A stretch of DNA of 64,000 nt from assembly GCF_000384475.1 (NCBI RefSeq), contig NZ_ARWB01000001.1, positions 3,599,039 to 3,663,038 on the forward strand, written 5' to 3'. Both the position numbers and the translations under genes were made by a program. The DNA comes from Methylopila sp. M107. Its GTDB lineage: Bacteria; Pseudomonadota; Alphaproteobacteria; Rhizobiales; Methylopilaceae. Below the pieces are notes generated by a model. The model was given only the letters and a program-made list of their open reading frames with translations. It was not told where the DNA came from and made no database searches. Below are positions 1 to 64,000 of the stretch, piece after piece; position 1 is the first letter of the stretch, and each line of letters opens with the position of its first letter.

Positions 1-955
1 CGGCCGCAAGGCCGAGCGCCTTCGGATAGCCGGAGAGCTGCTTCATCAGCGCCTTGTCGGCCGAGCCCGAGACGCCGGCCTTCGAGACCAGCAGGCCCGC
101 GGCGGTCGAGACGATCAGCGCGGGGATCTGGCTGACGAGGCCGTCGCCGACCGAGAGCAGCGTGTAGGACTGCGCGGCCTCCGCGAAGCCGAGCCCGTTC
201 TGGGCGATGCCGATGATCATGCCGCCCAGCACGTTGACGAACACGATCAGGAGGCCCGCCACCGCGTCGCCGCGCACGAATTTCGAGGCGCCGTCCATCG
301 CGCCGAAGAAGGTCGATTCGTCTTCCAGTTCCTTGCGCCGCGTCTTCGCCGTCGCCTCGTCGATCAGGCCCGCCGAAAGGTCCGCGTCGATCGCCATCTG
401 CTTGCCCGGCATCGCGTCGAGCGTGAATCTGGCCGCGACCTCCGCGATGCGGCCCGAACCCTTGGTGATGACGACGAAGTTCACGATCACCAGGATCGCG
501 AACACGATGATGCCGATGACGAAATTGCCGCCCATGACGAAGTTGCCGAACGCCTCGATGACGTGGCCGGCGGCGTCGGTCCCCTCATGGCCATGGGCGA
601 GGATGAGGCGCGTCGAGGCGAGGTTGAGCGAGAGCCGCAGCATGGTGGCGACCAGCAGCACGGTCGGGAACGCCGAAAACTCCAGCGGCTTTTCGATGAA
701 CAGCGCCGTCATCAGGATCAGCACCGACAGGATGATCGAGACCGCGAGCAGCACGTCGACCAGGAAGGCCGGCAGCGGGACGATCAGCACGCAGAGAATG
801 ACGAGGACGCCGAGCGCGAGCCCGATATTGCCGCTCAGCAGCGTATTCCAGGCCGCATGGGCCCAGCCGGGCAGGGCGACGCCGCCGGCGGAACCGCCCA
901 GCGCCTTCGGGACTCTTGGCGCGGGACCGCCGTTCCGCACCGTCACATCAGACAT
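1..955 (-). CDS. flhA: Flagellar export apparatus protein FlhA, 5' part
   Basis: Inner-membrane subunit of the flagellar type III export gate. The reading frame runs leftward from the ATG at 955 and leaves the window, so only about the first 318 residues are seen. They hold the usual FlhA membrane start (repeated hydrophobic segments from about residue 35) and the highly conserved FlhA stretch with [15 protein letters not shown], then a cytoplasmic loop with [13 protein letters not shown]. The start lies just downstream of a CtrA-like box and an ftr-like palindrome on the same strand. In Caulobacter flhA follows flbD; here about 6.5 kb separates them. Confidence 0.95.
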
Positions 956-986
956 CGACGCACCTCTGGCGGCGCACAAGAACCCG

Positions 987-1027
987 CCCGGCAGAAATTG
1001 CCGGGCGCATGGTTAACGGGGCGTTAC
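987..1027 (-). promoter_or_regulatory. flhA promoter: CtrA-like box plus ftr-like palindrome
   Basis: Read on the minus strand, a GTAA-N7-TTAA box (1013-1027) is followed after 7 bp by the palindrome CCCGGCAATTTCTGCCGGG (987-1005, 7-bp arms, 5-bp spacer). The box matches the CtrA consensus TTAA-N7-TTAA. The palindrome resembles the ftr elements bound by FlbD in Caulobacter. The same arrangement with the same 7-bp gap lies upstream of fliF. Assignment to CtrA and FlbD is inferred from motif and context. Confidence 0.65.
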
Positions 1028-1136
1028 GGTCGGCTTCCGTTGCGTCGCAGGCGGACCGTGCGAAGCGCCGCGCGGGGGACGGAGAGGGTGGGGCGATGTG
1101 CTCTCACGGGCGGCGTCGGAAGCGGTGGCGCTCGAC

Positions 1137-1290
1137 GCCCGCCCCCTCCACCGTGCTGCGCACGGTCCCCCTCCCCCATGCCTGCGGCATGGAGGAGGAT
1201 CCGCGCACGGCCCGCGACGCTTCTTGATCCTCCCCTGCGCCCTTCGGCGCGGGGGAGGGGGACCGCCGAAGGCGGTGGAGGGGGCGGGCT
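1137..1290. repeat. Paired palindrome, family D copy 1
   Basis: Two GC-rich hairpin units face each other inside an outer inverted pair (gcccgccccctccaccg near 1137 and its complement near 1290). Related modules lie at 47667-47819 and 60556-60713. Looks like a REP/BIME-type intergenic element. Confidence 0.75.
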
Positions 1291-1315
1291 CGCGCGAGAT
1301 TTCCATGCTGTCTTG

Positions 1316-1459
1316 TTCCCCTCCCCCATGCGGGGAGGGGCTAGGGGTGGGGGTGGTTCAGAACGGAGCTCCTGGGGCGAAGCGGCTCTACGCCGACGCG
1401 GGGCGCTTTATCCGGAGGGACCCCCCCCCCTAACCCCTCCCCGCAAGGGGGAGGGGGAC
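1316..1459. repeat. Paired palindrome, family B copy 1
   Basis: Two inverted hairpins of the type cccctcccc-N4-5-ggggagggg, each followed inward by a taggggtggggg-like arm, flank a spacer of about 65 bp. The copy at 47497-47640 has a closely similar spacer in inverse orientation. A third copy is at 46658-46811. Confidence 0.8.
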
Positions 1460-1460
1460 A

Positions 1461-1986
1461 GCAGCGTCGCGGCGGGTTTGGAAATAGCAGTACTAGGTAT
1501 TTTGTCCTTGACATTATTCCCATCATCCCGCACGCTCCCTTCACCTCCTCCCGCCGGGAGGCGCGTCCGGACCGGCCGTTCGCGCGGGATGTGAGGGCGG
1601 CGCCTGCGCGGCTTCAGCACCGGTCTGAAGCCTCCCGGGACGTCGATCGAAGGCTTTTCGCGGCGGAAGCCGGAAGCTTTTGGCCGATGAGGTCAAGGGC
1701 GCCCGGACAACGCCAAGGAACGACGGCCGCCCGCCCTGCACTATGACGGGGCCGCCCTTCAGTGGGCCGTAACGCGGCGGGACTGGTCCGGACCCCTTTG
1801 GGAAACCGAAGGGCCAACGGGTCGCCCGACGTCGGAGCGCGGTTCCTTCGAGCGACGCAAAATCGCCGTGCGTGGGGCGCCGGGCGACCGGTTCTCTAAG
1901 TTTTAAGATGCGGCCGCCTGGCGTCCCCGCCTCCCTGTTCATCCCTCGCGCGAAAATTCGCGGCGAGGACGATGGAGGCTGTCCGG
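1461..1986 (-). repeat. 526-bp structured dispersed element, copy 1
   Basis: This stretch is repeated in inverse orientation at 46843-47369 with only scattered substitutions. It is framed by paired palindromes on both sides, as is the other copy. Read on the minus strand it can form several strong helices, including GGTCGCCCG with CGGGCGACC and a terminal arm built from ATCCCGCGC and GCGTGCGGGAT enclosing CTCCCGGCGGGAG. One frame (1541-1942) is open in both copies, but nearly all differences would change the amino acid, so I do not call a protein. A structured non-coding RNA or mobile DNA element is more likely. Confidence 0.75.
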
Positions 1987-2018
1987 GCGAGGGGAGCGAA
2001 ATCGGGCGCGACGTTTCC

Positions 2019-2174
2019 GCCCCCTCTCCCCTTGTGGGAGAGGGTTGGGGTGAGGGGTCCGGTTCGGGATAAGGCGGATCGTGCGAACGTCGAACTCTGC
2101 AGCAGATCCTGAAGCGGACCCCTCATCCGACCTCCGCTTCGCTCCGGCCGCCGTCTCCCGCAAGGGGAGAAGGG
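2019..2174. repeat. Paired palindrome, family E copy 1
   Basis: A hairpin of the type ccctctcccc-N-gggagaggg with a ttggggtgagggg arm faces a second unit ending ctcccgcaaggggag. Related modules are at 40741-40890, 47370-47485 and 62819-62961. Confidence 0.7.
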
Positions 2175-2261
2175 AAGCGCGCCGCGGCGCTCGCCGCCCC
2201 CACAAGGTTCGGTGCTATAGGGCCGTCGGCGCTCAAACGGCGCGACGCGAAGGGGACTGGC

Positions 2262-3479
2262 ATGGCCGCACTGGACATAGCGATCGCGGGCGCCGGCGTC
2301 GGGGGACTTGCGGCGGCGCTCGGGCTCGCGCGGCTCGGCCATCGCGTCGTGCTTGTCGAGAAATTCGCGGAGCCGCGCCCGCTCGGCTCCGGGCTCATCC
2401 TGCAGCCGACCGGCCTCGGCGTTCTGCAGTCGCTCGGCCTGATCGACGAGATCAGGGCGCATGGGCGGCGCATCCATCGGCTGTTCGGCAAGAGCGGCGG
2501 CCGCGTCGTGCTCGACGTCGCTTACGCGGCGCTTGGCGACGTCGAGGCCGTGGCGGTGCACAGGTCGGCGCTGTTCGGCGCGCTGTTTTCCGCTGTCGAG
2601 CGGGAGGCCGGCGTTTCGCTGGAGCGCGGCTTCGAGGTGGCGGGGCTCGAGCGATACGCCGGGGGCCGGCCCGCGCTGGTCGCGCAGGACGGAAAGCGCA
2701 TCGGGCCGTTCGATCTCGTGGTCGACGCCGCCGGCGCGCGATCGCCGCTTTCGGCGGATTTTCCGGCGCGACGCCGCGCGCTCGGCTATGGCGCGATCTG
2801 GGCCAACGTGCCCTGGCCCGGCGCGCCGTTCGACCAGGGCTCGCTCGAACAGCGCTACGCCCGCGCCCACGCCATGACGGGCGTGCTGCCGATCGGCCGG
2901 CGCTTCGGCGAGGCGGAGGAGCTCGCCGCGTTCTTCTGGAGCATCAAGCCGGAGCGCTTCGCGGACTGGCGCGCCCGGGGGCTCGGGCGCTGGCGCGACG
3001 ACGTCGCGCGGCTCTGGCCGGAAGCCGGCGCCGTGGTCGACGGCGTCGTCGATCTCGACCAGATGATCCTTGCGGCCTATGGCCACCACACGCTGGCGCG
3101 GCCGTATCGCGAGCGGCTCGCGGTGATCGGCGACGCGGCGCATGCGACGAGCCCGCAGCTCGGGCAGGGCGCCAACATGGCGCTGCTCGACGCCGAGGCG
3201 CTCACCGCCGCTGTCGCGGAAAATCCCGACCCGGAGCGCGCGCCGGAGGCCTACGCCAGGGCGCGGCGCGCGCATGTCCGGCTCTACCAGGCGATGAGCG
3301 CGGCGTTCACGCCGTTCTACCAGTCCGACAGCCGCGTGCTGCCGGCGCTCAGGGACTGGATGTTCGCGCCGGTCTCGCGCGCGCCGGGGATGGACCGCAT
3401 GCTCGCCGCGCTGGTCGCGGGGTCGGTGGGACGGAAGGCGCTCAGCCCGCCAGCAGTCCGCTCGCAAGCCCTACGCTGA
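2262..3479 (+). CDS. FAD-dependent aromatic-ring-type monooxygenase
   Basis: A 405-residue flavoprotein of the p-hydroxybenzoate hydroxylase superfamily. These enzymes use NAD(P)H and oxygen to hydroxylate small, often aromatic, substrates in the cytoplasm. Visible signatures are the N-terminal dinucleotide fold GAGVGGLAAALGLARLG (about residues 10-26), an internal DLVVDAAGARS motif, and the late FAD-binding motif GDAAHATSPQLGQGANMAL near residue 290. The ATG at 2262 directly precedes the conserved first beta strand. The 3' end overlaps the convergent DUF1345 gene by 38 bp. The substrate cannot be told from sequence; no pathway neighbours are present. Confidence 0.85.
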   Translation: MAALDIAIAGAGVGGLAAALGLARLGHRVVLVEKFAEPRPLGSGLILQPTGLGVLQSLGLIDEIRAHGRRIHRLFGKSGGRVVLDVAYAALGDVEAVAVHRSALFGALFSAVEREAGVSLERGFEVAGLERYAGGRPALVAQDGKRIGPFDLVVDAAGARSPLSADFPARRRALGYGAIWANVPWPGAPFDQGSLEQRYARAHAMTGVLPIGRRFGEAEELAAFFWSIKPERFADWRARGLGRWRDDVARLWPEAGAVVDGVVDLDQMILAAYGHHTLARPYRERLAVIGDAAHATSPQLGQGANMALLDAEALTAAVAENPDPERAPEAYARARRAHVRLYQAMSAAFTPFYQSDSRVLPALRDWMFAPVSRAPGMDRMLAALVAGSVGRKALSPPAVRSQALR

Positions 3480-4065
3480 TCGCGATGATGACGGTGTTGA
3501 ACACGAAGGAGATCGCGCCGTGAACGAGCGTCAGCCTGCGCATCTCGCCGGTCGTCGTGTCGACGTCGGAGGTCTGGAACGTCATGCCGATCGTGAAGGC
3601 GTAATAGGCGAAGTCCGCGAAGCGCGGCGCTTCGCCGGGAAAATCGAGGCCGGGCGACTTCGCGCCGCCCGCAAAGCACCGATGCGCGTAATGCGCGGCG
3701 AAGACGGTGTGGAGCAGGAACCACGACGACACGATGGTGGCGGCCGCGAGCGCGAGCGTCGCCCCGCTCGACTTGTTCGACACCATGTCGAAGATCGCCA
3801 CCATGCTGGCCGCGACCGCAGCCGTCAGGATCAGCGTGATCGCCCAGCGCCCCTCGTCCTCCTCGCTCGACCAGGCCCGGACCTCGTCGGCCGAGGCCGG
3901 CGCGAGGCTCGCCCACACATGGGCCGCATAGGCGAGCGCGGCCGCGTCCCACCCGATCGCGGTCGCGATCTCGACCGGGGCTGCGAGCCGCGCCAGCGCG
4001 CCGACCGCAAGGCCGATCGCCGCGCACACGGCGAAGCGCAGGCCATGGCCCGCAAGACCTGTCAT
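3442..4065 (-). CDS. DUF1345 family integral membrane protein
   Basis: A 207-residue hydrophobic protein with about five membrane segments and the DUF1345 pattern, including the C-terminal TIGMTFQTSDVDTTTGEMRR loop followed by HGAISFVFNTVIIA. The function of the family is unknown. I chose the ATG at 4065, preceded by GGAAGG, rather than the upstream start at 4128, because the extra 21 residues are polar and arginine-rich. Its 3' end runs 38 bp into the convergent monooxygenase gene. Confidence 0.8.
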   Translation of the reverse strand: MTGLAGHGLRFAVCAAIGLAVGALARLAAPVEIATAIGWDAAALAYAAHVWASLAPASADEVRAWSSEEDEGRWAITLILTAAVAASMVAIFDMVSNKSSGATLALAAATIVSSWFLLHTVFAAHYAHRCFAGGAKSPGLDFPGEAPRFADFAYYAFTIGMTFQTSDVDTTTGEMRRLTLVHGAISFVFNTVIIAISVGLASGLLAG

Positions 4066-4178
4066 CGGATACGCGCCTTCCCGTGCGGCTCGCGCCGAAT
4101 TGCGCCGCCTCGCGGCATGACTTACCACCGCGGAGCGCGGCCCCGCACGCCAATCGCACGCGATCCGGATCTGGCGTC

Positions 4179-5255
4179 ATGACCGAAGGTCGTCGTCCTG
4201 CCTGCTATATCCATGTCGGTCCGCACAAGACGGGATCGAGCTCGATCAAGCATTACGCGCTCGCCAATCTCGCGGCGCTCGATGAACTCGGCCTTTTCCA
4301 CCCGCGGCTGAAACCGGACGGCGCGAGGCGCGGCCGCAGCCATGACGACCTGGCCTATGTCGACGAGATCCGGCCGGACGGCGCGCTGAAACCCGGCGCG
4401 GAGCTCTGGCCCGAAATCGACGCGGTCGCGCGGCGGGGCGAGAAGGACATCCTGATTTCGGAAGAGCACCTGTGCCGGGCGCTCGCCGACCGAGATGTCC
4501 TCGACCGCGTCCTGACCTTCTTCGAGACGCGCGGCTATCGCGTCGCCATCCTGGCTTACGTGCGCGACCAGCCGGCCTGGCTGAACAGCTGGTACGTGCA
4601 GAGCCAGAAACGCTTCGCCGGTCTGATGACGTTCGACGAGTTCGTCGCCGAGGCCGACCGGCGGGGCCGGGTCGAGCCGGCGGCCTATCTCGCGCATTTC
4701 ATCGCGGAGCCGCGCTGCGAACTGGAGATCGTGTCGTTCGAGCGCGCCGCGGCCGCGGGGCTGGAAGACGATTTCATCCGCCGCTGCGGGATCGACCCGA
4801 AGAGCCCCCGGCTGGTCCGAAAGCCGCTCCGCAATCCGAACGCGGGGGCGAAGTCGGTGTTCTGCGCGCAGGAGATCATGCGCCGGCTCGGGCCCGGACC
4901 GCGCCTCAAGGCCCTCGACGGCTTCGTGCCCGTCTGCGCCGGCTTCAAGCGCCGCTACGTCGCCTATGGCTGGGAGGCGACGCCGTTCGTCGCGCTGACC
5001 GAGGAGAACGTCGCCCGCATCCGCGCCCGATACGCCGAGGGCAACGAGGCGTTCGCGCAGGAGTTCTTCGGCATGTCCTGGGGCGAACTCTGTCCCGCAA
5101 AACCGTTCGAGACGTCGGTGTTCGATCCGACGCAGGCGTCGTGGTGGGAGCGCATGAGGATCGAGCTTCTGGTGCGCGGCACGGCCGCGAAGCTCGCCGG
5201 GCTGCGCGCCGCGGAGGCCGAAGCGAAGCGCCGTCGCCGCGCCAAAGCGGGCTAG
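4179..5255 (+). CDS. Sulfotransferase-like protein
   Basis: A 358-residue protein starting with a strand-loop-helix (YIHVGPHKTGSSSIK, residues 10-24) that matches the PAPS-binding 5' phosphosulfate loop of sulfotransferases, with the expected lysine at residue 17. A second conserved region (DILISEEHLCRAL, near residue 95) fits the 3' phosphate-binding element. The family transfers sulfuryl groups to glycans or other acceptors; the acceptor is unknown. The C terminus is a basic, alanine-rich helix. I chose the ATG at 4179 because the sequence upstream is low-complexity. Two related genes lie at 36005 and 36965. Confidence 0.7.
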   Translation: MTEGRRPACYIHVGPHKTGSSSIKHYALANLAALDELGLFHPRLKPDGARRGRSHDDLAYVDEIRPDGALKPGAELWPEIDAVARRGEKDILISEEHLCRALADRDVLDRVLTFFETRGYRVAILAYVRDQPAWLNSWYVQSQKRFAGLMTFDEFVAEADRRGRVEPAAYLAHFIAEPRCELEIVSFERAAAAGLEDDFIRRCGIDPKSPRLVRKPLRNPNAGAKSVFCAQEIMRRLGPGPRLKALDGFVPVCAGFKRRYVAYGWEATPFVALTEENVARIRARYAEGNEAFAQEFFGMSWGELCPAKPFETSVFDPTQASWWERMRIELLVRGTAAKLAGLRAAEAEAKRRRRAKAG

Positions 5256-5312
5256 GCTCGCCAGCCCCGACCGCCCCTCGCGGATCGGCGCGCCGGCGCT
5301 ATATTCGGAAAC

Positions 5313-5876
5313 ATGGGGGCCATGCGCGATCGCCGGCCGCCGACAGGAGCCTTGAGCCGCAGCATGTCCTTCCGCGTTCTCGTCGTCCTGCTCGTCCTGG
5401 TGCTCGCGCCGGTCGCGGCGTTCCTGCACTACGTGCTGCCGCGCCACGACGTGGTGCGCATCGTCAACACGGAGGTGCGCCGCGTCGACTTCTCCGGCAA
5501 GCAGGTCGACCCGTCGAACCCGGCCGCGAACCGCGACGTCTACTTCATCTACGCCGAGGACATCGAGACACGGAAGCCGCACGTCTACCGCAACGAGGAC
5601 ACACGCTGGGGCTTCCCGTTCTACCTCAAGTTCAACTCCGCCGACGTCCAGGCCGTCGCGTCCTCGGTCGCGGGCGAGAAGGGCGTGGCGCTGATCACCA
5701 AATATGGCTGGCGGTTCGACATCTTCTCCTGGTTCCCGAACGCCGTCAGCGTGCGCCGCTGGGACCCGGCCGACACGGTGGTGCCGTGGTTCAACATCGT
5801 GGTCTTCACGGTCTTCGGGCTGCTCGCGCTGGCGATCGTCCTGCGGCTCAGGCGGCGCAGATCGGTCGGGGTCTAA
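5313..5876 (+). CDS. DUF1523 family membrane protein
   Basis: A 187-residue protein with an N-terminal membrane segment (about residues 19-42), an extracytoplasmic domain containing RNEDTRWGFPFYLKFNSADVQA, and a C-terminal membrane segment followed by a basic RRRR tail. This layout and the conserved WFPNAVSVRRW stretch match the DUF1523 family of alphaproteobacteria, whose role is unknown. A second start at 5364 (MSFRVL) sits directly before the membrane segment and has AGGAG 14 nt upstream, so the true start may be there. Confidence 0.75.
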   Translation: MGAMRDRRPPTGALSRSMSFRVLVVLLVLVLAPVAAFLHYVLPRHDVVRIVNTEVRRVDFSGKQVDPSNPAANRDVYFIYAEDIETRKPHVYRNEDTRWGFPFYLKFNSADVQAVASSVAGEKGVALITKYGWRFDIFSWFPNAVSVRRWDPADTVVPWFNIVVFTVFGLLALAIVLRLRRRRSVGV

Positions 5877-6009
5877 GTCGCCGATGTGATCACGCGCGAT
5901 CGTGTTGACGGCGTAGCCTGCTGATCTTCCAAACGATTTGAGATTTGGCTAGGGTGCCCCCGCACGCGCGACGCGGGGGTCGACGTCGCGGGTTGCGCTT
6001 CGGGCGATC

Positions 6010-7263
6010 ATGGTCGGCGTCGGTCTCCTCACGCTTCAGGCGTTCATCTACTTCTCGGTGATGGCGGCGCTGCTCGCCAGCCGCAAGACGTTCGGCGTCG
6101 GACTGTTCGTCTGTGCGCTCGGCGTGATGCATTTCCTTGAGACCTACCTTGCGGCGGTGTTTTTCATCGAGCTGCCGTTCGGGCTGCTGTCGCCGGGCTC
6201 CACGGTGCTGTTCTCCGGCAAGCTGATGATGTTCCTGCTGCTCTATATCCGCGAGGACGCGGAGGTGGTGCGGCAGCCGATCTACGGCCTGCTGATCGGC
6301 AACATCCTGCTCGCCGTGCTCGCGCTGATCCTCAGGCTCCACGCCGACGTCTACCGGATGCCCGGCTACGCGCCCGACCTCGCCTTCCTCGACCAGATCG
6401 GCGTGCTGATGATCTGGGGCACGATCCTCCTGTTCGTCGACTGCATCGCGCTGATCATGCTCTACGAGCGCGCGTCGCGCTGGTTCGGGCGGAACGCCTT
6501 CCTGGCGGCGTTCGCCAGTTCGGCGGTGGTCCTGAGCCTCGACCAGCTCGCCTTCTACCCGGTGCTGCACTGGATGACCGGCACGCCGTTCGAGGCGCTG
6601 CTCGGCGGCTGGGTCGCCAAGATGGGCGCGGCGCTGTTCTACAGCGTGATGCTCGGCCTTTATCTGTCGTTCGTGGAGCCGGTCGAGCCGAGGAACGGAC
6701 GCCGCTCGCTCGCCGACATTTTTCACGCGCTGACCTATCGCAACCGCTACGAGGACCTGCTGGCGCGCTCGCTCACCGACGAGGTGACGGGCGTGCGCAA
6801 CCGCGCGGCCTTCGAGCAGATCTGCCGCGAATGGATGGAGCGCACCTCGCTTGACGGCCGCCCCGTGACGGTCGCGATGGCCGACGTCGACCATTTCAAG
6901 GCGATCAACGACCAGCACGGCCACGCCGCCGGCGACCGCGTGCTGCGCGCCGTGGGGCTGACGCTGCAGAAGCATGTGCGCGACGGCGACATGGTGTTCC
7001 GCTATGGCGGCGAAGAGTTCGCGATGGTGTTCCGCGGCCTCGCGCACCCGGCCGCGATGGAGATCGCCGAACGCCTGCGCGCCGCCGTGTCCGCGGAGGT
7101 CGATCCGCTGAACAAGAGGCCCGTGACGGTGAGCATCGGCGTCGCGAGTTCGGCGCTGGGCGCGGGCGACCTGCGCGGGCTCTTGGACAAGGCCGACAAG
7201 CGCCTCTACGAGGCGAAGCGCATGGGGCGAAACCGCGTGATCGGCGAAGTCGCCCCGGCGTAA
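6010..7263 (+). CDS. Membrane-bound diguanylate cyclase (GGDEF)
   Basis: A 417-residue protein that should make cyclic di-GMP from two GTP. Residues 1-220 hold about six or seven hydrophobic segments, with the stretch LSPGSTVLFSGKLMMFLLLY followed by REDAEVVRQPIYGLL, which resembles VUT/YhhQ-type membrane regions fused to some GGDEF proteins. The catalytic domain follows (about residues 250-410). The active-site loop is GGEEF (333-337). The product-inhibition I-site RDGD (RxxD, 324-327) lies five residues upstream, so feedback control is expected. It sits between flhA and the rest of the flagellar block, so a motility role is plausible but not shown. Confidence 0.9.
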   Translation: MVGVGLLTLQAFIYFSVMAALLASRKTFGVGLFVCALGVMHFLETYLAAVFFIELPFGLLSPGSTVLFSGKLMMFLLLYIREDAEVVRQPIYGLLIGNILLAVLALILRLHADVYRMPGYAPDLAFLDQIGVLMIWGTILLFVDCIALIMLYERASRWFGRNAFLAAFASSAVVLSLDQLAFYPVLHWMTGTPFEALLGGWVAKMGAALFYSVMLGLYLSFVEPVEPRNGRRSLADIFHALTYRNRYEDLLARSLTDEVTGVRNRAAFEQICREWMERTSLDGRPVTVAMADVDHFKAINDQHGHAAGDRVLRAVGLTLQKHVRDGDMVFRYGGEEFAMVFRGLAHPAAMEIAERLRAAVSAEVDPLNKRPVTVSIGVASSALGAGDLRGLLDKADKRLYEAKRMGRNRVIGEVAPA

Positions 7264-7311
7264 CGGGCCGCTTCAGGCGGCGAGCGAGTTCCCAAGTTCG
7301 ATGATCGCGCT

Positions 7312-7488
7312 CTACCGCCTCGCCGGGTCCAGCGCAGGGATCGGGAACGCGCCGGCCCGACAGGTCGCGGCCGCATCGGCGCAAAACGCCCTGAGCGCGG
7401 CGTCCGCGTCGGGCGAATTGGCCTGCCGCTCGAAATGGGCGGCGGCTTCCGCCAGCGCCCGCCGGTAGTCGATCGTCGCTTCGTCCAT
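7312..7488 (-). CDS. Small hypothetical protein downstream of flbD
   Basis: A 58-residue acidic/alanine-rich helical protein (starts MDEATIDYRRALAEAAAHFE, ends PALDPARR) with two cysteines. The ATG at 7488 has TGAGG 6 nt upstream. An in-frame GTG at 7500 overlaps the flbD stop, so the gene is probably translated with flbD as the last member of the fliF operon. I do not recognise the family. Confidence 0.5.
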   Translation of the reverse strand: MDEATIDYRRALAEAAAHFERQANSPDADAALRAFCADAAATCRAGAFPIPALDPARR

Positions 7489-7496
7489 GACTGTCC

Positions 7497-8858
7497 TCAC
7501 GCCGCCGCTACGCCGGCCTGTGGAGGCGGCACCGCAAAGCCTTCGTCGTCGTATTGGTTGAGTTTGTTCCGCAGCGTCCGGATCGAGATTCCGAGGATGT
7601 TGGCCGCGTGGGTGCGGTTGCCGCGGGTGTGGCCGAGCGTGTCGAAGATCAGGTCGCGCTCGACGTCGGCGAGCGTCATGCCGACGAAGGAGCGGGTGAC
7701 CTGCTCGGCGGTCTCGACGGCATGCGCGGCGGTCCCGCGCGCGGCGGCCGAGAGCGGCGCGCCGTCGGGGCTGCGGATTGCGTCGACGCCGATCTCGGAG
7801 CCGACCGCGAGCAGCACCGCGCGATGGATGGTGTTCTCGAGCTCCCGGACGTTGCCGGGGAAGCGCGAGCGGGTCAGCTCGCCGCGGGCCTCGGACGACA
7901 GCGGGCGAACCGGAAAGCCGTTGATGCGCGCATATTTGTTGGCGAAATGCGCCGCGAGCGCGAGCACGTCGGCGGGCCGTTCGCGCAGCGCAGGGATCTT
8001 CAGGTTCACGACGTTGAGGCGGTAGAGCAGGTCCTCGCGGAACGTCCCCTTGCGGACCTCGTCGGCGAGGACGCGGTTCGAGGTCGCGATCACGCGGATG
8101 TCGACCGGCACGGGCTTGCCGCCGCCGACGCGGTCGATGACGCGCTCCTGCAGCGCGCGCAGGAGCTTGGCCTGCAGGCGCACGTCCATTTCGGAGATTT
8201 CGTCGAGCAGCAGCGTGCCGCCGCTCGCCTCCTCGAACTTGCCGATGCGCCGGGCCGACGCGCCGGTGAACGCGCCCTTCTCGTGGCCGAACAGCTCGCT
8301 TTCGAGCAGCTGCTCGGGGATCGCGGCGCAGTTCACCGAGACGAAGGGCGCCTTGGCGCGCAGGCTGTGGTCGTGGACATGGCGGGCGAGCATCTCCTTG
8401 CCCGAGCCGCTCTCGCCGGTGATCAGCACGCTCGCCGAGGACGCCGCGATCTGGGTCGCGAGCTGGACCAGCGAGATCATCGCGGGATCGTGGAAGACCA
8501 TGTCGCGGCTGTCGTCGGCGACCGCCGCCAGCACCGCGCCGATCAGCTCGGGATCGGGGGGGAGGGGGATGTACTCCTTCGCGCCGGCGCGGATGGCGTC
8601 GGCCGCGGCGCGGGCGTCGGTGTCGACGCCGCAGGCGACCACCGGCACATGGAAGCGTTCGGCCACGAGATTGGCGACCAGCTCGCGCACGTCGAGCGCG
8701 ACGTCGACCATGATGAGGTCGGCGCCGCGGCCGGCCCGCAGCGTCTTCAGGGCCTGGTCGACCGATTCGGCGTGGGTCACGGCGGCGCCGCGGTTCATCG
8801 CGATCCGGGTCGCGGCGGTCAGCTGGCCCTTCAGATGGCCGACGATGGTGAGGCGCAT
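7497..8858 (-). CDS. flbD: Sigma-54-dependent flagellar regulator FlbD
   Basis: A 453-residue NtrC-type activator that, in Caulobacter, turns on sigma-54-dependent late flagellar genes and represses fliF. Residues 1-115 form a divergent receiver domain (only a VDV where the phosphorylated Asp would be). The AAA+ domain has Walker A GESGSGKE (148-155), the sigma-54 contact loop GAFTGA (195-200) and Walker B GGTLLLDE (213-220). The C terminus carries a Fis-type helix-turn-helix (AANILGISIRTLRNKL). A strong RBS (aggagaggagag) precedes the ATG. It follows fliN by 23 bp, matching the Caulobacter fliF operon order. Confidence 0.93.
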   Translation of the reverse strand: MRLTIVGHLKGQLTAATRIAMNRGAAVTHAESVDQALKTLRAGRGADLIMVDVALDVRELVANLVAERFHVPVVACGVDTDARAAADAIRAGAKEYIPLPPDPELIGAVLAAVADDSRDMVFHDPAMISLVQLATQIAASSASVLITGESGSGKEMLARHVHDHSLRAKAPFVSVNCAAIPEQLLESELFGHEKGAFTGASARRIGKFEEASGGTLLLDEISEMDVRLQAKLLRALQERVIDRVGGGKPVPVDIRVIATSNRVLADEVRKGTFREDLLYRLNVVNLKIPALRERPADVLALAAHFANKYARINGFPVRPLSSEARGELTRSRFPGNVRELENTIHRAVLLAVGSEIGVDAIRSPDGAPLSAAARGTAAHAVETAEQVTRSFVGMTLADVERDLIFDTLGHTRGNRTHAANILGISIRTLRNKLNQYDDEGFAVPPPQAGVAAA

Positions 8859-8881
8859 GGCGGCTCTCCTCTCCTGGTTGG

Positions 8882-9238
8882 TCAGGCCCTGTCGGGCTTG
8901 ATGATCTCGGTCATGGTGACGCCGAGCTGATCCTCGACCAGCACGATCTCGCCGCGCGCGACGAGCCGGTCATTGACGTAGATGTCGATCGCCTCGCCGA
9001 TCTTGCGATCGAGCTCGATGATCGCGCCCGGCTTCAGCTTCATGAGGTTGCGCACTTCGAGCTTCGCCCGGCCGAGCACGGCGGAGACCGCGACGGGGAC
9101 GTCGAACACCGCCTCGAGGTCGCCCGCGACCTTCGGGTCGCCGTCGGCTTCGCCCGCGTGGTCGACCATGGCGAGGTCCGCGCCGGGGTCGAGGTCGGGC
9201 AAAGGCACGGATCGGTCGGCGCGGGTCGGAGCGCTCAT
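8882..9238 (-). CDS. fliN: Flagellar motor switch protein FliN
   Basis: A 118-residue C-ring subunit. The C-terminal SpoA/FliN domain is clear: VFDVPVAVSAVLGRAKLEV, then LKPGAIIELDRKIGEAIDIYVNDRLVARGEIVLVEDQLGVTMTEI in pieces. The ATG at 9238 overlaps the fliH stop (ATGA), a sign of coupled translation. The first 40 residues are acidic and variable, as usual. Confidence 0.93.
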   Translation of the reverse strand: MSAPTRADRSVPLPDLDPGADLAMVDHAGEADGDPKVAGDLEAVFDVPVAVSAVLGRAKLEVRNLMKLKPGAIIELDRKIGEAIDIYVNDRLVARGEIVLVEDQLGVTMTEIIKPDRA

Positions 9239-9903
9239 GGCTCGGTTCCTTGATCGTCTTCGATGGCCGAGGCCGCGTCGCGCGCCGGTTCGAAACGCTG
9301 CTCGACCGCCTTGTGGATCGCCGCCTCGACCGCGGCCGCGTCGCGGACCACGCCGCCGTCGGCCCATTCGAGACGCGCGTCGCCCTCGGCGACGTCGGGA
9401 TCGCCCAGGACGATGATCCGGCCGGCGAAGCCGCGCTGCTGCGCGGCGTCGCCGAGCGTGGCCTTCACGGCCTCGACGAAGTCCGGCGCGACCCGGGCGA
9501 CGAGATGCGGCGCGGCGCGGAGCTCCGCGAAACAGGCTTCCGCGGCGGCCTCGATCTCGGCGAGGGGAAAGCGCGACACCGCGGCGGCCGATAGCCGCTT
9601 GGCGAAGGCGAGCGCGAGCGCGACCGCCTCCCGCTCGGTGTCGACGGAGCGTGCGTCGGCCTCAGCGATGGCGACGGCGAGCCGGCCGCCGAGCGTCTCG
9701 ACCGCGGAGGTCAGCCGCGCCGCGTCGGCCTCGCGCGAGGCGCGCCGGCCGTCGGCCTCGCCGCGCCGGTAGCCCGAGGCCTCGGCTTCGCTGAGCGCCG
9801 CCTCATGGTCGTCGAGCGCGACCGAGGTGGGCGCGGCCGGCTTCGCAGCTTTTGGCGCGCCGAAATCGGTGTCGAACAGGAAGCGGACGGGGGTCGCGCT
9901 CAT
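9235..9903 (-). CDS. fliH: Flagellar export ATPase regulator FliH
   Basis: A 222-residue protein between fliG and fliN, the position of fliH (flbE in Caulobacter). It would tether and regulate the export ATPase FliI at the C-ring. The N terminus MSATPVRFLFDTDFG is typical of alphaproteobacterial FliH. The middle is a long alanine/glutamate-rich helix (about residues 30-110), followed by a compact C-terminal domain ending in acidic residues. Sequence conservation in the family is low, so the call rests mainly on position and N terminus. Confidence 0.85.
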   Translation of the reverse strand: MSATPVRFLFDTDFGAPKAAKPAAPTSVALDDHEAALSEAEASGYRRGEADGRRASREADAARLTSAVETLGGRLAVAIAEADARSVDTEREAVALALAFAKRLSAAAVSRFPLAEIEAAAEACFAELRAAPHLVARVAPDFVEAVKATLGDAAQQRGFAGRIIVLGDPDVAEGDARLEWADGGVVRDAAAVEAAIHKAVEQRFEPARDAASAIEDDQGTEP

Positions 9904-9936
9904 GGGCGGCGGCCCTCGTGCGCAGGATGAAGCGCG

Positions 9937-10977
9937 TCAGTAGACAAGCTCTTCCTCCCCCTTGTTCTTGGAAATCGAGATCTGGCCGTTCGAGGCGAGG
10001 TCTTTGGCGACGTTGACGATCGCGGCCTGCGCCTCGTCGACGTCGCGGAGCCTCACCGGACCCATGGCCTCGATGTCTTCGGTGAGCATCTTCGAGGCGC
10101 GGCTCGACATGTTGCCCATGATGAAGTCGCGCATCGCCTGGCTCGCGCCTTTCAGCGCGACCGCGAGCTTGTCGCGCGGCGCGTCGCGCAGCAGCGTCTG
10201 GACGCCTGCGGAGTCGAGCTTGGCGAGGTCGTCGAAGGTGAACATCAGCTGCTTGATGCGGTCGGCGGACTCCTTCGAGGCCTCCTCCAGCTTGTTGATG
10301 AAGCGCGCCTCGGTCTGCCGGTCGAACGAGTTGAAGATCTCGGCCATCTGCTCGTGGCTGTCGCGGCGCGTCGCCTGGGCGAGGCCGGCCATGAACTCGA
10401 CCCGGAGCGTCTTCTCGATGCGCTCGAGAATGTCCTTCTGGACCGACTCCATCGCGAGCATCCGGCGCACGACGTCGATCGCGAATTCCTCGGGAAGGAT
10501 CGCGAGCACGCGCGCCGCCTGCTCGGCGCGGATGCGCGACAGCACGACCGCGACGGTCTGCGGATATTCGTTCTTGAGATAGCTCGCGAGCACGCTCTCC
10601 TGCACGTTGGAGAGCTTTTCCCACATGGTGCGTCCGGCGGGGCCCCGGATTTCCTCCATGATCTGGCCGACGCGGTCCTTCGGCAGGAACTGCTGCAGCA
10701 GCCGCTCGGTCGACTCGACGTTGCCGACCAGCGCGCCGGTCGCGGACAGGCGGCCGACGAAGTCGAGCAGCAGGCTCTCGACCGTCTCGGAGTCGATCGG
10801 CCCGAGCGACGCCATCGCGGCCGACAGGTCGCGCAGTTCGTCGTCGTCGAGATGCTTCCAGACCGCTGCGCCATGGGTCTCGCCGAGCGCGAACATGACG
10901 ACGGCGGCGCGCTGGACGCCGGTCAGGCGTCGCGCGGCGGCGTTCTGGGTGGTCGTGGCGAGAGCCTGGGGCGCCAT
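9937..10977 (-). CDS. fliG: Flagellar motor switch protein FliG
   Basis: A 346-residue torque-generating C-ring protein. The N-terminal region (LTGVQRAAVVMFALGE, then DDDELRDLSAAMASLG) binds FliF. The middle EHPQ-like motif region (KNEYPQTVAVVLSRI) and the C-terminal charged helix (FTFDDLAKLDSAGVQTLLRD) that contacts the stator are present. It begins 4 bp after the fliF stop, so translation is likely coupled. Confidence 0.96.
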   Translation of the reverse strand: MAPQALATTTQNAAARRLTGVQRAAVVMFALGETHGAAVWKHLDDDELRDLSAAMASLGPIDSETVESLLLDFVGRLSATGALVGNVESTERLLQQFLPKDRVGQIMEEIRGPAGRTMWEKLSNVQESVLASYLKNEYPQTVAVVLSRIRAEQAARVLAILPEEFAIDVVRRMLAMESVQKDILERIEKTLRVEFMAGLAQATRRDSHEQMAEIFNSFDRQTEARFINKLEEASKESADRIKQLMFTFDDLAKLDSAGVQTLLRDAPRDKLAVALKGASQAMRDFIMGNMSSRASKMLTEDIEAMGPVRLRDVDEAQAAIVNVAKDLASNGQISISKNKGEEELVY

Positions 10978-10981
10978 GACG

Positions 10982-12706
10982 TTACGCTGGCTCCTGCATC
11001 CACTGGCGGATCATGTTGGCGCTCTCGGCCGGGTTGGCGCTGACGAGCTCGCCGATCTTCTCGACCGATCCGGCCTTGATCTTGCCGGCGAACTCCACCG
11101 CCGCGAGCTTGCGTGAGGCGCCGTCCGGACCGACCAGCACCGGGCCGCCGTCGGCCTGCACGACGCGCAAGCCGTTGGGGCCGAGCGGCACGCCGTTCTC
11201 GTCCGTCGCGGGGACGAGCGAGCCGTCCGGCATGGTGAACATGCCGTCGGGCCCGAGGACGCCGCCCTGCGCGGCCGCCGCCGAGGCGGTGATGAGGCCA
11301 GGCGCGGCCGCCGGCGCCGGCGCGTCGGCGTTGAGCGCCTTGCGCAGCACAGGCCGCACCACGAACAGCAGCACGAGGATCGACAGCAGCGCGAGCACGC
11401 CAAGCTCGATCGCGCGCATGATGTCGGCCTTGGTGAAGGCGAACCAGCTTTCGCCGCCGGCGTCGGCGGTCTGGCCGGGAATATCGGCGAAGCGCAGGTT
11501 CACGACCTCGATCGTGTCGCCGCGCGCGGCCTCGAAGCCGACGCCAGCCCGGACCAGCGCGCCGATGCGGTCGAGCTCCTCCTGGGGGCGAGGCGCATAG
11601 GTCATGTCGCCGTTCTGGGCGCGCGTGTAGACGCCGTCGACCAGGACCGCGACCGAGAGCCGCTTCACGCGTCCGCCGTCCTGGGTCTCCGTGCGTGTCA
11701 CGCGCGAAATCTCGTAATTGACGACCTCCTCGTTCTTGTTCGAGGTGTCCTTCGGACCCGGCGCGTTGGTCTGGCCGGCGGCCGGGTTCGGGATCTGGTT
11801 CGCGACGGAGACCTGCTGCTCGGCCGGGTCGGTCGACTGCGAGGCTTCTTCCCGAGTCTGCGTCGAGCGGGCGACCCGGCTCTCGGGATCGAACTTGTCG
11901 GAGGTCTGGGTCGACTTGGTGCGGTCGATCTCGGCGCGGACCTCGACGCGCGCCCGGTCGGCGCCGACGATGCGTCCGACGATCGCCTCGACGCGCTCGC
12001 GCAGCCGCTTCTCGAGGGCGACGCCGCGCTCGTCGCTCGCGGCGTCCATGGCGTCGTCGCCCTCGGCGCCGTCGGCGAGCAGGCGCCCGCCCTCGTCGAC
12101 CAGCGAGACCTTTTCGGGCTTGAGGCCCTGCACGGCGGAGGCCACGAGATGGCGGATCGCCCGCACCTCGCCCTGGGAGAGGTCGCCGCGGGCGCGGATC
12201 ACGATCGCGGCGGAGGGTTGCGGCGCGTCGCGGGTGAACAGCGGGCGCTCGGGGACGACGAGATGCACACGCGCCGACGCGACCCGGTCGAGCGCTTTGA
12301 TCGACCGCGCGATCTCGCCTTCGAGCGCGCGCAGGTGATTGACGTTCTGCACGAAGCTCGTGGCCGAAAAACCGTCGCCCTTGTCGAAGATCTCCCAGCC
12401 GACCGAGCCGCCGGAGGGCAGCCGCTGTTCGGCGAGCTTCATGCGCAGCTTCGCGACCTGATCCTTCGGGACGAGGATGCCGGCGCCGTCCTGCTTCAGC
12501 TCGTAGGGGACGTTCTGCTGGTCGAGCTCCTTCACCACCGCGGAGGCGTCCTGCGGCGACAGGTCCGTGAACAGCGGGACCATGTCGGGCGTGGTGACGC
12601 GGATGATGACGAAGGCGAAGAAACCGACGAGCGCGAGCGCGACGACGCCCATCGCCGCGATACGCCCGGCGCCGAAAGACCGGAAAACCTGAACCAGACT
12701 TGCCAC
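10982..12706 (-). CDS. fliF: Flagellar MS-ring protein FliF
   Basis: A 574-residue protein that builds the MS ring in the inner membrane. It has one N-terminal membrane helix (IAAMGVVALALVGFFAFVII), the periplasmic ring-building domains (SFVQNVNHLRALEGEIARSI, VHLVVPERPLF), a second membrane helix (LGVLALLSILVLLFVVRPVL) and a C-terminal FliG-binding tail. I chose GTG at 12706 because GGGGA lies 6 nt upstream. An in-frame ATG at 12770 falls inside the promoter module, between the CtrA-like box and the ftr-like palindrome, so it is unlikely to be translated. Confidence 0.92.
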   Translation of the reverse strand: MASLVQVFRSFGAGRIAAMGVVALALVGFFAFVIIRVTTPDMVPLFTDLSPQDASAVVKELDQQNVPYELKQDGAGILVPKDQVAKLRMKLAEQRLPSGGSVGWEIFDKGDGFSATSFVQNVNHLRALEGEIARSIKALDRVASARVHLVVPERPLFTRDAPQPSAAIVIRARGDLSQGEVRAIRHLVASAVQGLKPEKVSLVDEGGRLLADGAEGDDAMDAASDERGVALEKRLRERVEAIVGRIVGADRARVEVRAEIDRTKSTQTSDKFDPESRVARSTQTREEASQSTDPAEQQVSVANQIPNPAAGQTNAPGPKDTSNKNEEVVNYEISRVTRTETQDGGRVKRLSVAVLVDGVYTRAQNGDMTYAPRPQEELDRIGALVRAGVGFEAARGDTIEVVNLRFADIPGQTADAGGESWFAFTKADIMRAIELGVLALLSILVLLFVVRPVLRKALNADAPAPAAAPGLITASAAAAQGGVLGPDGMFTMPDGSLVPATDENGVPLGPNGLRVVQADGGPVLVGPDGASRKLAAVEFAGKIKAGSVEKIGELVSANPAESANMIRQWMQEPA

Positions 12707-12745
12707 CGACAATCCCCGCAGCGGGGCGACGCGTCGGTCGCTCCA

Positions 12746-12786
12746 CCCGGCAAGAATTGCCCGGCGCATGGTAAACGGGTCGTTAA
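12746..12786 (-). promoter_or_regulatory. fliF promoter: CtrA-like box plus ftr-like palindrome
   Basis: On the minus strand TTAA-N7-TTTA (12772-12786) is followed after 7 bp by CCGGGCAATTCTTGCCGGG (12746-12764, one arm imperfect). In Caulobacter CtrA activates fliF and FlbD represses it from an ftr site overlapping the promoter; this arrangement fits. The module is strongly similar over about 41 bp to the one before flhA. Confidence 0.7.
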
Positions 12787-12815
12787 CCCGGCGCCGCCGG
12801 AAGCCTGAAATGACG

Positions 12816-12838
12816 ACGCCGGCCACGAGGGCCGGCGT
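12816..12838 (-). terminator. Hairpin after sciP
   Basis: A 9-bp perfect stem (acgccggcc with ggccggcgt, 5-nt loop) lies between the sciP stop and the fliF promoter. It lacks a clear U-run on the minus strand, so termination strength is uncertain. Confidence 0.5.
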
Positions 12839-12864
12839 TTCTAGCTTCGCGTGTGACGTGAATG

Positions 12865-13140
12865 TCAGGCGCGATACTGTTGAATCCGCGTGGTTCTTAA
12901 GCCCGCGAGGCCGTGGCGATCGATCGAGGCCTGCCATGACAGGAACTCCTCGACCGTGAGGGTGTAACGGGTGCAGGCTTCCTCGAGGCTCAAGAGTCCG
13001 CCGCGCACGGCTGCGACCACCTCGGCCTTCCGGCGGATCACCCACCGCTTGGTGTCGGACGGCGGCAAATCAGCAATCGTCAGCGGACTTCCATCCGGAC
13101 CGATCACGTATTTGGTTCGTCCGCGGGGCATTTCGGTCAT
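12865..13140 (-). CDS. sciP: CtrA inhibitor SciP
   Basis: A 91-residue DUF1153 protein with a helix-turn-helix (SLEEACTRYTLTVEEFLSWQ, about residues 50-69) and the conserved SciP sequence MTEMPRGRTKYVIGPDGSPL. In Caulobacter SciP binds CtrA at its promoters and blocks transcription during late cell cycle. I chose the ATG at 13140, which starts at the conserved MTEMPRG and has GAGAG upstream, rather than the longer frame from 13179. It stands upstream of the fliF operon and is divergent from fliK, whose promoter region it shares. Confidence 0.92.
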   Translation of the reverse strand: MTEMPRGRTKYVIGPDGSPLTIADLPPSDTKRWVIRRKAEVVAAVRGGLLSLEEACTRYTLTVEEFLSWQASIDRHGLAGLRTTRIQQYRA

Positions 13141-13307
13141 AGATACTCTCACACGCGTCTGACCCGTTCTCGCAGACAATACGGTCGGTCATTTAATATT
13201 TGACTAAGCGAAGACGCTGGAATTTCAGGGATTTCAAAGGTTAAAAACCAGTAATTCAAATACTAACAAAATGCCGTCTTAACGGATATTAAACGGCCGC
13301 TTGCGCG

Positions 13308-13323
13308 CGGCAGTTTTTGCCGG
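13308..13323 (+). promoter_or_regulatory. ftr-like palindrome upstream of fliK (FlbD enhancer)
   Basis: CGGCAGTTTTTGCCGG has the same CGGCA-N5-TGCCG core as the palindromes before flhA and fliF. It lies about 85 bp upstream of a sigma-54 promoter match, the usual enhancer distance for an NtrC-type activator such as FlbD. Confidence 0.6.
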
Positions 13324-13396
13324 GCGTGGGCAGAAAGAGCCGGGCCGACGGTGGGCGAGAACGTTCAATTTCGAACGGAATGAGCCGCGACGCCGG

Positions 13397-13412
13397 TGGC
13401 ATGCCGATTGCT
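13397..13412 (+). promoter_or_regulatory. Sigma-54 promoter of fliK-flgD
   Basis: TGGCAT-N5-TTGCT matches the sigma-54 consensus TGGCAC-N5-TTGCW at all but one base, with GG and GC exactly 10 bp apart. Transcription would begin near 13423. Confidence 0.7.
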
Positions 13413-13449
13413 GCTTCAAGCGGAGTCTGCTTGCCCGCCGGAACCGTCC

Positions 13450-14703
13450 TTGACCCGCGATCTCGTTAACGTCGCTCCCCAGACCGCAGCCCCGCGAGCG
13501 CCCACGGCGCCCGTGCAGATGCGCGGCCGTGGGTTCGAAAGCCTGATCCGCTCGGAGGAAGACACGGAGCCGACGAAGGACTCAGAGCGGGACCCGAAGG
13601 GAACGGACGCGCAGGGCGCGGACGCCGGGATCGCGGCGGCGCTCGGCGTGATCGGATTCCTCGCGCAGTCGCCCGAAGCTCCGGACGCCTCGAGTTCCGG
13701 ACCGGCCGAGATCCCGGGGACGGAGGCCACCGACACGCCGCCCGGCGCAGCCTCGGCCGCCGGCGGAGACGCGACCTCGTCGGGCAAGTCCGCCAAGCCG
13801 TCTGCGTCGGACGCGCGGGCGACCGCTTCGCTTGCTGCGGCGCTTCAGGCGCAGGCCGACGGATTCGCGGCCGGCGGCAAAGGCGCTGCGGCTGCGCTGG
13901 CTGAAGCCGGAGTCGTGCGGCTCGAAGGCCAGAGCCTGTCGAGCGACGTCGCGCTGCGCGCGCCGGCTGCACAGACGCAGGCTGCGAGCGGCGCGATCGC
14001 CCTGGCGACCGCCGCGCAGAGTAAGGATGGCGGAACGTCGGACGGCGCCGGATCGGACGCGTCCGGCGCGAAGCCGCTGCACGTGGCGTTGAAGCCAAGC
14101 GAGTCCGACGCGGCCGCCGACGCGGAACTGGGCGCCGAGCTCGTCGAGACGAGCGACGCAGCGGCAGCCGGACAGAAAGCCGATGCGACGCGTCCGGGCG
14201 CCCCGGTCGAGCGCCTGCAGGCGCTGCAGACATCCGCCGCGCCCGCGACGCCCTCCGCGTCGGGCGGCATGACCGGGGCGAGCGGCGCGGTCGCGGCCGC
14301 CGTCCAGGTCGCCAACGAGATCGCCGGCCACGCCGCGTCGCGTCGCACGCGCTTCGAGGTGCAGCTCGATCCGGGCGATCTCGGCCGCGTCGACGTGCGG
14401 CTCGACATCGGCCAGGACGGGCGGGTCGCGACCCGGCTGATCGTCGAGCGCCCCGAGACGCTCGACATCCTCCGCAACGACGCCCGCGAGCTGTCGCGCA
14501 CGCTGGAGCAGGCCGGCTTCCAGCTCGGGCAGGGCGGCCTCGCCTTCCAGCTCAAGGACGGCCGGCAGGCGTTCCAGGACGCCGGCGGACGGCCGGCGCG
14601 GAACTCGGCGGCGCCCGACGAGATCGAACCCGCCGCGCCGGTCGCCGCGGCCTATGCACGATCGCTGTCCGCAGGCGCGGGCGGCGTGGACATGACGGTT
14701 TAG
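13450..14703 (+). CDS. fliK: Flagellar hook-length control protein FliK
   Basis: About 417 residues. FliK is an exported ruler that sets hook length and switches export specificity. The first 290 residues are alanine/serine/glycine-rich and low in complexity, as usual. The C-terminal hook-control domain is clear: RFEVQLDPGDLGRVDVRLDI, then RLIVERPETLDILRNDARE and QLKDGRQAF. The longest frame starts with GTG at 13396, but that lies inside the sigma-54 promoter, so I place the start at TTG 13450; ATG 13519 is an alternative. flgD follows by 12 bp. Confidence 0.85.
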   Translation: MTRDLVNVAPQTAAPRAPTAPVQMRGRGFESLIRSEEDTEPTKDSERDPKGTDAQGADAGIAAALGVIGFLAQSPEAPDASSSGPAEIPGTEATDTPPGAASAAGGDATSSGKSAKPSASDARATASLAAALQAQADGFAAGGKGAAAALAEAGVVRLEGQSLSSDVALRAPAAQTQAASGAIALATAAQSKDGGTSDGAGSDASGAKPLHVALKPSESDAAADAELGAELVETSDAAAAGQKADATRPGAPVERLQALQTSAAPATPSASGGMTGASGAVAAAVQVANEIAGHAASRRTRFEVQLDPGDLGRVDVRLDIGQDGRVATRLIVERPETLDILRNDARELSRTLEQAGFQLGQGGLAFQLKDGRQAFQDAGGRPARNSAAPDEIEPAAPVAAAYARSLSAGAGGVDMTV

Positions 14704-14715
14704 GAACAAGAAGCG

Positions 14716-15390
14716 ATGGCCATCGACGGCGTAACAAGCCTCGCAACAGCGTCGACGCAGACGTCCTCGTCGTCGTCGGTGTCGACGCTCGCCTCGAACT
14801 TCGAGACGTTTTTGACGCTGCTCACCACGCAGCTCAAGAACCAGAATCCTCTCGATCCGCTCGACACCAACCAGTTCACCCAGCAGCTGGTGCAGTTCGC
14901 GGGCGTCGAGCAGCAGCTCAAGACCAACGACACGCTGTCCGCGCTGCTCCTGTCGTCGAACACCGCGCAGGCCTCGGCCTCGCTCAATCTAGTGGGCCGC
15001 GAGATCACGGCCTTCGGCGACAAGGCGCTGCTCGACGACGGCAAGGCGACCTGGAACCTCGACAGCCCGAAGGACGGCGTCACCGCGACGATCACCATTC
15101 GGGACAGCAACGGCGCCATCGTCTACACGGGCGACAAGAAGCTCGACATGGGCGACCAGGACTTTGTCTGGGACGGCAAGCGGACCAACGGCACCACGGC
15201 GCCGAAAGGCCTCTACACAATCTCGGTCGACGCCAAGGACGTGTCCGGCAACGCGGTCGAGGTGACGTCGGAGGTCTCGGGCGTCGTCGACGGCGTCGAC
15301 CTGACGACCGGCGAGGCGGTGCTGCTGATCGGCGACATCAGGGTGCCGCTCGGCTCGCTGAAGTCGGTCAAGGCGACGACGACCAGCTGA
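14716..15390 (+). CDS. flgD: Flagellar hook assembly scaffold FlgD
   Basis: A 224-residue hook-cap protein. The N-terminal FlgD signature is clear (NFETFLTLLTTQLKNQNPLD, then FTQQLVQFAGVEQQL, about residues 29-75). The C-terminal half is the tudor/FN3-like cap domain (FVWDGKRTNGTTAPKGLYTI). It forms an operon with fliK under the sigma-54 promoter. Confidence 0.95.
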   Translation: MAIDGVTSLATASTQTSSSSSVSTLASNFETFLTLLTTQLKNQNPLDPLDTNQFTQQLVQFAGVEQQLKTNDTLSALLLSSNTAQASASLNLVGREITAFGDKALLDDGKATWNLDSPKDGVTATITIRDSNGAIVYTGDKKLDMGDQDFVWDGKRTNGTTAPKGLYTISVDAKDVSGNAVEVTSEVSGVVDGVDLTTGEAVLLIGDIRVPLGSLKSVKATTTS

Positions 15391-15464
15391 CATCCGGCTT
15401 TCGGCGGGCGCAGACGCCGCCATCGGCCGGGCGCTGCTCGATCGCGGACTTTCAACGCAGGGCC

Positions 15465-15488
15465 GGGCGGGCTAAGAACGGCCCGCCC
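15465..15488 (+). terminator. Hairpin after flgD
   Basis: An 8-bp stem gggcgggc/gcccgccc with an 8-nt loop lies between flgD and mnmA. No U-run follows, so it may be a weak or Rho-assisted terminator. Confidence 0.45.
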
Positions 15489-15504
15489 AACAACCGCCGC
15501 GCCC

Positions 15505-16695
15505 ATGTCAGCCCTGTCGCCCGTCCCCGCCATCGATCTCGAACTGCCCGGACTGCGCGCTGCCCAGCGCGTCGTGGTCGCGATGTCGGGCGGCGTCGAT
15601 TCCACGGTGGTCGCGGCGCTGTGCGCGCATGGGGGCTACGACGTCGTCGGCGTGACGCTGCAGCTCTACGATCATGGCGCTGCGACCGCCCGCAAGGGCG
15701 CCTGCTGCGCCGGCCGCGACATCCATGACGCGCGCGACGCGGCCGCGAAGCTCGGCATCCCCCATTACGTGCTGGACTACGAGGCGCGGTTCCGGGAAGC
15801 GGTGATCGAGCCGTTCGCCGACAGCTACATCGCGGGCGAGACGCCGATCCCCTGCGTCGCCTGCAACCAGACGGTCAAGTTTCTCGACCTGCTCGCCATG
15901 GCGAAGGACCTCGGGGCGTCCGCGCTCGCGACCGGCCACTACGTCGCCTCGCGCGCGCTCTCCGACGGACGGCGGGGCCTGTTCCGCGCCGCCGACGCCG
16001 CGCGCGACCAGAGCTATTTCCTCTACGGCACGACCGAAGAGCAGCTGTCGATGCTGCGCTTTCCGCTCGGCCAGTTCGAAAAGCCCGCCGTGCGCGAGAT
16101 CGCCCGGGCGCTCGGCCTCGCCATCGCGGACAAGCCGGACAGCCAGGACATCTGCTTCGTGCCGTCGGGCGGCTATGCGGACGTGATCGCGAAGCTGCGC
16201 CCCGGCGCCGGCGAGCCCGGACCGATCGTCGACCTGTCGGGCCGCGAGATCGGCCGCCACGAGGGCGTGGTGCGTTACACGGTCGGGCAGCGTCGCGGGC
16301 TCGGGATCGCAGGGGCCGAGCCGCTCTATGTCGTGCGCATCGACGCCGCCCGGAAGACCGTCGTGGTCGGCCCGCGCGAGGCGCTCGGGGTGCGGCGCGT
16401 GGTCCTGCGCAACGTCAACTGGCTCGGCGACGGCGCGCTCGAGGCGATCGGGCCGGAGGGCCTCGCCGTGCTCGCCCGCGTGCGCTCGAGCCGCGCACCG
16501 GCGCCGGCGGTTCTGAGGCCGCTCGGCGGAACGGACGCCGAGGTCGAGCTGATCGAGGGCGAGACCGGGGTCGCGCCCGGCCAAGCCTGCGCGCTCTACG
16601 ACGTGGCCGGCGAGCGCGTGCTCGGCGGCGGGATCATCCGCGCCGCGGCGGGCGCCTCGACGGCCGAAAATGCGATGAGCGAGGTCGCCGCGTGA
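15505..16695 (+). CDS. mnmA: tRNA-uridine 2-sulfurtransferase MnmA
   Basis: A 396-residue enzyme that thiolates U34 of tRNA-Lys, -Glu and -Gln using persulfide sulfur and ATP. The PP-loop SGGVDS is at residues 28-33. The two catalytic cysteines are expected at Cys120 ([10 protein letters not shown]) and Cys217 ([11 protein letters not shown]). The C-terminal beta-barrel region ([14 protein letters not shown]) is present. Length is normal for alphaproteobacteria. The stop overlaps the start of the next gene (GTGA). Confidence 0.96.
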
Positions 16696-17333
16696 GCGTT
16701 CAGTACGATCTCGAAGGCCAGAAGCAGGCCTATCAGGGCTGGGCGCCGTATTACGACAAGGTCTACGTCAAGTTCCTCGCCGACGGCCAGAAGAAGGCCG
16801 CCGCCGCCGCCGCCGCCTGCGGGCCCGACATCCTCGAAATCGGGGTCGGCACCGGGCTCGTGCTGCGCTATTACCCGGCCGGCGCGCGCGTCATCGGAGT
16901 CGACCTTTCGGTCCACATGCTCGCGAAGGCGCGCGAGAAAGTGGTCGAGCAGAACCTCACCCAGGTGCTCGGCCTCTGCGCCATGGACGCCTGCCGCCTC
17001 GGCCTGCCGGACGCCGCCTTCGACGCCGTGACCGTTCCGTTCGTCATCACGCTGGTGCCGGACCCGGAGGGCGCGCTCGACGAGATGCGGCGCGTGCTGA
17101 AGCCCGGCGGCGAGATCGTCATCGCGTCCAAGATGGGCGCCGAGCACGGGCTGCTGATGAAGGTCGAGGCCGCGCTCGCGCCGCTCGTTAAGAAGGTCGG
17201 CTGGTCGACCGACTTCAAGGTCTCGCGCCTCGCCGCGTGGGCCGCCACCACGCCGGACATGACGGTTGTGGACGTCGCGGACATCTTCCCCGCGCCGTTC
17301 TTCAAGATCATCCGGATCAAAAAGGCGGGTTGA
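16692..17333 (+). CDS. Class I SAM methyltransferase, PmtA-like
   Basis: A 213-residue methyltransferase with the SAM-binding motif [15 protein letters not shown] (about residues 47-61), [14 protein letters not shown], and [20 protein letters not shown]. The spacing and the N-terminal Y-x-GWAPYYD-VY stretch resemble PmtA-type phosphatidylethanolamine N-methyltransferases, which make phosphatidylcholine at the inner membrane. A related small-molecule methyltransferase cannot be excluded. Its GTG start overlaps the mnmA stop by 4 bp, so it is translationally coupled. Confidence 0.75.
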
Positions 17334-17340
17334 GGCCGGC

Positions 17341-18414
17341 CTACTTTTCGCCGCGGAACACGATCGGGAAGCTTTCGGGCTTGCCGACGCCGTCGCACTC
17401 TTCCTTTGCGCGGTACTCGATCATCCGGAACGCCGCGCCGACCCATTCCCACAGGCCGACCTGCCCGCAATCGGCCGCGCCGCGGCCCTTGTCGAAGGCC
17501 CTCAGTTCGCGCGTCTCCGGGTCGTAGCTGACGTTGGCGAGCGTGTCGGTCCCGGTCCAGCCGATCGACTCGACAAAGGCCGCGAACATCAGCGCGTCGA
17601 AGCGGTCGGCGGCCTTGGAGGGGTCTTCGACGAACAGCGCGAAGTCGGCGTTGTAGGACCCGGCCGCGCAGACGATCGCCCACAGGGTCCGTCCGTTGCC
17701 GAGATCGGCCGCGAAAGACTCCTCGGCGAGGAACGAAGGGCTCGATTCCGCCTGGTCCCAGACCGGACAGTCGCGCGCTACCATGGCCTTCTTCAACGTC
17801 TCTGGCACTGCGTCGCGGCTGACGTCGCGCAGTTTGCCCGACAGCGTCGCGGGGGTGTGGCCGCCGACGAGCGTCGTCAGCGTGTCCTTGGGGTCGGCGC
17901 GGTTCTGCCGGCCGTCCACATCCGCCACCGCCTCGCCGAATCCGGGCAGCCCGAGATCCGCGGCGATCGGATCTCCGCCTTCGCCCGACACCGTGACCTG
18001 GATGGTCTTCCCTCGCCGCAGGAACGGCAGCAGCCGGCGCGCGGCGGAATCCGACAGCTTCAGCTCGACCGACCCGGGTTCCGAGCCCGGCGCGGAGGAC
18101 AGGTCGGAGCCGGAGGCGAAGCGCACCGGCGGCCCGCCGTCGACGGCGAGCGCGAGCCTCGGGCGCGGCGGCGGCAGCTTGGCGTCGAGCAGCGTGAGCG
18201 TCAGGCGCGGCGGCGCGGCCTTCGCGGCCTCCCGAACCACGGTCAGCCGCACGATCCGCGCGCCCGCCGCCGCGGCTTCCGTCGTGACCCGGCAGTTCGC
18301 CGGAGCGGGCTTCTCGCCGCAGACCACCGTCCAGGCGTCGTGACTGGATTCGGCGGCTCGCGCCGGGACGAAAGGCAGGACCAGCAGGACGGCGGCGGCG
18401 ATCACGATCTTCAT
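17341..18414 (-). CDS. Secreted DUF1176 domain protein
   Basis: A 357-residue exported protein. Signal peptide at residues 1-20 (IVIAAAVLLVLPFVPARAAE). The N-terminal half resembles the IalB-like region common in DUF1176 proteins (HDAWTVVCGEKPAPANC). The C-terminal half is the DUF1176 domain with paired cysteines (ARDCPVWD, WAIVCAAGSYN, AADCGQVGLWEWV). Role unknown. It converges on the methyltransferase gene, 7 bp apart. Confidence 0.8.
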   Translation of the reverse strand: MKIVIAAAVLLVLPFVPARAAESSHDAWTVVCGEKPAPANCRVTTEAAAAGARIVRLTVVREAAKAAPPRLTLTLLDAKLPPPRPRLALAVDGGPPVRFASGSDLSSAPGSEPGSVELKLSDSAARRLLPFLRRGKTIQVTVSGEGGDPIAADLGLPGFGEAVADVDGRQNRADPKDTLTTLVGGHTPATLSGKLRDVSRDAVPETLKKAMVARDCPVWDQAESSPSFLAEESFAADLGNGRTLWAIVCAAGSYNADFALFVEDPSKAADRFDALMFAAFVESIGWTGTDTLANVSYDPETRELRAFDKGRGAADCGQVGLWEWVGAAFRMIEYRAKEECDGVGKPESFPIVFRGEK

Positions 18415-18602
18415 CTGCCGTCTTTCTGGACCACCGCGGCCGTCGCGCCAAGGCCGCGGCGTGAAGGTCGCTCGATCACGGGAACGTTATTGGTCGACGA
18501 TAGTCCTACGCAACCCGGACGCAGCCTCGCGAGTTTGGAGATTGGTGGGGTGACGTCTTCTCGGCGTGCGCTTTGACGCGCGACAAGAACCGGAGAAACC
18601 AG

Positions 18603-19070
18603 ATGAAAAAGACAATCATTTATTCGTTGGCGGCAGTGTTCGCCGTCGCCGGGATCGCCGAGAACACCACTCGGGCGCAGGCCGCAGAAGCGCAGCCGAC
18701 GGTTCGCACTCTGGAGCAGCTGCGCGCGAATGCGCGCGCGGACGCCATGAACGCCATGGCGGGCGGCGACCTGCAGACGGTCGGCCGTCACGGTCGGCGC
18801 GGCGGGCGCGGCTTCGGCCGGCATCGCGGATGGGGCGGTCATCGCGGCTTTCGCGGACACCGCGGCTGGGGCGGACATCGCGGCTGGCGCGGACGCGGCT
18901 ATTACGGCGGCCGTCGGTATTATGGCGGGCGCGGCTATTACGGCCGCCGCTATTATGGCGGTCCCTACTATGGCTACGGACGTCGTCGCTGGTGCGGCTA
19001 CAACAGCTGGGGCGAGTACCGTTGCCGCGGCCACCGCGGACCGCGCTTCGGCATCCACTTCGTGCTCTGA
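18603..19070 (+). CDS. Secreted Gly/Arg/His/Tyr-rich protein, paralogue 1
   Basis: A 155-residue protein with a signal peptide (MKKTIIYSLAAVFAVAG, cleavage near residue 29) and a short conserved segment TLEQLRANARADAMNAM with GGDLQTV. About 70 residues of HRGWGGHRG and YYGGR-type repeats follow, then a tail with two cysteines (RWCGYNSWGEYRC). It is strongly basic. GGAGA precedes the ATG. The two following genes share the N-terminal half. Function unknown; surface, nucleic-acid or metal binding are all possible. Confidence 0.75.
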   Translation: MKKTIIYSLAAVFAVAGIAENTTRAQAAEAQPTVRTLEQLRANARADAMNAMAGGDLQTVGRHGRRGGRGFGRHRGWGGHRGFRGHRGWGGHRGWRGRGYYGGRRYYGGRGYYGRRYYGGPYYGYGRRRWCGYNSWGEYRCRGHRGPRFGIHFVL

Positions 19071-19088
19071 CGCATGAGCCATTCCGAA

Positions 19089-19116
19089 CCCCGGCGCGAA
19101 AGCGCCGGGGTTTTTT
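19089..19116 (+). terminator. Rho-independent terminator
   Basis: A perfect 9-bp stem ccccggcgc/gcgccgggg with a GAAA loop is followed by six T residues. It ends transcription of the first secreted paralogue and separates it from the second. Confidence 0.95.
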
Positions 19117-19216
19117 CATGCATCACACCCCTATCCGCACACCGCCTATTGGCTGGCTTGCAGCCGTCGATCTGCTCTGCGCGCAATAACCGCGCGGGAG
19201 ACTGGGAGAAAGACCA

Positions 19217-19552
19217 ATGAAGAAGACCCTCCTTTACGCGCTCGCCGGCGTGTTCGCCGTCGCGGGCGTCGCCGAAACCGCGCCGCAGGCCGTCGCCGAG
19301 CCGTCAACCCAGGCGCCGCGCACGCTCGAGCAGCTCCGCGACCGCGTTCGCGCCGACGGCATGTCAGCGCTTCAGGCCGGCGACCTCCAGACGGTCACGC
19401 ATCGGCGCTACCACCGGCGCCGCTACGCCCCGCGCAGCCGCTATTCGCTCCGCTACATCCACAGGCGTGGCCGCTGGTGCAGCGCCGGTCGCTATTATGG
19501 CCGTCGCTGCAAGTACACGCCACGCGTGCTGCGTCCGTTCCGCCAGGGCTGA
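19217..19552 (+). CDS. Secreted basic protein, paralogue 2
   Basis: A 111-residue exported protein. The N terminus MKKTLLYALAGVFAVAGVAE and the segment TLEQLRDRVRADGMSAL with AGDLQTV closely match paralogue 1. The C-terminal part is shorter and Arg/Tyr-rich (RRYHRRRYAPRSRYS), again ending in a two-cysteine stretch (RWCSAGRYYGRRC). ggGAGAaag lies upstream of the ATG. Function unknown. Confidence 0.75.
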   Translation: MKKTLLYALAGVFAVAGVAETAPQAVAEPSTQAPRTLEQLRDRVRADGMSALQAGDLQTVTHRRYHRRRYAPRSRYSLRYIHRRGRWCSAGRYYGRRCKYTPRVLRPFRQG

Positions 19553-19687
19553 CGCCGTCGTTTACGTCACGCGCGGGTCACGCGCCCTTGAGGCGATGTG
19601 ATCCGCCGCTGCGCAACAATGGCGCTTGCCGTCCGTTCTCCTGTCGACGCCCGCCGCGCCAGCGGCGGGCCATGCAAGGAGACTGGA

Positions 19688-20131
19688 ATGAAGCGTACCC
19701 TCGTCATCGCCCTCGCAGGCGCGACCGCAGTTGCGGGCTTTTCGGACATCGCGACCCCGGCGCGCGCCGACGAGGCGCCGCCGGCGCGGTCGGTCGAGAC
19801 CGTGCGGCAGACCGCTCTCGCGGCGATGAACGCCGGCCAGCTCGAGCAGGTTCAGTGGCGCGGCAAGCGCAACTGGCGCGGCGGGCGGAGTTGGCGAGGC
19901 GGCCGGCATCATGGCAGGCGGCACTACCATCGCCGGGGTCGGGGAGGCCGCGGAGCCGCAGTCGCGGCCGGAGTGGCCGGCCTTGCGGTCGGCGCGATGA
20001 TCGCCGGCAGCGCCGCGCGCGCCGAGAACCGCTCCTCCGCCAAGCAGTGGTGCGCCGACCGGTACCGGTCCTATGACTGGCGGTCCGAGACCTTCGTGGG
20101 CAATGACGGCAGGCGCCGCGCCTGTCCGTAA
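19688..20131 (+). CDS. Secreted BA14K-like basic protein, paralogue 3
   Basis: A 147-residue exported protein with a signal peptide (ending near ARA-DE), a shortened version of the shared segment (SVETVRQTALAAMNAGQLEQV), an Arg/Gly/His-rich middle, a hydrophobic glycine-rich helix (AAGVAGLAVGAMIAG), and a C-terminal WCADRYRSYDWRSETFVG motif typical of BA14K family proteins (Brucella lectin-like immunogen). AAGGAG lies 7 nt upstream of the ATG. BA14K proteins are cell-envelope proteins linked to carbohydrate binding. Confidence 0.78.
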   Translation: MKRTLVIALAGATAVAGFSDIATPARADEAPPARSVETVRQTALAAMNAGQLEQVQWRGKRNWRGGRSWRGGRHHGRRHYHRRGRGGRGAAVAAGVAGLAVGAMIAGSAARAENRSSAKQWCADRYRSYDWRSETFVGNDGRRRACP

Positions 20132-20167
20132 TCCGTCGAGCGGTCGCGGCCTCGACGCATGACCGTC

Positions 20168-20189
20168 GCCCCGGCGGTTGCGCCGGGGC
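20168..20189. terminator. Convergent hairpin terminator
   Basis: A perfect 9-bp stem gccccggcg/cgccggggc with a GTTG loop lies between two convergent genes. No U-run follows on either side. Confidence 0.5.
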
Positions 20190-20211
20190 CGCGATCCGAC
20201 TTCCGTAGGGG

Positions 20212-20751
20212 TCAGCCGGTTTCTGCCGCGGCCTTGAGCTTGGCGAGCCCCTTCTCGAACTCGCCGCCGACCATCCGGTCGAAATTGAAGAACAGGTGCA
20301 TGACCTTGCCGATCAGCGGGTTCGGCCCGTGCATGTCCCAGGTCACCTTCGTGGCTTCGCCCTCGGGCGCGAGGGTGAACTCGGCGATGTTGTGGGCGGT
20401 CATCGGCTTGGTGAAGTCGAGCTTGATGGCGACCTTCCGGGACGGCAGGACCTCGGCGATTTCCATCCGCCCGGCGCCGGCCCGGCCGTCGCCCTGCCAT
20501 TCGTATATCGCGCCCTTGCCCTTTGCGGCGCCCGAATAAGCGCGCTTCAGGTTGGGGTCCATCTCCTCGAAGGGCGACCACTCGCGCCAGCGGCGAAAAT
20601 CCTCGATCAGGGCGATGATCTTCTCCGGCGGCGCCTTCACGACCGTGGAGCGGACGACCTGAAACGTGTCCGGCCGGGTCGAGGCGTAGGCGAGCACGCC
20701 GGCGGCGCCGACGACCAATATGACGGCGATCACGAGAAGCGCCTTGAGCAT
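20212..20751 (-). CDS. SRPBCC-family protein with membrane anchor
   Basis: A 179-residue protein with an N-terminal membrane helix or uncleaved signal (LLVIAVILVVGAAGVLAYAS) followed by a polyketide-cyclase/START-like fold (VKAPPEKIIALIEDFRRWREWSPFEEMDP, written here in part as its hallmark region, residues 39-67). GGGAGG precedes the ATG at 20751; longer in-frame starts only add low-complexity sequence. The ligand is unknown. Confidence 0.78.
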   Translation of the reverse strand: MLKALLVIAVILVVGAAGVLAYASTRPDTFQVVRSTVVKAPPEKIIALIEDFRRWREWSPFEEMDPNLKRAYSGAAKGKGAIYEWQGDGRAGAGRMEIAEVLPSRKVAIKLDFTKPMTAHNIAEFTLAPEGEATKVTWDMHGPNPLIGKVMHLFFNFDRMVGGEFEKGLAKLKAAAETG

Positions 20752-20955
20752 CTCTTCCTCCCGAAAAGCTCGGAGCGCCGGACGGTCCGGCGCTGTCGAC
20801 CGTAGGACGAAGTCTAGCGCCGCCGTCCGACATGCGAGCCCCGCTTTTTGTTCGTCGGCGGACCTCGAAGCGTTGTCAGGGTCCCAACGGCCGGAACCCT
20901 GCCGGGCCGAGGGCGTTCGACTTCCATGAACGAATGAAGAACGGAAAGGCCCGAC

Positions 20956-21266
20956 ATGACCGACGACGCTTCGATCAAGGACAGGACGACCGAGCGGCGC
21001 GCGCAGGATCCCGACGCCCCTACGCCCGGAGCGCCCGCTCATGCCGTCGATGGAACCCCAAGACGGCCCCGAACCCCGACGGTAACGCAGAGAAGGATCC
21101 CGGCGACTGGGTTTCGGGCGACGACCCGATGACCGGCGCGCAGGCCTCCTATCTGAAGACCTTGTCCGAGGAGACCGGGATCGCCGCCTATCGGGACGAC
21201 TTGAGCAAGGCAGAGGCGTCCGTGCTGATCGACGAGCTGAAGACCTCGCGCGACCGCAGCCGATGA
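20956..21266 (+). pseudogene. DUF3072 protein gene broken by a -1 frameshift
   Basis: The ATG at 20956 (GGAAAGG upstream) opens a frame encoding MTDDASIKDRTTERRAQDPD and continuing to about 21058. The DUF3072 domain (NPDGNAEKDPGDWVSGDDPM, then TGAQASYLKTLSEETG and LSKAEASVLIDELK) continues in the next frame. Adding one C to the C4 run at 21056-21059 would join them as GTPKTAPNPDG. The domain itself is intact. Either a real lesion or a homopolymer sequencing error. Function of the family unknown. Confidence 0.7.
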
Positions 21267-21284
21267 GCCTTGGCCTCCGCGGGG

Positions 21285-22547
21285 TCAGCGCAGGGCTTCG
21301 GCGACCGCGTCATCCTTCAGCCGGTCGAGATGCATCCGGATATGGGCGGCCTCGGCCGCGCTGTTTGCGAGCGCGATCGCCCGGTCGAAGGCGACGCGCG
21401 CCTCGGCTTTCCGGCCGAGTTCCAGGAGCAGCGCCCCGCTCACGCCGTGAAAGTAGAAGTAGCCGTCGAGACGGTCCGCGAGCGGGGCGATGAGCGCGAG
21501 GCCCGCCTCCGGACCGTCGAGCCGAGAGAGCGCGACCGCTCGGTTCAGCGTCACGACCGGCGAAGGCTGGAGCCGCTCCAGCCCCTGATAGAGCGCGTCG
21601 ATCTCGGCCCAGTCGGTGTCCTCGTAGCGGGCCGCGCGGGCGTGAATGGCGGCGATCGCGGCCTGTAGCTGGTAGCCGCCCGGCCGGCGATGGCGCACCG
21701 CCTTGTCGAGCAGCGCCAGCCCTTCCGCGATCATCGGCCGGCTCCAGAGCGTCCGGTCCTGGTTTTCGAGCAGCACGATCTGGCCGTCGGCGTCGTGGCG
21801 GGCGTCGGCGCGGGCGTGCTGGAGCAGCATCAGCGCCGCGAGCCCCATGATTTCCGGCTCGGACCCGAACAGCCGCAGCAGCAGGCGCGACAGGCGGATC
21901 GCCTCGTCGCACAGCGCCGCGCGCGCCTCGATCTCGTCGCCCGACGCCGAATAGCCCTCGTTGAAGACGAGGTAGATCATGGCCGCGACCGCCGCGAGGC
22001 GCTCGGCGCGCTCGGCGGCCGTCGGGGTCTCGAAGGTCGCGCCGGTGGCCGCGACCTTCGCCTTGGCGCGCGTGATGCGCTGCTCCATCGCGCTGTCGCC
22101 GACCAGGAAGGCGCGGGCGATCCGCCTGACGCTGAGCCCCGAGACGATCCTCAGCGCCAGCGCGATCTGCTGCGTCGCCGGAAGTTCCGGATTGGCGCAG
22201 ATGAACAGCAGCCGCAGGATGTCGTCGCGATAGTCGGCGTTGTCGAGGCGCTCCGCCATGTCCGCCTCGGCGTCGTCGAGGTCCGACAGCTGGTCCTCGT
22301 CCGGAAGCTCGGTCTGGCGCGAACGGCGGCGCAGGCCGTCCAGCGCGACGTTGCGGCCGACGAAGATCAGCCATGCGGCGGGATCGCGGGGAGGGCCCTT
22401 GTCGGGCCATGTCCTGAGCGCCCTGAGGCAGGCCTCCTGAAAGGCCTCCTCGGCCGTGTCGAGATCGCGGAAGTAGCGCAGCAGCGCCGCGACCGCCTGG
22501 GGACGGGCGGCGGTCAGCGCCTTGTCGACCCAGGCGATGTCGGTCAT
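21285..22547 (-). CDS. ECF42-type RNA polymerase sigma factor
   Basis: A 420-residue sigma-70-family protein, about twice the length of a plain ECF factor. Residues 1-180 hold sigma region 2 (DTAEEAFQEACLRALRTWPD) and region 4 (LSVRRIARAFLVGDSAMEQR). The long C-terminal extension with helical repeats (EAALCDEAIRLSRLL-like and LNRAVALSRLDGPEAGLALI) is typical of the ECF42 group. These factors are encoded beside a DGPF protein instead of an anti-sigma factor, as here (4-bp overlap). The target genes are unknown. Confidence 0.88.
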   Translation of the reverse strand: MTDIAWVDKALTAARPQAVAALLRYFRDLDTAEEAFQEACLRALRTWPDKGPPRDPAAWLIFVGRNVALDGLRRRSRQTELPDEDQLSDLDDAEADMAERLDNADYRDDILRLLFICANPELPATQQIALALRIVSGLSVRRIARAFLVGDSAMEQRITRAKAKVAATGATFETPTAAERAERLAAVAAMIYLVFNEGYSASGDEIEARAALCDEAIRLSRLLLRLFGSEPEIMGLAALMLLQHARADARHDADGQIVLLENQDRTLWSRPMIAEGLALLDKAVRHRRPGGYQLQAAIAAIHARAARYEDTDWAEIDALYQGLERLQPSPVVTLNRAVALSRLDGPEAGLALIAPLADRLDGYFYFHGVSGALLLELGRKAEARVAFDRAIALANSAAEAAHIRMHLDRLKDDAVAEALR

Positions 22548-22921
22548 CCGTGCGTTCCTTCCGGCGTGGTGGCGGGATCGAAATAGGCGACCGGGCGGAT
22601 CTCGTAGGACCCGCCGGGATTGACCTTGCCGAGGTCGCGCGCCGCCTCGATCGCTTCGTCGAGCGAGCCGACGTCGAGGATGTAGAAGCCGAGCAGCTGC
22701 TCCTTGGTCTCGGCGAAGGGGCCGTCGAACACCACCGCGGGTTCCGCGTTCTTGTTCAGCGTGGTAGCCGCGTGGGTCGGCATCAGGCGGGCGTTCGGGC
22801 CCATTTTGGAGCCGAACCCGGCCTTCACGGTCTGGAGCCGGGCCATCACGGCCTCGTCCTGCTCCTTGGACCAGCCGCCTACGACGGCTTCGGAATGGTA
22901 ACAGAGAATGGCGTAGAGCAC
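22544..22921 (-). CDS. YCII-related DGPF-motif protein
   Basis: A 125-residue YCII-fold protein with the DGPF motif (VVFDGPFAETKEQLLGFYIL, about residues 64-83). Such proteins are the fixed partner of ECF42 sigma factors and are thought to regulate them by an unknown mechanism. First gene of the two-gene operon; its stop overlaps the sigma factor start. Confidence 0.88.
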   Translation of the reverse strand: MLYAILCYHSEAVVGGWSKEQDEAVMARLQTVKAGFGSKMGPNARLMPTHAATTLNKNAEPAVVFDGPFAETKEQLLGFYILDVGSLDEAIEAARDLGKVNPGGSYEIRPVAYFDPATTPEGTHG

Positions 22922-22996
22922 GGCCTTCGGCCTCCCGGTCTGGCGCTCATAGGACGCGCGACTATGCCGGGAGCCGACAGGCGCGGCGACGTTTTT

Positions 22997-23704
22997 TCAG
23001 GCGGGGAGGGCGGCCGCGGTCCGGATCGCGGCCCGCCGGCGCGCCTCGTCGGCGGATTTCGCCGCATGCGCGGGCCGGTTCACGACCTGAAGGTTGCGCG
23101 CGCCCCAGAAACCCAGAAGTTCCGAGAAGGGCAGGTCCCGCCGGTCGCGCCAGACCTCGTGGAGGGCGACGCGATGGTCGACCTCGGCGCCGCGCAACAG
23201 GCGCTTGGCCGTCAGCCCGCAGCGATGTTTCTGCGTCCGCGCCAGCAGTTTTCGGGCGCCCTGCGGGGCGGTCCAGAACTTCCAGGCCGTCACGCAGGCG
23301 GAGTGCCAGACCGCGCGGCCATTCGGCGCGCCGGCGCCCCAGAGGTCCGTATGCCAGCCATAGCGGAACACGGGCTGGCCACAGACCACGCAGCGCCCGG
23401 GCGCGGCGCATTCGCCCGCCCGGAACGGCTGCGGCGGCAGCCGGACGCCCGTGCGGCCGACTTCGGGCGCGCTCCAGCGCCATTCGGCCGGGACTTCGCT
23501 GCTCGCGGCGAGGGCGCGCGCCAGCCGGTCGGCCCTCAGCGGGTGGGCGCGCCAATAGCCGTCCACGGCGGCGCGGGCGGTTCTTGGCGTCCAGCGACTT
23601 TTGAGCGCATGAACGAGCACGGGCGCGGGAACCGCAAGCCGTGGCGCGACGAGACGCGCCCTTGCGTTCTCGTTCCACAACAATCGCTTGTCATCCAAAC
23701 TCAT
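22997..23704 (-). CDS. HNH-like endonuclease-fold protein
   Basis: A 235-residue protein. A zinc-knuckle pattern CVVCGQPVF (Cys105, Cys108) and WHSACVTAW (His134, Cys137) is followed by AEVDHRVALHEVW (Asp-His at 176-177), NLQVVNRPAHAAKS (Asn204, His213) and a basic C terminus. Together these fit a beta-beta-alpha metal HNH nuclease fold. I see no partner methylase, toxin or restriction gene. It is divergent from the MarR gene. Nuclease activity is inferred, not shown. Confidence 0.6.
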   Translation of the reverse strand: MSLDDKRLLWNENARARLVAPRLAVPAPVLVHALKSRWTPRTARAAVDGYWRAHPLRADRLARALAASSEVPAEWRWSAPEVGRTGVRLPPQPFRAGECAAPGRCVVCGQPVFRYGWHTDLWGAGAPNGRAVWHSACVTAWKFWTAPQGARKLLARTQKHRCGLTAKRLLRGAEVDHRVALHEVWRDRRDLPFSELLGFWGARNLQVVNRPAHAAKSADEARRRAAIRTAAALPA

Positions 23705-23860
23705 GGTCGCCGGCGCCTGATTCGTGCGACCTCAACATGACATCGATCCGTTAGCGTCCGGCGCCTTGGAGCGCCCGCAAGGTTGCGTCGAAGCCGATGA
23801 CGCGACAACGTGTTGAGCGCAAGACAATGAAGTGAAGATTCGGCCGAGTTCCCCCGCGCA

Positions 23861-24349
23861 ATGACGACGACGACCGCCAAGACCGCCATAGAAACCCGTG
23901 ACGACGAGACTTTCGACTCGCTGCGGCTGGACAACCAGCTCTGCTTCGGGCTCTACGCCGCCGCCCATGCGATGAACCGCGCCTACCGCGTCTCCCTCGG
24001 TCCCCTCGGCCTCACCTATCCGCAATATCTCGTCCTCCTCGCGCTCTGGGAGGACGACCGGCAGAGCGTCTCCGAACTCGGCGAGCGGCTGCGGCTCGAC
24101 TCCGGCACGCTGACGCCCGTGCTGAAGCGCCTCGAGCAAGCCGGCGTCGTCGCCCGCGCGCGCACCCGTGCGGACGAGCGCGAGGTCGAGATCTCCCTGA
24201 CCGAACGCGGCCAGGCCCTGAAGATAGAGGCGCTCAGCGTGCGGCGCGACATGGAGTGCCGGCTCGGCATGTCGCAGGACGAGATCCGTCGGCTGCGAAA
24301 CGACATCGACCAGATCATCGGCAGTCTCGACGCCGCAAGCGCCTGCTGA
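23861..24349 (+). CDS. MarR-family regulator, OhrR-like
   Basis: A 162-residue winged-helix repressor. The N-terminal LRLDNQLCFGLYAAAHAMNR matches OhrR, with the peroxide-sensing cysteine at Cys28. The DNA-binding wing region (SVSELGERLRLDSGTLTPVL, then RARTRADEREVEISLT) is intact. OhrR usually controls ohr, an organic hydroperoxide reductase gene; no ohr is seen here. The next gene begins 5 bp downstream. Confidence 0.82.
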   Translation: MTTTTAKTAIETRDDETFDSLRLDNQLCFGLYAAAHAMNRAYRVSLGPLGLTYPQYLVLLALWEDDRQSVSELGERLRLDSGTLTPVLKRLEQAGVVARARTRADEREVEISLTERGQALKIEALSVRRDMECRLGMSQDEIRRLRNDIDQIIGSLDAASAC

Positions 24350-24354
24350 CCGGC

Positions 24355-25233
24355 GTGTCGGACACCCATCGCATCGCGACGGAGCGGCTGTCCGCCGTCA
24401 TTTCCAGCCATGGGGCCGAACTCGTCAGCCTGAAGGACGCGGTCGGCGGCGAACTGCTCTGGCAGGCCGGTCCCGAATGGCCGCGGCATGCGCCCGTGCT
24501 GTTCCCCATCGTCGGGAAACTCACCGAAGACGCGCTGCGGCACGAGGACAAGACCTATCAGGTCACCCAGCACGGCTTCGCCCGAGACCTCGCCTTCGAA
24601 TGGACCGAGCGGAGTGACGTGCGGGCGGTGCTGGCGCTGTCCGACAGCCCGGAGACCCGGGAGCGCTATCCGTTCGCTTTCCGGCTGCAGATGGATTTTT
24701 CGGTCGAGGACGCGGCGCTCTCGGTCGTCTCCCGGGTGTTCAATCCCGGCGGCGAGCCGCTGCCGTTCTCGATCGGCGCGCATCCCGGCTTCCGCTGGCC
24801 GCTGGTCGACGGCGTGCCGAAGGATCAGCATCTCCTCGAGTTCGAACGGGCCGAAACCGGCAAGCGCCGCACCGTCGAGGGCGGGCTGCTCGGCCCCGAG
24901 GCCCCGCTGCCGTTCGACGGCAAAAAGCTTCCGCTCGACCCGAAGCTGTTCGCGAACGACGCGCTGGTGATGGCTGACGCCGCGAGCAAATCGGTGCGGT
25001 ACTCGGCCCTCGGCGAAGACGGCGCGCCGCTGCGCTCGATGCGCGTCGCGTGGCGCGGCTACGAGGATCTCGGGATCTGGTCGGCGCCCAAGGGCGCGCC
25101 GTTCCTGTGCATCGAGCCGTGGCGCGGCATGGCGAGCTTCGTCGGCTGGGACGGCGAATTCTCCGAAAAACCGGGCGTCGTCAGCTTGCCGGCGGGCGAG
25201 ACCATGGAATTCGAGTGGCGCGTCGAGATCTGA
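24355..25233 (+). CDS. Aldose 1-epimerase family protein (LacX-like)
   Basis: A 292-residue galactose mutarotase-like protein (SSHGAELVSLKDAVGGELLW, FPIVGKLTEDALRHEDKTY, FSIGAHPGFRWPL). The conserved His of the GAHPGF motif and the C-terminal CIEPWRGM are present. Likely interconverts sugar anomers; the sugar is unknown. I chose GTG at 24355 (VSDTHRIATERL), which clears the marR stop by 5 bp; a longer frame from 24256 would run back inside marR. Confidence 0.82.
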   Translation: MSDTHRIATERLSAVISSHGAELVSLKDAVGGELLWQAGPEWPRHAPVLFPIVGKLTEDALRHEDKTYQVTQHGFARDLAFEWTERSDVRAVLALSDSPETRERYPFAFRLQMDFSVEDAALSVVSRVFNPGGEPLPFSIGAHPGFRWPLVDGVPKDQHLLEFERAETGKRRTVEGGLLGPEAPLPFDGKKLPLDPKLFANDALVMADAASKSVRYSALGEDGAPLRSMRVAWRGYEDLGIWSAPKGAPFLCIEPWRGMASFVGWDGEFSEKPGVVSLPAGETMEFEWRVEI

Positions 25234-25243
25234 GACGCGCGTC

Positions 25244-25999
25244 TCAGCCGGCGCGCCTCGCCGGCCGGCGCTCGATCGCGGCGTCGAGGGCCGCCGCGAC
25301 CTGACGCGAGATGTCGTCGAGCGCCTCCGACCGCCGCTCGCGCGGCCGTGGCGTGGGGACATCTATGCGGTCGGCGATCCGGCCCGGCCGGCCCGCCATG
25401 ACCACGACCTCGTCGGCGAGATAAACCGCCTCGTCGACGTCGTGCGTCACCAGCACGAGCGTCGGGCGGAAGACGCTCCAGAGCTCGATCAGATGGTCCT
25501 GCAGGTCGGCGCGCGTGATGGCGTCGAGCGCGGAGAACGGTTCGTCGAGCAGCAGCGCGCGGGGCCGCAGCACGATGGCGCGGGCGAGCGCCGCGCGCTG
25601 GGCCTGTCCGCCGGAGAGCTGGCGCGGCCAGGCGTCCGCGCGCTCGGCGAGGCCGACGCGCTCCAGCGCCTGGTCGACCAGCGCCTCGCGCTCGGCGGCG
25701 GCGTGGCCGTCGAGCCCGAAGCCGACATTCTGCCGGACAGTGAGCCAGGGCAGGAGGCGCGGCTCCTGGAAGACGAGGCCGATGTCTTCACGCGGCGCGA
25801 CGACGCGCGAGCCGTCGAGCGCGATCTCCCCGGCGTCCGCCGCATCGAGCCCCGAGACGAGACGGAGCAGGGTGCTCTTGCCGCAACCGGAGCCGCCGAC
25901 CACGGCGAGGATGCGGCCCGAACCGACCTCGAGCGTGAGGCGCGACAGCACGGTCGCGCCGCCCAGCGTCTTCGAGACGTTGCGGATCGACAGCGTCAT
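25244..25999 (-). CDS. ssuB: ABC transporter ATPase, sulfonate/taurine type
   Basis: A 251-residue ATPase with Walker A GGSGCGKST (about 35-43), signature LSGGQAQRAALARA, Walker B ALLLDEPFSALDA and the switch His in THDVDEAVYLADEVVVM. This matches the SsuB/TauB/NrtD branch. It energises uptake with the permease (4-bp overlap) and the binding protein upstream. The downstream aldose epimerase gene converges on it. Confidence 0.87.
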   Translation of the reverse strand: MTLSIRNVSKTLGGATVLSRLTLEVGSGRILAVVGGSGCGKSTLLRLVSGLDAADAGEIALDGSRVVAPREDIGLVFQEPRLLPWLTVRQNVGFGLDGHAAAEREALVDQALERVGLAERADAWPRQLSGGQAQRAALARAIVLRPRALLLDEPFSALDAITRADLQDHLIELWSVFRPTLVLVTHDVDEAVYLADEVVVMAGRPGRIADRIDVPTPRPRERRSEALDDISRQVAAALDAAIERRPARRAG

Positions 26000-26838
26000 C
26001 GCCCGGCCGGCTCCGTCACGTCCTGCCAGCGCAGCGCCGGCGCGGTCGCGGCGACCAGCAGCGCGTCGGTCAGCTTGCCGAGGATCGCGAAGATCAGGAT
26101 GACGGCGACGATCTGGTCGGGCTTGCCGAGCTGCTGGCCGTCGACCAGCAGATAGCCGAGCCCTTCCGACGCGCCCATGAACTCGGCCGCCACCACGAAC
26201 ATCCAGCCGAGACCGAGCCCGGCGCGGAGCGAGATGACGTAGGCGGGCAGGATCGCCGGCAGCAGGATGCGGCGGGTCAGCGCGAACCGGGACAGGCGGA
26301 AGATGCGCCCGACCTCAATGGTCTTGCGGTCGACCGAGGCGATCGCGCCGGTGACGCCGAGATAAACCGGAAAGAACACGCCGACGGCGATCAGCGCGAC
26401 CTTGGAGGGCTCGAAGATGCCGAGCCACAGGATGAACAGCGGCACCCACGCGATCGACGGTACCGCGCGCAGGCCCTGCAGGGTCGGATCGACGATCCGC
26501 CGCAGAACGGCGGACGAGCCTGCGAGCGCCCCGATCGCGGTGCCGGCCACGACGCCGAACGCGAAGCCCAAAGCGACCCGCCAGCCGGTCGCCGCGAGGT
26601 GGGTCAGCAGGTCGCCGGAGGACCAGAGCTGGACCAGCGCCGTCGCGATGCGGCTCGGCGGCGCGACAAGCCGGCCGTCCGAGACGCCGAGGCGGACCGC
26701 CGCCTCCCAGACCAGCGCAAGCCCGATCGGCAGCGCGAGCCCGAGCAGCGGGCCCGCGAGACGCAGCCGCCGGCGGGCGGGCGCGCGGGGCGGCGAACCG
26801 GCGTCGACGCCGGTCCGGGTGAGGCCGATGTCGGCCAT
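25996..26838 (-). CDS. ssuC: ABC transporter permease, sulfonate/taurine type
   Basis: A 280-residue inner-membrane protein with about six membrane helices and the EAA-type loop (FRLSRFALTRRILLPAILPA). The pattern GLRAVPSIAWVPLFILWLGI is typical of SsuC/TauC permeases. Preceded by a proline/arginine-rich cytoplasmic tail. Middle gene of the three-gene operon. Confidence 0.88.
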   Translation of the reverse strand: MADIGLTRTGVDAGSPPRAPARRRLRLAGPLLGLALPIGLALVWEAAVRLGVSDGRLVAPPSRIATALVQLWSSGDLLTHLAATGWRVALGFAFGVVAGTAIGALAGSSAVLRRIVDPTLQGLRAVPSIAWVPLFILWLGIFEPSKVALIAVGVFFPVYLGVTGAIASVDRKTIEVGRIFRLSRFALTRRILLPAILPAYVISLRAGLGLGWMFVVAAEFMGASEGLGYLLVDGQQLGKPDQIVAVILIFAILGKLTDALLVAATAPALRWQDVTEPAGR

Positions 26839-26850
26839 GATCGGTTTCCG

Positions 26851-27819
26851 TCAGTTCGTGAGTTTGGCGCTGAAGCGCGGATCGATCAGGCTCGCGACTG
26901 CGGCGTCGACGTCGGTCGCGGGCGGAAACACGCCGGCTTCGACGAGCGCCTTGCCGGAGGCCGCGATGGTCTCGGCCTGCTTCTCGCCGATCGGGCCATA
27001 GGTGAGGTCGGTCCGCTCGAGCTGGCGGGCGACCACGTCCTTGGGAAGCTTCGCGGCCTTGGCGAGCAGCGCCTTGAGTTCGGCGGGGTTCGCGAGCGCC
27101 CATTTGCGGGCGTCCTCATAGGCCGCGAGCACCTTCTCGACGATCGCCGGGTTCTCGTTCGCGAAAGCCTCGCGGACGTTCAGCACGCCCCAGCTGTTTG
27201 CAGCCGCATTGCGGTAGAACAGTTTCGCGCCGTCCTGCAGTTCGGCCGAGGCCATGATCGGGTCGAGGCCGGCCCATGCGTCGACGTCGCCGCGCTGCAG
27301 CGCGAGGCGTCCGTCGGCGTGCTGCAGAAGCACGAGCTTGACGTCCTTGTCGGTCAGTTTTTCGGTCGCGAGCGCGCGGATCAGGAATATGTGCGGATCG
27401 GTGCCGCGCGTTACCGCGATCCGCTTGCCCTTCAGGTCCGCGATCGAGGCGACGCCGGTGTCCGGCTTGGTGACGAGCGCGGTCCATTCGGGGCGCGAAT
27501 AGACATAGACGGACTTGATCGGGTTGCCGTTGACCTTGCCGATCAGCGCCGCGGCGCCGGCGGTGGAGCCGAAGTCGATCGAGCCGGCGTTGAGGAATTC
27601 GAGCGCCTTGTTGGAACCCGCGGACTGCACCCAGCGAACCGCGACGCCGTCCGGCTCCAGCGCCTTCTCCAGCACGCCGCGCTCCTTCAGGACGACGCTG
27701 ACCGGATTGTAGGTCGCCCAGTCGATCCGGACCTCGGATGGTCCCGCGACGGCGGCGCCGCCGATCAGCGCGGCGAACAGCGGCGCAAGAAGTGCGGCGC
27801 GTCTTGAGAAAATGGACAT
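26851..27819 (-). CDS. ssuA: Aliphatic-sulfonate-type substrate-binding protein
   Basis: A 322-residue periplasmic binding protein with a signal peptide (ending near AVAGPSEV). The motifs IDWATYNPVSVVLKERG, FGSTAGAAALIGKVNGNPIK and KGKRIAVTRGTDPHIFLI are those of the SsuA/TauA family. First gene of the operon with its own promoter. Sulfonates are the likely ligand; taurine, nitrate or thiamine-precursor-like ligands are less likely but not excluded. Confidence 0.82.
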   Translation of the reverse strand: MSIFSRRAALLAPLFAALIGGAAVAGPSEVRIDWATYNPVSVVLKERGVLEKALEPDGVAVRWVQSAGSNKALEFLNAGSIDFGSTAGAAALIGKVNGNPIKSVYVYSRPEWTALVTKPDTGVASIADLKGKRIAVTRGTDPHIFLIRALATEKLTDKDVKLVLLQHADGRLALQRGDVDAWAGLDPIMASAELQDGAKLFYRNAAANSWGVLNVREAFANENPAIVEKVLAAYEDARKWALANPAELKALLAKAAKLPKDVVARQLERTDLTYGPIGEKQAETIAASGKALVEAGVFPPATDVDAAVASLIDPRFSAKLTN

Positions 27820-27850
27820 CGGGAGCGGCTCCAGGCTCGGGTCGAGCGTC

Positions 27851-27879
27851 TAATCAATTCAGTCTATAAAAATAGTCAA
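27851..27879 (-). promoter_or_regulatory. Predicted sigma-70 promoter of the ssu operon
   Basis: On the minus strand TTGACT (27879-27874) and TGATTA (27856-27851) are 17 bp apart within an unusually AT-rich patch (27850-27898), about 30 bp upstream of the ssuA ATG. Confidence 0.5.
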
Positions 27880-27999
27880 CATACATTTTTGCATTTGCGA
27901 GACGAGAGAGTTTGTGACAGCTCGACGACTTTCCGGAACCGCTGGCGTCCCAGCGCGTTTGGTGGATTGGGCGAAGGGCGCGGCGACGCGTCGGGACCG

Positions 28000-30021
28000 G
28001 TGGCTCGGTTGGCGAAGAAAACGGATTTGCGCGCGCGGAGCCTCTCCGAGGGGTTCGGCGCCGTCACGGCCGCGTCCTGGTGCGTGATCGCGCTCGCGGT
28101 GGTCACGACGCTCTATGTCGGCGCGGGACTTCTCATCCCGATCGCGCTGGCGCTGCTGCTTGCCTTCGTGCTGTCGCCGCTGATCAGTTTCGCGAAACGC
28201 TGGCGCATTCCCCGGCCGCTGGCGGTCGTCGTTTCGGTGACGCTCGCCTTTGGCGTCATCCTCGGCATCGGCGCGACGCTCGCGGCCTCGGTCGGCGAAC
28301 TCGCAGGCGACCTGCCGCGATACCAGAGCACCATGCGCGAGAAGGTCCAGTCGTTGCGCGGCTGGACCTATGGCGGCGGCACCCTCGAACGCGCCGCCGA
28401 CATGCTGCAAAGCCTCGGCAGGGAGCTCGACGCGCCGCGCGCCGGCTCCATCCTGACGCCGGGCGAACCCCAGGGCGCGCGCGCCCCTGACGCGCCGACG
28501 CTCGTCGAAGTGCGGGAGCCGCCGCGCACCGCGCTCCAGAAGCTCAGCGATATTGCGAGCCCGCTGCTGCACCCGCTCGCCACGATCGGCATCATCGCGG
28601 TGTTCGTCATCTTCATCATGCTGGAGCGCGAGGACCTGCGGAACCGGCTGATGAGCCTCGCTGGCGCGCGCGACATCCAGCGCACCACGGCCGCGATCGA
28701 CGACGCGGCGCGGCGGTTGTCACGGCTGTTCCTGACGCAGCTGGGCTTGAACGCAGGCTTCGGCCTCGTGATCGGGCTCGGCCTCTGGGCGATCGGCGTG
28801 CCGAGCCCCGCGCTCTGGGGCGTGGTCGCGGGCGTGCTGCGCTTCGTGCCGTATATCGGCGCGTTCATCGCCGCCGTGTTCCCGATTTTCCTCGCGGCCG
28901 CGGTCGATCCGGGCTGGTCGATGATGATCGCGACCATCGTGCTGTTCGCCGTGGTCGAGCCGATTGTCGGCCACGTCATCGAGCCGCTGGTCTATGGCCG
29001 CACCGCGGGCCTCTCGCCCGTCGGCGTCGTGCTGTCGGCGACGTTCTGGACGGCGCTGTGGGGGCCGATCGGCCTCGTGCTCGCGACGCCGCTCACCGTC
29101 TGCCTCGTGGTGCTCGGGCGGCATGTCGAGAGCCTCGGCTTCCTCGACACGATGCTGGGCGACCGCCCGGCGCTGACGCCGGCGGAACTGTTCTACCAGC
29201 GCATGCTGGCGAGCGACCCGGAGGAGGCGGCCGAGAAGGCGGAAGAATTCCTGCGCGAGAAATCGCTCTCAACCTATTACGAGGAGGTCGCGCTGCCCGG
29301 CCTCCTGCTCGCGCAGCGCGACGCCGAGCGCGGCGCGCTCGAGGGCGAGCGGCTGGCGAGGGTGAAGGAGTCGGTCGCGGAACTCGTCGAAGACCTCGAC
29401 GCCTATGCGGACGCCGATCCGACGCCCGTGACGCCGACAGACGATCCGGAGGCGCAGGCCGCGCTGGAGGCGGCCGAGACGTCAGAAAAGAGCGCCATGG
29501 GAGATCCGGTCAAGCGCGTGTGGTCGCTGCCGCGCCCGCGCTTCATGGGGGCGGCGACCGGGACTGCGCCCGACGCGGAGGAAGACGAATCGGAGGTCGC
29601 TCCGTCCGATCCGGCAGCGGTGGTGTGCGTCGGCGGCCGGACGCCGATCGATCAGGCCGCCGCGATGATCGTCGCGCAGATTCTCGTGAAGAACGGCGTC
29701 GCGTCGCGGCTGTTCGACGGCGACGAGAGCCCGGCCGGCGCCGTCTGGTGCGCGGTCTGCCTCGATCCGACCGAGGCGCATGTCCGGCTTGCGGCGCGCC
29801 GCATCCGCAGGCGCTCGGCGGAGGCCGACATCATCATCGCGCAGTGGCGTTCGCGGACGTCGTCCTCGGCCGCTCCCGCTCCGCGGGCGAGCCGCGAGCC
29901 CGTCGTGCCGGACGGCGCGATCGCGCGTTCGCTGAAGGAGGCGGTCGATCTCTGCCGGTCCGCCAAGGCGCGCTCCGAGGCGCAGCCTGAACTTCAGCGG
30001 ATCGAGGCGCTGCCGGCCTGA
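28000..30021 (+). CDS. AI-2E family transporter (PerM-like) with long C-terminal extension
   Basis: About 673 residues. Residues 15-390 are a standard AI-2E/PerM membrane domain with about eight helices (LLIPIALALLLAFVLSPLIS, VPYIGAFIAAVFPIFLAAA, IGLVLATPLTVCLVVLGRHV). The remaining about 280 residues are cytoplasmic: acidic helices, a low-complexity acidic linker, then a small alpha/beta region (VVCVGGRTPIDQAAAMIVAQ). Exported substrate unknown. The frame is open from TTG 27889; GTG 28000 is chosen because the family starts shortly before LSEGFG. No strong RBS decides it. Confidence 0.8.
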   Translation: MARLAKKTDLRARSLSEGFGAVTAASWCVIALAVVTTLYVGAGLLIPIALALLLAFVLSPLISFAKRWRIPRPLAVVVSVTLAFGVILGIGATLAASVGELAGDLPRYQSTMREKVQSLRGWTYGGGTLERAADMLQSLGRELDAPRAGSILTPGEPQGARAPDAPTLVEVREPPRTALQKLSDIASPLLHPLATIGIIAVFVIFIMLEREDLRNRLMSLAGARDIQRTTAAIDDAARRLSRLFLTQLGLNAGFGLVIGLGLWAIGVPSPALWGVVAGVLRFVPYIGAFIAAVFPIFLAAAVDPGWSMMIATIVLFAVVEPIVGHVIEPLVYGRTAGLSPVGVVLSATFWTALWGPIGLVLATPLTVCLVVLGRHVESLGFLDTMLGDRPALTPAELFYQRMLASDPEEAAEKAEEFLREKSLSTYYEEVALPGLLLAQRDAERGALEGERLARVKESVAELVEDLDAYADADPTPVTPTDDPEAQAALEAAETSEKSAMGDPVKRVWSLPRPRFMGAATGTAPDAEEDESEVAPSDPAAVVCVGGRTPIDQAAAMIVAQILVKNGVASRLFDGDESPAGAVWCAVCLDPTEAHVRLAARRIRRRSAEADIIIAQWRSRTSSSAAPAPRASREPVVPDGAIARSLKEAVDLCRSAKARSEAQPELQRIEALPA

Positions 30022-30088
30022 CCCCTGCCAAAGCGCAGGCCCGGCGCCCATATTGGTCCCCAAACACCAATCCGGGAGGCGAAGCCAG

Positions 30089-30499
30089 ATGTCTGAGACC
30101 GATACGGCCTACGAGGTCACCCGCACCGACGCCGAGTGGCGCGCGCTGCTCAGCCCTGAGCAGTACGACGTCATGCGCCGCCACGGCACGGAACGGGCCG
30201 GAACCTGCGCGCTGATGCTGGGCGAGAAGCGCCGCGGCGCCTTCGTGTGCGCCGGCTGCGAGCAGCCGCTGTTCCGCACCGCAGACAAGTTCGAGAGCGG
30301 CACCGGCTGGCCGAGCTATTCCTCGCCGGTCGAGGGCTCGGTCGAGACGACTGACGACACCAGCTACGGCATGCGCCGCACCGAGGTGCACTGCGCGCGC
30401 TGCGGCAGCCATCTCGGCCACGTGTTCCCGGACGGCCCGCCGCCGACGGGCCTGCGCTACTGCATCAACGGCGTGGCGCTTAACTTCGAGCCGGAGTGA
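30089..30499 (+). CDS. msrB: Peptide-methionine (R)-S-oxide reductase MsrB
   Basis: A 136-residue enzyme that repairs oxidised methionine. Both zinc CxxC pairs (CAGCEQPLF and CARCGSHLGHVF), GTGWPSY, and the catalytic RYCINGVALNF cysteine near residue 125 are present. GGGAGG lies upstream of the ATG. Cytoplasmic, since no signal peptide is seen. Confidence 0.97.
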   Translation: MSETDTAYEVTRTDAEWRALLSPEQYDVMRRHGTERAGTCALMLGEKRRGAFVCAGCEQPLFRTADKFESGTGWPSYSSPVEGSVETTDDTSYGMRRTEVHCARCGSHLGHVFPDGPPPTGLRYCINGVALNFEPE

Positions 30500-30515
30500 A
30501 CGGCAGACAGCAGGA

Positions 30516-30541
30516 CCGCCGGTTCCTATCGAGACCGGCGG
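30516..30541 (+). terminator. Hairpin after msrB
   Basis: An 8-bp stem ccgccggt/accggcgg with a 10-nt loop lies 17 nt after the msrB stop. No U-run. Confidence 0.5.
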
Positions 30542-30552
30542 CCCCTCAACTT

Positions 30553-30646
30553 TCATTCCGGCCGGAGGGCCGGAATCCAGAAACACAGACGTCTCAGATG
30601 GTTGGGCGACGTAGCGGTTCTGGATCCCGGCCTTCGCCGGGATGAC
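30553..30646. repeat. Paired palindrome, family C copy 1
   Basis: Module layout: cattccggcc hairpin, AATCCAGAAAC, about 40 bp, TCTGGATCC, cccggcc hairpin, gatgac. The two halves can pair overall. Further copies at 43928, 48610, 56128 and 59312. Confidence 0.8.
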
Positions 30647-30680
30647 TGTGGCGGTTGCTGAGATCGCTATGACTTCGGCG

Positions 30681-31253
30681 TCACTCCTGCGGAATGAGCC
30701 CCTCATAGCTCTTCTGGACGCCGCCCATGACGCCCCAGAACGCGGTCGGCGCGCGGTCTTCCGCGAGCGCGACGAGCAGGCCGAGATGGGCGTGCCAGCC
30801 GCCGGCGATCATCAGCATCAGCGAGCGATCCTTCAGCGCGCGGTGGATTAGCGTGAGCTTCACGCGGCCGTCCGCCTCGGGCGCGAGCCGGAACAGGACT
30901 TCGGAAGATTCGCCTGGCTCGCCCCACCATGAGAAGCCGAGTTCGTGAGGCGGGTTCCATGCGGTGACGCGCCCTTGCGTCTCCATCACCCCGGAAAACT
31001 TCTGCATGTCCTCGGGGATCGCTTCGCCCGGAGGCGTGATCGCGCCGTTGTGGAACTTGAGCTTGGCGACGCCGCCGAGCCGCGGTTCGAAGTGGCCGTC
31101 GGCGAGCCAGAGCTTGCGCTTGTCGCCGTCGGCCAGAAACGACCATACGCGCTCGATCGGTCCCGGCAGGACGCGGACGAAGGTCACTTCGCGCGGGCCC
31201 GTCACGGCGCCGAGGCGATCATTTGTGGATGCGGCTTCGGTTGCGGCGTTCAT
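30681..31253 (-). CDS. SRPBCC (AHSA1-type) protein
   Basis: A 190-residue START-like fold protein (VRVLPGPIERVWSFLADGDK, then AWNPPHELGFSWWGEPGESS and HRALKDRSLMLMIAGGWHAH). Such proteins are often encoded with an ArsR repressor, as here (4-bp ATGA overlap). The ligand or substrate is unknown. Confidence 0.85.
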   Translation of the reverse strand: MNAATEAASTNDRLGAVTGPREVTFVRVLPGPIERVWSFLADGDKRKLWLADGHFEPRLGGVAKLKFHNGAITPPGEAIPEDMQKFSGVMETQGRVTAWNPPHELGFSWWGEPGESSEVLFRLAPEADGRVKLTLIHRALKDRSLMLMIAGGWHAHLGLLVALAEDRAPTAFWGVMGGVQKSYEGLIPQE

Positions 31254-31597
31254 TTGGCGTCTCCTTGTGCGTCGTCTTCGATGAGCGCCGCCTCCAGCGC
31301 GTCGAGCCTGTCGGCCCAGAAGCGGCGGTAGGGGGCGAGAAAGGCGTCGGCCTCGGCGAGCGGGCCGGCGGCGAGGCGGCAGATATGGGTGCGCCCGCGG
31401 ATCTCGCGGTCGATCAGGCCCGCGCCCTCGAGCACCTTCACGTGCTTGGCGGCCGCCGCGAACGACATGGCGTAAGGGGCCGCGAGCTCGCCGACGCTTC
31501 TCGGTTCGAGCGCGAGCGACGACAGCATTCCCCGGCGCGTCGGATCGGCGAGAGCGTGGAACAGCGCGTCAAGTCGTGGGGGAATTTGTTCAACCAT
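31250..31597 (-). CDS. ArsR-family repressor
   Basis: A 115-residue winged-helix regulator (LFHALADPTRRGMLSSLALE, then YAMSFAAAAKHVKVLEGAGL). No metal-binding cysteine pair is seen, consistent with the subgroup that works with AHSA1/SRPBCC partners. Its start codon lies inside a perfect 18-bp palindrome that is the likely operator, implying autorepression. Confidence 0.9.
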   Translation of the reverse strand: MVEQIPPRLDALFHALADPTRRGMLSSLALEPRSVGELAAPYAMSFAAAAKHVKVLEGAGLIDREIRGRTHICRLAAGPLAEADAFLAPYRRFWADRLDALEAALIEDDAQGDAK

Positions 31598-31644
31598 ATG
31601 GTTGAATTACGCGACGGCGAGGCGACTGTCAACCAGACGGTTTA
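31589..31644 (-). promoter_or_regulatory. ArsR operator pair
   Basis: TTCAACCATATGGTTGAA (31589-31606) is a perfect palindrome that contains the arsR start codon. A second site CAACC-N4-GGTTT lies at 31630-31643, 39 bp upstream with the same half-site spacing. Confidence 0.7.
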
Positions 31645-31796
31645 GTAATTTCCGGTGAGCGGTCAGGGCGAAGCTTGGATGAAACGGCCGGTCGTTATCC
31701 ACCGTCGCGATGAGCGTTCGAACACAACCTGAGGATACAATCCGGTCTGCGCCGGACTGATTCCATTGGCGCGACATAAACAAGGACATCGCGCCG

Positions 31797-32474
31797 ATGA
31801 GACGACGCTGCATCCCGTTCGCCGTGATCGCTCTGGTTCTGGGCTGCGTCGCGGCGGCGGCCCTGTGCCAGCCCGCCGCCGCGGCCTCTCTCAGGGAAGA
31901 GACGTTCGGCTTGGCGCTGCCGATCCCGAAAGGGTGGTTTGTGGCGGGCGCCAAGGATGCGCTGGATCCGCGCGAGGTCGAGTTCGGCAGCGCGAAAGTC
32001 CAGGCCGCGGCTCGGAACTACAAGGGGCCGCAGCCGCAGGCGGTCCTGAAATATAAGGAGCCCTATCCCGACCTCAATCCGAGCGTGCAGGTCCAGAGCG
32101 CCGCCAAGCCGATCCGCGACATGAGCGACTCCGACTTTTTGAACGCGATGATGATCGGCCTGCGCAGCCACATGAACCAGGCCAAGATCGTGACGCCGGT
32201 CTCGACCGTCGTTCTGGGAGGCAGAAAGGCCGCTCACGGAGCCTTCGAATACGCCTTCACCTATCAGGGTAAGACGTTTCCCGTGCGATCGGAGGTGTGG
32301 GTGGTCGGAGACGCCACGCGCGCGCTGGTCGTCATCGCGGCCGCGAGGAAGGACGAGGCCAACGGCGGCATGGCGGAACTCCGGTCCGTCGTCGCCCGCG
32401 CCTCGTTCGCCGCGCCTAAGACGCCCGCTCCGAAGACGTCAGCTCCCAAGACGGCGGCTCCCAACCCGCGATGA
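31797..32474 (+). CDS. Secreted protein of unknown function with PKT repeats
   Basis: A 225-residue exported protein: signal peptide (IALVLGCVAAAALCQPAAAA), a single domain reading LREETFGLALPIPKGWFVAG to VARASF, then a short repeated tail of APKT/APKTS units. The GWFV start and overall beta-rich pattern recall PsbP/DUF1795-like folds, but the similarity is weak. It converges on the phosphatase gene. Confidence 0.65.
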   Translation: MRRRCIPFAVIALVLGCVAAAALCQPAAAASLREETFGLALPIPKGWFVAGAKDALDPREVEFGSAKVQAAARNYKGPQPQAVLKYKEPYPDLNPSVQVQSAAKPIRDMSDSDFLNAMMIGLRSHMNQAKIVTPVSTVVLGGRKAAHGAFEYAFTYQGKTFPVRSEVWVVGDATRALVVIAAARKDEANGGMAELRSVVARASFAAPKTPAPKTSAPKTAAPNPR

Positions 32475-32484
32475 TCGTCCGGCT

Positions 32485-33051
32485 TCACGCCGCGAGCGCG
32501 GCCTCGACCTCGGCGGTGCGGCCGACGGCGCGCATATAGGCTTCGGTCTCGGGCCGCGCTTTGAGCTGGCGGGCGTGCAGGCGGCGCACCGCGGCGACGA
32601 GCCGGCCGCCGCGGCCGAGCGCGTCGTCCGCCATGGCGATCATCCGCGTGTTCGGCCAGGACTGTCGCCGGAGCGCGTAGAGCCGCGCCACCACGTCGGC
32701 CTCGTCGAGGCTAGGCTCCGCCTGCGCCAGCAGCATCGCCATCGCGGCGGTCGAGCGCGAAATCCCCATGTGGCAATGGATCAGGAGATGGTCCTTTGGG
32801 CCGACGTCCGCCCCGAAGCGCAGGATCTCCGCGACGTCGCCTTCGCTCGGCGCGACGAGGCCCGTCATCGGCTCGATGATGTCGTGGAACTCGAGCGTGA
32901 CGCGATGGTGCGCGCCGAAGCCCGAAAACGCGCGCGGGTGCGGCGTGCCCGGATCGAGCAGCGACAGAACCTGGGTCACCTTGCTGGAGGAATGGCCGGC
33001 AAGCTCTTCGATGCCGCAGACGGTGCGCAGGGAGATCGGTTCGAGCGTCAT
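32485..33051 (-). CDS. Dual-specificity/tyrosine phosphatase-like protein
   Basis: A 188-residue cytoplasmic protein with the CX5R phosphatase loop HCHMGISRS (Cys93, Arg99) and an upstream DIIEPMTGLVAPSEGDVAEI region where the general acid Asp is expected. The substrate may be a phosphoprotein or a small phospho-ester. It precedes no obvious kinase. Confidence 0.8.
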   Translation of the reverse strand: MTLEPISLRTVCGIEELAGHSSSKVTQVLSLLDPGTPHPRAFSGFGAHHRVTLEFHDIIEPMTGLVAPSEGDVAEILRFGADVGPKDHLLIHCHMGISRSTAAMAMLLAQAEPSLDEADVVARLYALRRQSWPNTRMIAMADDALGRGGRLVAAVRRLHARQLKARPETEAYMRAVGRTAEVEAALAA

Positions 33052-33093
33052 GGCGCCATTGTACCGCGCCGAGGGCGCCGCGCCAGCCCGGGG

Positions 33094-34335
33094 CTATCTC
33101 GCCGGCTCGCCGCCGACATAGCTCACCCGGTAGATCGCGCCGTTGTGGTCGTCGGAGACGAGCAGCGAGCCGTCCTTCATGACGTGGACGTCGACCGGGC
33201 GGCCGACATAGTCGCCGTTCTCGACGAAGCCCGTCATGAACGGCTTGACGGTCACCACCTCGCGCCTGTCGTTGAGATAGGCGACGACGACGTCGGCGTA
33301 TTTCCCGGCCCGGTTCCAGGGGCCGTGGCGCGCGATGAAGATCGCGCCGCGATATTGCTCGGGGAACGACGAGCCCGTGTAGAACCGCATGCCGAGCGGC
33401 GCCGAATGCGGCCCGAGCAGCGCCGCCGGAGAGGCGAACTCCGAGCAGGACCGGCCGCCGCCGACGTCCGGGTCGACCATCAGGCCGGAATGGCAATAGG
33501 GAAAGCCGAAGTTCTGCCGGCCGGGCCGCGTGACGTGGTTCAGCTCGTCCGCCGGCATGTCGTCGGACGTCCAGTCGCGCTGGTTGTCGGTGAACCAGAG
33601 GTCGCCGGAGCGCGGGTCGAAGTCGAACCCGACCGAATTGCGGACGCCGAGCGCGACCGGCTCGACGTCGGAGCCGTCCGGGTTCATCCGGTAGATGCGG
33701 GCGTGGACCTTGTCGGGCACGCAGATGTTGCAGGGCGCGCCGACCGGCGCATAGAGCTTGCCGTCGGGTCCGAACCGCAGGAACTTCCAGCCATGCTGGG
33801 AGGAGGGCGGAAAGCCGTCATAGACGACGACCGGCTTCGGCGGATCGTCCAGGTGGTCTTCGATCGCGTCGAGCCTCAGCACCTGCCGCGGCGTCGCGAC
33901 GTAGAGCGCGCCGTCGCGGAACGCGACGCCATTGGCGAGCGGCGTGTTCTCGAGCACCGTCTTCACCTCGCGACGGCCGCCTCTGTCGACCAGCGCATAG
34001 ACCTTGTTGGCGACGAAAAGCGAGGAGACGAAGATCGTCCCCTTGTCGCCTTCCGTCAGCATGCGGGCGTCCAGCACGTCGCTCGCGAAGGTCTCGACCT
34101 TGAAGCCGTCGGGAACTTTGAGGCGCGGCGTCGGCAGCTGGTCGGCGGGCGTCGGGACAGGGAAGGCGGAGACGGGCGCGAGCCTGTAGCCCTGGTCGGT
34201 CTTAGGGCGTCCGATCGACCAGAAATCTTCCGGACGGTCGGCCGCGACGGCGTGCGAAGCGGCGAACGCCAGCGCCGCCGTCAGCAAGACGCCCAGAACT
34301 TTCGGCCGAACCCGCACCCTGACGATCGCTCCCAA
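33094..34335 (-). CDS. PQQ-type sugar (sorbosone) dehydrogenase family protein
   Basis: A 413-residue exported beta-propeller protein with a signal peptide (VLGVLLTAALAFAASHAVAA). Motifs include VPDGFKVETFASDVLDARML, GHPCNIC-like APVGAPCNICVPD, GVRNSVGFDFDPRSGDLWFT-type propeller strands and a C-terminal RPVDVHVMKDGSLLVSDDH. Members oxidise sugars such as L-sorbosone with PQQ; the real substrate here is unknown. Confidence 0.82.
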   Translation of the reverse strand: MGAIVRVRVRPKVLGVLLTAALAFAASHAVAADRPEDFWSIGRPKTDQGYRLAPVSAFPVPTPADQLPTPRLKVPDGFKVETFASDVLDARMLTEGDKGTIFVSSLFVANKVYALVDRGGRREVKTVLENTPLANGVAFRDGALYVATPRQVLRLDAIEDHLDDPPKPVVVYDGFPPSSQHGWKFLRFGPDGKLYAPVGAPCNICVPDKVHARIYRMNPDGSDVEPVALGVRNSVGFDFDPRSGDLWFTDNQRDWTSDDMPADELNHVTRPGRQNFGFPYCHSGLMVDPDVGGGRSCSEFASPAALLGPHSAPLGMRFYTGSSFPEQYRGAIFIARHGPWNRAGKYADVVVAYLNDRREVVTVKPFMTGFVENGDYVGRPVDVHVMKDGSLLVSDDHNGAIYRVSYVGGEPAR

Positions 34336-34412
34336 GCGCGCGGTCTCTGCGGCCGCGTCGCCGGGAGGCTAGTGCTTCGGCGAGCCCCAGCCAAGCGCCG
34401 CGCCCGACGACG

Positions 34413-35765
34413 TCAGGAGCCGGTCACGAAGTCGAACACCAGCTTGACGTTGAGCGCCACGATGATCGCGGCGACGAGCGCGGCCGTCACGCTCATCCAG
34501 CGCGGCGCGACGAAGCCGCCCATCTTGGACCGGCTCGCCGTGAACCACACCAGCGGGATCACCGCGAAGGGCAGCTGGAGGCTCAACACCACCTGGGAGA
34601 GCACCAGCAGCTTCGCGGTGCCGCCCTCGCCGTAGAACAGCGTCACGCCGATCGCCGGGATGATCGCGATCGCGCGGGTGATCAGCCGGCGCAGCCAAGG
34701 CGAAAGCCGGATGCGGAGAAAACCCTCCATCACGACCTGGCCCGCGAGCGTCGCGGTGACGGTCGAGTTGAGGCCGCAGCAGAGCAAAGCGACGCCGAAG
34801 GCGGTCGCGGCGATCGACCCGCCGAGCAGCGGCCCGAGCAGCGTGTGGGCCTCGCCGAGTTCGGCGACTTCCGTCTTGCCGTTGGCGTGGAAGGCGGCCG
34901 CCGCGAGGATCAGAATCGAGGCGTTGATCAGGAACGCGAAGGCGAGCGCGATGGTCGAGTCCGTCACGGCCCATTTGATCGCCTCGCGCTTGCCGGCGTC
35001 GTCGCGGCCATAGGCTCTCGTCTGCACCACGGAGGAGTGCAGGTAGAGATTGTGCGGCATCACGGTCGCGCCGACGATGCCAAGCGCGATGTAGAGCATC
35101 GCCGGGTTCTTCACGAGCTCGGTCGTCGGCGCGAGGCCCCTGATGATCGCGCCGAAATCCGGGTCGGCCATCGCGAGCTGGACCGCGAAACAGGCCGCGA
35201 TCACCAGCAGCAGGCCGATCACGAAGGCCTCGATCCAGCGGAAGCCGACCCGCTGCAGCATCAGCACCAGGAAGACGTCGAGCGCGGTGATCACCACGCC
35301 GATCTCGAGCGGAATGCCGAACAGCAGGTTGAGGCCGATTGCGGTGCCGATCACCTCCGCGAGGTCTGTCGCGCAGATCGCGGCCTCGGCCAGCACCCAG
35401 AGCGGAAACGACACCCATTTCGGAAACGCGTCGCGGCAGGCCTGGGCGAGGTCGCGGCCGGTCGCGACGCCGAGCCGCGCGCAGAGCGCCTGCAGCAGGA
35501 TCGCCATCAGGCTCGACATGGCGACGACCGCCATCAGCGCGTAGCCGAACTGGGAGCCGCCGGCGAGCGAGGTCGCCCAGTTGCCCGGGTCCATGTAGCC
35601 GACGGCGACGAGGTAGCCGGGGCCGAAGAAGGCGAGGAAGCGCCGGATCGGCGTGCCGCCCCTGACCCGGACCGTCGAGTTCACCTCGGCGAGCGACGCC
35701 TCGCCGGGCCGGCCGCGCCAGCCGCTAAACGGCGAATCGGGACGGACCTCGGCGATGTCGGACAT
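34413..35765 (-). CDS. mntH: Nramp-type divalent metal (Mn2+) transporter MntH
   Basis: A 450-residue proton-coupled metal importer with about 11 membrane helices. The metal-site motifs DPGNWATS (59-66) and [15 protein letters not shown] are intact. The ATG at 35765 ([13 protein letters not shown]) is chosen; the longer frame from 35867 would begin within the operator region. A repeated TTGCAA/TTCGCA motif upstream suggests Mn-responsive control by a Mur- or MntR-type regulator. Confidence 0.93.
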
Positions 35766-35813
35766 AGGGTCGGGGTTTCCAGCTGAGACGGAGGAGGCGT
35801 TCGACTGCTTCTG

Positions 35814-35874
35814 ATAATCGTTCGCAAATTCTCTTTTTGCAAGTGGTTCGCAGAAGCAATTTTGCATGTGCGAA
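35814..35874 (-). promoter_or_regulatory. mntH promoter with repeated TTGCAA/TTCGCA half-sites
   Basis: On the minus strand TTGCAA (35842-35837) and GATTAT (35819-35814) are 17 bp apart and fit a sigma-70 promoter. TTCGCA at 35821 and 35847, TTGCAA at 35837 and TGCGAA at 35869 form overlapping inverted pairs around it, as expected for a metal-regulator operator. Confidence 0.5.
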
Positions 35875-36004
35875 GAAGACCTCCGTCCCGAAGGCGGATT
35901 CCGCGTGACGCGCCGCGCCCGTTCGCGCCAGAGTGGCGCTCCGCCGTCCGTGCTGCGAAAACTGTCCAGACCCCCGCGGCCCCGGTCGTCGAAGGAGCGA
36001 CTGT

Positions 36005-36925
36005 TTGCTGATCTGCCTCCACGTCGGCGCGCACAAGACCGCCAGCACCTACATGCAGTCGAGGCTGATGGAGGACGGGGACGTGCTGTCCGGGTTCGGG
36101 ATCGGGGTCGCGTCCCATGTCGATTTCCGCAAAGAGGTCACGGAGGCGCTGGACGCGGCGTCGCGTCTCGGCGCGGTCGGCCATGCGGTGGCGCGGCCGG
36201 CGCTGCGCCGCTCGCTCGCGAGGCTGGTCGAGGCCCACGCCGCGCATGACCGGCTGATCGTGTCCGACGAAAACGTGGCCGGCTCGATCCTGAGCGCGGT
36301 CGGCCGGGACGGGCTCTATCCGCAGATCAAGGCGAGGCTCGGCGCTCTTCTCGCCGCGCTGCCGGAGGGCCACGACGCAAAGGTGTTCTTCTGCGTGCGC
36401 GGCTACGCCGAATACTTCAGCTCGATCTTCGCTTATCGCGCCGGACAGCGTCACGCGCAGGACATCGACGAATTCCGCCGACGCGCCATGACGCTGCGGC
36501 GCGGATGGGTCGAGGTCGTCTCCGACATCGTCGCGGTCGCCGGCGCCGACCGGACCGTCGTCTGGCCCTACGAGACGTTCAAGAAGGCCCCCGCGCGCAT
36601 CGGCGCCGAACTCCTGGGGGAGGGACCGCCGAAGATCTTCGTCAGGACCCACAAGGCGATCCTGCCGTCCCTCAGCCGCAAGGGGCTGATGGTGCTCGAC
36701 CATGTCGGCGACCTGCTGAGCGAGGCCGAATATGCCGGGCTTGCGCGGCAGCTCGCTCAGATCTCGTTCGACAAGCCGGACGGCAAGATCACCCTGTTCG
36801 ACGCGGAGGAGGCGGCCTCTCTGGCGGAGAGGTACGACCGCGATCTCGCCGCCATCGGAGCGCTTGGGTGCTGCCTGCTTGTCCACGGCGCGGACGCGGA
36901 CGCCTCGCCTGTCGCGGTCGACTGA
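36005..36925 (+). CDS. Sulfotransferase-like protein, tandem copy 1
   Basis: A 306-residue protein beginning [20 protein letters not shown]: a PAPS-binding 5' loop with lysine at residue 11. A 3' element ([16 protein letters not shown], near residue 80) is also present. The TTG start at 36005 is supported by GAAGGAG 8 nt upstream and by exact alignment with the next gene's start. Upstream frame sequence is not conserved. The acceptor is unknown; the pair may modify surface glycans. Confidence 0.68.
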
Positions 36926-36964
36926 ACCGCGACGGCGACGCCGGCGCGGCGGAAGGAGTGAAAC

Positions 36965-37876
36965 GTGCTGATCTGCCTGCATGTCGGCGCCCATGAGACC
37001 GCGAGCGGCTACATCCGTGCGCGGCTGATGGCGGAGCGGGAGCGGATCGCGGCCCGAAAGGTGGGCGTCGTCGCGCCGCGCTTCTACCGGGCGAAGGTCT
37101 CCGAGCCGCTCGACGCCGCCGGCCGCGACGCATACGCGAAGGCGAAGCCCGGAATCTCGCGATATCTCGCCCGCATGGTCGCGCTCCACGCCGGGCAGGA
37201 TCGCCTGATCCTGCCGGACGAGACGCTGGCCGGGGCCGCGCTGCCGCCATCGGCGCCGGGCGGGCTCTACGCCGACATCCGGGCCCGGCTCGCCGTCGTG
37301 CTCGGCGCTGCGCCGCGCGGTCACGAGGTCGAGGTCCTGTTCTGCGTCCGCAGCTACGAGGCGTTCTTCAACTCGCTCCATGTCCTGCGGGCCGAACGGC
37401 GGTCCGCGCACGACATAGAGGCGTTCCGCGAACGCGCGCTCGGGATCGACCGCGGCTGGGCCGACGTCGTCGCGGACATCAGTTCGGTCGCGGGCGCTGA
37501 ACGGACGGTGGTCTGGACCTATGAGGATCTCGTCGCCCAGCCGACCTGCGTCAGCCGGGCGCTGCTGGGCGAGGCGGCCCCAAAAGTGTTCCTCAAATCC
37601 GAGGGCGCGTTTCTGCCGTCGGTCAGCCGCAAGGGCTATGCGGTGCTCGACCGCGCCGCCGACATGCTGAGCCCGACCGAGCGCGTCGGCGTCGCGGGCG
37701 CGGTCTCGCGTCTCGCCTTCGATCCGCCGGACGAGCCGTTCTCGCTGTTCGACGCGGACGAGTCCGCCGCCTTCGCCGCGCGCTACCGGCGCGATCTCGC
37801 CGACATCGCGGCGTCTGGCTGCCGGCTGGTCACGCGCGACGCGGCGCCGGAGGCCGTGAGCACGTCGGCTGCCTGA
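36965..37876 (+). CDS. Sulfotransferase-like protein, tandem copy 2, divergent active site
   Basis: A 303-residue paralogue of the preceding gene (GTG start, GGAAGGAG upstream, 39-bp gap). The two align along their length, for example [18 protein letters not shown] against FCVRSYEAFFNSLHVLRA, and [19 protein letters not shown] against PSVSRKGYAVLDRAADMLS. The key lysine of the 5' loop is replaced by glutamate (HVGAHETASGY, Glu11) and the 3'-loop serine by proline (LILPDETLAGA). It may be inactive or use another ligand. Confidence 0.68.
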   Translation: MLICLHVGAHETASGYIRARLMAERERIAARKVGVVAPRFYRAKVSEPLDAAGRDAYAKAKPGISRYLARMVALHAGQDRLILPDETLAGAALPPSAPGGLYADIRARLAVVLGAAPRGHEVEVLFCVRSYEAFFNSLHVLRAERRSAHDIEAFRERALGIDRGWADVVADISSVAGAERTVVWTYEDLVAQPTCVSRALLGEAAPKVFLKSEGAFLPSVSRKGYAVLDRAADMLSPTERVGVAGAVSRLAFDPPDEPFSLFDADESAAFAARYRRDLADIAASGCRLVTRDAAPEAVSTSAA

Positions 37877-38018
37877 ACCCTATCGGATTGTTCGGGCCCG
37901 ACATTCCGGCGGGGCAGGCGCCCGCGCCGTACGGCTTGCCAAGCGGCCGCTCGCGGGTCCATCTCGCCGCGAGGACTACGCCATCACGACGACACCATGG
38001 CCTCCGGGAGCCGGATCG

Positions 38019-40712
38019 ATGACGAAATGGGTGCTGACCTTCGGCGGCGGCAAGGCGGAAGGGAGCGCGGCAATGCGCGACCTTCTCGGCGGCAAGGGCG
38101 CGAACCTCGCCGAGATGGCGGCGATCGGGCTGCCTGTGCCGCCCGGCTTCACCATCACCACGGAAGTCTGCACCCACTTCTACGCCAACGGCCGCAAATA
38201 TCCGGACGATCTCGCGGCGCAGGCGAAGCGCGGGCTCGAGCACATCGAGCGGATCACCGGCCGCAGGTTCGGCGACAAGGAAGACCCGCTGCTGGTTTCG
38301 GTGCGTTCCGGCTCGCGCGCGTCGATGCCGGGCATGATGGACACGATCCTGAACCTCGGCCTCAACGACGAGACCGTCGAGGCGATCGGCAAAAGCGCCG
38401 ACGACCGCCGTTTCGCCTATGACAGCTACCGCCGCTTCATCCAGATGTATGGCGACGTGGTCCTGGGCGTCGACCATTACGTGTTCGAGGAAATCCTCGA
38501 GGCGCTGAAGGAGGAGAAGGGCGTTTCCGAGGACACCGAGCTCGAAGCCGACGACCTTGTGACGCTGGTCGCGAGCTACAAGGCCAAGGTCGAGGAGGAG
38601 CTCGGCGAACCCTTCCCGCAGGACCCCGAAAAGCAGCTGTGGGGCGCGATCGGGGCGGTGTTCTCCTCCTGGATGAACGCCCGCGCCATCACCTATCGCG
38701 CGATCAACCACATCCCCGAGGACTGGGGAACCGCCGTCAATGTGCAGGCCATGGTGTTCGGCAATATGGGCGAGACCTCGGCCACCGGCGTCGCCTTCAC
38801 GCGCGATCCGTCGACGGGCGCGAACCGGCTCTACGGCGAGTTCCTGGTCAACGCGCAAGGCGAGGACGTCGTCGCCGGCATCCGCACCCCGCAGCCGATC
38901 ACCGAGGCCGCGCGGCTGGAGGGCAAGGTCAAGGCGCCCTCGCTCGAGGCGCGCATGCCGGAGGTGTTCGCCGAGTTCCTCGCGACCTCGCGCAAGCTCG
39001 AGGCGCATTACCGCGACATGCAAGACCTCGAATTCACGGTCGAACGCGGAAAACTCTGGATGCTGCAGGCCCGCTCGGGGAAGCGCACCACCAAGGCCGC
39101 GATCAAGATCGCGGTCGATCTGGTCTCGGAAGGCGTGCTGACGAGGGAAGAGGCGGTGCTGCGCGTCGACCCGGCCTCGCTCGACCAACTGCTCCATCCC
39201 ACCATCGACCCGAAGGCCGAGCGCAAGATTTTGGCGACTGGCCTCCCCGCGTCCCCCGGCGCGGCGCAGGGCGAGATCGTGTTCTCCTCCGAAGCCGCGG
39301 AAGAAGCCGCCGGTCGGCTCGACGAGGACAAGAAGCGCAAGGCCGTGATCCTCGTGCGCGTCGAGACCTCGCCGGAGGACATTTCCGGCATGCACGTCTC
39401 CGCCGGCGTGCTGACGACGCGCGGCGGCATGACGAGTCACGCGGCCGTCGTCGCGCGCGGCATGGGCAAGCCCTGCGTCTCGGGCGCCGGCTCGCTGCGG
39501 ATCGACGAGAAGGCCGGCACGCTGATGATCGCCGGCAAGGTGTTCAAGGCCGGCGACGTCATCACCATCGACGGTTCGACCGGGCAAGTGCTCGAGGGCG
39601 CGGTCGCGATGATCGAGCCTGAGCTTTCTGGCGATTTCGCCGCGCTGATCGCCTGGGCGGACGAGATCCGCCGCATGAAGATCCGCGCCAACGCCGAGAC
39701 GCCGGACGACGCGCGCGCCGCGCTGTCCTTCGGCGCGGAGGGCATCGGGCTCGCGCGCACGGAACACATGTTCTTCGACGAGGCCCGCATCGTCGCGATG
39801 CGCGAGATGATCCTCGCCGACGACGAGGCCGGCCGCCGCAAGGCGCTCGAAAAGCTGCTGCCGTTCCAGAAGGCGGATTTCCGCGAGCTGTTCGAGATCA
39901 TGAAGGGCCTGCCCGTCACGATCCGCCTGCTCGACCCGCCGCTCCACGAGTTCCTGCCGCACACCGACGAGGAGATCGCCGAGGTCGCGGCCGCGATGGG
40001 CGCGAGCCCCGAAAAGCTGCGCGGCCGGGCGCAGGAGCTCTCCGAGTTCAATCCGATGCTCGGTTTCCGCGGCTGCCGGCTCGCGATCGCGTTTCCCGAG
40101 ATCGCCGAGATGCAGGCCCGCGCGATCTTCGAGGCGGCGGTCGAAGCCGAGAAGTCCACCGGCGAGGCGGTGACCTGCGAGGTCATGGTGCCGCTGGTCG
40201 TCGGCCGCGCCGACTTCGACTTCGTCAAAGCGCAGATCGACGCCATGGCGGAGGCGGTCCAGAAGGAGACCGGCGCCAAGCTCCAGTATCAGGTCGGCAC
40301 GATGATCGAGCTGCCGCGCGCGGCGCTCCGGGCCGGCGACATCGCGGAGACGGCCGAGTTCTTCTCCTTCGGCACCAACGACCTGACCCAGACCGGCCTT
40401 GGCGTCAGCCGCGACGACGCCGCGCCGTTCCTCGGGCATTACGTCGACAAGAAGCTGCTGCCGTTCGACCCGTTCGTGACGATCGACCGCGAGGGCGTTG
40501 GCGAACTGGTGCAGATCGCGGTCGAGCGGGGCAGGGCGGTGCGGCCCAATATCAAGCTCGGCATCTGCGGCGAGCATGGCGGCGACCCGTCCTCGATCGC
40601 GTTCTGCGAGGAGGTCGGGCTCGACTACGTCTCCTGCTCGCCCTTCCGCGTGCCGATCGCGCGGCTCGCGGCGGCGCAGGCGACGCTGAAGGCGAAGAAG
40701 GCCGCAGGCTGA
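38019..40712 (+). CDS. ppdK: Pyruvate, phosphate dikinase
   Basis: A full-length 897-residue enzyme interconverting pyruvate, ATP and phosphate with PEP, AMP and pyrophosphate. The nucleotide-binding N-terminal domain (LLGGKGANLAEMAAIGLPVP; SGSRASMPGMMDTILNLGLN), the swivelling phospho-His domain (GGMTSHAAVVARGMGKPC, His474) and the PEP/pyruvate barrel with catalytic Cys850 (GICGEHGGDP) are present. Links glycolysis and gluconeogenesis in the cytoplasm. Stands alone on this strand. Confidence 0.98.
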   Translation: MTKWVLTFGGGKAEGSAAMRDLLGGKGANLAEMAAIGLPVPPGFTITTEVCTHFYANGRKYPDDLAAQAKRGLEHIERITGRRFGDKEDPLLVSVRSGSRASMPGMMDTILNLGLNDETVEAIGKSADDRRFAYDSYRRFIQMYGDVVLGVDHYVFEEILEALKEEKGVSEDTELEADDLVTLVASYKAKVEEELGEPFPQDPEKQLWGAIGAVFSSWMNARAITYRAINHIPEDWGTAVNVQAMVFGNMGETSATGVAFTRDPSTGANRLYGEFLVNAQGEDVVAGIRTPQPITEAARLEGKVKAPSLEARMPEVFAEFLATSRKLEAHYRDMQDLEFTVERGKLWMLQARSGKRTTKAAIKIAVDLVSEGVLTREEAVLRVDPASLDQLLHPTIDPKAERKILATGLPASPGAAQGEIVFSSEAAEEAAGRLDEDKKRKAVILVRVETSPEDISGMHVSAGVLTTRGGMTSHAAVVARGMGKPCVSGAGSLRIDEKAGTLMIAGKVFKAGDVITIDGSTGQVLEGAVAMIEPELSGDFAALIAWADEIRRMKIRANAETPDDARAALSFGAEGIGLARTEHMFFDEARIVAMREMILADDEAGRRKALEKLLPFQKADFRELFEIMKGLPVTIRLLDPPLHEFLPHTDEEIAEVAAAMGASPEKLRGRAQELSEFNPMLGFRGCRLAIAFPEIAEMQARAIFEAAVEAEKSTGEAVTCEVMVPLVVGRADFDFVKAQIDAMAEAVQKETGAKLQYQVGTMIELPRAALRAGDIAETAEFFSFGTNDLTQTGLGVSRDDAAPFLGHYVDKKLLPFDPFVTIDREGVGELVQIAVERGRAVRPNIKLGICGEHGGDPSSIAFCEEVGLDYVSCSPFRVPIARLAAAQATLKAKKAAG

Positions 40713-40740
40713 TCCCTCCGCCGAAGAGGCGGGCGCTCCC

Positions 40741-40890
40741 TTCCCCCTCTCCCCTCGCGGGAGAGGGTCGGGGGGGGGGGGCGCCTCAGGATTGGTCTCA
40801 GAGCGCGAGCGTCGAGTTCGATCCTGAACCGCCCCCTCATCCGACCGGCGGCTGGCGCCGCCGGCCACCTTCTCCCGCAAGGGGAGAAGG
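40741..40890. repeat. Paired palindrome, family E copy 2
   Basis: Facing hairpin units ccctctcccctcgcgggagagggt and cttctcccgcaaggggagaag lie just after ppdK, each written here in part. It fills much of the 408-bp gap before egtB; in 40891-41120 I see nothing but the egtB upstream region with AAGGGAG before its ATG. Confidence 0.7.
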
Positions 40891-41120
40891 TTAGAGGCGC
40901 GCTGTGAACCCTACAGGATCGCGCGTCCCGGCTTGCGACACCGCAATCGCGCGCCTTGCGGCCGCGCCGCTGCCGTTCGGGAACTTCCGAGCGCGCTTCT
41001 GGTTGTCGAGTCTGGAGCAGCGCTGCGCTGCAAGCCGCCAAACGCTTTGCACGACCCGGTCGTAACGCCGTCACCTCGCGGCGCGTAACTGGTCCGTGAC
41101 AGCGCCAAGGGAGCATCCGC

Positions 41121-42395
41121 ATGGCCGATCCGGCACGCCAACTGCGCTCGACGTCGAGCCTCGCCGACGACTTCTCCCGCGTCCGCAACGACAGCCGCGC
41201 GCTCAGCCGTCCGCTCTCCGACGCCGACGCCACCGTCCAGTCGATGCCCGACGCGAGCCCCGCCAAATGGCACCTCGCGCACACCACGTGGTTCTTCGAA
41301 ACCATGGTGCTGAAGCCGAACCTCGCCGGCTACCGGGAGTTCGATGACAGCTTCGCTTACCTCTTCAACTCCTATTACGAGAGCCTCGGCGAACGGCAGC
41401 CGAGGCCGCGGCGGGGCATGATCACAAGGCCGCATCTCGATCGGATCATGGACTACCGCATCCATGTCGAAGACGCGGTCGGCGAGCTTCTTGCCCGCGG
41501 CGTCGACGGACCGCTTGCCGAACTCATCGAACTCGGCCTGCACCATGAGCAGCAGCACCAGGAGCTTCTGCTCACCGACATCCTGCACCTGTTCTCGCAG
41601 AGCCCGCTGAAGCCCGCCTATCGCGACCCGACGCCGCTCGCTCTCGCGCCCGGGCCCGGCGAAACGCGCTATGTCGGTTTCGACGGCGGGATCGTCGAGA
41701 TCGGCCATGGCGGCCACGGCTTCGCCTATGACTGCGAAGGGCCGCGCCACCAGGCGCTGATCCAGCCGTTCCGGCTCGCCGACCGGCTGGTCACCAATGG
41801 CGAGTGGATCGAATTCATCCGCGACGGCGGCTACCGCGAACCGCTGATCTGGCTCTCCGACGGCTGGGCCCAAATCCTCGAGAACCGCTGGACCGCGCCG
41901 CTCTACTGGGAGGAGCGCGACGGCGAGTTCTGGTCGATGACGCTGCGGGGGCTGCAGCCCGTCGACGTCGACGCGCCGGTCGCTCATGTCAGCTATTTCG
42001 AGGCCGACGCCTTCGCCGCCTGGGCCGGCAAGCGCCTGCCGACGGAGGCCGAATGGGAGCGCGCCGCAGAGGGCGTTCCAGTCGATGGCAATTTTGCCGC
42101 CGGCGGGGCGGGGCGCCTGCGTCCGAAGCCGGCGGAAAGCGGCGATCCGGGCCTGCGCCAGTTGTTCGGCGACGTCTGGGAATGGACCCGCAGCCCCTTC
42201 ACGCCCTATCCGGGCTTCCGGGCCGCCGAGGGCGCGGTCGGCGAGTACAACGGCAAGTTCATGAACGGCCAATACGTGCTGCGCGGCGGCTCCTGCGCGA
42301 CGCCGACGGGGCATGTCCGCGCGACCTATCGCAACTTCTTCCAACCCGACAAGCGCTGGCAGTTCTCCGGCCTTCGCCTCGCCGAGGACGCCTAA
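41121..42395 (+). CDS. egtB: Ergothioneine biosynthesis protein EgtB
   Basis: A 424-residue non-haem iron sulfoxide synthase that joins hercynine to a sulfur donor with oxygen. The N-terminal DinB-like domain has the iron ligands in HLAHTTWFFE (His51/His54) and HHEQQHQELL (His142, His146). The C-terminal FGE-sulfatase domain is present (GEWIEFIRDGGYREPLIWLS, FGDVWEWTRSPFTPYPGF, LRGGSCATP). AAGGGAG precedes the ATG. egtD follows without a gap. Confidence 0.95.
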   Translation: MADPARQLRSTSSLADDFSRVRNDSRALSRPLSDADATVQSMPDASPAKWHLAHTTWFFETMVLKPNLAGYREFDDSFAYLFNSYYESLGERQPRPRRGMITRPHLDRIMDYRIHVEDAVGELLARGVDGPLAELIELGLHHEQQHQELLLTDILHLFSQSPLKPAYRDPTPLALAPGPGETRYVGFDGGIVEIGHGGHGFAYDCEGPRHQALIQPFRLADRLVTNGEWIEFIRDGGYREPLIWLSDGWAQILENRWTAPLYWEERDGEFWSMTLRGLQPVDVDAPVAHVSYFEADAFAAWAGKRLPTEAEWERAAEGVPVDGNFAAGGAGRLRPKPAESGDPGLRQLFGDVWEWTRSPFTPYPGFRAAEGAVGEYNGKFMNGQYVLRGGSCATPTGHVRATYRNFFQPDKRWQFSGLRLAEDA

Positions 42396-43346
42396 ATGCT
42401 CGAACGCGTCGATTTTCGAGAGGCCCAGCGCGAGTCGTTCCGGGCCGACGTGATCGCGGGCCTCGCCGCGCCGCGCAAGACGCTGCCGAGTCGCTGGCTT
42501 TACGACGACCGCGGCTCGGAGCTGTTCGAGCGCATCACGCAATTGCCCGAATATTACCCGACCCGCACCGAGACCGGCATTCTCCGCGATCACGCGGCCG
42601 CCATGGCGGCGTTCGCGGGGAGCCGCGCGGTGCTGATCGAATATGGCGCGGGCGCCGGCGTGAAGACTGAGATCCTGCTCGGGGCGCTGGAAAACCCCGC
42701 GCTCTACGTGCCGGTCGACATTGCGGGCGACTTCCTCGTCACCGCCGCCGAGCGGATCGAGAACCGCTTTCCTTACATCGAGATCCGGCCCGTGGTCGCC
42801 GACTTCACGGACGATTTCGACCTGCCCGCCGATCTCCCGAAGCTCCCGCCGCGCGTCGCCTTCTTCCCGGGCTCCACGATCGGCAATCTGGCGCCGCCGG
42901 ACGCGGTCGACCTTCTGGCGCGGATGCGGGCCCATGTCGGTCGCGAGGGCCGGGCGATCGTCGGAGTCGATCTGCGAAAGCCGCTGGCGCGCCTGCTGCC
43001 GGCCTATGACGACGCGGCCGGCGTCACGGCGGCGTTCAACCTCAACCTGCTCGCGCGCGTCAACCGTGAGCTCGGCGGCGATTTCGAGGTCTCCCGCTTC
43101 GCCCACGAGGCGCGCTGGAACGAGGCGAAATCCGCGGTTGAGATGCACCTCGTCAGCCTCGCGGACCAGTCGGTCGCGATCGGCGGGCGGCGGATCGCCT
43201 TCGCGAAGGGCGAGACCATCCACACCGAGGATTCCCGCAAATACGATCTTGGCGAGTTCGGCCGCATGGCGGGCGCGGCCGGCTGGCGCGTCGCCGAGAC
43301 CTGGCGCGACGCTGAAAACCTGTTCGCGGTCGTCGGTCTCGCCTGA
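42396..43346 (+). CDS. egtD: L-histidine N-alpha-methyltransferase EgtD
   Basis: A 316-residue SAM enzyme that trimethylates histidine to hercynine, the substrate of EgtB. Signatures: YPTRTETGILRDHA (54-67), SAM site EYGAGAGVKTE (82-92), FFPGSTIGNL, and the C-terminal EMHLVSLADQ. Its ATG directly follows the egtB stop (TAAATG). Together they give the core of ergothioneine synthesis; no separate cysteine ligase is in the window. Confidence 0.96.
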   Translation: MLERVDFREAQRESFRADVIAGLAAPRKTLPSRWLYDDRGSELFERITQLPEYYPTRTETGILRDHAAAMAAFAGSRAVLIEYGAGAGVKTEILLGALENPALYVPVDIAGDFLVTAAERIENRFPYIEIRPVVADFTDDFDLPADLPKLPPRVAFFPGSTIGNLAPPDAVDLLARMRAHVGREGRAIVGVDLRKPLARLLPAYDDAAGVTAAFNLNLLARVNRELGGDFEVSRFAHEARWNEAKSAVEMHLVSLADQSVAIGGRRIAFAKGETIHTEDSRKYDLGEFGRMAGAAGWRVAETWRDAENLFAVVGLA

Positions 43347-43462
43347 TCCCGGGCACAGTGGGCGAGGGGGGTGACTCATCTGCCGCCCGCGTGCCAAACG
43401 TAAGCCGCACGTAAGAAAAAGCGGCGCCGCACAGAACGGCGCGACTGCCCCGGAGGAGTTTC

Positions 43463-43873
43463 ATGCGTTCGTTCCTGCTCGCCGCAACCGCGGTCTTCAT
43501 CGCCGGCGCCGGCCCGACATTCGCGCAGGGCCCGGAAGCGGCGCCCGCCGCCGCCGATCAGGCCCGCCAGGTCGCCGTCGACACCGAATATGTCGGCCGC
43601 TGCGAGGCCAAGGCGCCGAAGGAGCTCTGCGGCTGCGTCGTCCGGGTCGCGGACAGCCAGTTCGGCGATCCGGACGAGCGGGCGATCTTCTACAACTTCA
43701 TGATGGGCGACGTCGAAAAGGCCCATACCGGGCGCGACGGGCTCGACGCCAAGCAGAAGAGCCAGTTCAACGTGGCCCTGCAGAAGGCCGACCTGCTGCT
43801 CGGCGAACAGTGCGACCGGCTGAAGCCGAAGGCGCCCGAGACGCCCCAGCAGCCCGCGCAGAAGATGCCCTGA
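43463..43873 (+). CDS. Secreted cysteine-containing hypothetical protein
   Basis: A 136-residue exported protein (signal peptide MRSFLLAATAVFIAGAGPTFA). The mature part has four cysteines, three close together (RCEAKAPKELCGCVVR) and one late (GEQCDRLK), and a proline-rich tail. The pattern suggests a disulfide-bonded periplasmic helix bundle. GGAGG precedes the ATG. Family not recognised. Confidence 0.7.
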   Translation: MRSFLLAATAVFIAGAGPTFAQGPEAAPAAADQARQVAVDTEYVGRCEAKAPKELCGCVVRVADSQFGDPDERAIFYNFMMGDVEKAHTGRDGLDAKQKSQFNVALQKADLLLGEQCDRLKPKAPETPQQPAQKMP

Positions 43874-43927
43874 CGCGCATTTGGCCTGTTTCGCGGTGAA
43901 GTGAGGCGGAGGCGCCGCCGCTTCCGC

Positions 43928-44028
43928 CGTCATTCCGGCCGAAGGGCCGGAATCCAGAAACTCAACGTTCGCAGTAAGATCTGCGGGGCCGACGGCTCTG
44001 GATCCCGGCCCTGACGGCCGGGATGACG
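43928..44028. repeat. Paired palindrome, family C copy 2
   Basis: cgtcattccggcc hairpin, AATCCAGAAAC, spacer, CTCTGGATCC, ccggcc hairpin, gatgacg. Lies between the secreted protein gene and meaB. Confidence 0.85.
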
Positions 44029-44107
44029 CATTCCGTTGAGCTGCTTGTCGTAAAGGTTGGCGAGGTCGGCGCCACCCATCCGTCGAACTCGCCTCGCGGC
44101 GCCGAAC

Positions 44108-45103
44108 ATGGCATGGGAGGGCGTTCCTCCCCCGCCGATCCGGATTCCTCGCTTGAACGCCCACGCGCTTCCCGATCTCGACGCCCTGCGCGACGCCGGC
44201 AAGGTCGGACTCGCGCGGGCGCTGGCGCGGCTCGAACGCGCCTTCGGTCAGGACGAGGCGGCCGCGCTGCTCGACAGCGCGCATGAAAACCCGAAGGGCG
44301 AGGTGCTCGGCCTCACCGGCCCGCCCGGCGTCGGCAAGTCGACGCTGACGGGCGCGCTCGTGAGGTCGTTCCGCGCGCGCGGCGAGACGGTCGGGGTGAT
44401 CGCGGTCGATCCGTCGTCGAGCCGCTCCGGCGGCGCGCTGCTGGGCGACCGGGCGCGCATCCCGAGCGACCCCGAGGATCGCGGGATCTTCATCCGCTCC
44501 TATGCGGCGCGCGACCGGCTGGGCGGGCTCTCCGACCTCGCCTTCGGCGCCACGATCCTGATGCGCGCGCTTTACGACCGGGTGATCGTCGAGACGGTCG
44601 GCGTCGGCCAGTCCGAGGCGGACGTCGCGCTCGTCGGCGACACCATCCTGCTCGCGGTGCAGCCGGCTTCGGGCGACGCGCTCCAGTTCATCAAGGCGGG
44701 CGTGATGGAGCTGCCCGACATCGTCGTCGTCACCAAGGCCGATCTCGGCACGCCAGCGAGACGCGCGCGCCAGGACCTCGAAGGCGCGATGTCGATCACC
44801 AGCCTCGCCGATCCCGGCTGGGAGCCGCCGGTCGCGCTGGTCTCGTCGGAAAGCGGCGAGGGGCTCGATACGCTGCTGATGCACCTGAAAGCCCATTCGG
44901 AGTTCATCCGGCAGGGCGCGCGGCTGGCGCGCCGGCGGCGGGAGCAGTCCGACGCCAGGCTCGCGGCCTCGCTCAAGGGCCGCTTCGGAACGGAGGGCCT
45001 CGCAGCCGCCCGCGGGCTGATCGGGGCTGCCGAAGGCGGCCCGTTCGCGCGCGAAACCGAGGTCTCGCGCATGCTCAGAAGCCGTCTCGGGAACGCGTCG
45101 TAA
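44108..45103 (+). CDS. meaB: Methylmalonyl-CoA mutase-associated GTPase MeaB (ArgK family)
   Basis: A P-loop GTPase of about 331 residues that protects and loads the B12 cofactor of acyl-CoA mutases. Motifs: GPPGVGKSTLTGAL (about residue 72), VDPSSSRSGGALLGDRARIP, ETVGVGQSEADV, TKADL. No mutase gene is in the window. The start is uncertain: ATG 44108 or TTG 44153, with the conserved part beginning near ALPDLDALRDAGK. Confidence 0.92.
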   Translation: MAWEGVPPPPIRIPRLNAHALPDLDALRDAGKVGLARALARLERAFGQDEAAALLDSAHENPKGEVLGLTGPPGVGKSTLTGALVRSFRARGETVGVIAVDPSSSRSGGALLGDRARIPSDPEDRGIFIRSYAARDRLGGLSDLAFGATILMRALYDRVIVETVGVGQSEADVALVGDTILLAVQPASGDALQFIKAGVMELPDIVVVTKADLGTPARRARQDLEGAMSITSLADPGWEPPVALVSSESGEGLDTLLMHLKAHSEFIRQGARLARRRREQSDARLAASLKGRFGTEGLAAARGLIGAAEGGPFARETEVSRMLRSRLGNAS

Positions 45104-45226
45104 CCCTCTGTTAACGCTCGCCGTTAACCGCTCCTCAATCATAACGGACGAAAACCATAAAGGTGTTTCGGTCGGGTCGTTGCGGATTGTCGATCCGTTA
45201 ACGACCGCAGTTGGGTGCGTGGCGTC

Positions 45227-46606
45227 ATGCGTGGACGGGACCGGAACGCGCGCCGCCGCAAGGGCTGTTCCCGCGCAAAGCTCCTCGGCCTGATGATCGC
45301 CTGCGCGATCGCGCCGTTCTCGACCACCTCGATCGCCCGGCAGGACGCCTCGAGCCTGCTGCCCGACGGCGTCTCGCTGCGCGGGCCCGTCGGTCCCGGG
45401 CGCTATCTCGCGGTTGCGCCGCGCCGGCCGCTCGAACTCGCCTCGCTCGAAACCGCCGACCTGTTCGCCGGCGGCCGCGGGCCGATCGCGACGCCCGACA
45501 TGTATGACGGCGGCGCGCTCATGGTGATCGAGCTGCCGCAGGAGACGCCGCGCAGCGCCGCCAAGGCCGACCAGCCGGCCCCCTTCGTCGACCGCACGCT
45601 GAAGGCCGACAGGCTGCCGGTGCGGCCCGAGCACGCGGTCGAGCCCGTCCGGTCCGGCGTCGCCGAACTCGACGACCCGTTCGCGCAGCTCCCCGCACTC
45701 GCGACGCTGATGGGCGACGAGCTCGGCCTCGACAGCCTCGCCCCGATGGGCGCCGACCTTCTCGCGCCCGCGACCCCGCCGGACCTGCCGTCCGAGCCCG
45801 AGCTCCAAAGCTCCTCCGCCGCGACGCCGGACGACGGCGCGCCGGCCGACGCCGGCCTGACGGCGATCCCCATGCTGCCGCGCGAGGCGGGGCTGCGCCA
45901 TGACGGCTCGACCCCCTCGGTCGCAAAGCTCAACGGCGGGGTCGCGCCCGCCACCACCACGCCGCCCGCGGGCCTCGCGCTCGAACTCGCGGCGCTGCCG
46001 GTCTCCCCGCTGTCGGGCGCGCTCACCACGCCGCTCGCAAAGCCCCGCGAGCGCATGGCGCTGACGCCCTCCACCGGGCTCGACCAGGAGGGCGAGACGG
46101 TCGCGATCCGCGGCGATCTCGACGGCTCGGGCCGGATCGAGACGCGGCTCTCGCACCGCATCCTGATCCCGCAGGGCCAGCTCGCCCAGGCCGAACAGTG
46201 CCTCGCCGAGGCGATCTATTTCGAGGCTCGCGGCGAGTCCAAGGAGGGCCAGTACGCGGTCGCCCAGGTGGTGATGAACCGCACCCGCTCGGGCTACTAT
46301 CCGTCCGACGTCTGCGGCGTCGTCTACCAGAACAAGCACCGCCGCAACGCCTGCCAGTTCTCCTTCGCCTGCGACCGGATCGCCGACCGGGTGACCAACC
46401 GCCACGCCTGGACCATCGCGGTCGCGATCGCCCGCGACGTCGCGCGCGGCGGCGCGTGGCTGCCGGCGGTGGGGGACTCGACCCACTATCATGCGACCTA
46501 TGTGCGCCCGAACTGGATCCGCGACATGGTCAAGGAAGACAAGATCGGCCGCCACATCTTCTACCGCGTCCGCTGGCGCGCCCCGCTCGCCGACGTCAAC
46601 GCGTGA
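45227..46606 (+). CDS. Cell-wall hydrolase (SleB/CwlJ type)
   Basis: About 459 residues. A basic N terminus and hydrophobic segment ([19 protein letters not shown]) act as signal anchor, then about 280 residues of proline/alanine-rich low-complexity sequence, then the Hydrolase_2 domain ([51 protein letters not shown]). The catalytic Glu of the first motif is present. Probably cleaves peptidoglycan at division or in the envelope. A GTG at 45215 is an alternative start. Confidence 0.88.
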
Positions 46607-46657
46607 GGGCTCTTGCCTTCTCCCCTCGCCGAACTTTGAAAAAGTCCGCCGCCTCCT

Positions 46658-46811
46658 GTCCCCCTCCCCCTTGCGGGGAGGGGCTAGGGGCGGGGGTGGC
46701 GCCGGATGGAGCGCCAGCGCTGAAGACGCGCTCGACGCTCGACGCTCGACGCCGAAGTCATGTTCTGAACCACCCCCACCCCTAGCCCCTCCCCGCAAGG
46801 GGGAGGGGGAC
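46658..46811. repeat. Paired palindrome, family B copy 2
   Basis: Facing cccctccccc/ggggaggggctagggg units with an unrelated spacer containing the short run cgctcgacgctcgacgctcg. It lies immediately before the second 526-bp element. Confidence 0.8.
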
Positions 46812-46842
46812 GGCCGGCGTCGCGCCCGATGCCTTCGCTCAT

Positions 46843-47369
46843 CCGGACAGCCTGCATCGTCCCGCCGCGAATTTTCGCGCGAGGGGATGAACAGGGAGGC
46901 GGGTACGCCAGGCGGCCGCATCTTAAAACTTAGAGAACCGGTCGCCCGGCGCCCCACGCACGGCGATTTTTCATCGCTCAAAGGAACCGCGCTCCGACGT
47001 CGGGCGACCCGTTGGCCCTTCGGTCTCCCAAAGGGGTCCGGACCAGTCCCGCCGCGTTACGGCCCACTGAAGGGCGGCCCCGTCATAGTGCAGGGCGGGC
47101 GGCCGCCGTTCCTTGGCGTTGTCCGGGCGCCCTTGACCTCATCGGCCAAAAGCTTCCGGCTCGCGCCGCGAAAAGCCCTCGATCGACGTCCCGGGAGGCT
47201 TCAGACCGGTGCTGAACCCGCGCAGGCGCCGCCCTCACATCCCGCGCGAACGGCCGGTCCGGACGCGCCTCCCGGCGGGAGGAGGTGAAGGGAGCGTGCG
47301 GGATGATGGGAATGATGTCAAGGACAAAATACCTAGTATCGCATTATCCAAACCCGCCGCGACGCTTCC
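46843..47369 (+). repeat. 526-bp structured dispersed element, copy 2
   Basis: Inverted copy of 1461-1986. Boundaries match to within a few bases: ccggacagcctgc at the left and cgccgcgacgct at the right, the latter ending in the conserved ATGTCAAGGACAAAATACC and CTAGTA region. By my alignment there are about nine differences over the shared 400-bp open frame, seven of them amino-acid changing. Sits between family B and family E palindrome pairs. Confidence 0.75.
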
Positions 47370-47485
47370 GTCCCCTTCTCCCGCTTAGCTGAGAGAAGGT
47401 AAGGATGAGGGGGCGTCAACCCGCTGAGCCCTGTCACGAAGTCCCCTCACCCTTACCCTCTCCCGCTCCGCGGGCGAGGGGGTCG
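47370..47485. repeat. Paired palindrome, family E copy 4 (divergent)
   Basis: ccccttctcccgcttagctg and its partner ccctctcccgctccgcgggcg face each other across a short spacer, abutting the end of the 526-bp element. Confidence 0.6.
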
Positions 47486-47496
47486 GAGACGTGGCC

Positions 47497-47640
47497 GTCC
47501 CCCTCCCCCTTGCGGGGAGGGGTTAGGGGTGGGGGTCCCTCAGGATAAAGCGCTCCGCGTCGGCGTAGAGCAGCTTCGCCCTCGGAGCCATGTTCTGAAC
47601 CACCCCCACCCCTAGCCCCTCCCCGCAAGGGGGAGGGGAA
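47497..47640. repeat. Paired palindrome, family B copy 3
   Basis: Inverted relative of 1316-1459, including a similar spacer, so the palindrome pair and its spacer were duplicated as one unit. Confidence 0.8.
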
Positions 47641-47666
47641 CGAGGCAGTGCGGAGAACGCGCCGCG

Positions 47667-47819
47667 AGCCCGCCCCCTCCACCGCCTTCGGCGGTCCCCC
47701 TCCCCCGCGCTCCGCGCAGGGGAGGATCCAGAGGCGTCGCGGGTCGTGCGCGGATCCTCCTCCATGCCAAAGGCATGGGGGAGGGGGACCATGCGGAGCA
47801 TGGGGGAGGGGGCGGGGCG
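47667..47819. repeat. Paired palindrome, family D copy 2
   Basis: gcccgccccctccaccgcct at the left and gggggagggggcggggcg at the right enclose two hairpins; similar to 1137-1290. Ends about 40 bp before the padR stop. Confidence 0.75.
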
Positions 47820-47856
47820 TAAAGCGCCCCAGGATCAGGCCTTATCCCCGTCTCGG

Positions 47857-48459
47857 CTAAAGCCCGCCAAGGTCCTTCGCGGCGCGCTCGAGGATCTCGC
47901 GCGCCTTCGCCGCCTGCTCGGCCGAGAGCCGTCCGCCGCGGAGCTTCTCGGACAGCACGCGCCGCAGATCGCCGACCGCCTCGCCGAGCGCGGCTTCGCC
48001 GAGCGCGCCGGAGGCCTCGTCGACCTGCGCGTTGATCTTGTCGAGCTCGGCGCGGTTCTCGTCGAGATAGGCGCGGCCGGCGTCGGTGATCGCGTAGAGC
48101 CGCTTGTTCCCCTGCGCCTCGGAGGTCGCGAGGTCGGCGTCCTGCATCATCTGCAGCATCGGATAGATCGAGCCGGGGCTCGGCGAATAAGCGCCCTGGA
48201 AGCGGGCCTCGAGCGCCTTGATGATGTCGTAGCCGTGGCGCGGCCCTTCCGCGAGCAGGCCGAGCACGAGGATTCTCAGCGCGCCGCCGTCGAACATGCG
48301 CGCGCCGCGGCCGCCGAAGCGTCCGCCGCCGAACGGGCCGCCGCGGTGACGGCCGAACAGGCCGCCGCGATGGCCCGGACCGCAGGCGCGGTCGCGAAAG
48401 CCGGACGACTCGAACCAGCGCCGCCCGCGATGGCCGGAATGGTCGGAATGACAGGACAT
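47857..48459 (-). CDS. PadR-family transcriptional regulator
   Basis: A 200-residue regulator. An unusual His/Gly/Arg-rich N-terminal tail (MSCHSDHSGHRGRRWF to GGRFGGRGARMFDGG, residues 1-50) precedes the winged helix (RILVLGLLAEGPRHGYDIIK, GSIYPMLQMMQDADL, YAITDAGRAYL) and a C-terminal dimer helix. The histidine-rich tail could bind metal. The ATG at 48459 is chosen because the operator lies just upstream; the frame from 48615 would run through it. Confidence 0.9.
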   Translation of the reverse strand: MSCHSDHSGHRGRRWFESSGFRDRACGPGHRGGLFGRHRGGPFGGGRFGGRGARMFDGGALRILVLGLLAEGPRHGYDIIKALEARFQGAYSPSPGSIYPMLQMMQDADLATSEAQGNKRLYAITDAGRAYLDENRAELDKINAQVDEASGALGEAALGEAVGDLRRVLSEKLRGGRLSAEQAAKAREILERAAKDLGGL

Positions 48460-48470
48460 GGAGTTTCTCT

Positions 48471-48514
48471 CAGATATGTTTCTCATGAGACATATCTGAG
48501 GAACGATATATCGT
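48471..48514 (-). promoter_or_regulatory. PadR operator candidate
   Basis: Near-perfect inverted repeat CAGATATGT-N10-ACATATCTG (48471-48498) with an inner TCTCATGAGA, followed by the perfect palindrome ACGATATATCGT (48503-48514). Both sit just upstream of padR, fitting autoregulation. Confidence 0.65.
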
Positions 48515-48609
48515 CGTGCAAGACCGCGGCGCATTTTTTTCTGCGTTCGGCGCTGCGGCTGCGCAGGTCTCAGAACCAGCGGCAAAGCATCAGGACCGAC
48601 AAACGCCGC

Positions 48610-48707
48610 CGTCATCCCGGGCTTGGCCCGGGATCCAGAAACGCGACGGTTCAGGATCGTCTGAACGCCCGCCGTTTCTGGACCCCGGCCCTCCGGCCGG
48701 GGTGACG
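48610..48707. repeat. Paired palindrome, family C copy 3
   Basis: cgtcatcccgggcttggccc hairpin, ATCCAGAAAC, spacer, GTTTCTGGA, ccccggcc hairpin, ggtgacg. Lies between divergent-end genes: padR promoter and the CHAT gene 3' end. Confidence 0.85.
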
Positions 48708-48727
48708 ATGAGCGAAACGCCGTCTCG

Positions 48728-51700
48728 TCAGTTGCCGATCAGCACGAAGGCGAGCCAGAGCGACGGGCTCTTGGCTTCCGGGATCTCGCCCGCGATCGCG
48801 GCGCGCTTGGTCGCGCGGAACGCGGCCTCGTAAGTCGCGCCAGTCGCGAGCGTCTCGTAGAAGCGTGCCATGAAGGCGGCCGCGCCGGCGTCGTCGACCG
48901 GCCAAAGCGCGAGCAGGCTGCGCTTCGCGCCCGCGGCCGCAAGCGCGGAGGGCAGGCCGCGAAGCCCCTCGATCGTGCTGCGCCCGCCCTGCGCGGTCTC
49001 GCAGGCCGAGAGCGTGACGAGTTCCGCCGATCCGAGCGGCCAGTCGATCAGTTCTGCGGCGTAGAGCATGCCGTCGTCGCTCGCACGATCAGTGGGCGTC
49101 GCGGCGTTCGAGCCCGCAAGCGTCACGCCCGCGCGCCACATCGGGTCGGACGCGGCCCCGTCGTCGGCAAGGTAGAACCCGTGGGTCGCAAGATGCACGA
49201 GCGCCTTGCCCGCGACCGCGGCGCGCAGCGCCGCTTCGCCGGGCCCTCGACGAGCGTCACTTCCGCCTTCGCGCCCTCGGCGATCGCCTTCAGCCGGTCG
49301 ACCTCGGCCTTGGTGGCGGGCAAAGGCGGGATTTCGGGACGCCCTTGCGGCTTCGGGCCGTAATCGACGCCCCCGACCGCCAGCGCCGGCCCGCGAAGCC
49401 CCGCGCCGCCCGCCTGTTTGGCCGCGAGCACGCCGCGGGCGTTGCGCAGCGTGCGGACGTCCCGCGTCTCGATCAGGTTGCGGCCCTCGCCGTCGACCAG
49501 CCCGTCGAAGGGCACGAGCAGAAGAGCGTCGTCGGGCACGACGTAAAGGCGCCCGACGCCGTCGAGCGTGCGGGCGAGCGGCTTGATCAGGCGGTCGTGC
49601 AGGTCGCGGCGCCATGTGTCGCCCGCCTCTTCGGCGGGCGCGGCCGGGACGAGCGCCGCGATCGCGTCGAGCCGGCCAAAATCCTTCACGAAGACGCGCT
49701 CGCCCGATCGCGTGACCATGGCGGCGAGGCGCGTGACGTTGGGCTCGCCGTCCTTCTCCTTCACCGAGAAGGCGACGTAGTCGACCACCGCCTCGTCCGG
49801 ACCGAGCGCCCGCGAGATCTCGGCGTAGTCGCCGCCGGTCTCCCCGGCGACCCGGCGATAGGCGCCGGCCTTGGCGGCGAGCTCCGCCTCGGACAGAGCG
49901 AGCGACTGCCGGTCGCGCTCCGCGTCCGGGCCGGGTTTTGCGCCGCGCGACGCTTCCCTCAGCGCCTTGACCTTGCGGGCGAGCTCGGCGGTCGCGGGAT
50001 TCTCGGCGTCGTCCGCGATGCGGTCGAGCAGCGCGCGCTCCGACGTCTCCGCGCTCTTCCAGTTGAGCAGCACGCGGCCGAGCAGCGGCGGGATCGGGCC
50101 CTTGCCCAAGCCGGTGATGGAGAAGCCGACGATGTCGCCGATCGAGGTTCGGGTCGCGCGGCCGACATCCTCCAGCGTTCTTGCGTCGCGCGTCGCCGCG
50201 ATCTCGCGACGTGACCAGAGGCCGAGCCGGCGCTCGAGCTCCGCATAGGCCGCGACCGCCTCCGGCCGCCGCGCCTCGCGGTCGCTTCGCGCGACATTCG
50301 TCAGCATGGCGATGGTGGTGGGATCGAGGGGGCCGAGCGCCGTCTCCGACAGTTTTAGGGCCAGCCGGTTGAGCCGGTCCGCTTCCCTCGCGTCGCCGCG
50401 CTTTTCGGCGACGCCGGAGGCGAGGTTGACGAGGCGGACGTTCTCTTCCGTCGGGGACAAGTCGGCGGGAATCGTGGCGAAGGATTTCGCCGCTTCTCCG
50501 GGGGCGTCGGCCGCCAGTTCCATGGCCGCCAGCCGGCGTCTCGCCTCGCGGGTCGCGGGGTGATTTTCGCCGAAGGATTTGGCGCGGCGGCGCACCAGCG
50601 CCTGCATCAGCGCGCGACCCTCGTCGGCGCGCTTCAGCCCGGCGAGGTCGAGAGCGAGGTTGATCTCGCTGATCTCGGTCTCGAGGTTGCCGGGCCCGAA
50701 CGCCTTGCGCCGCCAGTCGAGATTGGCGGCGTCGAGCGCCCGCGCCTCCTCGAACCGGCCGAGAGCGCGCAGCACGTCGGCCAGATTGTTGGCGAGGATC
50801 GCGGCGTCGGCGTCGAGCCCGCCGCGCGCCATGCCGCGGTCGTAGGCCTCCTTCAGCAAGCCGACGGCGGCGGCCGGCTGGCCGGCATGGCCATAGATCT
50901 TGCCGAGGCCGGCGATCGCGGTGATCGAGCGCGGATCGTCCCGCCCGACCGCCTTTTCCAGAATGTCGACCGAGCGCCGGTTCGCCGCGACCGCCTCGTC
51001 GAAGCGGCGCTGGTCGAAGCGGAGCGCCGCGACGTTGAAGTAGAGCATGCCGAGGATCGCGCTCTCGCCGTCGGGCTCGATCTCGCGGATCAGGCGCGCG
51101 AACAGCGGCTCGGCCCGCTCCGGCTGCCCCCGGTTCTGCAGGATTATCGCGGCGTCGTTCAGCATCTTGAGAACCGCCATCCGGTCGTCGCCGGGTTTCA
51201 GCCTCGCAAGCACCGCCTCCCGCGTCGCGGTCGCCGCGTCATGGCGGCCGGCGGCGTCCTGCATGATGGAAAGCGTCAGCCGCGCCGCCGCGACATTGGG
51301 ATCGCCCGGGCCGCTGCGGCGCTCGCGCAGATCGACCAGCCGGCCGCTATAGCCGATGGCCTCCTCGTCGCGGTTCAGCCGGCCGGCGGCGTCGACCGCG
51401 AGTTCGAGCGCCATGTCGGCGGTCTCGCCGCGCGCGACGAGCCTCTCGAGGTAAGGCGTTAAGGCCGCGAGCGCCGCCTTCGGGTCGCCGGCCGCCATCG
51501 CGGCGTTGGCGATCCGGAGCGCGAGCAGGTCGGCGCGATCGGAGCGCGGCGCGCTTTTCAGCGCCCTGTCGAAGATCGTGATCGCGCCGGCATAGTCGCG
51601 CGCCGCGAAGGCGCGGTCGCCGGCCGCGATCGCGGCCTCGACCCGGTCGGCCTTTTGCGCGAGGACCGGCGGCGCGACGAGAAGCGCCGCCAGCAGCGCG

Positions 51701-51750
51701 CCCGCAACCAGGCGCTGAACCACGGCGCCGGCGAAGACTGTCGGTTTCAT
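48728..51750 (-). pseudogene. Exported TPR-CHAT protease-like protein, split by a -1 frameshift
   Basis: Read across one frameshift this encodes about 1007 residues: signal peptide (QRLVAGALLAALLVAPPVLA), many TPR-like helices (about residues 30-560), a linker, and a C-terminal CHAT domain of the caspase-like clan. The catalytic His (VHLATHGFYL, near 856) and Cys (VTLSACETAQGG, near 914) both survive. The frame breaks at about 49236-49246, where VTLVEGP should continue as EAALRAAVAGKAL; one extra G in the ccggcgaag stretch would repair it. Whether the lesion is real or a sequencing error cannot be told. Probable operon with the YiiX-like gene 40 bp upstream. Confidence 0.8.
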
Positions 51751-51790
51751 GGACGCCAACCTGCCCGAGAGCGGCGATCGGCGCCAGCCG

Positions 51791-52606
51791 TCAGCCCTGG
51801 TCGCGGCGCATCGCGAGGATCTCCGGGGTCACCGGAGGCGCGGGCTCGGGGCGCGGCGTCGCGCGGCGCTCGGCCCACTCGACCTTGCGGTAGTCGAAGC
51901 CCTGGCAGAGCGTCGGCTTCACCACCTCGAAATAGGGCGAGATGTCGAAGTCGCGCGGCATGTAGAGCGAATGGTGGCGGATGTGCAGGATTTCGCGCCG
52001 CGCGCCCTCGTCCGACACCGTTTCGATGCGCGGCAGGATCGGATAGCGCACCTGGTCGAAGGCGCGCGCGATCAGCGACGAGCAGATCGCGCGGGTCGGG
52101 AGACCCGAGCCCAGCATCAGCACCCGTCGCCCCATGCTGTGCGAGATGAGCGGCAGCGGCGTGAGGTAGCGCATCAGGTCGAAGATGTTCTTGACGTCGT
52201 ATTCGTAGCCGAGCCGCAAAATGAGGTAGCGCGCGACCTGCTCGCGCTCCTTCACGTCGAGGTCGAAGGGCCGGCAGATGCGGGTCTGCTCGCCGGCGTA
52301 TTTCGACAGCGGCGCCGAGGCGCAGCCGACGCCGATCTCCATCTCGACCAGCGTGTGGCGCTCGCCGTCCGGCTCGAACACGTCGAGCATGTCGCCGACA
52401 TAGAGCACCGAATGCGACCAGATCGACGAGGTCATGCGCCGGATGACCGCCGCGACCCGCGAGCGCCCGGCGACCAGCAGCACATCGCCGATCTTGAGCG
52501 TCGCGCGCAGCGCCTCCGGGTCGCCCGGAACGAGCGGCTCGCTCCGGACGTCCTGCGTCAGGTAGCCGACGACCCGTCGACCGATCGCGTTGCCGAGCCA
52601 GTCCAT
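51791..52606 (-). CDS. YiiX/YebB-like permuted NlpC/P60 papain-fold protein
   Basis: A 271-residue protein. GDVLLVAG (40-47), SIWSHSVLYVGDM with catalytic-type His65, and the late TRAICSSLIARAF with Cys175 fit the permuted papain-like (YiiX) arrangement, where His precedes Cys. Such enzymes are predicted to cut amide or ester bonds of lipids or peptidoglycan. No signal peptide is seen. Directly upstream of the TPR-CHAT gene on the same strand. Confidence 0.75.
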   Translation of the reverse strand: MDWLGNAIGRRVVGYLTQDVRSEPLVPGDPEALRATLKIGDVLLVAGRSRVAAVIRRMTSSIWSHSVLYVGDMLDVFEPDGERHTLVEMEIGVGCASAPLSKYAGEQTRICRPFDLDVKEREQVARYLILRLGYEYDVKNIFDLMRYLTPLPLISHSMGRRVLMLGSGLPTRAICSSLIARAFDQVRYPILPRIETVSDEGARREILHIRHHSLYMPRDFDISPYFEVVKPTLCQGFDYRKVEWAERRATPRPEPAPPVTPEILAMRRDQG

Positions 52607-53082
52607 GATGACGACCCTTCGGCGAATCCCGGCGGCGGGCCGCCGGGCGCGTCCCTACAAACGCCGGACGCATGGACAAGTTGCCGCAGCGCCGATGTTC
52701 CGCGGCTTTCGGAAATCGACCGAACGGCCGCGAATTTCTCCGGCATGGTTAATGAAACCTGACCAAACGGGCCCATCGCGGAGTCGAAATCGGAACGAAC
52801 CATGAATCGGCGATTCGTCCGCGATTCGTTCTACTGGAACGAAACAGGACTCGACTCGGGACGACTCCGGCTCGACTCAGCGGATCGAGACGCGTCGGCC
52901 CAATGCTTGACGAATACCTGATCGACCGAGTCGAGCGGCCCGCCGCGTCGCTTCACGAACCGCGGCCGGTCAGCCGTGGCGGAAAAATTTTGCGGAGCGT
53001 TGAACCTGTCTCCGCGCAGCCGCGACCCATGGACATCGGGGCCGCGACGGGCGGCCTCTCAAACCTTCCAGGGGATGCCGCC
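52607..53082. other. Intergenic region with short direct repeats
   Basis: A divergent promoter gap of 476 bp. It holds a tandem pair CGATTCGT at 52811 and 52822 (11-bp period) and a run of CGACTC words at 52850-52880. I see no convincing gene in it; the open frames there lack an RBS and similarity. Confidence 0.5.
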
Positions 53083-53361
53083 GTGACCTTCTCGCTTTCG
53101 ACCGGCCGCAAGGCCCTGTCCGCCCTCGCCATCGCCGCCGTCGTCGGCGTCGCGCTCTCCCCCGCTTCCGCCGAAGCCCGCGGCCGCCACTACGGCTACG
53201 GCGCCGCGGCCCTCGCCGGCGGCCTCGTCCTCGGCGCCATCGCGGCCAACTCGGCCTACGCCCGCGACTATGACGAGCCCCGCGACTGCTGGACCGAAAA
53301 GCGCGTCCGCTACGGCGCCTATGACGAGCGCTACGTTCAACGAGTTCGGGTCTGCGACTGA
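53083..53361 (+). CDS. Small secreted Tyr/Gly/Arg protein
   Basis: A 92-residue exported protein: signal peptide (LSALAIAAVVGVALSPASAEA), RGRHYGYG, a second hydrophobic glycine/alanine helix (AAALAGGLVLGAIAAN), and a C-terminal DCWTEKRVRYGAYDERYVQR ending in VCD with two cysteines. The layout resembles the BA14K-like protein at 19688. GTG start with GGGGA 9 nt upstream. Function unknown. Confidence 0.65.
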   Translation: MTFSLSTGRKALSALAIAAVVGVALSPASAEARGRHYGYGAAALAGGLVLGAIAANSAYARDYDEPRDCWTEKRVRYGAYDERYVQRVRVCD

Positions 53362-53387
53362 TCCATCCCCGATCGCAGATCTGATCA

Positions 53388-53417
53388 GGGCGGAGCTTCC
53401 GGGGGGAGGCTCCGCCC
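53388..53417 (+). terminator. Hairpin terminator candidate
   Basis: Perfect 8-bp stem gggcggag/ctccgccc with a 14-nt loop after the small secreted protein gene. No U-run. Confidence 0.5.
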
Positions 53418-53500
53418 GCTTCCGTTCGCGCGCCGTCAACGGAACGGCTCCGCGCGCCGACCGTTCGGACCATGGGTTTCGAACAGTTCGGTCGGGCAGG

Positions 53501-54298
53501 ATGCAGATTTCACTCAAGGGCCAGGTCGCGCTGGTGACCGGCGCGAGCTCCGGGATCGGCCGCGCGACGGCGCAGGCGATGGCGGCCGCCGGCGCGCGCG
53601 TCGCTGTGAACTACCGTTCCGAACGCGACGAGGCCGAGAAGGTCGCGGCCGGCATCGTCCAGGCGGGCGGCGAGGCCTTTGCGATCAAGGCGGATGTTTC
53701 GAGCGAACCGGACGTCGAGGCGCTGTTCGCCGAGACCGTGAAGCGGTTCGGCGCGGTCGACATCGTGGTCGCGAACGCGGGGCTTCAGAAGGATGCCGGC
53801 GCCGCCGAGATGACGCTCGACGACTGGCGCAAGGTGATCGACGTCAACCTCACCGGCCAGTTCCTCTGCGCCCGCGCGGCGATCCGCCAGTTCCGCGCGC
53901 AGGGGCGCCGCGACGTGTCGAAGGCGCTCGGCAAGCTGATCTCGATGTCCTCGGTCCACGAGGTCATCCCGTGGGCCGGGCACGTCAACTACGCCGCCTC
54001 CAAGGGCGGGATCTCGCTGATGATGAAGACGCTGGCGCAGGAGTTCGCCGCCGAAGGCGTGCGCGTGAACGCGATCGCGCCGGGCGCGATCCGCACCTCG
54101 ATCAACGCGGAAGAGACCGAAGGCGAGGCCGGCGAGAAGCTGCTGCGGCTCATTCCCTATGGCCGCATCGGCGCGGCCGAGGACGTCGCCAACGCGGCGG
54201 TGTGGCTCGCCTCCGACCTTGCGGACTACGTGGTCGGCGCGACCATCTTCGTCGACGGCGGCATGACGCTCTATCCGGAATTCCGCGGCAATGGGTGA
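53501..54298 (+). CDS. Short-chain dehydrogenase (glucose 1-dehydrogenase type)
   Basis: A 265-residue NAD(P)-dependent oxidoreductase: cofactor motif TGASSGIGRATAQ (about 14-26), NAG (VVANAGLQ), catalytic Ser in SMSSVHE and YxxxK in NYAASKGG, C-terminal FVDGGMTLYPEF. The overall match is to glucose 1-dehydrogenase-type SDRs. The GH15 gene overlaps its 3' end by 8 bp, so glucose released by GH15 may be its substrate (inference). Confidence 0.85.
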   Translation: MQISLKGQVALVTGASSGIGRATAQAMAAAGARVAVNYRSERDEAEKVAAGIVQAGGEAFAIKADVSSEPDVEALFAETVKRFGAVDIVVANAGLQKDAGAAEMTLDDWRKVIDVNLTGQFLCARAAIRQFRAQGRRDVSKALGKLISMSSVHEVIPWAGHVNYAASKGGISLMMKTLAQEFAAEGVRVNAIAPGAIRTSINAEETEGEAGEKLLRLIPYGRIGAAEDVANAAVWLASDLADYVVGATIFVDGGMTLYPEFRGNG

Positions 54299-56099
54299 GG
54301 CGAACGTCCGCCGCCCCTCCGCCGCGATCGAGGACCATGCGCTGATCGGCGACTGCGCGTCCGCGGCGCTCGTCTCCCGCGACGGCTCGATCGACTTCCT
54401 CTGCTGGCCGCGCTTCGACAGCCCGACGATCTTCGCCAGGATTCTCGACGAGGAGAAGGGCGGCGAGTTCTTCGTCCGCCCCCGGTTCGAGACGGCGCGC
54501 ACGCTGCAGATCTACCTGCCGGACACCAACGTCGTGCTGACCCGCTGGCTCTCGGAAGAAGGCAGCGCCGAAGTCACCGACGTGATGCGCCCCGAGCGCG
54601 GACAGGACGGCGGCGATCCGCACATCCTGCGCCGCGTCGAGGCGACGCGCGGGTCGGTCGCGTTCGAGGCGCGCTGCGCGCCGCGCTTCGACTATGCGCG
54701 GAGCGAGGCCCGGCCGGAGCCGACGCGCGACGGCATGGCGTTTCGGGCCGGCCACGCGACGCTGAGGCTTTCGGGATCGCAGCCGATCGAGGCGGAGGGC
54801 AGCGACGCCGTCTCGCGCTTCACGCTCGAAAAGGGCGAGGTCGCCTGGTTCGTGCTCGACGGCGGCGACGGAGACGCGCCGCTCGGACAGGACGCGGAGG
54901 AGGCGTTGTCAGAGGCGGTCGACTGGTGGCGGCGCTGGGCGGCGCAGTCGACCTATAAAGGCCGCTGGCGCGAGATCGTGATGCGCTCGGCGCTGGCGCT
55001 GCGCCTCATGGTGTCGCGCGAGCATGGCTCGATTCTCGCGGCCCCGACCTTCGGCCTGCCGGAAGCGATGGGGGGCGAGCGCAACTGGGATTACCGCGCC
55101 GCCTGGATCCGCGACGCCTCCTTCACGGTCTACGCCTTCATGCGGCTCGGCTTTCGCGACGAGGCCGCCGGCTTCATGGGCTGGGTGCTGGACCGGCTCG
55201 AGGAGAACGAGGGCAGGCTCGCCATCATGTACGCCATGAACGGCTCTACCGACCTCGAGGAGATCGAGCTCGACCACCTCGCCGGCCATGGCGGCTCGCG
55301 CCCCGTGCGGGTCGGCAACCGGGCGGCCGAGCAGATCCAGCTCGACATCTATGGCGAGCTGATCGACGCGGTCTACCTGCATGACAAATACGGCCGCGCG
55401 CTGTCCGCCCACGCCTGGGGCTGCGTGCGAAAGCTCGTCGACCATGTCTGCGAGGTCTGGCGCGAGCCGGACGCCGGCATCTGGGAGATCCGCTGCGAAG
55501 CGCGAGAGTTCCTGCATTCGCGGCTGATGTGCTGGGTCGCGATCGACCGCGCGATCCGGCTCGCGCGCCAGCGCTCGCTGCCCGCGCCTGTCGTCGAATG
55601 GATGGCGACGCGCGACGAGATCCATCGCGACATCTGGGAGAACTTCTGGGACGACGAGCTCGGCCATTTCGTCGAGAGCCGCGGTTCGAAAGAGCTCGAC
55701 GGCGCGATGCTGCTGATGCCGCTGGTGCGCTTCGTCAGCGCGACCGACCCGCAATGGCTGAAGACCCTCGACGCCATCGGACAGGCGCTGACCGACGATT
55801 CGCTGGTCTATCGCTACCGCCGCGACGACGGGCTCAAGGGCCGCGAGGGCGCCTTCACGGCCTGCTCGTTCTGGTATGTCGAGTGCCTCGCGCGCGCCGA
55901 CCGGCTTAACGAGGCGCGCGAGGCCTTCGAGAAGATTCTGGGCTACGCGAACCATGTCGACCTGTTCGCCGAAGAGATCGGCGCGGATGGCGGCCATCTC
56001 GGCAACTTTCCGCAGGCCCTCACCCACCTCGCGCTGATCAGCGCCGCCTACTACCTCGACCGCGAGCTGAGCGGCGAGCGGGGGACGTGGCGGCCTTGA
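54291..56099 (+). CDS. Glycoside hydrolase family 15 protein (glucoamylase/trehalase type)
   Basis: A 602-residue cytoplasmic protein with the GH15 architecture: N-terminal beta-sandwich (IEDHALIGDCASAALVSRDG, SIDFLCWPRFDSPTIFARIL), linker, and an (alpha/alpha)6 barrel (PEAMGGERNWDYRAAWIRDA, NRAAEQIQLDIYGELIDAVY, FTACSFWYVECLARADRLNE). The WIRD acidic region and the AEQIQ region supply likely catalytic acids. Hydrolyses alpha-glucosides, probably trehalose or short alpha-glucans. Translationally coupled to the SDR. Confidence 0.9.
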   Translation: MGEANVRRPSAAIEDHALIGDCASAALVSRDGSIDFLCWPRFDSPTIFARILDEEKGGEFFVRPRFETARTLQIYLPDTNVVLTRWLSEEGSAEVTDVMRPERGQDGGDPHILRRVEATRGSVAFEARCAPRFDYARSEARPEPTRDGMAFRAGHATLRLSGSQPIEAEGSDAVSRFTLEKGEVAWFVLDGGDGDAPLGQDAEEALSEAVDWWRRWAAQSTYKGRWREIVMRSALALRLMVSREHGSILAAPTFGLPEAMGGERNWDYRAAWIRDASFTVYAFMRLGFRDEAAGFMGWVLDRLEENEGRLAIMYAMNGSTDLEEIELDHLAGHGGSRPVRVGNRAAEQIQLDIYGELIDAVYLHDKYGRALSAHAWGCVRKLVDHVCEVWREPDAGIWEIRCEAREFLHSRLMCWVAIDRAIRLARQRSLPAPVVEWMATRDEIHRDIWENFWDDELGHFVESRGSKELDGAMLLMPLVRFVSATDPQWLKTLDAIGQALTDDSLVYRYRRDDGLKGREGAFTACSFWYVECLARADRLNEAREAFEKILGYANHVDLFAEEIGADGGHLGNFPQALTHLALISAAYYLDRELSGERGTWRP

Positions 56100-56127
56100 A
56101 GCACGGTCGGCTCATGCGGAACCACCA

Positions 56128-56239
56128 CCGTCATTCCGGCTGCAGCGAAGCGGACGGCCGGAATCCAGAGACACGGGCGCTTCAGGACTGACGGAGACGT
56201 TTGTGGATCTGGAGTCCGGCCCTTCGGCCGGAATGACGG
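56128..56239. repeat. Paired palindrome, family C copy 4
   Basis: ccgtcattccggc, ccggaatccagagac, spacer, ttgtggatctggagtccggc, ccggaatgacgg. Same module between GH15 and the next gene. Confidence 0.8.
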
Positions 56240-56279
56240 TGCAAGTCATTCGGTCTCTCGCTTCAGGGACCCGACGGCC

Positions 56280-56777
56280 TCACCGCCCGACGATTTGCGG
56301 CGCGAGCTTCGATGCGAGCGTCTCCGCATTCGCCCGCGCCGCGTTGGCGCTCGACGCGATCGACCGGATCGTCAGCAGGTCGCCGTCGCGGATCACCACC
56401 GCGGTGGCGCCGAACGTCTTGCCCATGGGGTAGCTGGTGATCCAGCCGACGGCGGGCGCGACGTCGAGGCCCGACAGCCGGCAGGCGGGCTCCCGCTCCT
56501 TGCACCGCCGCTCGAGGCTTTCGAAGGTCGTCTCGCCGGACCGCACCCGCTGTTCGGTTCCGTCGGGCTGCCGACCGAGCAGCACGTCGACCATCGGGCC
56601 GCCCTCGCAAGTGAGGCACATCAGCGTCAGCCGCTCGGGCGCGGCCCTGTGCTGGAAGCCCGGCCCGAGCGCCGCCTTCGCCTCGTCGACGACGGAGGTC
56701 AGGTCCCGGACCGCAAACCCCTCGGCATGCGCGGCGGTCGCGGTCAGGAGAGCGAGGACGCAGGCGAGGATGCGCAT
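56280..56777 (-). CDS. Secreted hypothetical protein with four cysteines
   Basis: A 165-residue exported protein (signal peptide MRILACVLALLTATAAHA). The mature chain has CLTC near residue 54 and RRCKEREPACRL near 90, probably two disulfides, and no other motif I recognise. The upstream gene yggT lies 49 bp away on the same strand. Confidence 0.65.
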   Translation of the reverse strand: MRILACVLALLTATAAHAEGFAVRDLTSVVDEAKAALGPGFQHRAAPERLTLMCLTCEGGPMVDVLLGRQPDGTEQRVRSGETTFESLERRCKEREPACRLSGLDVAPAVGWITSYPMGKTFGATAVVIRDGDLLTIRSIASSANAARANAETLASKLAPQIVGR

Positions 56778-56826
56778 CGGACTTAAGCCTCCGAGGGTCG
56801 CGACGCGGGTCGATGCGCGGTGCCGA

Positions 56827-57117
56827 TCAGAACACGTTTGGGTAGATGTAGTACAAAATCACGTTCTGGATCAGGATGATCAGCAGGATCAGCACCATCG
56901 GCGACAGGTCGATCCCGCCCATATAGGGCAGCACGTTGCGGATCGGCCGGAGCACCGGCTCGGTGATGCGGTAGAGGAAATCCCAGATCGCCGAGACCAC
57001 CGTGTTGCGCGTGTTCACGACGTTGAAGGCGATCAGCCAGGACAGGATGGCGGAGGCGATCAGCAGCCACATATAGAGCCGGAGCGCCAACAGAATGACG
57101 TCGAGAAGCGCGCGCAT
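56827..57117 (-). CDS. yggT: YggT family membrane protein
   Basis: A 96-residue inner-membrane protein with two helices and YggT hallmarks (YMWLLIASAILSWLIAFNVV, ITEPVLRPIRNVLPYMGGID, LSPMVLILLIILIQNVIL). Linked in other bacteria to division or osmotic functions; role not established. Confidence 0.9.
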   Translation of the reverse strand: MRALLDVILLALRLYMWLLIASAILSWLIAFNVVNTRNTVVSAIWDFLYRITEPVLRPIRNVLPYMGGIDLSPMVLILLIILIQNVILYYIYPNVF

Positions 57118-57240
57118 CCGTCTGGAAAACCTTATCGTCGAGGCGGGATTTTGCGTCGCGAGATGTAATGGCCGCGGCGCTTCGGGGCAAGGCGCGACGG
57201 GATCGCGGCGTCGGTCGGGCCTCCGGACCGCTGGTTCGCC

Positions 57241-57269
57241 TTGACAGGGTCCCGACCCGCCAACTAAAT
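57241..57269 (+). promoter_or_regulatory. tRNA-Ala promoter
   Basis: TTGACA (57241-57246) and CTAAAT (57264-57269) are 17 bp apart, about 21 bp before the tRNA gene. Confidence 0.65.
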
Positions 57270-57290
57270 GCCGCAGCCTTCGAGGCGCGC

Positions 57291-57366
57291 GGGGCCGTAG
57301 CTCAGATGGGAGAGCGCTGCAATCGCACTGCAGAGGTCAGGGGTTCGATTCCCCTCGGCTCCACCA
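57291..57366 (+). tRNA. tRNA-Ala (anticodon CGC)
   Basis: 76 nt including an encoded CCA end. Acceptor GGGGCCG pairs with CGGCTCC, the anticodon stem CTGCA/TGCAG encloses ATCGCAC with anticodon CGC (reads GCG), and the T-arm has GGGGTTCGATTCCCC. All arms are intact. Confidence 0.97.
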
Positions 57367-57437
57367 AGCGTCTCGCGAAGCATCCGATCCTTCAATCGAT
57401 CACCGCCTGAAAGCCGGATCGGCGATCCCTTCCGGGC

Positions 57438-58199
57438 TCAGGGCGCCAGCACGCGGACGCCCTGGTCGCCGAGCCGCGCGATCAGCTCCGCGGCGGGCGA
57501 GGTCTCGGTGACGACCGCCTCGACCTCCAGGATCTCGCACACCGACACGGGCGCGCGGCGGCCGAATTTCGAGCTGTCGGCCGCGACGATGGTCCGCTCG
57601 CAGCTTTCGATCATCGCGCGCGCGATCCGCGCCTCCTCGAGGTCGAAATCGGTGAAGCCGGCGCGCGCGTCGACGCCGCCGATCGACAGGATCGCGACGT
57701 CGGCGCGAAATCTGCGGATGAAGCCTTCCGCCTCCGAACCGACCGCGGCCGCGAGGTCCGCGCGCAATTCGCCGCCCGCGAGGTAGACGCGGCTCTCGTT
57801 GCGGTCGAGCAGATGCCGCGCGATCTCGAGCGAGTTGGTGACCACGGTGAGGCGCCGCCGCGCCGCCAGAGCCTGCGCGACGTAGGTCGTGGTCGAGCCG
57901 GTGTCGATCATCACGGTCTGGCCGTCCTCGACGAGGTCCGCGACCGCGCGCGCGAGCGCGCGCTTCGCCGGCGCGTTGACGCGCATGCGGCGGCCGAACG
58001 GCGCCTCGACGGCCGCGCCCGTCAGCTCCACCGCGCCGTGGCTGCGCGTCAGCAGCCCGCCCTCGACCAGCGCCTTGACGTTGCGCCGGATGGTCTCGTC
58101 CGAGACGCCGAGCCGGTCCGCGAGATCGATGACGCGCGTCACGTCCTCGTCGCGCACCAGGTCGACGATCGCGCGCTGTCTCGGATTCTGTCTCATCAA
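57438..58199 (-). CDS. DeoR/GlpR-family repressor
   Basis: A 253-residue regulator with the N-terminal helix-turn-helix (RVIDLADRLGVSDETIRRNV, LVEGGLLTRSHGAVEL) and a sugar-phosphate-sensing isomerase-like domain (MIDTGSTTTYVAQALAA, TNSLEIARHLLDRNESRVYL). Divergent from the amine-uptake cluster, so it probably controls it. The family responds to phosphorylated ligands, and a kinase-like gene is in the cluster. Confidence 0.88.
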   Translation of the reverse strand: MMRQNPRQRAIVDLVRDEDVTRVIDLADRLGVSDETIRRNVKALVEGGLLTRSHGAVELTGAAVEAPFGRRMRVNAPAKRALARAVADLVEDGQTVMIDTGSTTTYVAQALAARRRLTVVTNSLEIARHLLDRNESRVYLAGGELRADLAAAVGSEAEGFIRRFRADVAILSIGGVDARAGFTDFDLEEARIARAMIESCERTIVAADSSKFGRRAPVSVCEILEVEAVVTETSPAAELIARLGDQGVRVLAP

Positions 58200-58217
58200 G
58201 AGGCTCTGCTGGCCAAA

Positions 58218-58267
58218 CTGTGGGCATTCTGTGGGAAGTGATCGGTCATCTCAACGGCAAACCCACA
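58218..58267. promoter_or_regulatory. Candidate DeoR operator
   Basis: Direct repeats CTGTGGG at 58218 and 58229 (11-bp period, one helical turn) and an inverted CCCACA at 58262-58267 lie in the gap between the divergent regulator and binding-protein genes. Confidence 0.5.
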
Positions 58268-58351
58268 TAGATCGTGGACAGGCGCAAATATGGCGCCCAA
58301 ACTGCATTGAGCGTTGCGGCTGGGAGCGATCAGCGAAGCGAGGAGACGGGC

Positions 58352-59302
58352 ATGTTGCATCAGATGGCGCGCGCAGCGACGGCGGGATTTCTCGCGCTCG
58401 CTTTGAGCGCCGGGGCCGCGACGGCGGCGCCGGAGTCGAAGGACCCGATCAAGGTCACGCTGCACGACTGGACCGGACAGCTCATCACCGCGCGCATCAT
58501 GGGCGAGACGCTCAAGAAAGCCGGCTACAACGTCGATTATGTCCAGGCCGACTACCTCGCCCAGTTCGCCGGCATGCGGACCGGCGACCTGCATGTCGCC
58601 ATGGAGGTCTGGGCCACCACGGCCAAGGACGCGATGGACGAGGCGATCGCGGCCGGCGGCGTCGAGAATGTCGGCGAGACCGGCATGCAGGCGATCGAGG
58701 ACTGGTGGTTCCCCGAATACATGAAGGAAAAGTGCCCGGGCCTGCCCGACTGGACCGCGCTGAAGGCCTGCGCCGAGGTGTTCTCCACTCCCGAGACCGC
58801 GCCGAAGGGCCGTTATCTCGGCGGCCCGGTGACCTGGGGCGGCTTTGACGAGGAGCGCGTCGCGGCGCTCGACCTGCCGTTCGAGGTGGTCCACGCCGGC
58901 ACCGACGCCGCGATGTTCGCCGAACTCCAGAGCGCTTACGACCGCAAGGCCCCGATCCTGCTCTGGATCTACGCGCCGCACTGGGCCCCCATCAAGTTCA
59001 AGGGCGAGTGGGTCAAGTTCCCGCCCTACGAGAAGGCCTGCTACGAGGATCCGGCCTGGGGCGTCAACAAGGACGCCAAGTACGACTGCGCGAAGCCGCG
59101 CGGGCCGATCTACAAGGCGGTCTGGACCGGCGTGAAGGACAAGTGGCCGGGCGCCTACAAGGCGATCAAGGCCTACACGTTCGACAACGAGGAGATCGGC
59201 GCGCTCGCGGCCAAGGTCGACCTCGACGGCCAGAAGGTCGAGGCCGTGGTCGACGACTGGATGGCCAAGAACGAGGACCGCTGGAAGAAGTGGCTGCAGT
59301 GA
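58352..59302 (+). CDS. Glycine betaine-type ABC substrate-binding protein (OpuAC family)
   Basis: A 316-residue periplasmic binding protein with a signal peptide (TAGFLALALSAGAATAAPES). OpuAC-type motifs: IKVTLHDWTGQLITARIMGE, TLKKAGYNVDYVQAD, and several aromatic residues (WWFPEYMKEKCPGLPDW, YAPHWAPIKFKGEWVKFPPY) that in this family cage quaternary ammonium groups. GAGGAGA precedes the ATG. First gene of the uptake cluster. Confidence 0.88.
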   Translation: MLHQMARAATAGFLALALSAGAATAAPESKDPIKVTLHDWTGQLITARIMGETLKKAGYNVDYVQADYLAQFAGMRTGDLHVAMEVWATTAKDAMDEAIAAGGVENVGETGMQAIEDWWFPEYMKEKCPGLPDWTALKACAEVFSTPETAPKGRYLGGPVTWGGFDEERVAALDLPFEVVHAGTDAAMFAELQSAYDRKAPILLWIYAPHWAPIKFKGEWVKFPPYEKACYEDPAWGVNKDAKYDCAKPRGPIYKAVWTGVKDKWPGAYKAIKAYTFDNEEIGALAAKVDLDGQKVEAVVDDWMAKNEDRWKKWLQ

Positions 59303-59311
59303 CGAGCGCAT

Positions 59312-59391
59312 CCGTCATTGCCGGGCTTGACCCGGCAATCCATCCCTTCAGCGAAGATGATGGATGCCCGGATCAAGTCCGGGCATGACGG
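59312..59391. repeat. Paired palindrome, family C copy 5 (short)
   Basis: ccgtcattgccgggcttgac and its complement-like partner gtccgggcatgacgg; a shorter form of the module between binding protein and ATPase genes. Confidence 0.75.
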
Positions 59392-59411
59392 AACCTTCCA
59401 GGGACCGCCAC

Positions 59412-60443
59412 ATGCCTGAATCCATCCTCGCCTGTCGCGACGTCGCGAAGCTCTTCGGCGCGAAGCCGGAGCGCTTCGTGCGCGACGGGCGTCTCGCGGT
59501 CGATCAGGCGGCGCTGGCCGAAGCCGGCGTCGTGCCGGCCGTCATGGACGTCTCGCTCGAGATCGGGCGCGGCGAGACCTTCGTGATCATGGGGCTGTCG
59601 GGCTCGGGGAAGTCCACGCTGGTGCGCTGCCTGTCGGGGCTGCTGGCGCCGACGGCCGGCGAGGTCATGTTCGAGGGGCGGGACCTCGCGCGGATCTCCG
59701 AGGGCGAGCTCATAAAGATCCGCCGTCACCAGATGGGGATGGTGTTCCAGAGCTTCGCCCTGCTGCCGCATCTGAGCGTGCTGCGCAACGTGTCCTTCCC
59801 GCTCGAGGTGCAGGGCCGGCCGAAGGCGGAATGCGAGGCGAGGGCGCGCGAGATGGTGAAGCTCGTCGGCCTCAACGGCCGCGAGGACCGGTTCCCGCGC
59901 GAGCTCTCCGGCGGGCAGCAGCAGCGCGTCGGCATCGCGCGCTCGCTCGCGGTCGGGCCGGACCTCTGGTTCCTGGACGAGCCGTTTTCCGCTCTCGACC
60001 CGCTGATCCGCCGCGAGATGCAGGACGAGGTGCTGCGGCTGCAGGGCCTTCTGAAGAAGACCATCATCTTCATCACCCACGACTTCGAGGAGGCGGTGCG
60101 CGTCGCCGACCGCATCGCGATCATGAAGGACGGGCGCGTGGTGCAGATCGGCTCCGCCGAGGAACTCGTGCTGTCGCCCGCGACCGACTATGTCCGGGCC
60201 TTCACCCGCGACGCCCCGCGCGCGAAGATCCTCACGGCGCGCTCGGTGATGGCGCCGGCCGGCGGCGCGACCGATTTCGCCGGACAGATCGACGCCGGGC
60301 AGCGCATCGCCTCCTTCGCGCATGACGTCGAGAGTTCCGACAGGCCCTTCGCGGTGGTGGAGAACGGCGCCCTGCTCGGCGTCGTGGACCGCATCGCGAT
60401 GATCGACGTGCTGGTCGGCCGCGAGCGGAAGGCCGCGGCGTGA
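59412..60443 (+). CDS. Glycine betaine-type ABC transporter ATPase (OpuAA/ProV-like)
   Basis: A 343-residue ATPase: Walker A GLSGSGKST (about 63-71), signature LSGGQQQRVGIARS, Walker B LWFLDEPFSALDP, switch His in FITHDFEEAVRVADRIAIM. The N-terminal FGAKPERFVRDGRLAVDQAA insertion before the ATPase core is typical of ProV/OpuAA. A C-terminal CBS-like regulatory stretch follows. The ATG at 59412 is chosen; the longer frame starts inside the repeat. Confidence 0.92.
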   Translation: MPESILACRDVAKLFGAKPERFVRDGRLAVDQAALAEAGVVPAVMDVSLEIGRGETFVIMGLSGSGKSTLVRCLSGLLAPTAGEVMFEGRDLARISEGELIKIRRHQMGMVFQSFALLPHLSVLRNVSFPLEVQGRPKAECEARAREMVKLVGLNGREDRFPRELSGGQQQRVGIARSLAVGPDLWFLDEPFSALDPLIRREMQDEVLRLQGLLKKTIIFITHDFEEAVRVADRIAIMKDGRVVQIGSAEELVLSPATDYVRAFTRDAPRAKILTARSVMAPAGGATDFAGQIDAGQRIASFAHDVESSDRPFAVVENGALLGVVDRIAMIDVLVGRERKAAA

Positions 60444-60771
60444 GGCGGGCGGCGGACAGGAGCGCTTACGCTGCCGACGTTTGGGGCGGGGGGGTGGCTT
60501 GCCGCCACGCGTTCTTTCCCCGCAAGCGAGATCGTTGCGATAACGCCGGCCTCGGTTCCTCCTCCGCGCAGCGGGGGAGGGGGACCATGGCGAGAGCCAT
60601 GGTGGAGGGGGCGACGTTTCCGAAAGATCCTCGACCCTCGACGAATCGCTCTACGCCTCGCCCCCTCCACCGCTTCGCGGTCCCCCTCCCCCGTGCTTCG
60701 CACGGAGGAGGATCAAGAGGCGACGCATCTCGAGGCGCGAGAGGGGAGCAGAAGCGTCGCGGTGCGATCTC
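60444..60771. other. Repeat-filled gap inside the transporter cluster
   Basis: No gene is seen. Most of the gap is a family D paired palindrome (60556-60713). It separates ATPase and permease genes that would normally be adjacent. Confidence 0.6.
60556..60713. repeat. Paired palindrome, family D copy 3
   Basis: ctcctccgcgcagcggggga and tggtggagggggcg at the left face cgccccctccaccgc and cgtgcttcgcacggaggagg at the right. Confidence 0.7.
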
Positions 60772-62802
60772 ATGGCGGTCCGCGCCATGACCGACGCCGT
60801 CGCCCCCGCGATCGCGATCCATCGTCCGCGTCCCCCGCTCTCGCGGCTGCTCTGGCCGGCGCTGCTGGTCGCCACCATCGTGCTCGTCTCGCTGCCGAAC
60901 GGCGCGCTGCCGGGCTGGATGACCAAGTTTCCGGCCGCCTGGCAGATCCCGATCGCGGCGTGGATCTCCACCTTCATGCGCTGGCTGATGGAGGTCGCGA
61001 GCTTCGGCCTGTTCACCGTGCGCGACCTGTTCCGCGCGGTCGCATGGGTGCTGGACCTGCCGCTGTCCGCCACGAAGGCCGTGCTCTCCGAGGGCATCGG
61101 CTGGGGGAGGGGAGCGGACGCCGTCACGATCGCGCCGGCGATCCCGTGGTTCTCGGCGCTGATCGCGGGCGTCGCGGCGGCCTATGCGGTCGGGGGCGCG
61201 CGGCTCGCCGTGCTGATCGGCGCCGGCCTGCTCTATCTCGCGGTGTTCGGGCAATGGGCCGGCGCGATGGCGACGCTCGCCTCGGTGCTGGTGTCGAGCG
61301 TTCTCGGCGCGGTCGGCGGCCTTCTGGTCGGCCTCGCCTGCGTGCGCTGGCGCGGCGTCGAGCGGGCGGTCGCGCCTTTGCTCGACCTCGCCCAGACCAT
61401 GCCGGTCTTCGCCTATCTGCTGCCGATGCTGATCCTGTTCGGCTTCGGCCCGGTCTCGGCGATGATCGCCACCATCGTCTACGCCATGCCGCCGATGGTG
61501 CGCGTCACCATGCTCGCGATCCGCGCCGTGCCGGACGAGATCCGCGAGCTCGGCGCGATGACCGGCTGCACGCGGGCGCAGCTCACATGGCGCATGCTGG
61601 TCCCCAGCGCGCTGCCGGCCCTGATGGTCGGCGTCAACCAGGTCATCATGCTCTCGCTCAACGTCGTGATCATCGCCTCGATGATCGGGGCGGGCGGGCT
61701 CGGCTTCGAGGTGCTGGCGGCGCTCCGCCGGCTCGACATCGGCGCGGGGCTCGAGGCCGGGATCGCAATCACGGTGCTGGCGATCCTGCTCGACCGCTTC
61801 GCCCAGGCGCTCGCGTTGAAGACGGGGAGGGCGCCGGACCGCGACGCGGGGGCGCGGGCGCGGCGCAAGCTGTTTCTGCGCTCCGCCTTCGCGCTCGCCG
61901 CGCTGCTCTGGCTCGCGGCCGCCGCCTGGCCCGAGATCGCCAGATATCCCGAAGCGCTGCGGCTCTCGACCGCGCCCTATTGGGGCGAGCTCGTGCGCTG
62001 GATCAACCTCAACTTCTACGCGACGCTCGACGCGATCCGCGCCTTCGCGTTCCTGAACCTGCTCGCGCCCGCCAAGCGCTTCGCGTTGGCGCTGCCATGG
62101 GTCTGGGTCGTGGCGCTGGTGGCGGTCGCGGGCTTCCGGCTCGGCGGCTGGCGGCTCGGGACCGGCCTGGCGGCGCTCGCGCTCGCCATCGCCACGACCG
62201 GCCTCTGGCAGGTCGCGATGCTGACCGTCTATCTGTGCGGCATCGCCGTGATCGTCGCGACCCTGATCGGCGTGCCGCTCGGCGTCGTCGCCGCCACGCG
62301 GCCGAGACTGTGGCGCGCGGTCGAGACCGTCATCGACCTGCTCCAGACGCTGCCGTCCTTCGTCTATCTGATCCCGATCGTCATGCTGTTCCGGGTCGGC
62401 GACTTCACGGCGCTGATCGCGATCGTGCTCTATTCGGTCGCGCCGGCGATCCGCTACGCGGCGCACGGCGTCTCGCAGGCGCCGCCGACGCTGATCGAGG
62501 CCGCGACCATGCAGGGCTGCACCAGGCGCCAGATCCTGCTGCGGGTGCGCGCGCCCTTGGCGCTTCCCGAAATCCTGCTCGGGATCAACCAGACCATCAT
62601 GCTGGCGCTGTCGATGCTGGTGATCACGGCGCTGGTCGGCACGCGCGACCTCGGCCAGGAGACCTATTCGGCGCTCGCCAAGGCTGACGTCGGCAAGGGA
62701 CTGGTCGCGGGCCTCTGCGTCGCGTTCATCGCGATCATCGCGGACCGGCTGGTCTCCGCCGCGGCGGCGCGCACCAAGCGACGGCTGGGGCTCGCGGCAT
62801 GA
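60772..62802 (+). CDS. Double-domain glycine betaine-type ABC permease
   Basis: A 676-residue inner-membrane protein with two complete ProW-like permease modules in one chain. Each has its own EAA loop: GAMTGCTRAQLTWRMLVPSA with PALMVGVNQVIMLSL (about 262-300) and ATMQGCTRRQILLRVRAPLA with PEILLGINQTIMLAL (about 580-615). Between them lies a second N-terminal-like membrane stretch. This would give both halves of the channel from one gene. A second start is at 60787 (MTDAVAPAIA). Confidence 0.9.
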   Translation: MAVRAMTDAVAPAIAIHRPRPPLSRLLWPALLVATIVLVSLPNGALPGWMTKFPAAWQIPIAAWISTFMRWLMEVASFGLFTVRDLFRAVAWVLDLPLSATKAVLSEGIGWGRGADAVTIAPAIPWFSALIAGVAAAYAVGGARLAVLIGAGLLYLAVFGQWAGAMATLASVLVSSVLGAVGGLLVGLACVRWRGVERAVAPLLDLAQTMPVFAYLLPMLILFGFGPVSAMIATIVYAMPPMVRVTMLAIRAVPDEIRELGAMTGCTRAQLTWRMLVPSALPALMVGVNQVIMLSLNVVIIASMIGAGGLGFEVLAALRRLDIGAGLEAGIAITVLAILLDRFAQALALKTGRAPDRDAGARARRKLFLRSAFALAALLWLAAAAWPEIARYPEALRLSTAPYWGELVRWINLNFYATLDAIRAFAFLNLLAPAKRFALALPWVWVVALVAVAGFRLGGWRLGTGLAALALAIATTGLWQVAMLTVYLCGIAVIVATLIGVPLGVVAATRPRLWRAVETVIDLLQTLPSFVYLIPIVMLFRVGDFTALIAIVLYSVAPAIRYAAHGVSQAPPTLIEAATMQGCTRRQILLRVRAPLALPEILLGINQTIMLALSMLVITALVGTRDLGQETYSALAKADVGKGLVAGLCVAFIAIIADRLVSAAAARTKRRLGLAA

Positions 62803-62818
62803 GCGCGTGGCGGCGTTC

Positions 62819-62961
62819 TTCCCCCTCTCCCCTTGAGGGAGAGGGTCGGGGTGAGGGGTGGCGGCGGTGCGATCTCCGCTTTGAGTCTCGGCGCCGCGCC
62901 AATCCTGGCAATGGCGCCGCCCGCACCCCCGCCCCTGACCCCTCCCCTCAAGGGGGAGGGG
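62819..62961. repeat. Paired palindrome, family E copy 3
   Basis: ccctctccccttgagggaga and its gtcggggtgagggg arm face acccctcccctcaagggggag. Separates permease and phosphotransferase genes. Confidence 0.7.
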
Positions 62962-62995
62962 AACAACGCCTTCGCATCGCCATCTGGAGACCGTC

Positions 62996-63877
62996 ATGAG
63001 CGACGCGGGGGCCGAACGCGTCCGGTCGCTCGCCTTCTGGCGCGGCAAGGTCGACCCGCAGCCGCTGCATGGCGGCATCACGAACCGCAACTTCCTCGTC
63101 GAGGACACCGGCAAGAAGTTCGTCGTCCGGCTCGGTGACGACATCCCGCTGCACAACTGCCTGCGCTTCAACGAGCGCGCTGCGGCGCTCGCGGCGGAGG
63201 CCGCCGGCGTCTCGCCCGCGGTCCGGCATGTCGAGGACGGGCTGATGGTCATCGACCACATCGACGGCCGCACCTTCGCGGAAGCGGACGTGCGCGCCGA
63301 GCTGCCGCGCGTCGCCGAACTCGTCCGCACGGCGCATCGGGAGGTGACGCGGCGCCTGCGGGGGCCCGCGCTCGCCTTCTGGACGTTCCACATCCTGCGC
63401 GGCTACGTCGCGACGCTCGTCGACGGGAACCACCGGCTGACCGGCGAGCTGCCGAGGCTCGCCGGCGTCGCCGACAGGATCGAGGCGGCCGTCGGCCCGA
63501 CCGAGATCGTGTTCGGCCACAACGATCTTTTGCCGGGAAATTTCATCGATGACGGCGCAAAACTCTGGCTGATCGACTGGGACTATGGCGGCTTCAACAG
63601 CCCGCTGTTCGACCTCGGCAACCTCGCCTCCAACAACGGGTTCGACCAGAGCCAGCAGGACGAGCTGCTCGCGATCTACTACGGGCGCGCGCCCGACGAC
63701 GCGCTGCGCCTGAAGCTTTCCGCCATGCAGGTCGCTTCGCTCTTGCGCGAGAGCCTCTGGAGCATGGTCTCGGAACTCCATTCGACGCTCGACTTCGACT
63801 ATCCGGCCTATACGGCCGAAAACCTCGCGCGCTTCGAACGCGCGCTCGCCCGCTTCGACGAGATGGACCATACATGA
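62996..63877 (+). CDS. Choline-kinase-like phosphotransferase
   Basis: A 293-residue APH/choline kinase fold protein. GGITNRNFLVEDTGKKFVVR (about 22-41) is the phosphate-binding and lysine strand, HNDLLPGNF (near 176) the Brenner catalytic loop, and IDWDYGGFN (near 193) the metal-binding DxD-like motif. It may phosphorylate choline, ethanolamine or another amino alcohol brought in by the ABC system, giving a ligand for the DeoR regulator (inference). Overlaps the next gene by 4 bp. Confidence 0.82.
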   Translation: MSDAGAERVRSLAFWRGKVDPQPLHGGITNRNFLVEDTGKKFVVRLGDDIPLHNCLRFNERAAALAAEAAGVSPAVRHVEDGLMVIDHIDGRTFAEADVRAELPRVAELVRTAHREVTRRLRGPALAFWTFHILRGYVATLVDGNHRLTGELPRLAGVADRIEAAVGPTEIVFGHNDLLPGNFIDDGAKLWLIDWDYGGFNSPLFDLGNLASNNGFDQSQQDELLAIYYGRAPDDALRLKLSAMQVASLLRESLWSMVSELHSTLDFDYPAYTAENLARFERALARFDEMDHT

Positions 63878-64000
63878 CCGGCTTGCTTGCTTCAGACCTG
63901 CCGTCCTCGTCCAAGATCGTCGTCGTGGGCGGCGGCATCGTCGGCTGCTCGACCGCCTATCATCTCGGCAAGCTCGGCCTCGAGGTCCTGCTGATCGAGC
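63874..64000 (+). CDS. FAD-dependent oxidoreductase, 5' part
   Basis: Only 42 residues are in the window. The start codon overlaps the kinase stop (ATGA). The chain shows an FAD-binding fold (KIVVVGGGIVGCSTAYHLGK), as in dimethylglycine/sarcosine dehydrogenases and other DAO-family amine oxidases. The context suggests demethylation or oxidation of an amine, but the substrate-binding part is not seen. Confidence 0.8.
   Translation, partial: MTGLLASDLPSSSKIVVVGGGIVGCSTAYHLGKLGLEVLLIE

Follow-up and report, generated by a model that had tools for sequence, protein, structure and literature searches.

HEARO RNAs are known for a repetitive habit and for their association with Y1 (IS200/IS605-type) transposases. 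In an excerpt of PMC9755519, the latter association is called sparse, and HEARO/omega RNA (RF02033) is a structured RNA of a few hundred nucleotides, in which it resembles the element discussed here. A second set of relatives in kind is formed by OLE, GOLLD, and ROOL, which according to the excerpt of PMC12286853 are large, multibranched, and covariation-supported orphan RNAs whose function is poorly understood. The mobile and repeat sequence candidates covered by the excerpt of PMC11109978 are structured motifs with multiple copies per genome that fold into a single long stem, and the REP/BIME sequences of the excerpt of PMC12306157 are short, palindromic, intergenic repeats with many copies.

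The window, i.e., the whole stretch of 64,000 nucleotides of Methylopila sp. M107 (contig NZ_ARWB01000001.1) that was analysed, carries two inverted copies of one element, at 1461-1986 (+ strand) and 46843-47369 (- strand), which are 96.0% identical (507 identities, 18 mismatches, and 3 gap columns over 528 alignment columns). A sequence-only reading had already described a near-identical pair in opposite orientation framed by palindromes, and both observations are borne out, the palindromes at each of the two copies. The same reading suggested a structured RNA or a transposable non-coding element rather than a protein, possibly a relative of the HEARO/omega class. Here we argue that the element is very probably a stand-alone gene for a structured non-coding RNA of approximately 390 nt, encoded on the + strand at copy 1 and represented by an ancestral copy plus lineage-specific duplicates. 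The conserved body covers approximately 1496-1936 in copy 1 coordinates. At the 3' side, the 14 unsplit copies of the own genome lose similarity past CGCCTCCC, which ends at 1935; a tail running further downstream is possible, and copies from the genus that bears the RNA (the Methylopila/Hansschlegelia group, hereafter the genus) have no U-run after the 3' end. The start at 1544 is deduced from the position of the promoter. Judged by eye, the length varies from approximately 260 to 450 nt in the family. The features are as follows.

1544..1935, + strand: predicted structured RNA, copy 1 (match to search model R3 at 1544-1643, 77.1 bits; covariation; folding z -2.64)
46894..47285, - strand: predicted structured RNA, copy 2 (R3 match at 47285-47186, 72.9 bits)
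1495..1507, + strand: conserved stretch (AGG, seven mostly A/T bases, TCC) just 5' of the -35 box, from the genus promoter profile
1508..1513, + strand: -35 box TTGACA (among 58 distinct long-form genus copies, 52 have TTGAC at this position)
1531..1536, + strand: -10 box CACGCT, weak save for its final T, which is found in 96% of aligned copies
47321-47316, - strand: -35 box of copy 2
1544..1595, + strand: P1 domain, with an outer helix, a single-stranded strand, and an inner hairpin (covarying helices 1-2 of alignment A6)
1556..1563, + strand: 5' strand of the pseudoknot or closing helix, GGGAGGCG, an 8-base pairing with the 3' end
1597..1643, + strand: 5' strand of P2 (GCGGCG) and the P3 arm, the latter changed on both sides in each of its 7 pairs
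1733..1752, + strand: hairpin with the conserved loop CACUAUGA, consensus [CU]AYUAYG[AG] (49 of 59 members have both motif and stem)
1864..1869, + strand: 3' strand of P2, preceded by a conserved AAA (read from the alignments)
1870..1929, + strand: terminal hairpin PT, an 18-pair helix with 95.7% of cells paired and compensation at 2 pairs
1928..1935, + strand: 3' strand of the pseudoknot or closing helix, CGCCTCCC, pairing with the 5' strand
47273-47266 and 46901-46894, - strand: closing-helix strands of copy 2

The boxes upstream of the predicted RNA start are separated by a spacer of 17 bases, most positions of which vary across the genus copies, and they point to a predicted sigma-70-type promoter belonging to the element itself. 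Further upstream, the different subtypes have little in common beyond palindromic repeats. Folding strength favours the + strand as the RNA strand, with a z-score of -2.64 (1 of 100 shuffles as good) vs -1.00 for the - strand (19 of 100). Outside the genus, a CTWRTYCYC motif, unlike the TTGACA promoter of the genus, was seen by eye upstream of all 16 matches examined, many of which also have a CTTAAACTC-like box upstream.

Compensatory change in the helices, together with this strand-biased folding, bears out the earlier proposal of a structured RNA. Alignments A2 and A3 cover 35 of the 74 genus copies, i.e., the 35 sequences to which 52 distinct ones were collapsed, six rows (three distinct copies) lacking a detected 3' end having been excluded; A6 comprises 54 matches and includes sequences from outside the genus. 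Across the 35 distinct genus sequences, 94.3% of the cells of the 5' domain are paired, 87 cells are doubly changed vs 36.8 in shuffles, and the P3 helix shows two-sided changes at all 7 pairs. In A6, double changes occur at 20 of 26 pairs and in 202 cells vs 52.8 in shuffles and at most 35 in slid controls, pair counts that are inflated because A6 was fitted to its own structure. The number of pairs with a double change, taken alone, is not above shuffles in A2 and A3 (124 and 185 of 500 shuffles, respectively, reach the observed number).

The two ends of the molecule can pair over 8 bases in all 35 genus sequences, 28 times unbulged and 7 times with a one-base bulge. The 5' strand of this pairing reads either GGGAGGCG or GGAAGGCG, with an A-U/G-C/G-U exchange at one position, and of 2100 trials with shuffled 3' tails, 318 reach an 8-base pairing (103 of them unbulged). 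Members from outside the genus keep the pairing with other letters, for example GAGAGGGGCGC/GCGCTCCCTCTC in L144 (by eye). Since the 5' strand sits inside P1, the end pairing would make a pseudoknot; the GGGAGG strand can alternatively pair locally within P1. The hairpin with the conserved loop is found with its stem in 49 of 59 members (missing in 10) vs 17 of 1180 shuffled sequences, and the middle third of the RNA is of variable length and lies outside the covariance model. Sixteen of the 22 matches from outside the genus were examined in detail (L125-L129, L144, L145, L153-L156, L158, L159, and L203-L205). The terminal hairpin was found by script in 14 of these, where that of L125 looks wrong and that of L128, missed by the script, is visible by eye, and a CAYUAYGA-like hairpin is in place in 13. 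The terminal hairpin, this loop, and the CTWRTYCYC motif recur in the non-genus matches though they lie outside the search model.

The window pair makes up 2 of the 24 copies that the 5'-domain covariance model finds in the same 4.45-Mb genome (the truncated L141 included). A genome-wide DNA search finds 15 copies (type 1) at 92-100% identity over most of their length, one being split, with weaker matches to the other subtypes. As side observations, the copy L015 (G000:C1 near 2122134-2123177) is split by an insert of approximately 1 kb with two transposase-like ORFs, which we take to be of the IS630 type, and L022 and L141 are truncated or invaded beside a GGACACTTGAAACTGCAGTA-like repeat. 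All 13 genomes of the genus carry the RNA, with 1-24 copies each (three genomes with one) and 74 in total. Scanning named genomes for a sequence pattern turned up 34 loci, from Hansschlegelia (four species), Methylopila, Chenggangzhangella, and Chelatococcus sambhunathii records.

Ten genomes from outside the genus carry divergent members. Across the order, model R3 matches 20 of 397 genomes, i.e., the 13 of the genus and 7 others (18 copies); model R2 adds two further genomes near G374 and matches 2 of 385 genomes in a sample of the class, one from outside the order and the other the own genome. In the phylum sample, 2 of 398 genomes match, both of the genus. These samples were drawn evenly and scored under stricter filters, so that absence from them is soft. 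In G019, a weak match to model R1 was recovered together with further copies by R2 and R3; weak DNA matches in G039 and G086, from other genera of the order, were dropped, these genomes not being among those that match the models. The model searches found the RNA in 0 of 5 genomes of sister genera of the same family, and because of this the RNA appears dispensable at the family level. Plasmids and phages gave no match to the RNA; among viral contigs, the 5'-core scan found nothing and the loop-motif scan pointed to two contigs, neither with a model match.

Among the loci examined, 8 of the 13 genomes have a copy followed at 0.5-1.6 kb by a co-oriented DUF3617 gene (G000, at L139, and G002, G006, G007, G009, G010, G011, and G012). 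Another gene sits between the two in G002, and the copy at this locus is the only one in G007 and G012. The five remaining genomes include G003 and G005, where an ETF-QO gene is found upstream of a copy within a few kb, as it is in G009 and G006. At L074, L077, and L139 the DUF3617-type gene is a tandem pair. The shared DUF3617 locus suggests that one RNA gene seems to have been kept vertically and that the others arose as duplicates in separate lineages. The site of copy 2 is a younger shared site: it lies 3' of a cell-wall hydrolase gene (PF07486), where the RNA is found within 1.5 kb in 3 of the 13 genomes, the other ten having a different common gene 3' of the hydrolase (in one case 2.8 kb away). 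A possible second shared site was noticed at L073 and L076, two loci from two species with a common AI-2E-transporter-type downstream neighbour.

The copies are framed by palindromic repeats of their own kind:

1325..1460, + strand: unit A, a 136-bp palindromic intergenic repeat directly 5' of copy 1, belonging to a separate repeat family
1986..2060, + strand: unit C, a palindromic repeat 3' of copy 1, incomplete copies of which stand at 40743 and 62821 in the window
47370..47509, - strand: unit B, a palindromic repeat 5' of copy 2
47497..47631, - strand: unit A 5' of copy 2, 92.6% identical to 1325-1460

Unit A occurs in at least 42 places of the genome at 81-100% identity, a lower bound as 40 of 174 candidates were scored. 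Every one of the 15 type-1 copies has a co-oriented unit A 0-173 bp on its 5' side, and 27 of the 42 places are away from type-1 copies (two of the 27 being second units at the same sites). Most type-1 copies remain homologous for approximately 460 bp 5' of the point where the query begins, a stretch that takes in a further palindromic unit, and because both this homology and unit A extend upstream, the subtype appears to have duplicated together with its upstream repeats. Other subtypes adjoin other repeats. The framing palindromes are thus separate genome-wide repeats and not the ends of the RNA. Units A, B, and C look like palindromic repeats of the same kind as the REP/BIME sequences in the excerpt of PMC12306157, and unit A is short, palindromic, intergenic, and present in many copies; the RNA body, in contrast, is far longer, multibranched, and promoter-borne. 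Mobilisation of REP sequences by a Y1 transposase was ruled out, there being none in the own genome. Around the RNA copies, palindromic repeat families were also seen as mosaics (1030-1460, 1986-2200, 46657-46811, and 47370-47800 in the window).

The alternative that survives best, improbable as we consider it, is a MITE- or REPIN-like mobile DNA element that is not autonomous: its hairpins would function at the DNA level, a transposase supplied in trans would move it, and any transcript would be incidental. Fifteen scattered copies at 92-100% identity would fit such an element, as would the upstream palindromic units that co-duplicate with them and genome G011, in which the genes flanking the copy 1 site are conserved and the RNA is absent. 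What speaks against it is that the -35 box is conserved while the spacer varies, that folding is stronger on the RNA strand, that 8 of 13 genomes share a copy at an equivalent position, and that the genome holds no Y1_Tnp gene in a search covering the Y1 family genome-wide (PF01797: 0 in the own genome, present in 5 of 14 control genomes). Of the earlier suggestion of a transposable element, the recent lineage-specific copies therefore stand; no transposase partner was found among the neighbours scanned or in the Y1 search, and the conserved DUF3617 site also counts against it. As to empty sites in relatives, whose inspection had been proposed, G011 lacks the RNA at the copy 1 site, and another small ORF takes its place, so that this is no clean empty site.

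Neighbouring genes bear on the same question. A first scan took 20 chosen genes out of 52 listed, 15 of which have a Pfam match at E<=1e-10 with no family in common, and no transposase, integrase, HNH, nuclease, helicase, or reverse transcriptase was found among these 15; in total, 28 distinct neighbour proteins were scanned. The element shares with the mobile and repeat candidates in the excerpt of PMC11109978 a structured motif in multiple copies per genome. It differs from them in its complex fold and its conserved site, as well as in having no transposase or integrase among the scanned neighbours, the transposase-like insert inside L015 being an exception.

A diverged HEARO/omega RNA, with an IscB-, IsrB-, or TnpB-type protein encoded elsewhere, is very unlikely. 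Size, pseudoknot, and multicopy habit are similar. The Rfam scans, in contrast, match the element to no family, HEARO included (the window at gathering score, copy 1 at E<=10, two loci at E<=5, and nine loci at E<=1), and otherwise give only sub-threshold matches to unrelated families. Neither does any of the 28 neighbour proteins represent the IscB/IsrB-type HNH nuclease gene expected downstream of a HEARO RNA located in its 5' UTR, or more generally an HNH, RuvC, or transposase family. With the Y1 search negative as well, the HEARO kinship put forward in the sequence-only reading is not upheld, nor did the Rfam search it had called for yield a matching family. The conserved promoter and the possible 5'-3' closure are features of the present RNA that set it apart from HEARO. 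The sole match in the window at gathering score is a tRNA gene at 57291-57363.

Equally hard to sustain is the idea that the RNA acts in cis as a regulatory leader for the gene downstream. In its favour one can cite that the nearest downstream gene is co-oriented with the RNA at 22 of 29 loci (L061-L094; two-sided binomial P 0.008), an excess partly due to the DUF3617 locus, and that DUF3617 lies downstream in eight genomes. On the other hand, the downstream genes belong to no consistent class apart from this locus and the L073/L076 pair, the RNA has its own predicted promoter and possible 5'-3' closure, and copy 2 lies between two convergent genes. A protein encoded by the opposite-strand frame of 133 codons (1541-1942, - strand) has next to no credibility: the frame is open in all 14 unsplit own-genome copies (over 123-142 codons of the slice checked), but these copies are near-identical, 35% of 500 shuffles yield a frame of 133 or more codons free of stops, 7 of 35 family representatives have a longest minus-strand frame of just 71-89 codons, and 7 of the 9 codons changed between the window copies are non-synonymous. 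We thus find no evidence of a protein there, in agreement with the sequence-only reading, which had counted about nine base and seven amino-acid changes in this frame (ten and seven on recount); covariation and strand-biased folding support the same conclusion.

The stand-alone RNA gene is, therefore, the reading with which we continue, and among described systems the RNA is most like an orphan large RNA, although it can be assigned to none of the families tested. It has the extensive covariation-supported structure of the large ornate RNAs, in its 5' domain, terminal hairpin, and 5'-3' pairing. OLE, GOLLD, and ROOL are longer than the present RNA. None of the three is listed in the Rfam scans of the window or the loci, and the present RNA further differs from them in being alphaproteobacterial and in having many dispersed paralogues per genome. 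No description of it was found among the open-access papers searched, and the RNA family is apparently undescribed.

As we picture it, the sigma-70-type promoter would drive an RNA that carries the P1 domain on its 5' side, conserved arms on a multibranched body, and a terminal hairpin; pairing of its 5' and 3' ends would shut the molecule into a pseudoknot involving P1. To judge from synteny, most of the genus would hold one ancestral copy located upstream of a DUF3617 gene, and further copies would have arisen lineage by lineage; in the own genome, the subtype of the window would have spread to 15 sites, co-duplicating with the upstream palindromic repeats. The copies would be transcribed into a stable RNA that may act in trans as a scaffold or RNP via its conserved loops, and the extra copies may either raise dosage or persist as selfish duplicates. 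Given a functional RNA, a trans-acting stable RNA or RNP and a selfish repeat that encodes an RNA and has been kept at a single useful site seem about equally likely. More tentatively, with the balance tipping slightly against it, the element may represent an undescribed class: a large, pseudoknotted, promoter-driven alphaproteobacterial RNA, of which one gene is passed on vertically and as many as two dozen paralogues are dispersed per genome, acting in trans as an RNP or as an assembly of RNA alone, with gene duplication increasing its dosage.

If true, this would mean that a bacterial structural RNA can behave as a dispersed multigene family. Large structured bacterial RNAs are often mechanistically unusual, and the occurrence of this one in named cultured bacteria, with genomes of one copy and genomes of ten to twenty-four, makes deletion and dosage experiments possible. 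It would also mean that a repeat can look like debris between genes and yet be an RNA gene under selection.
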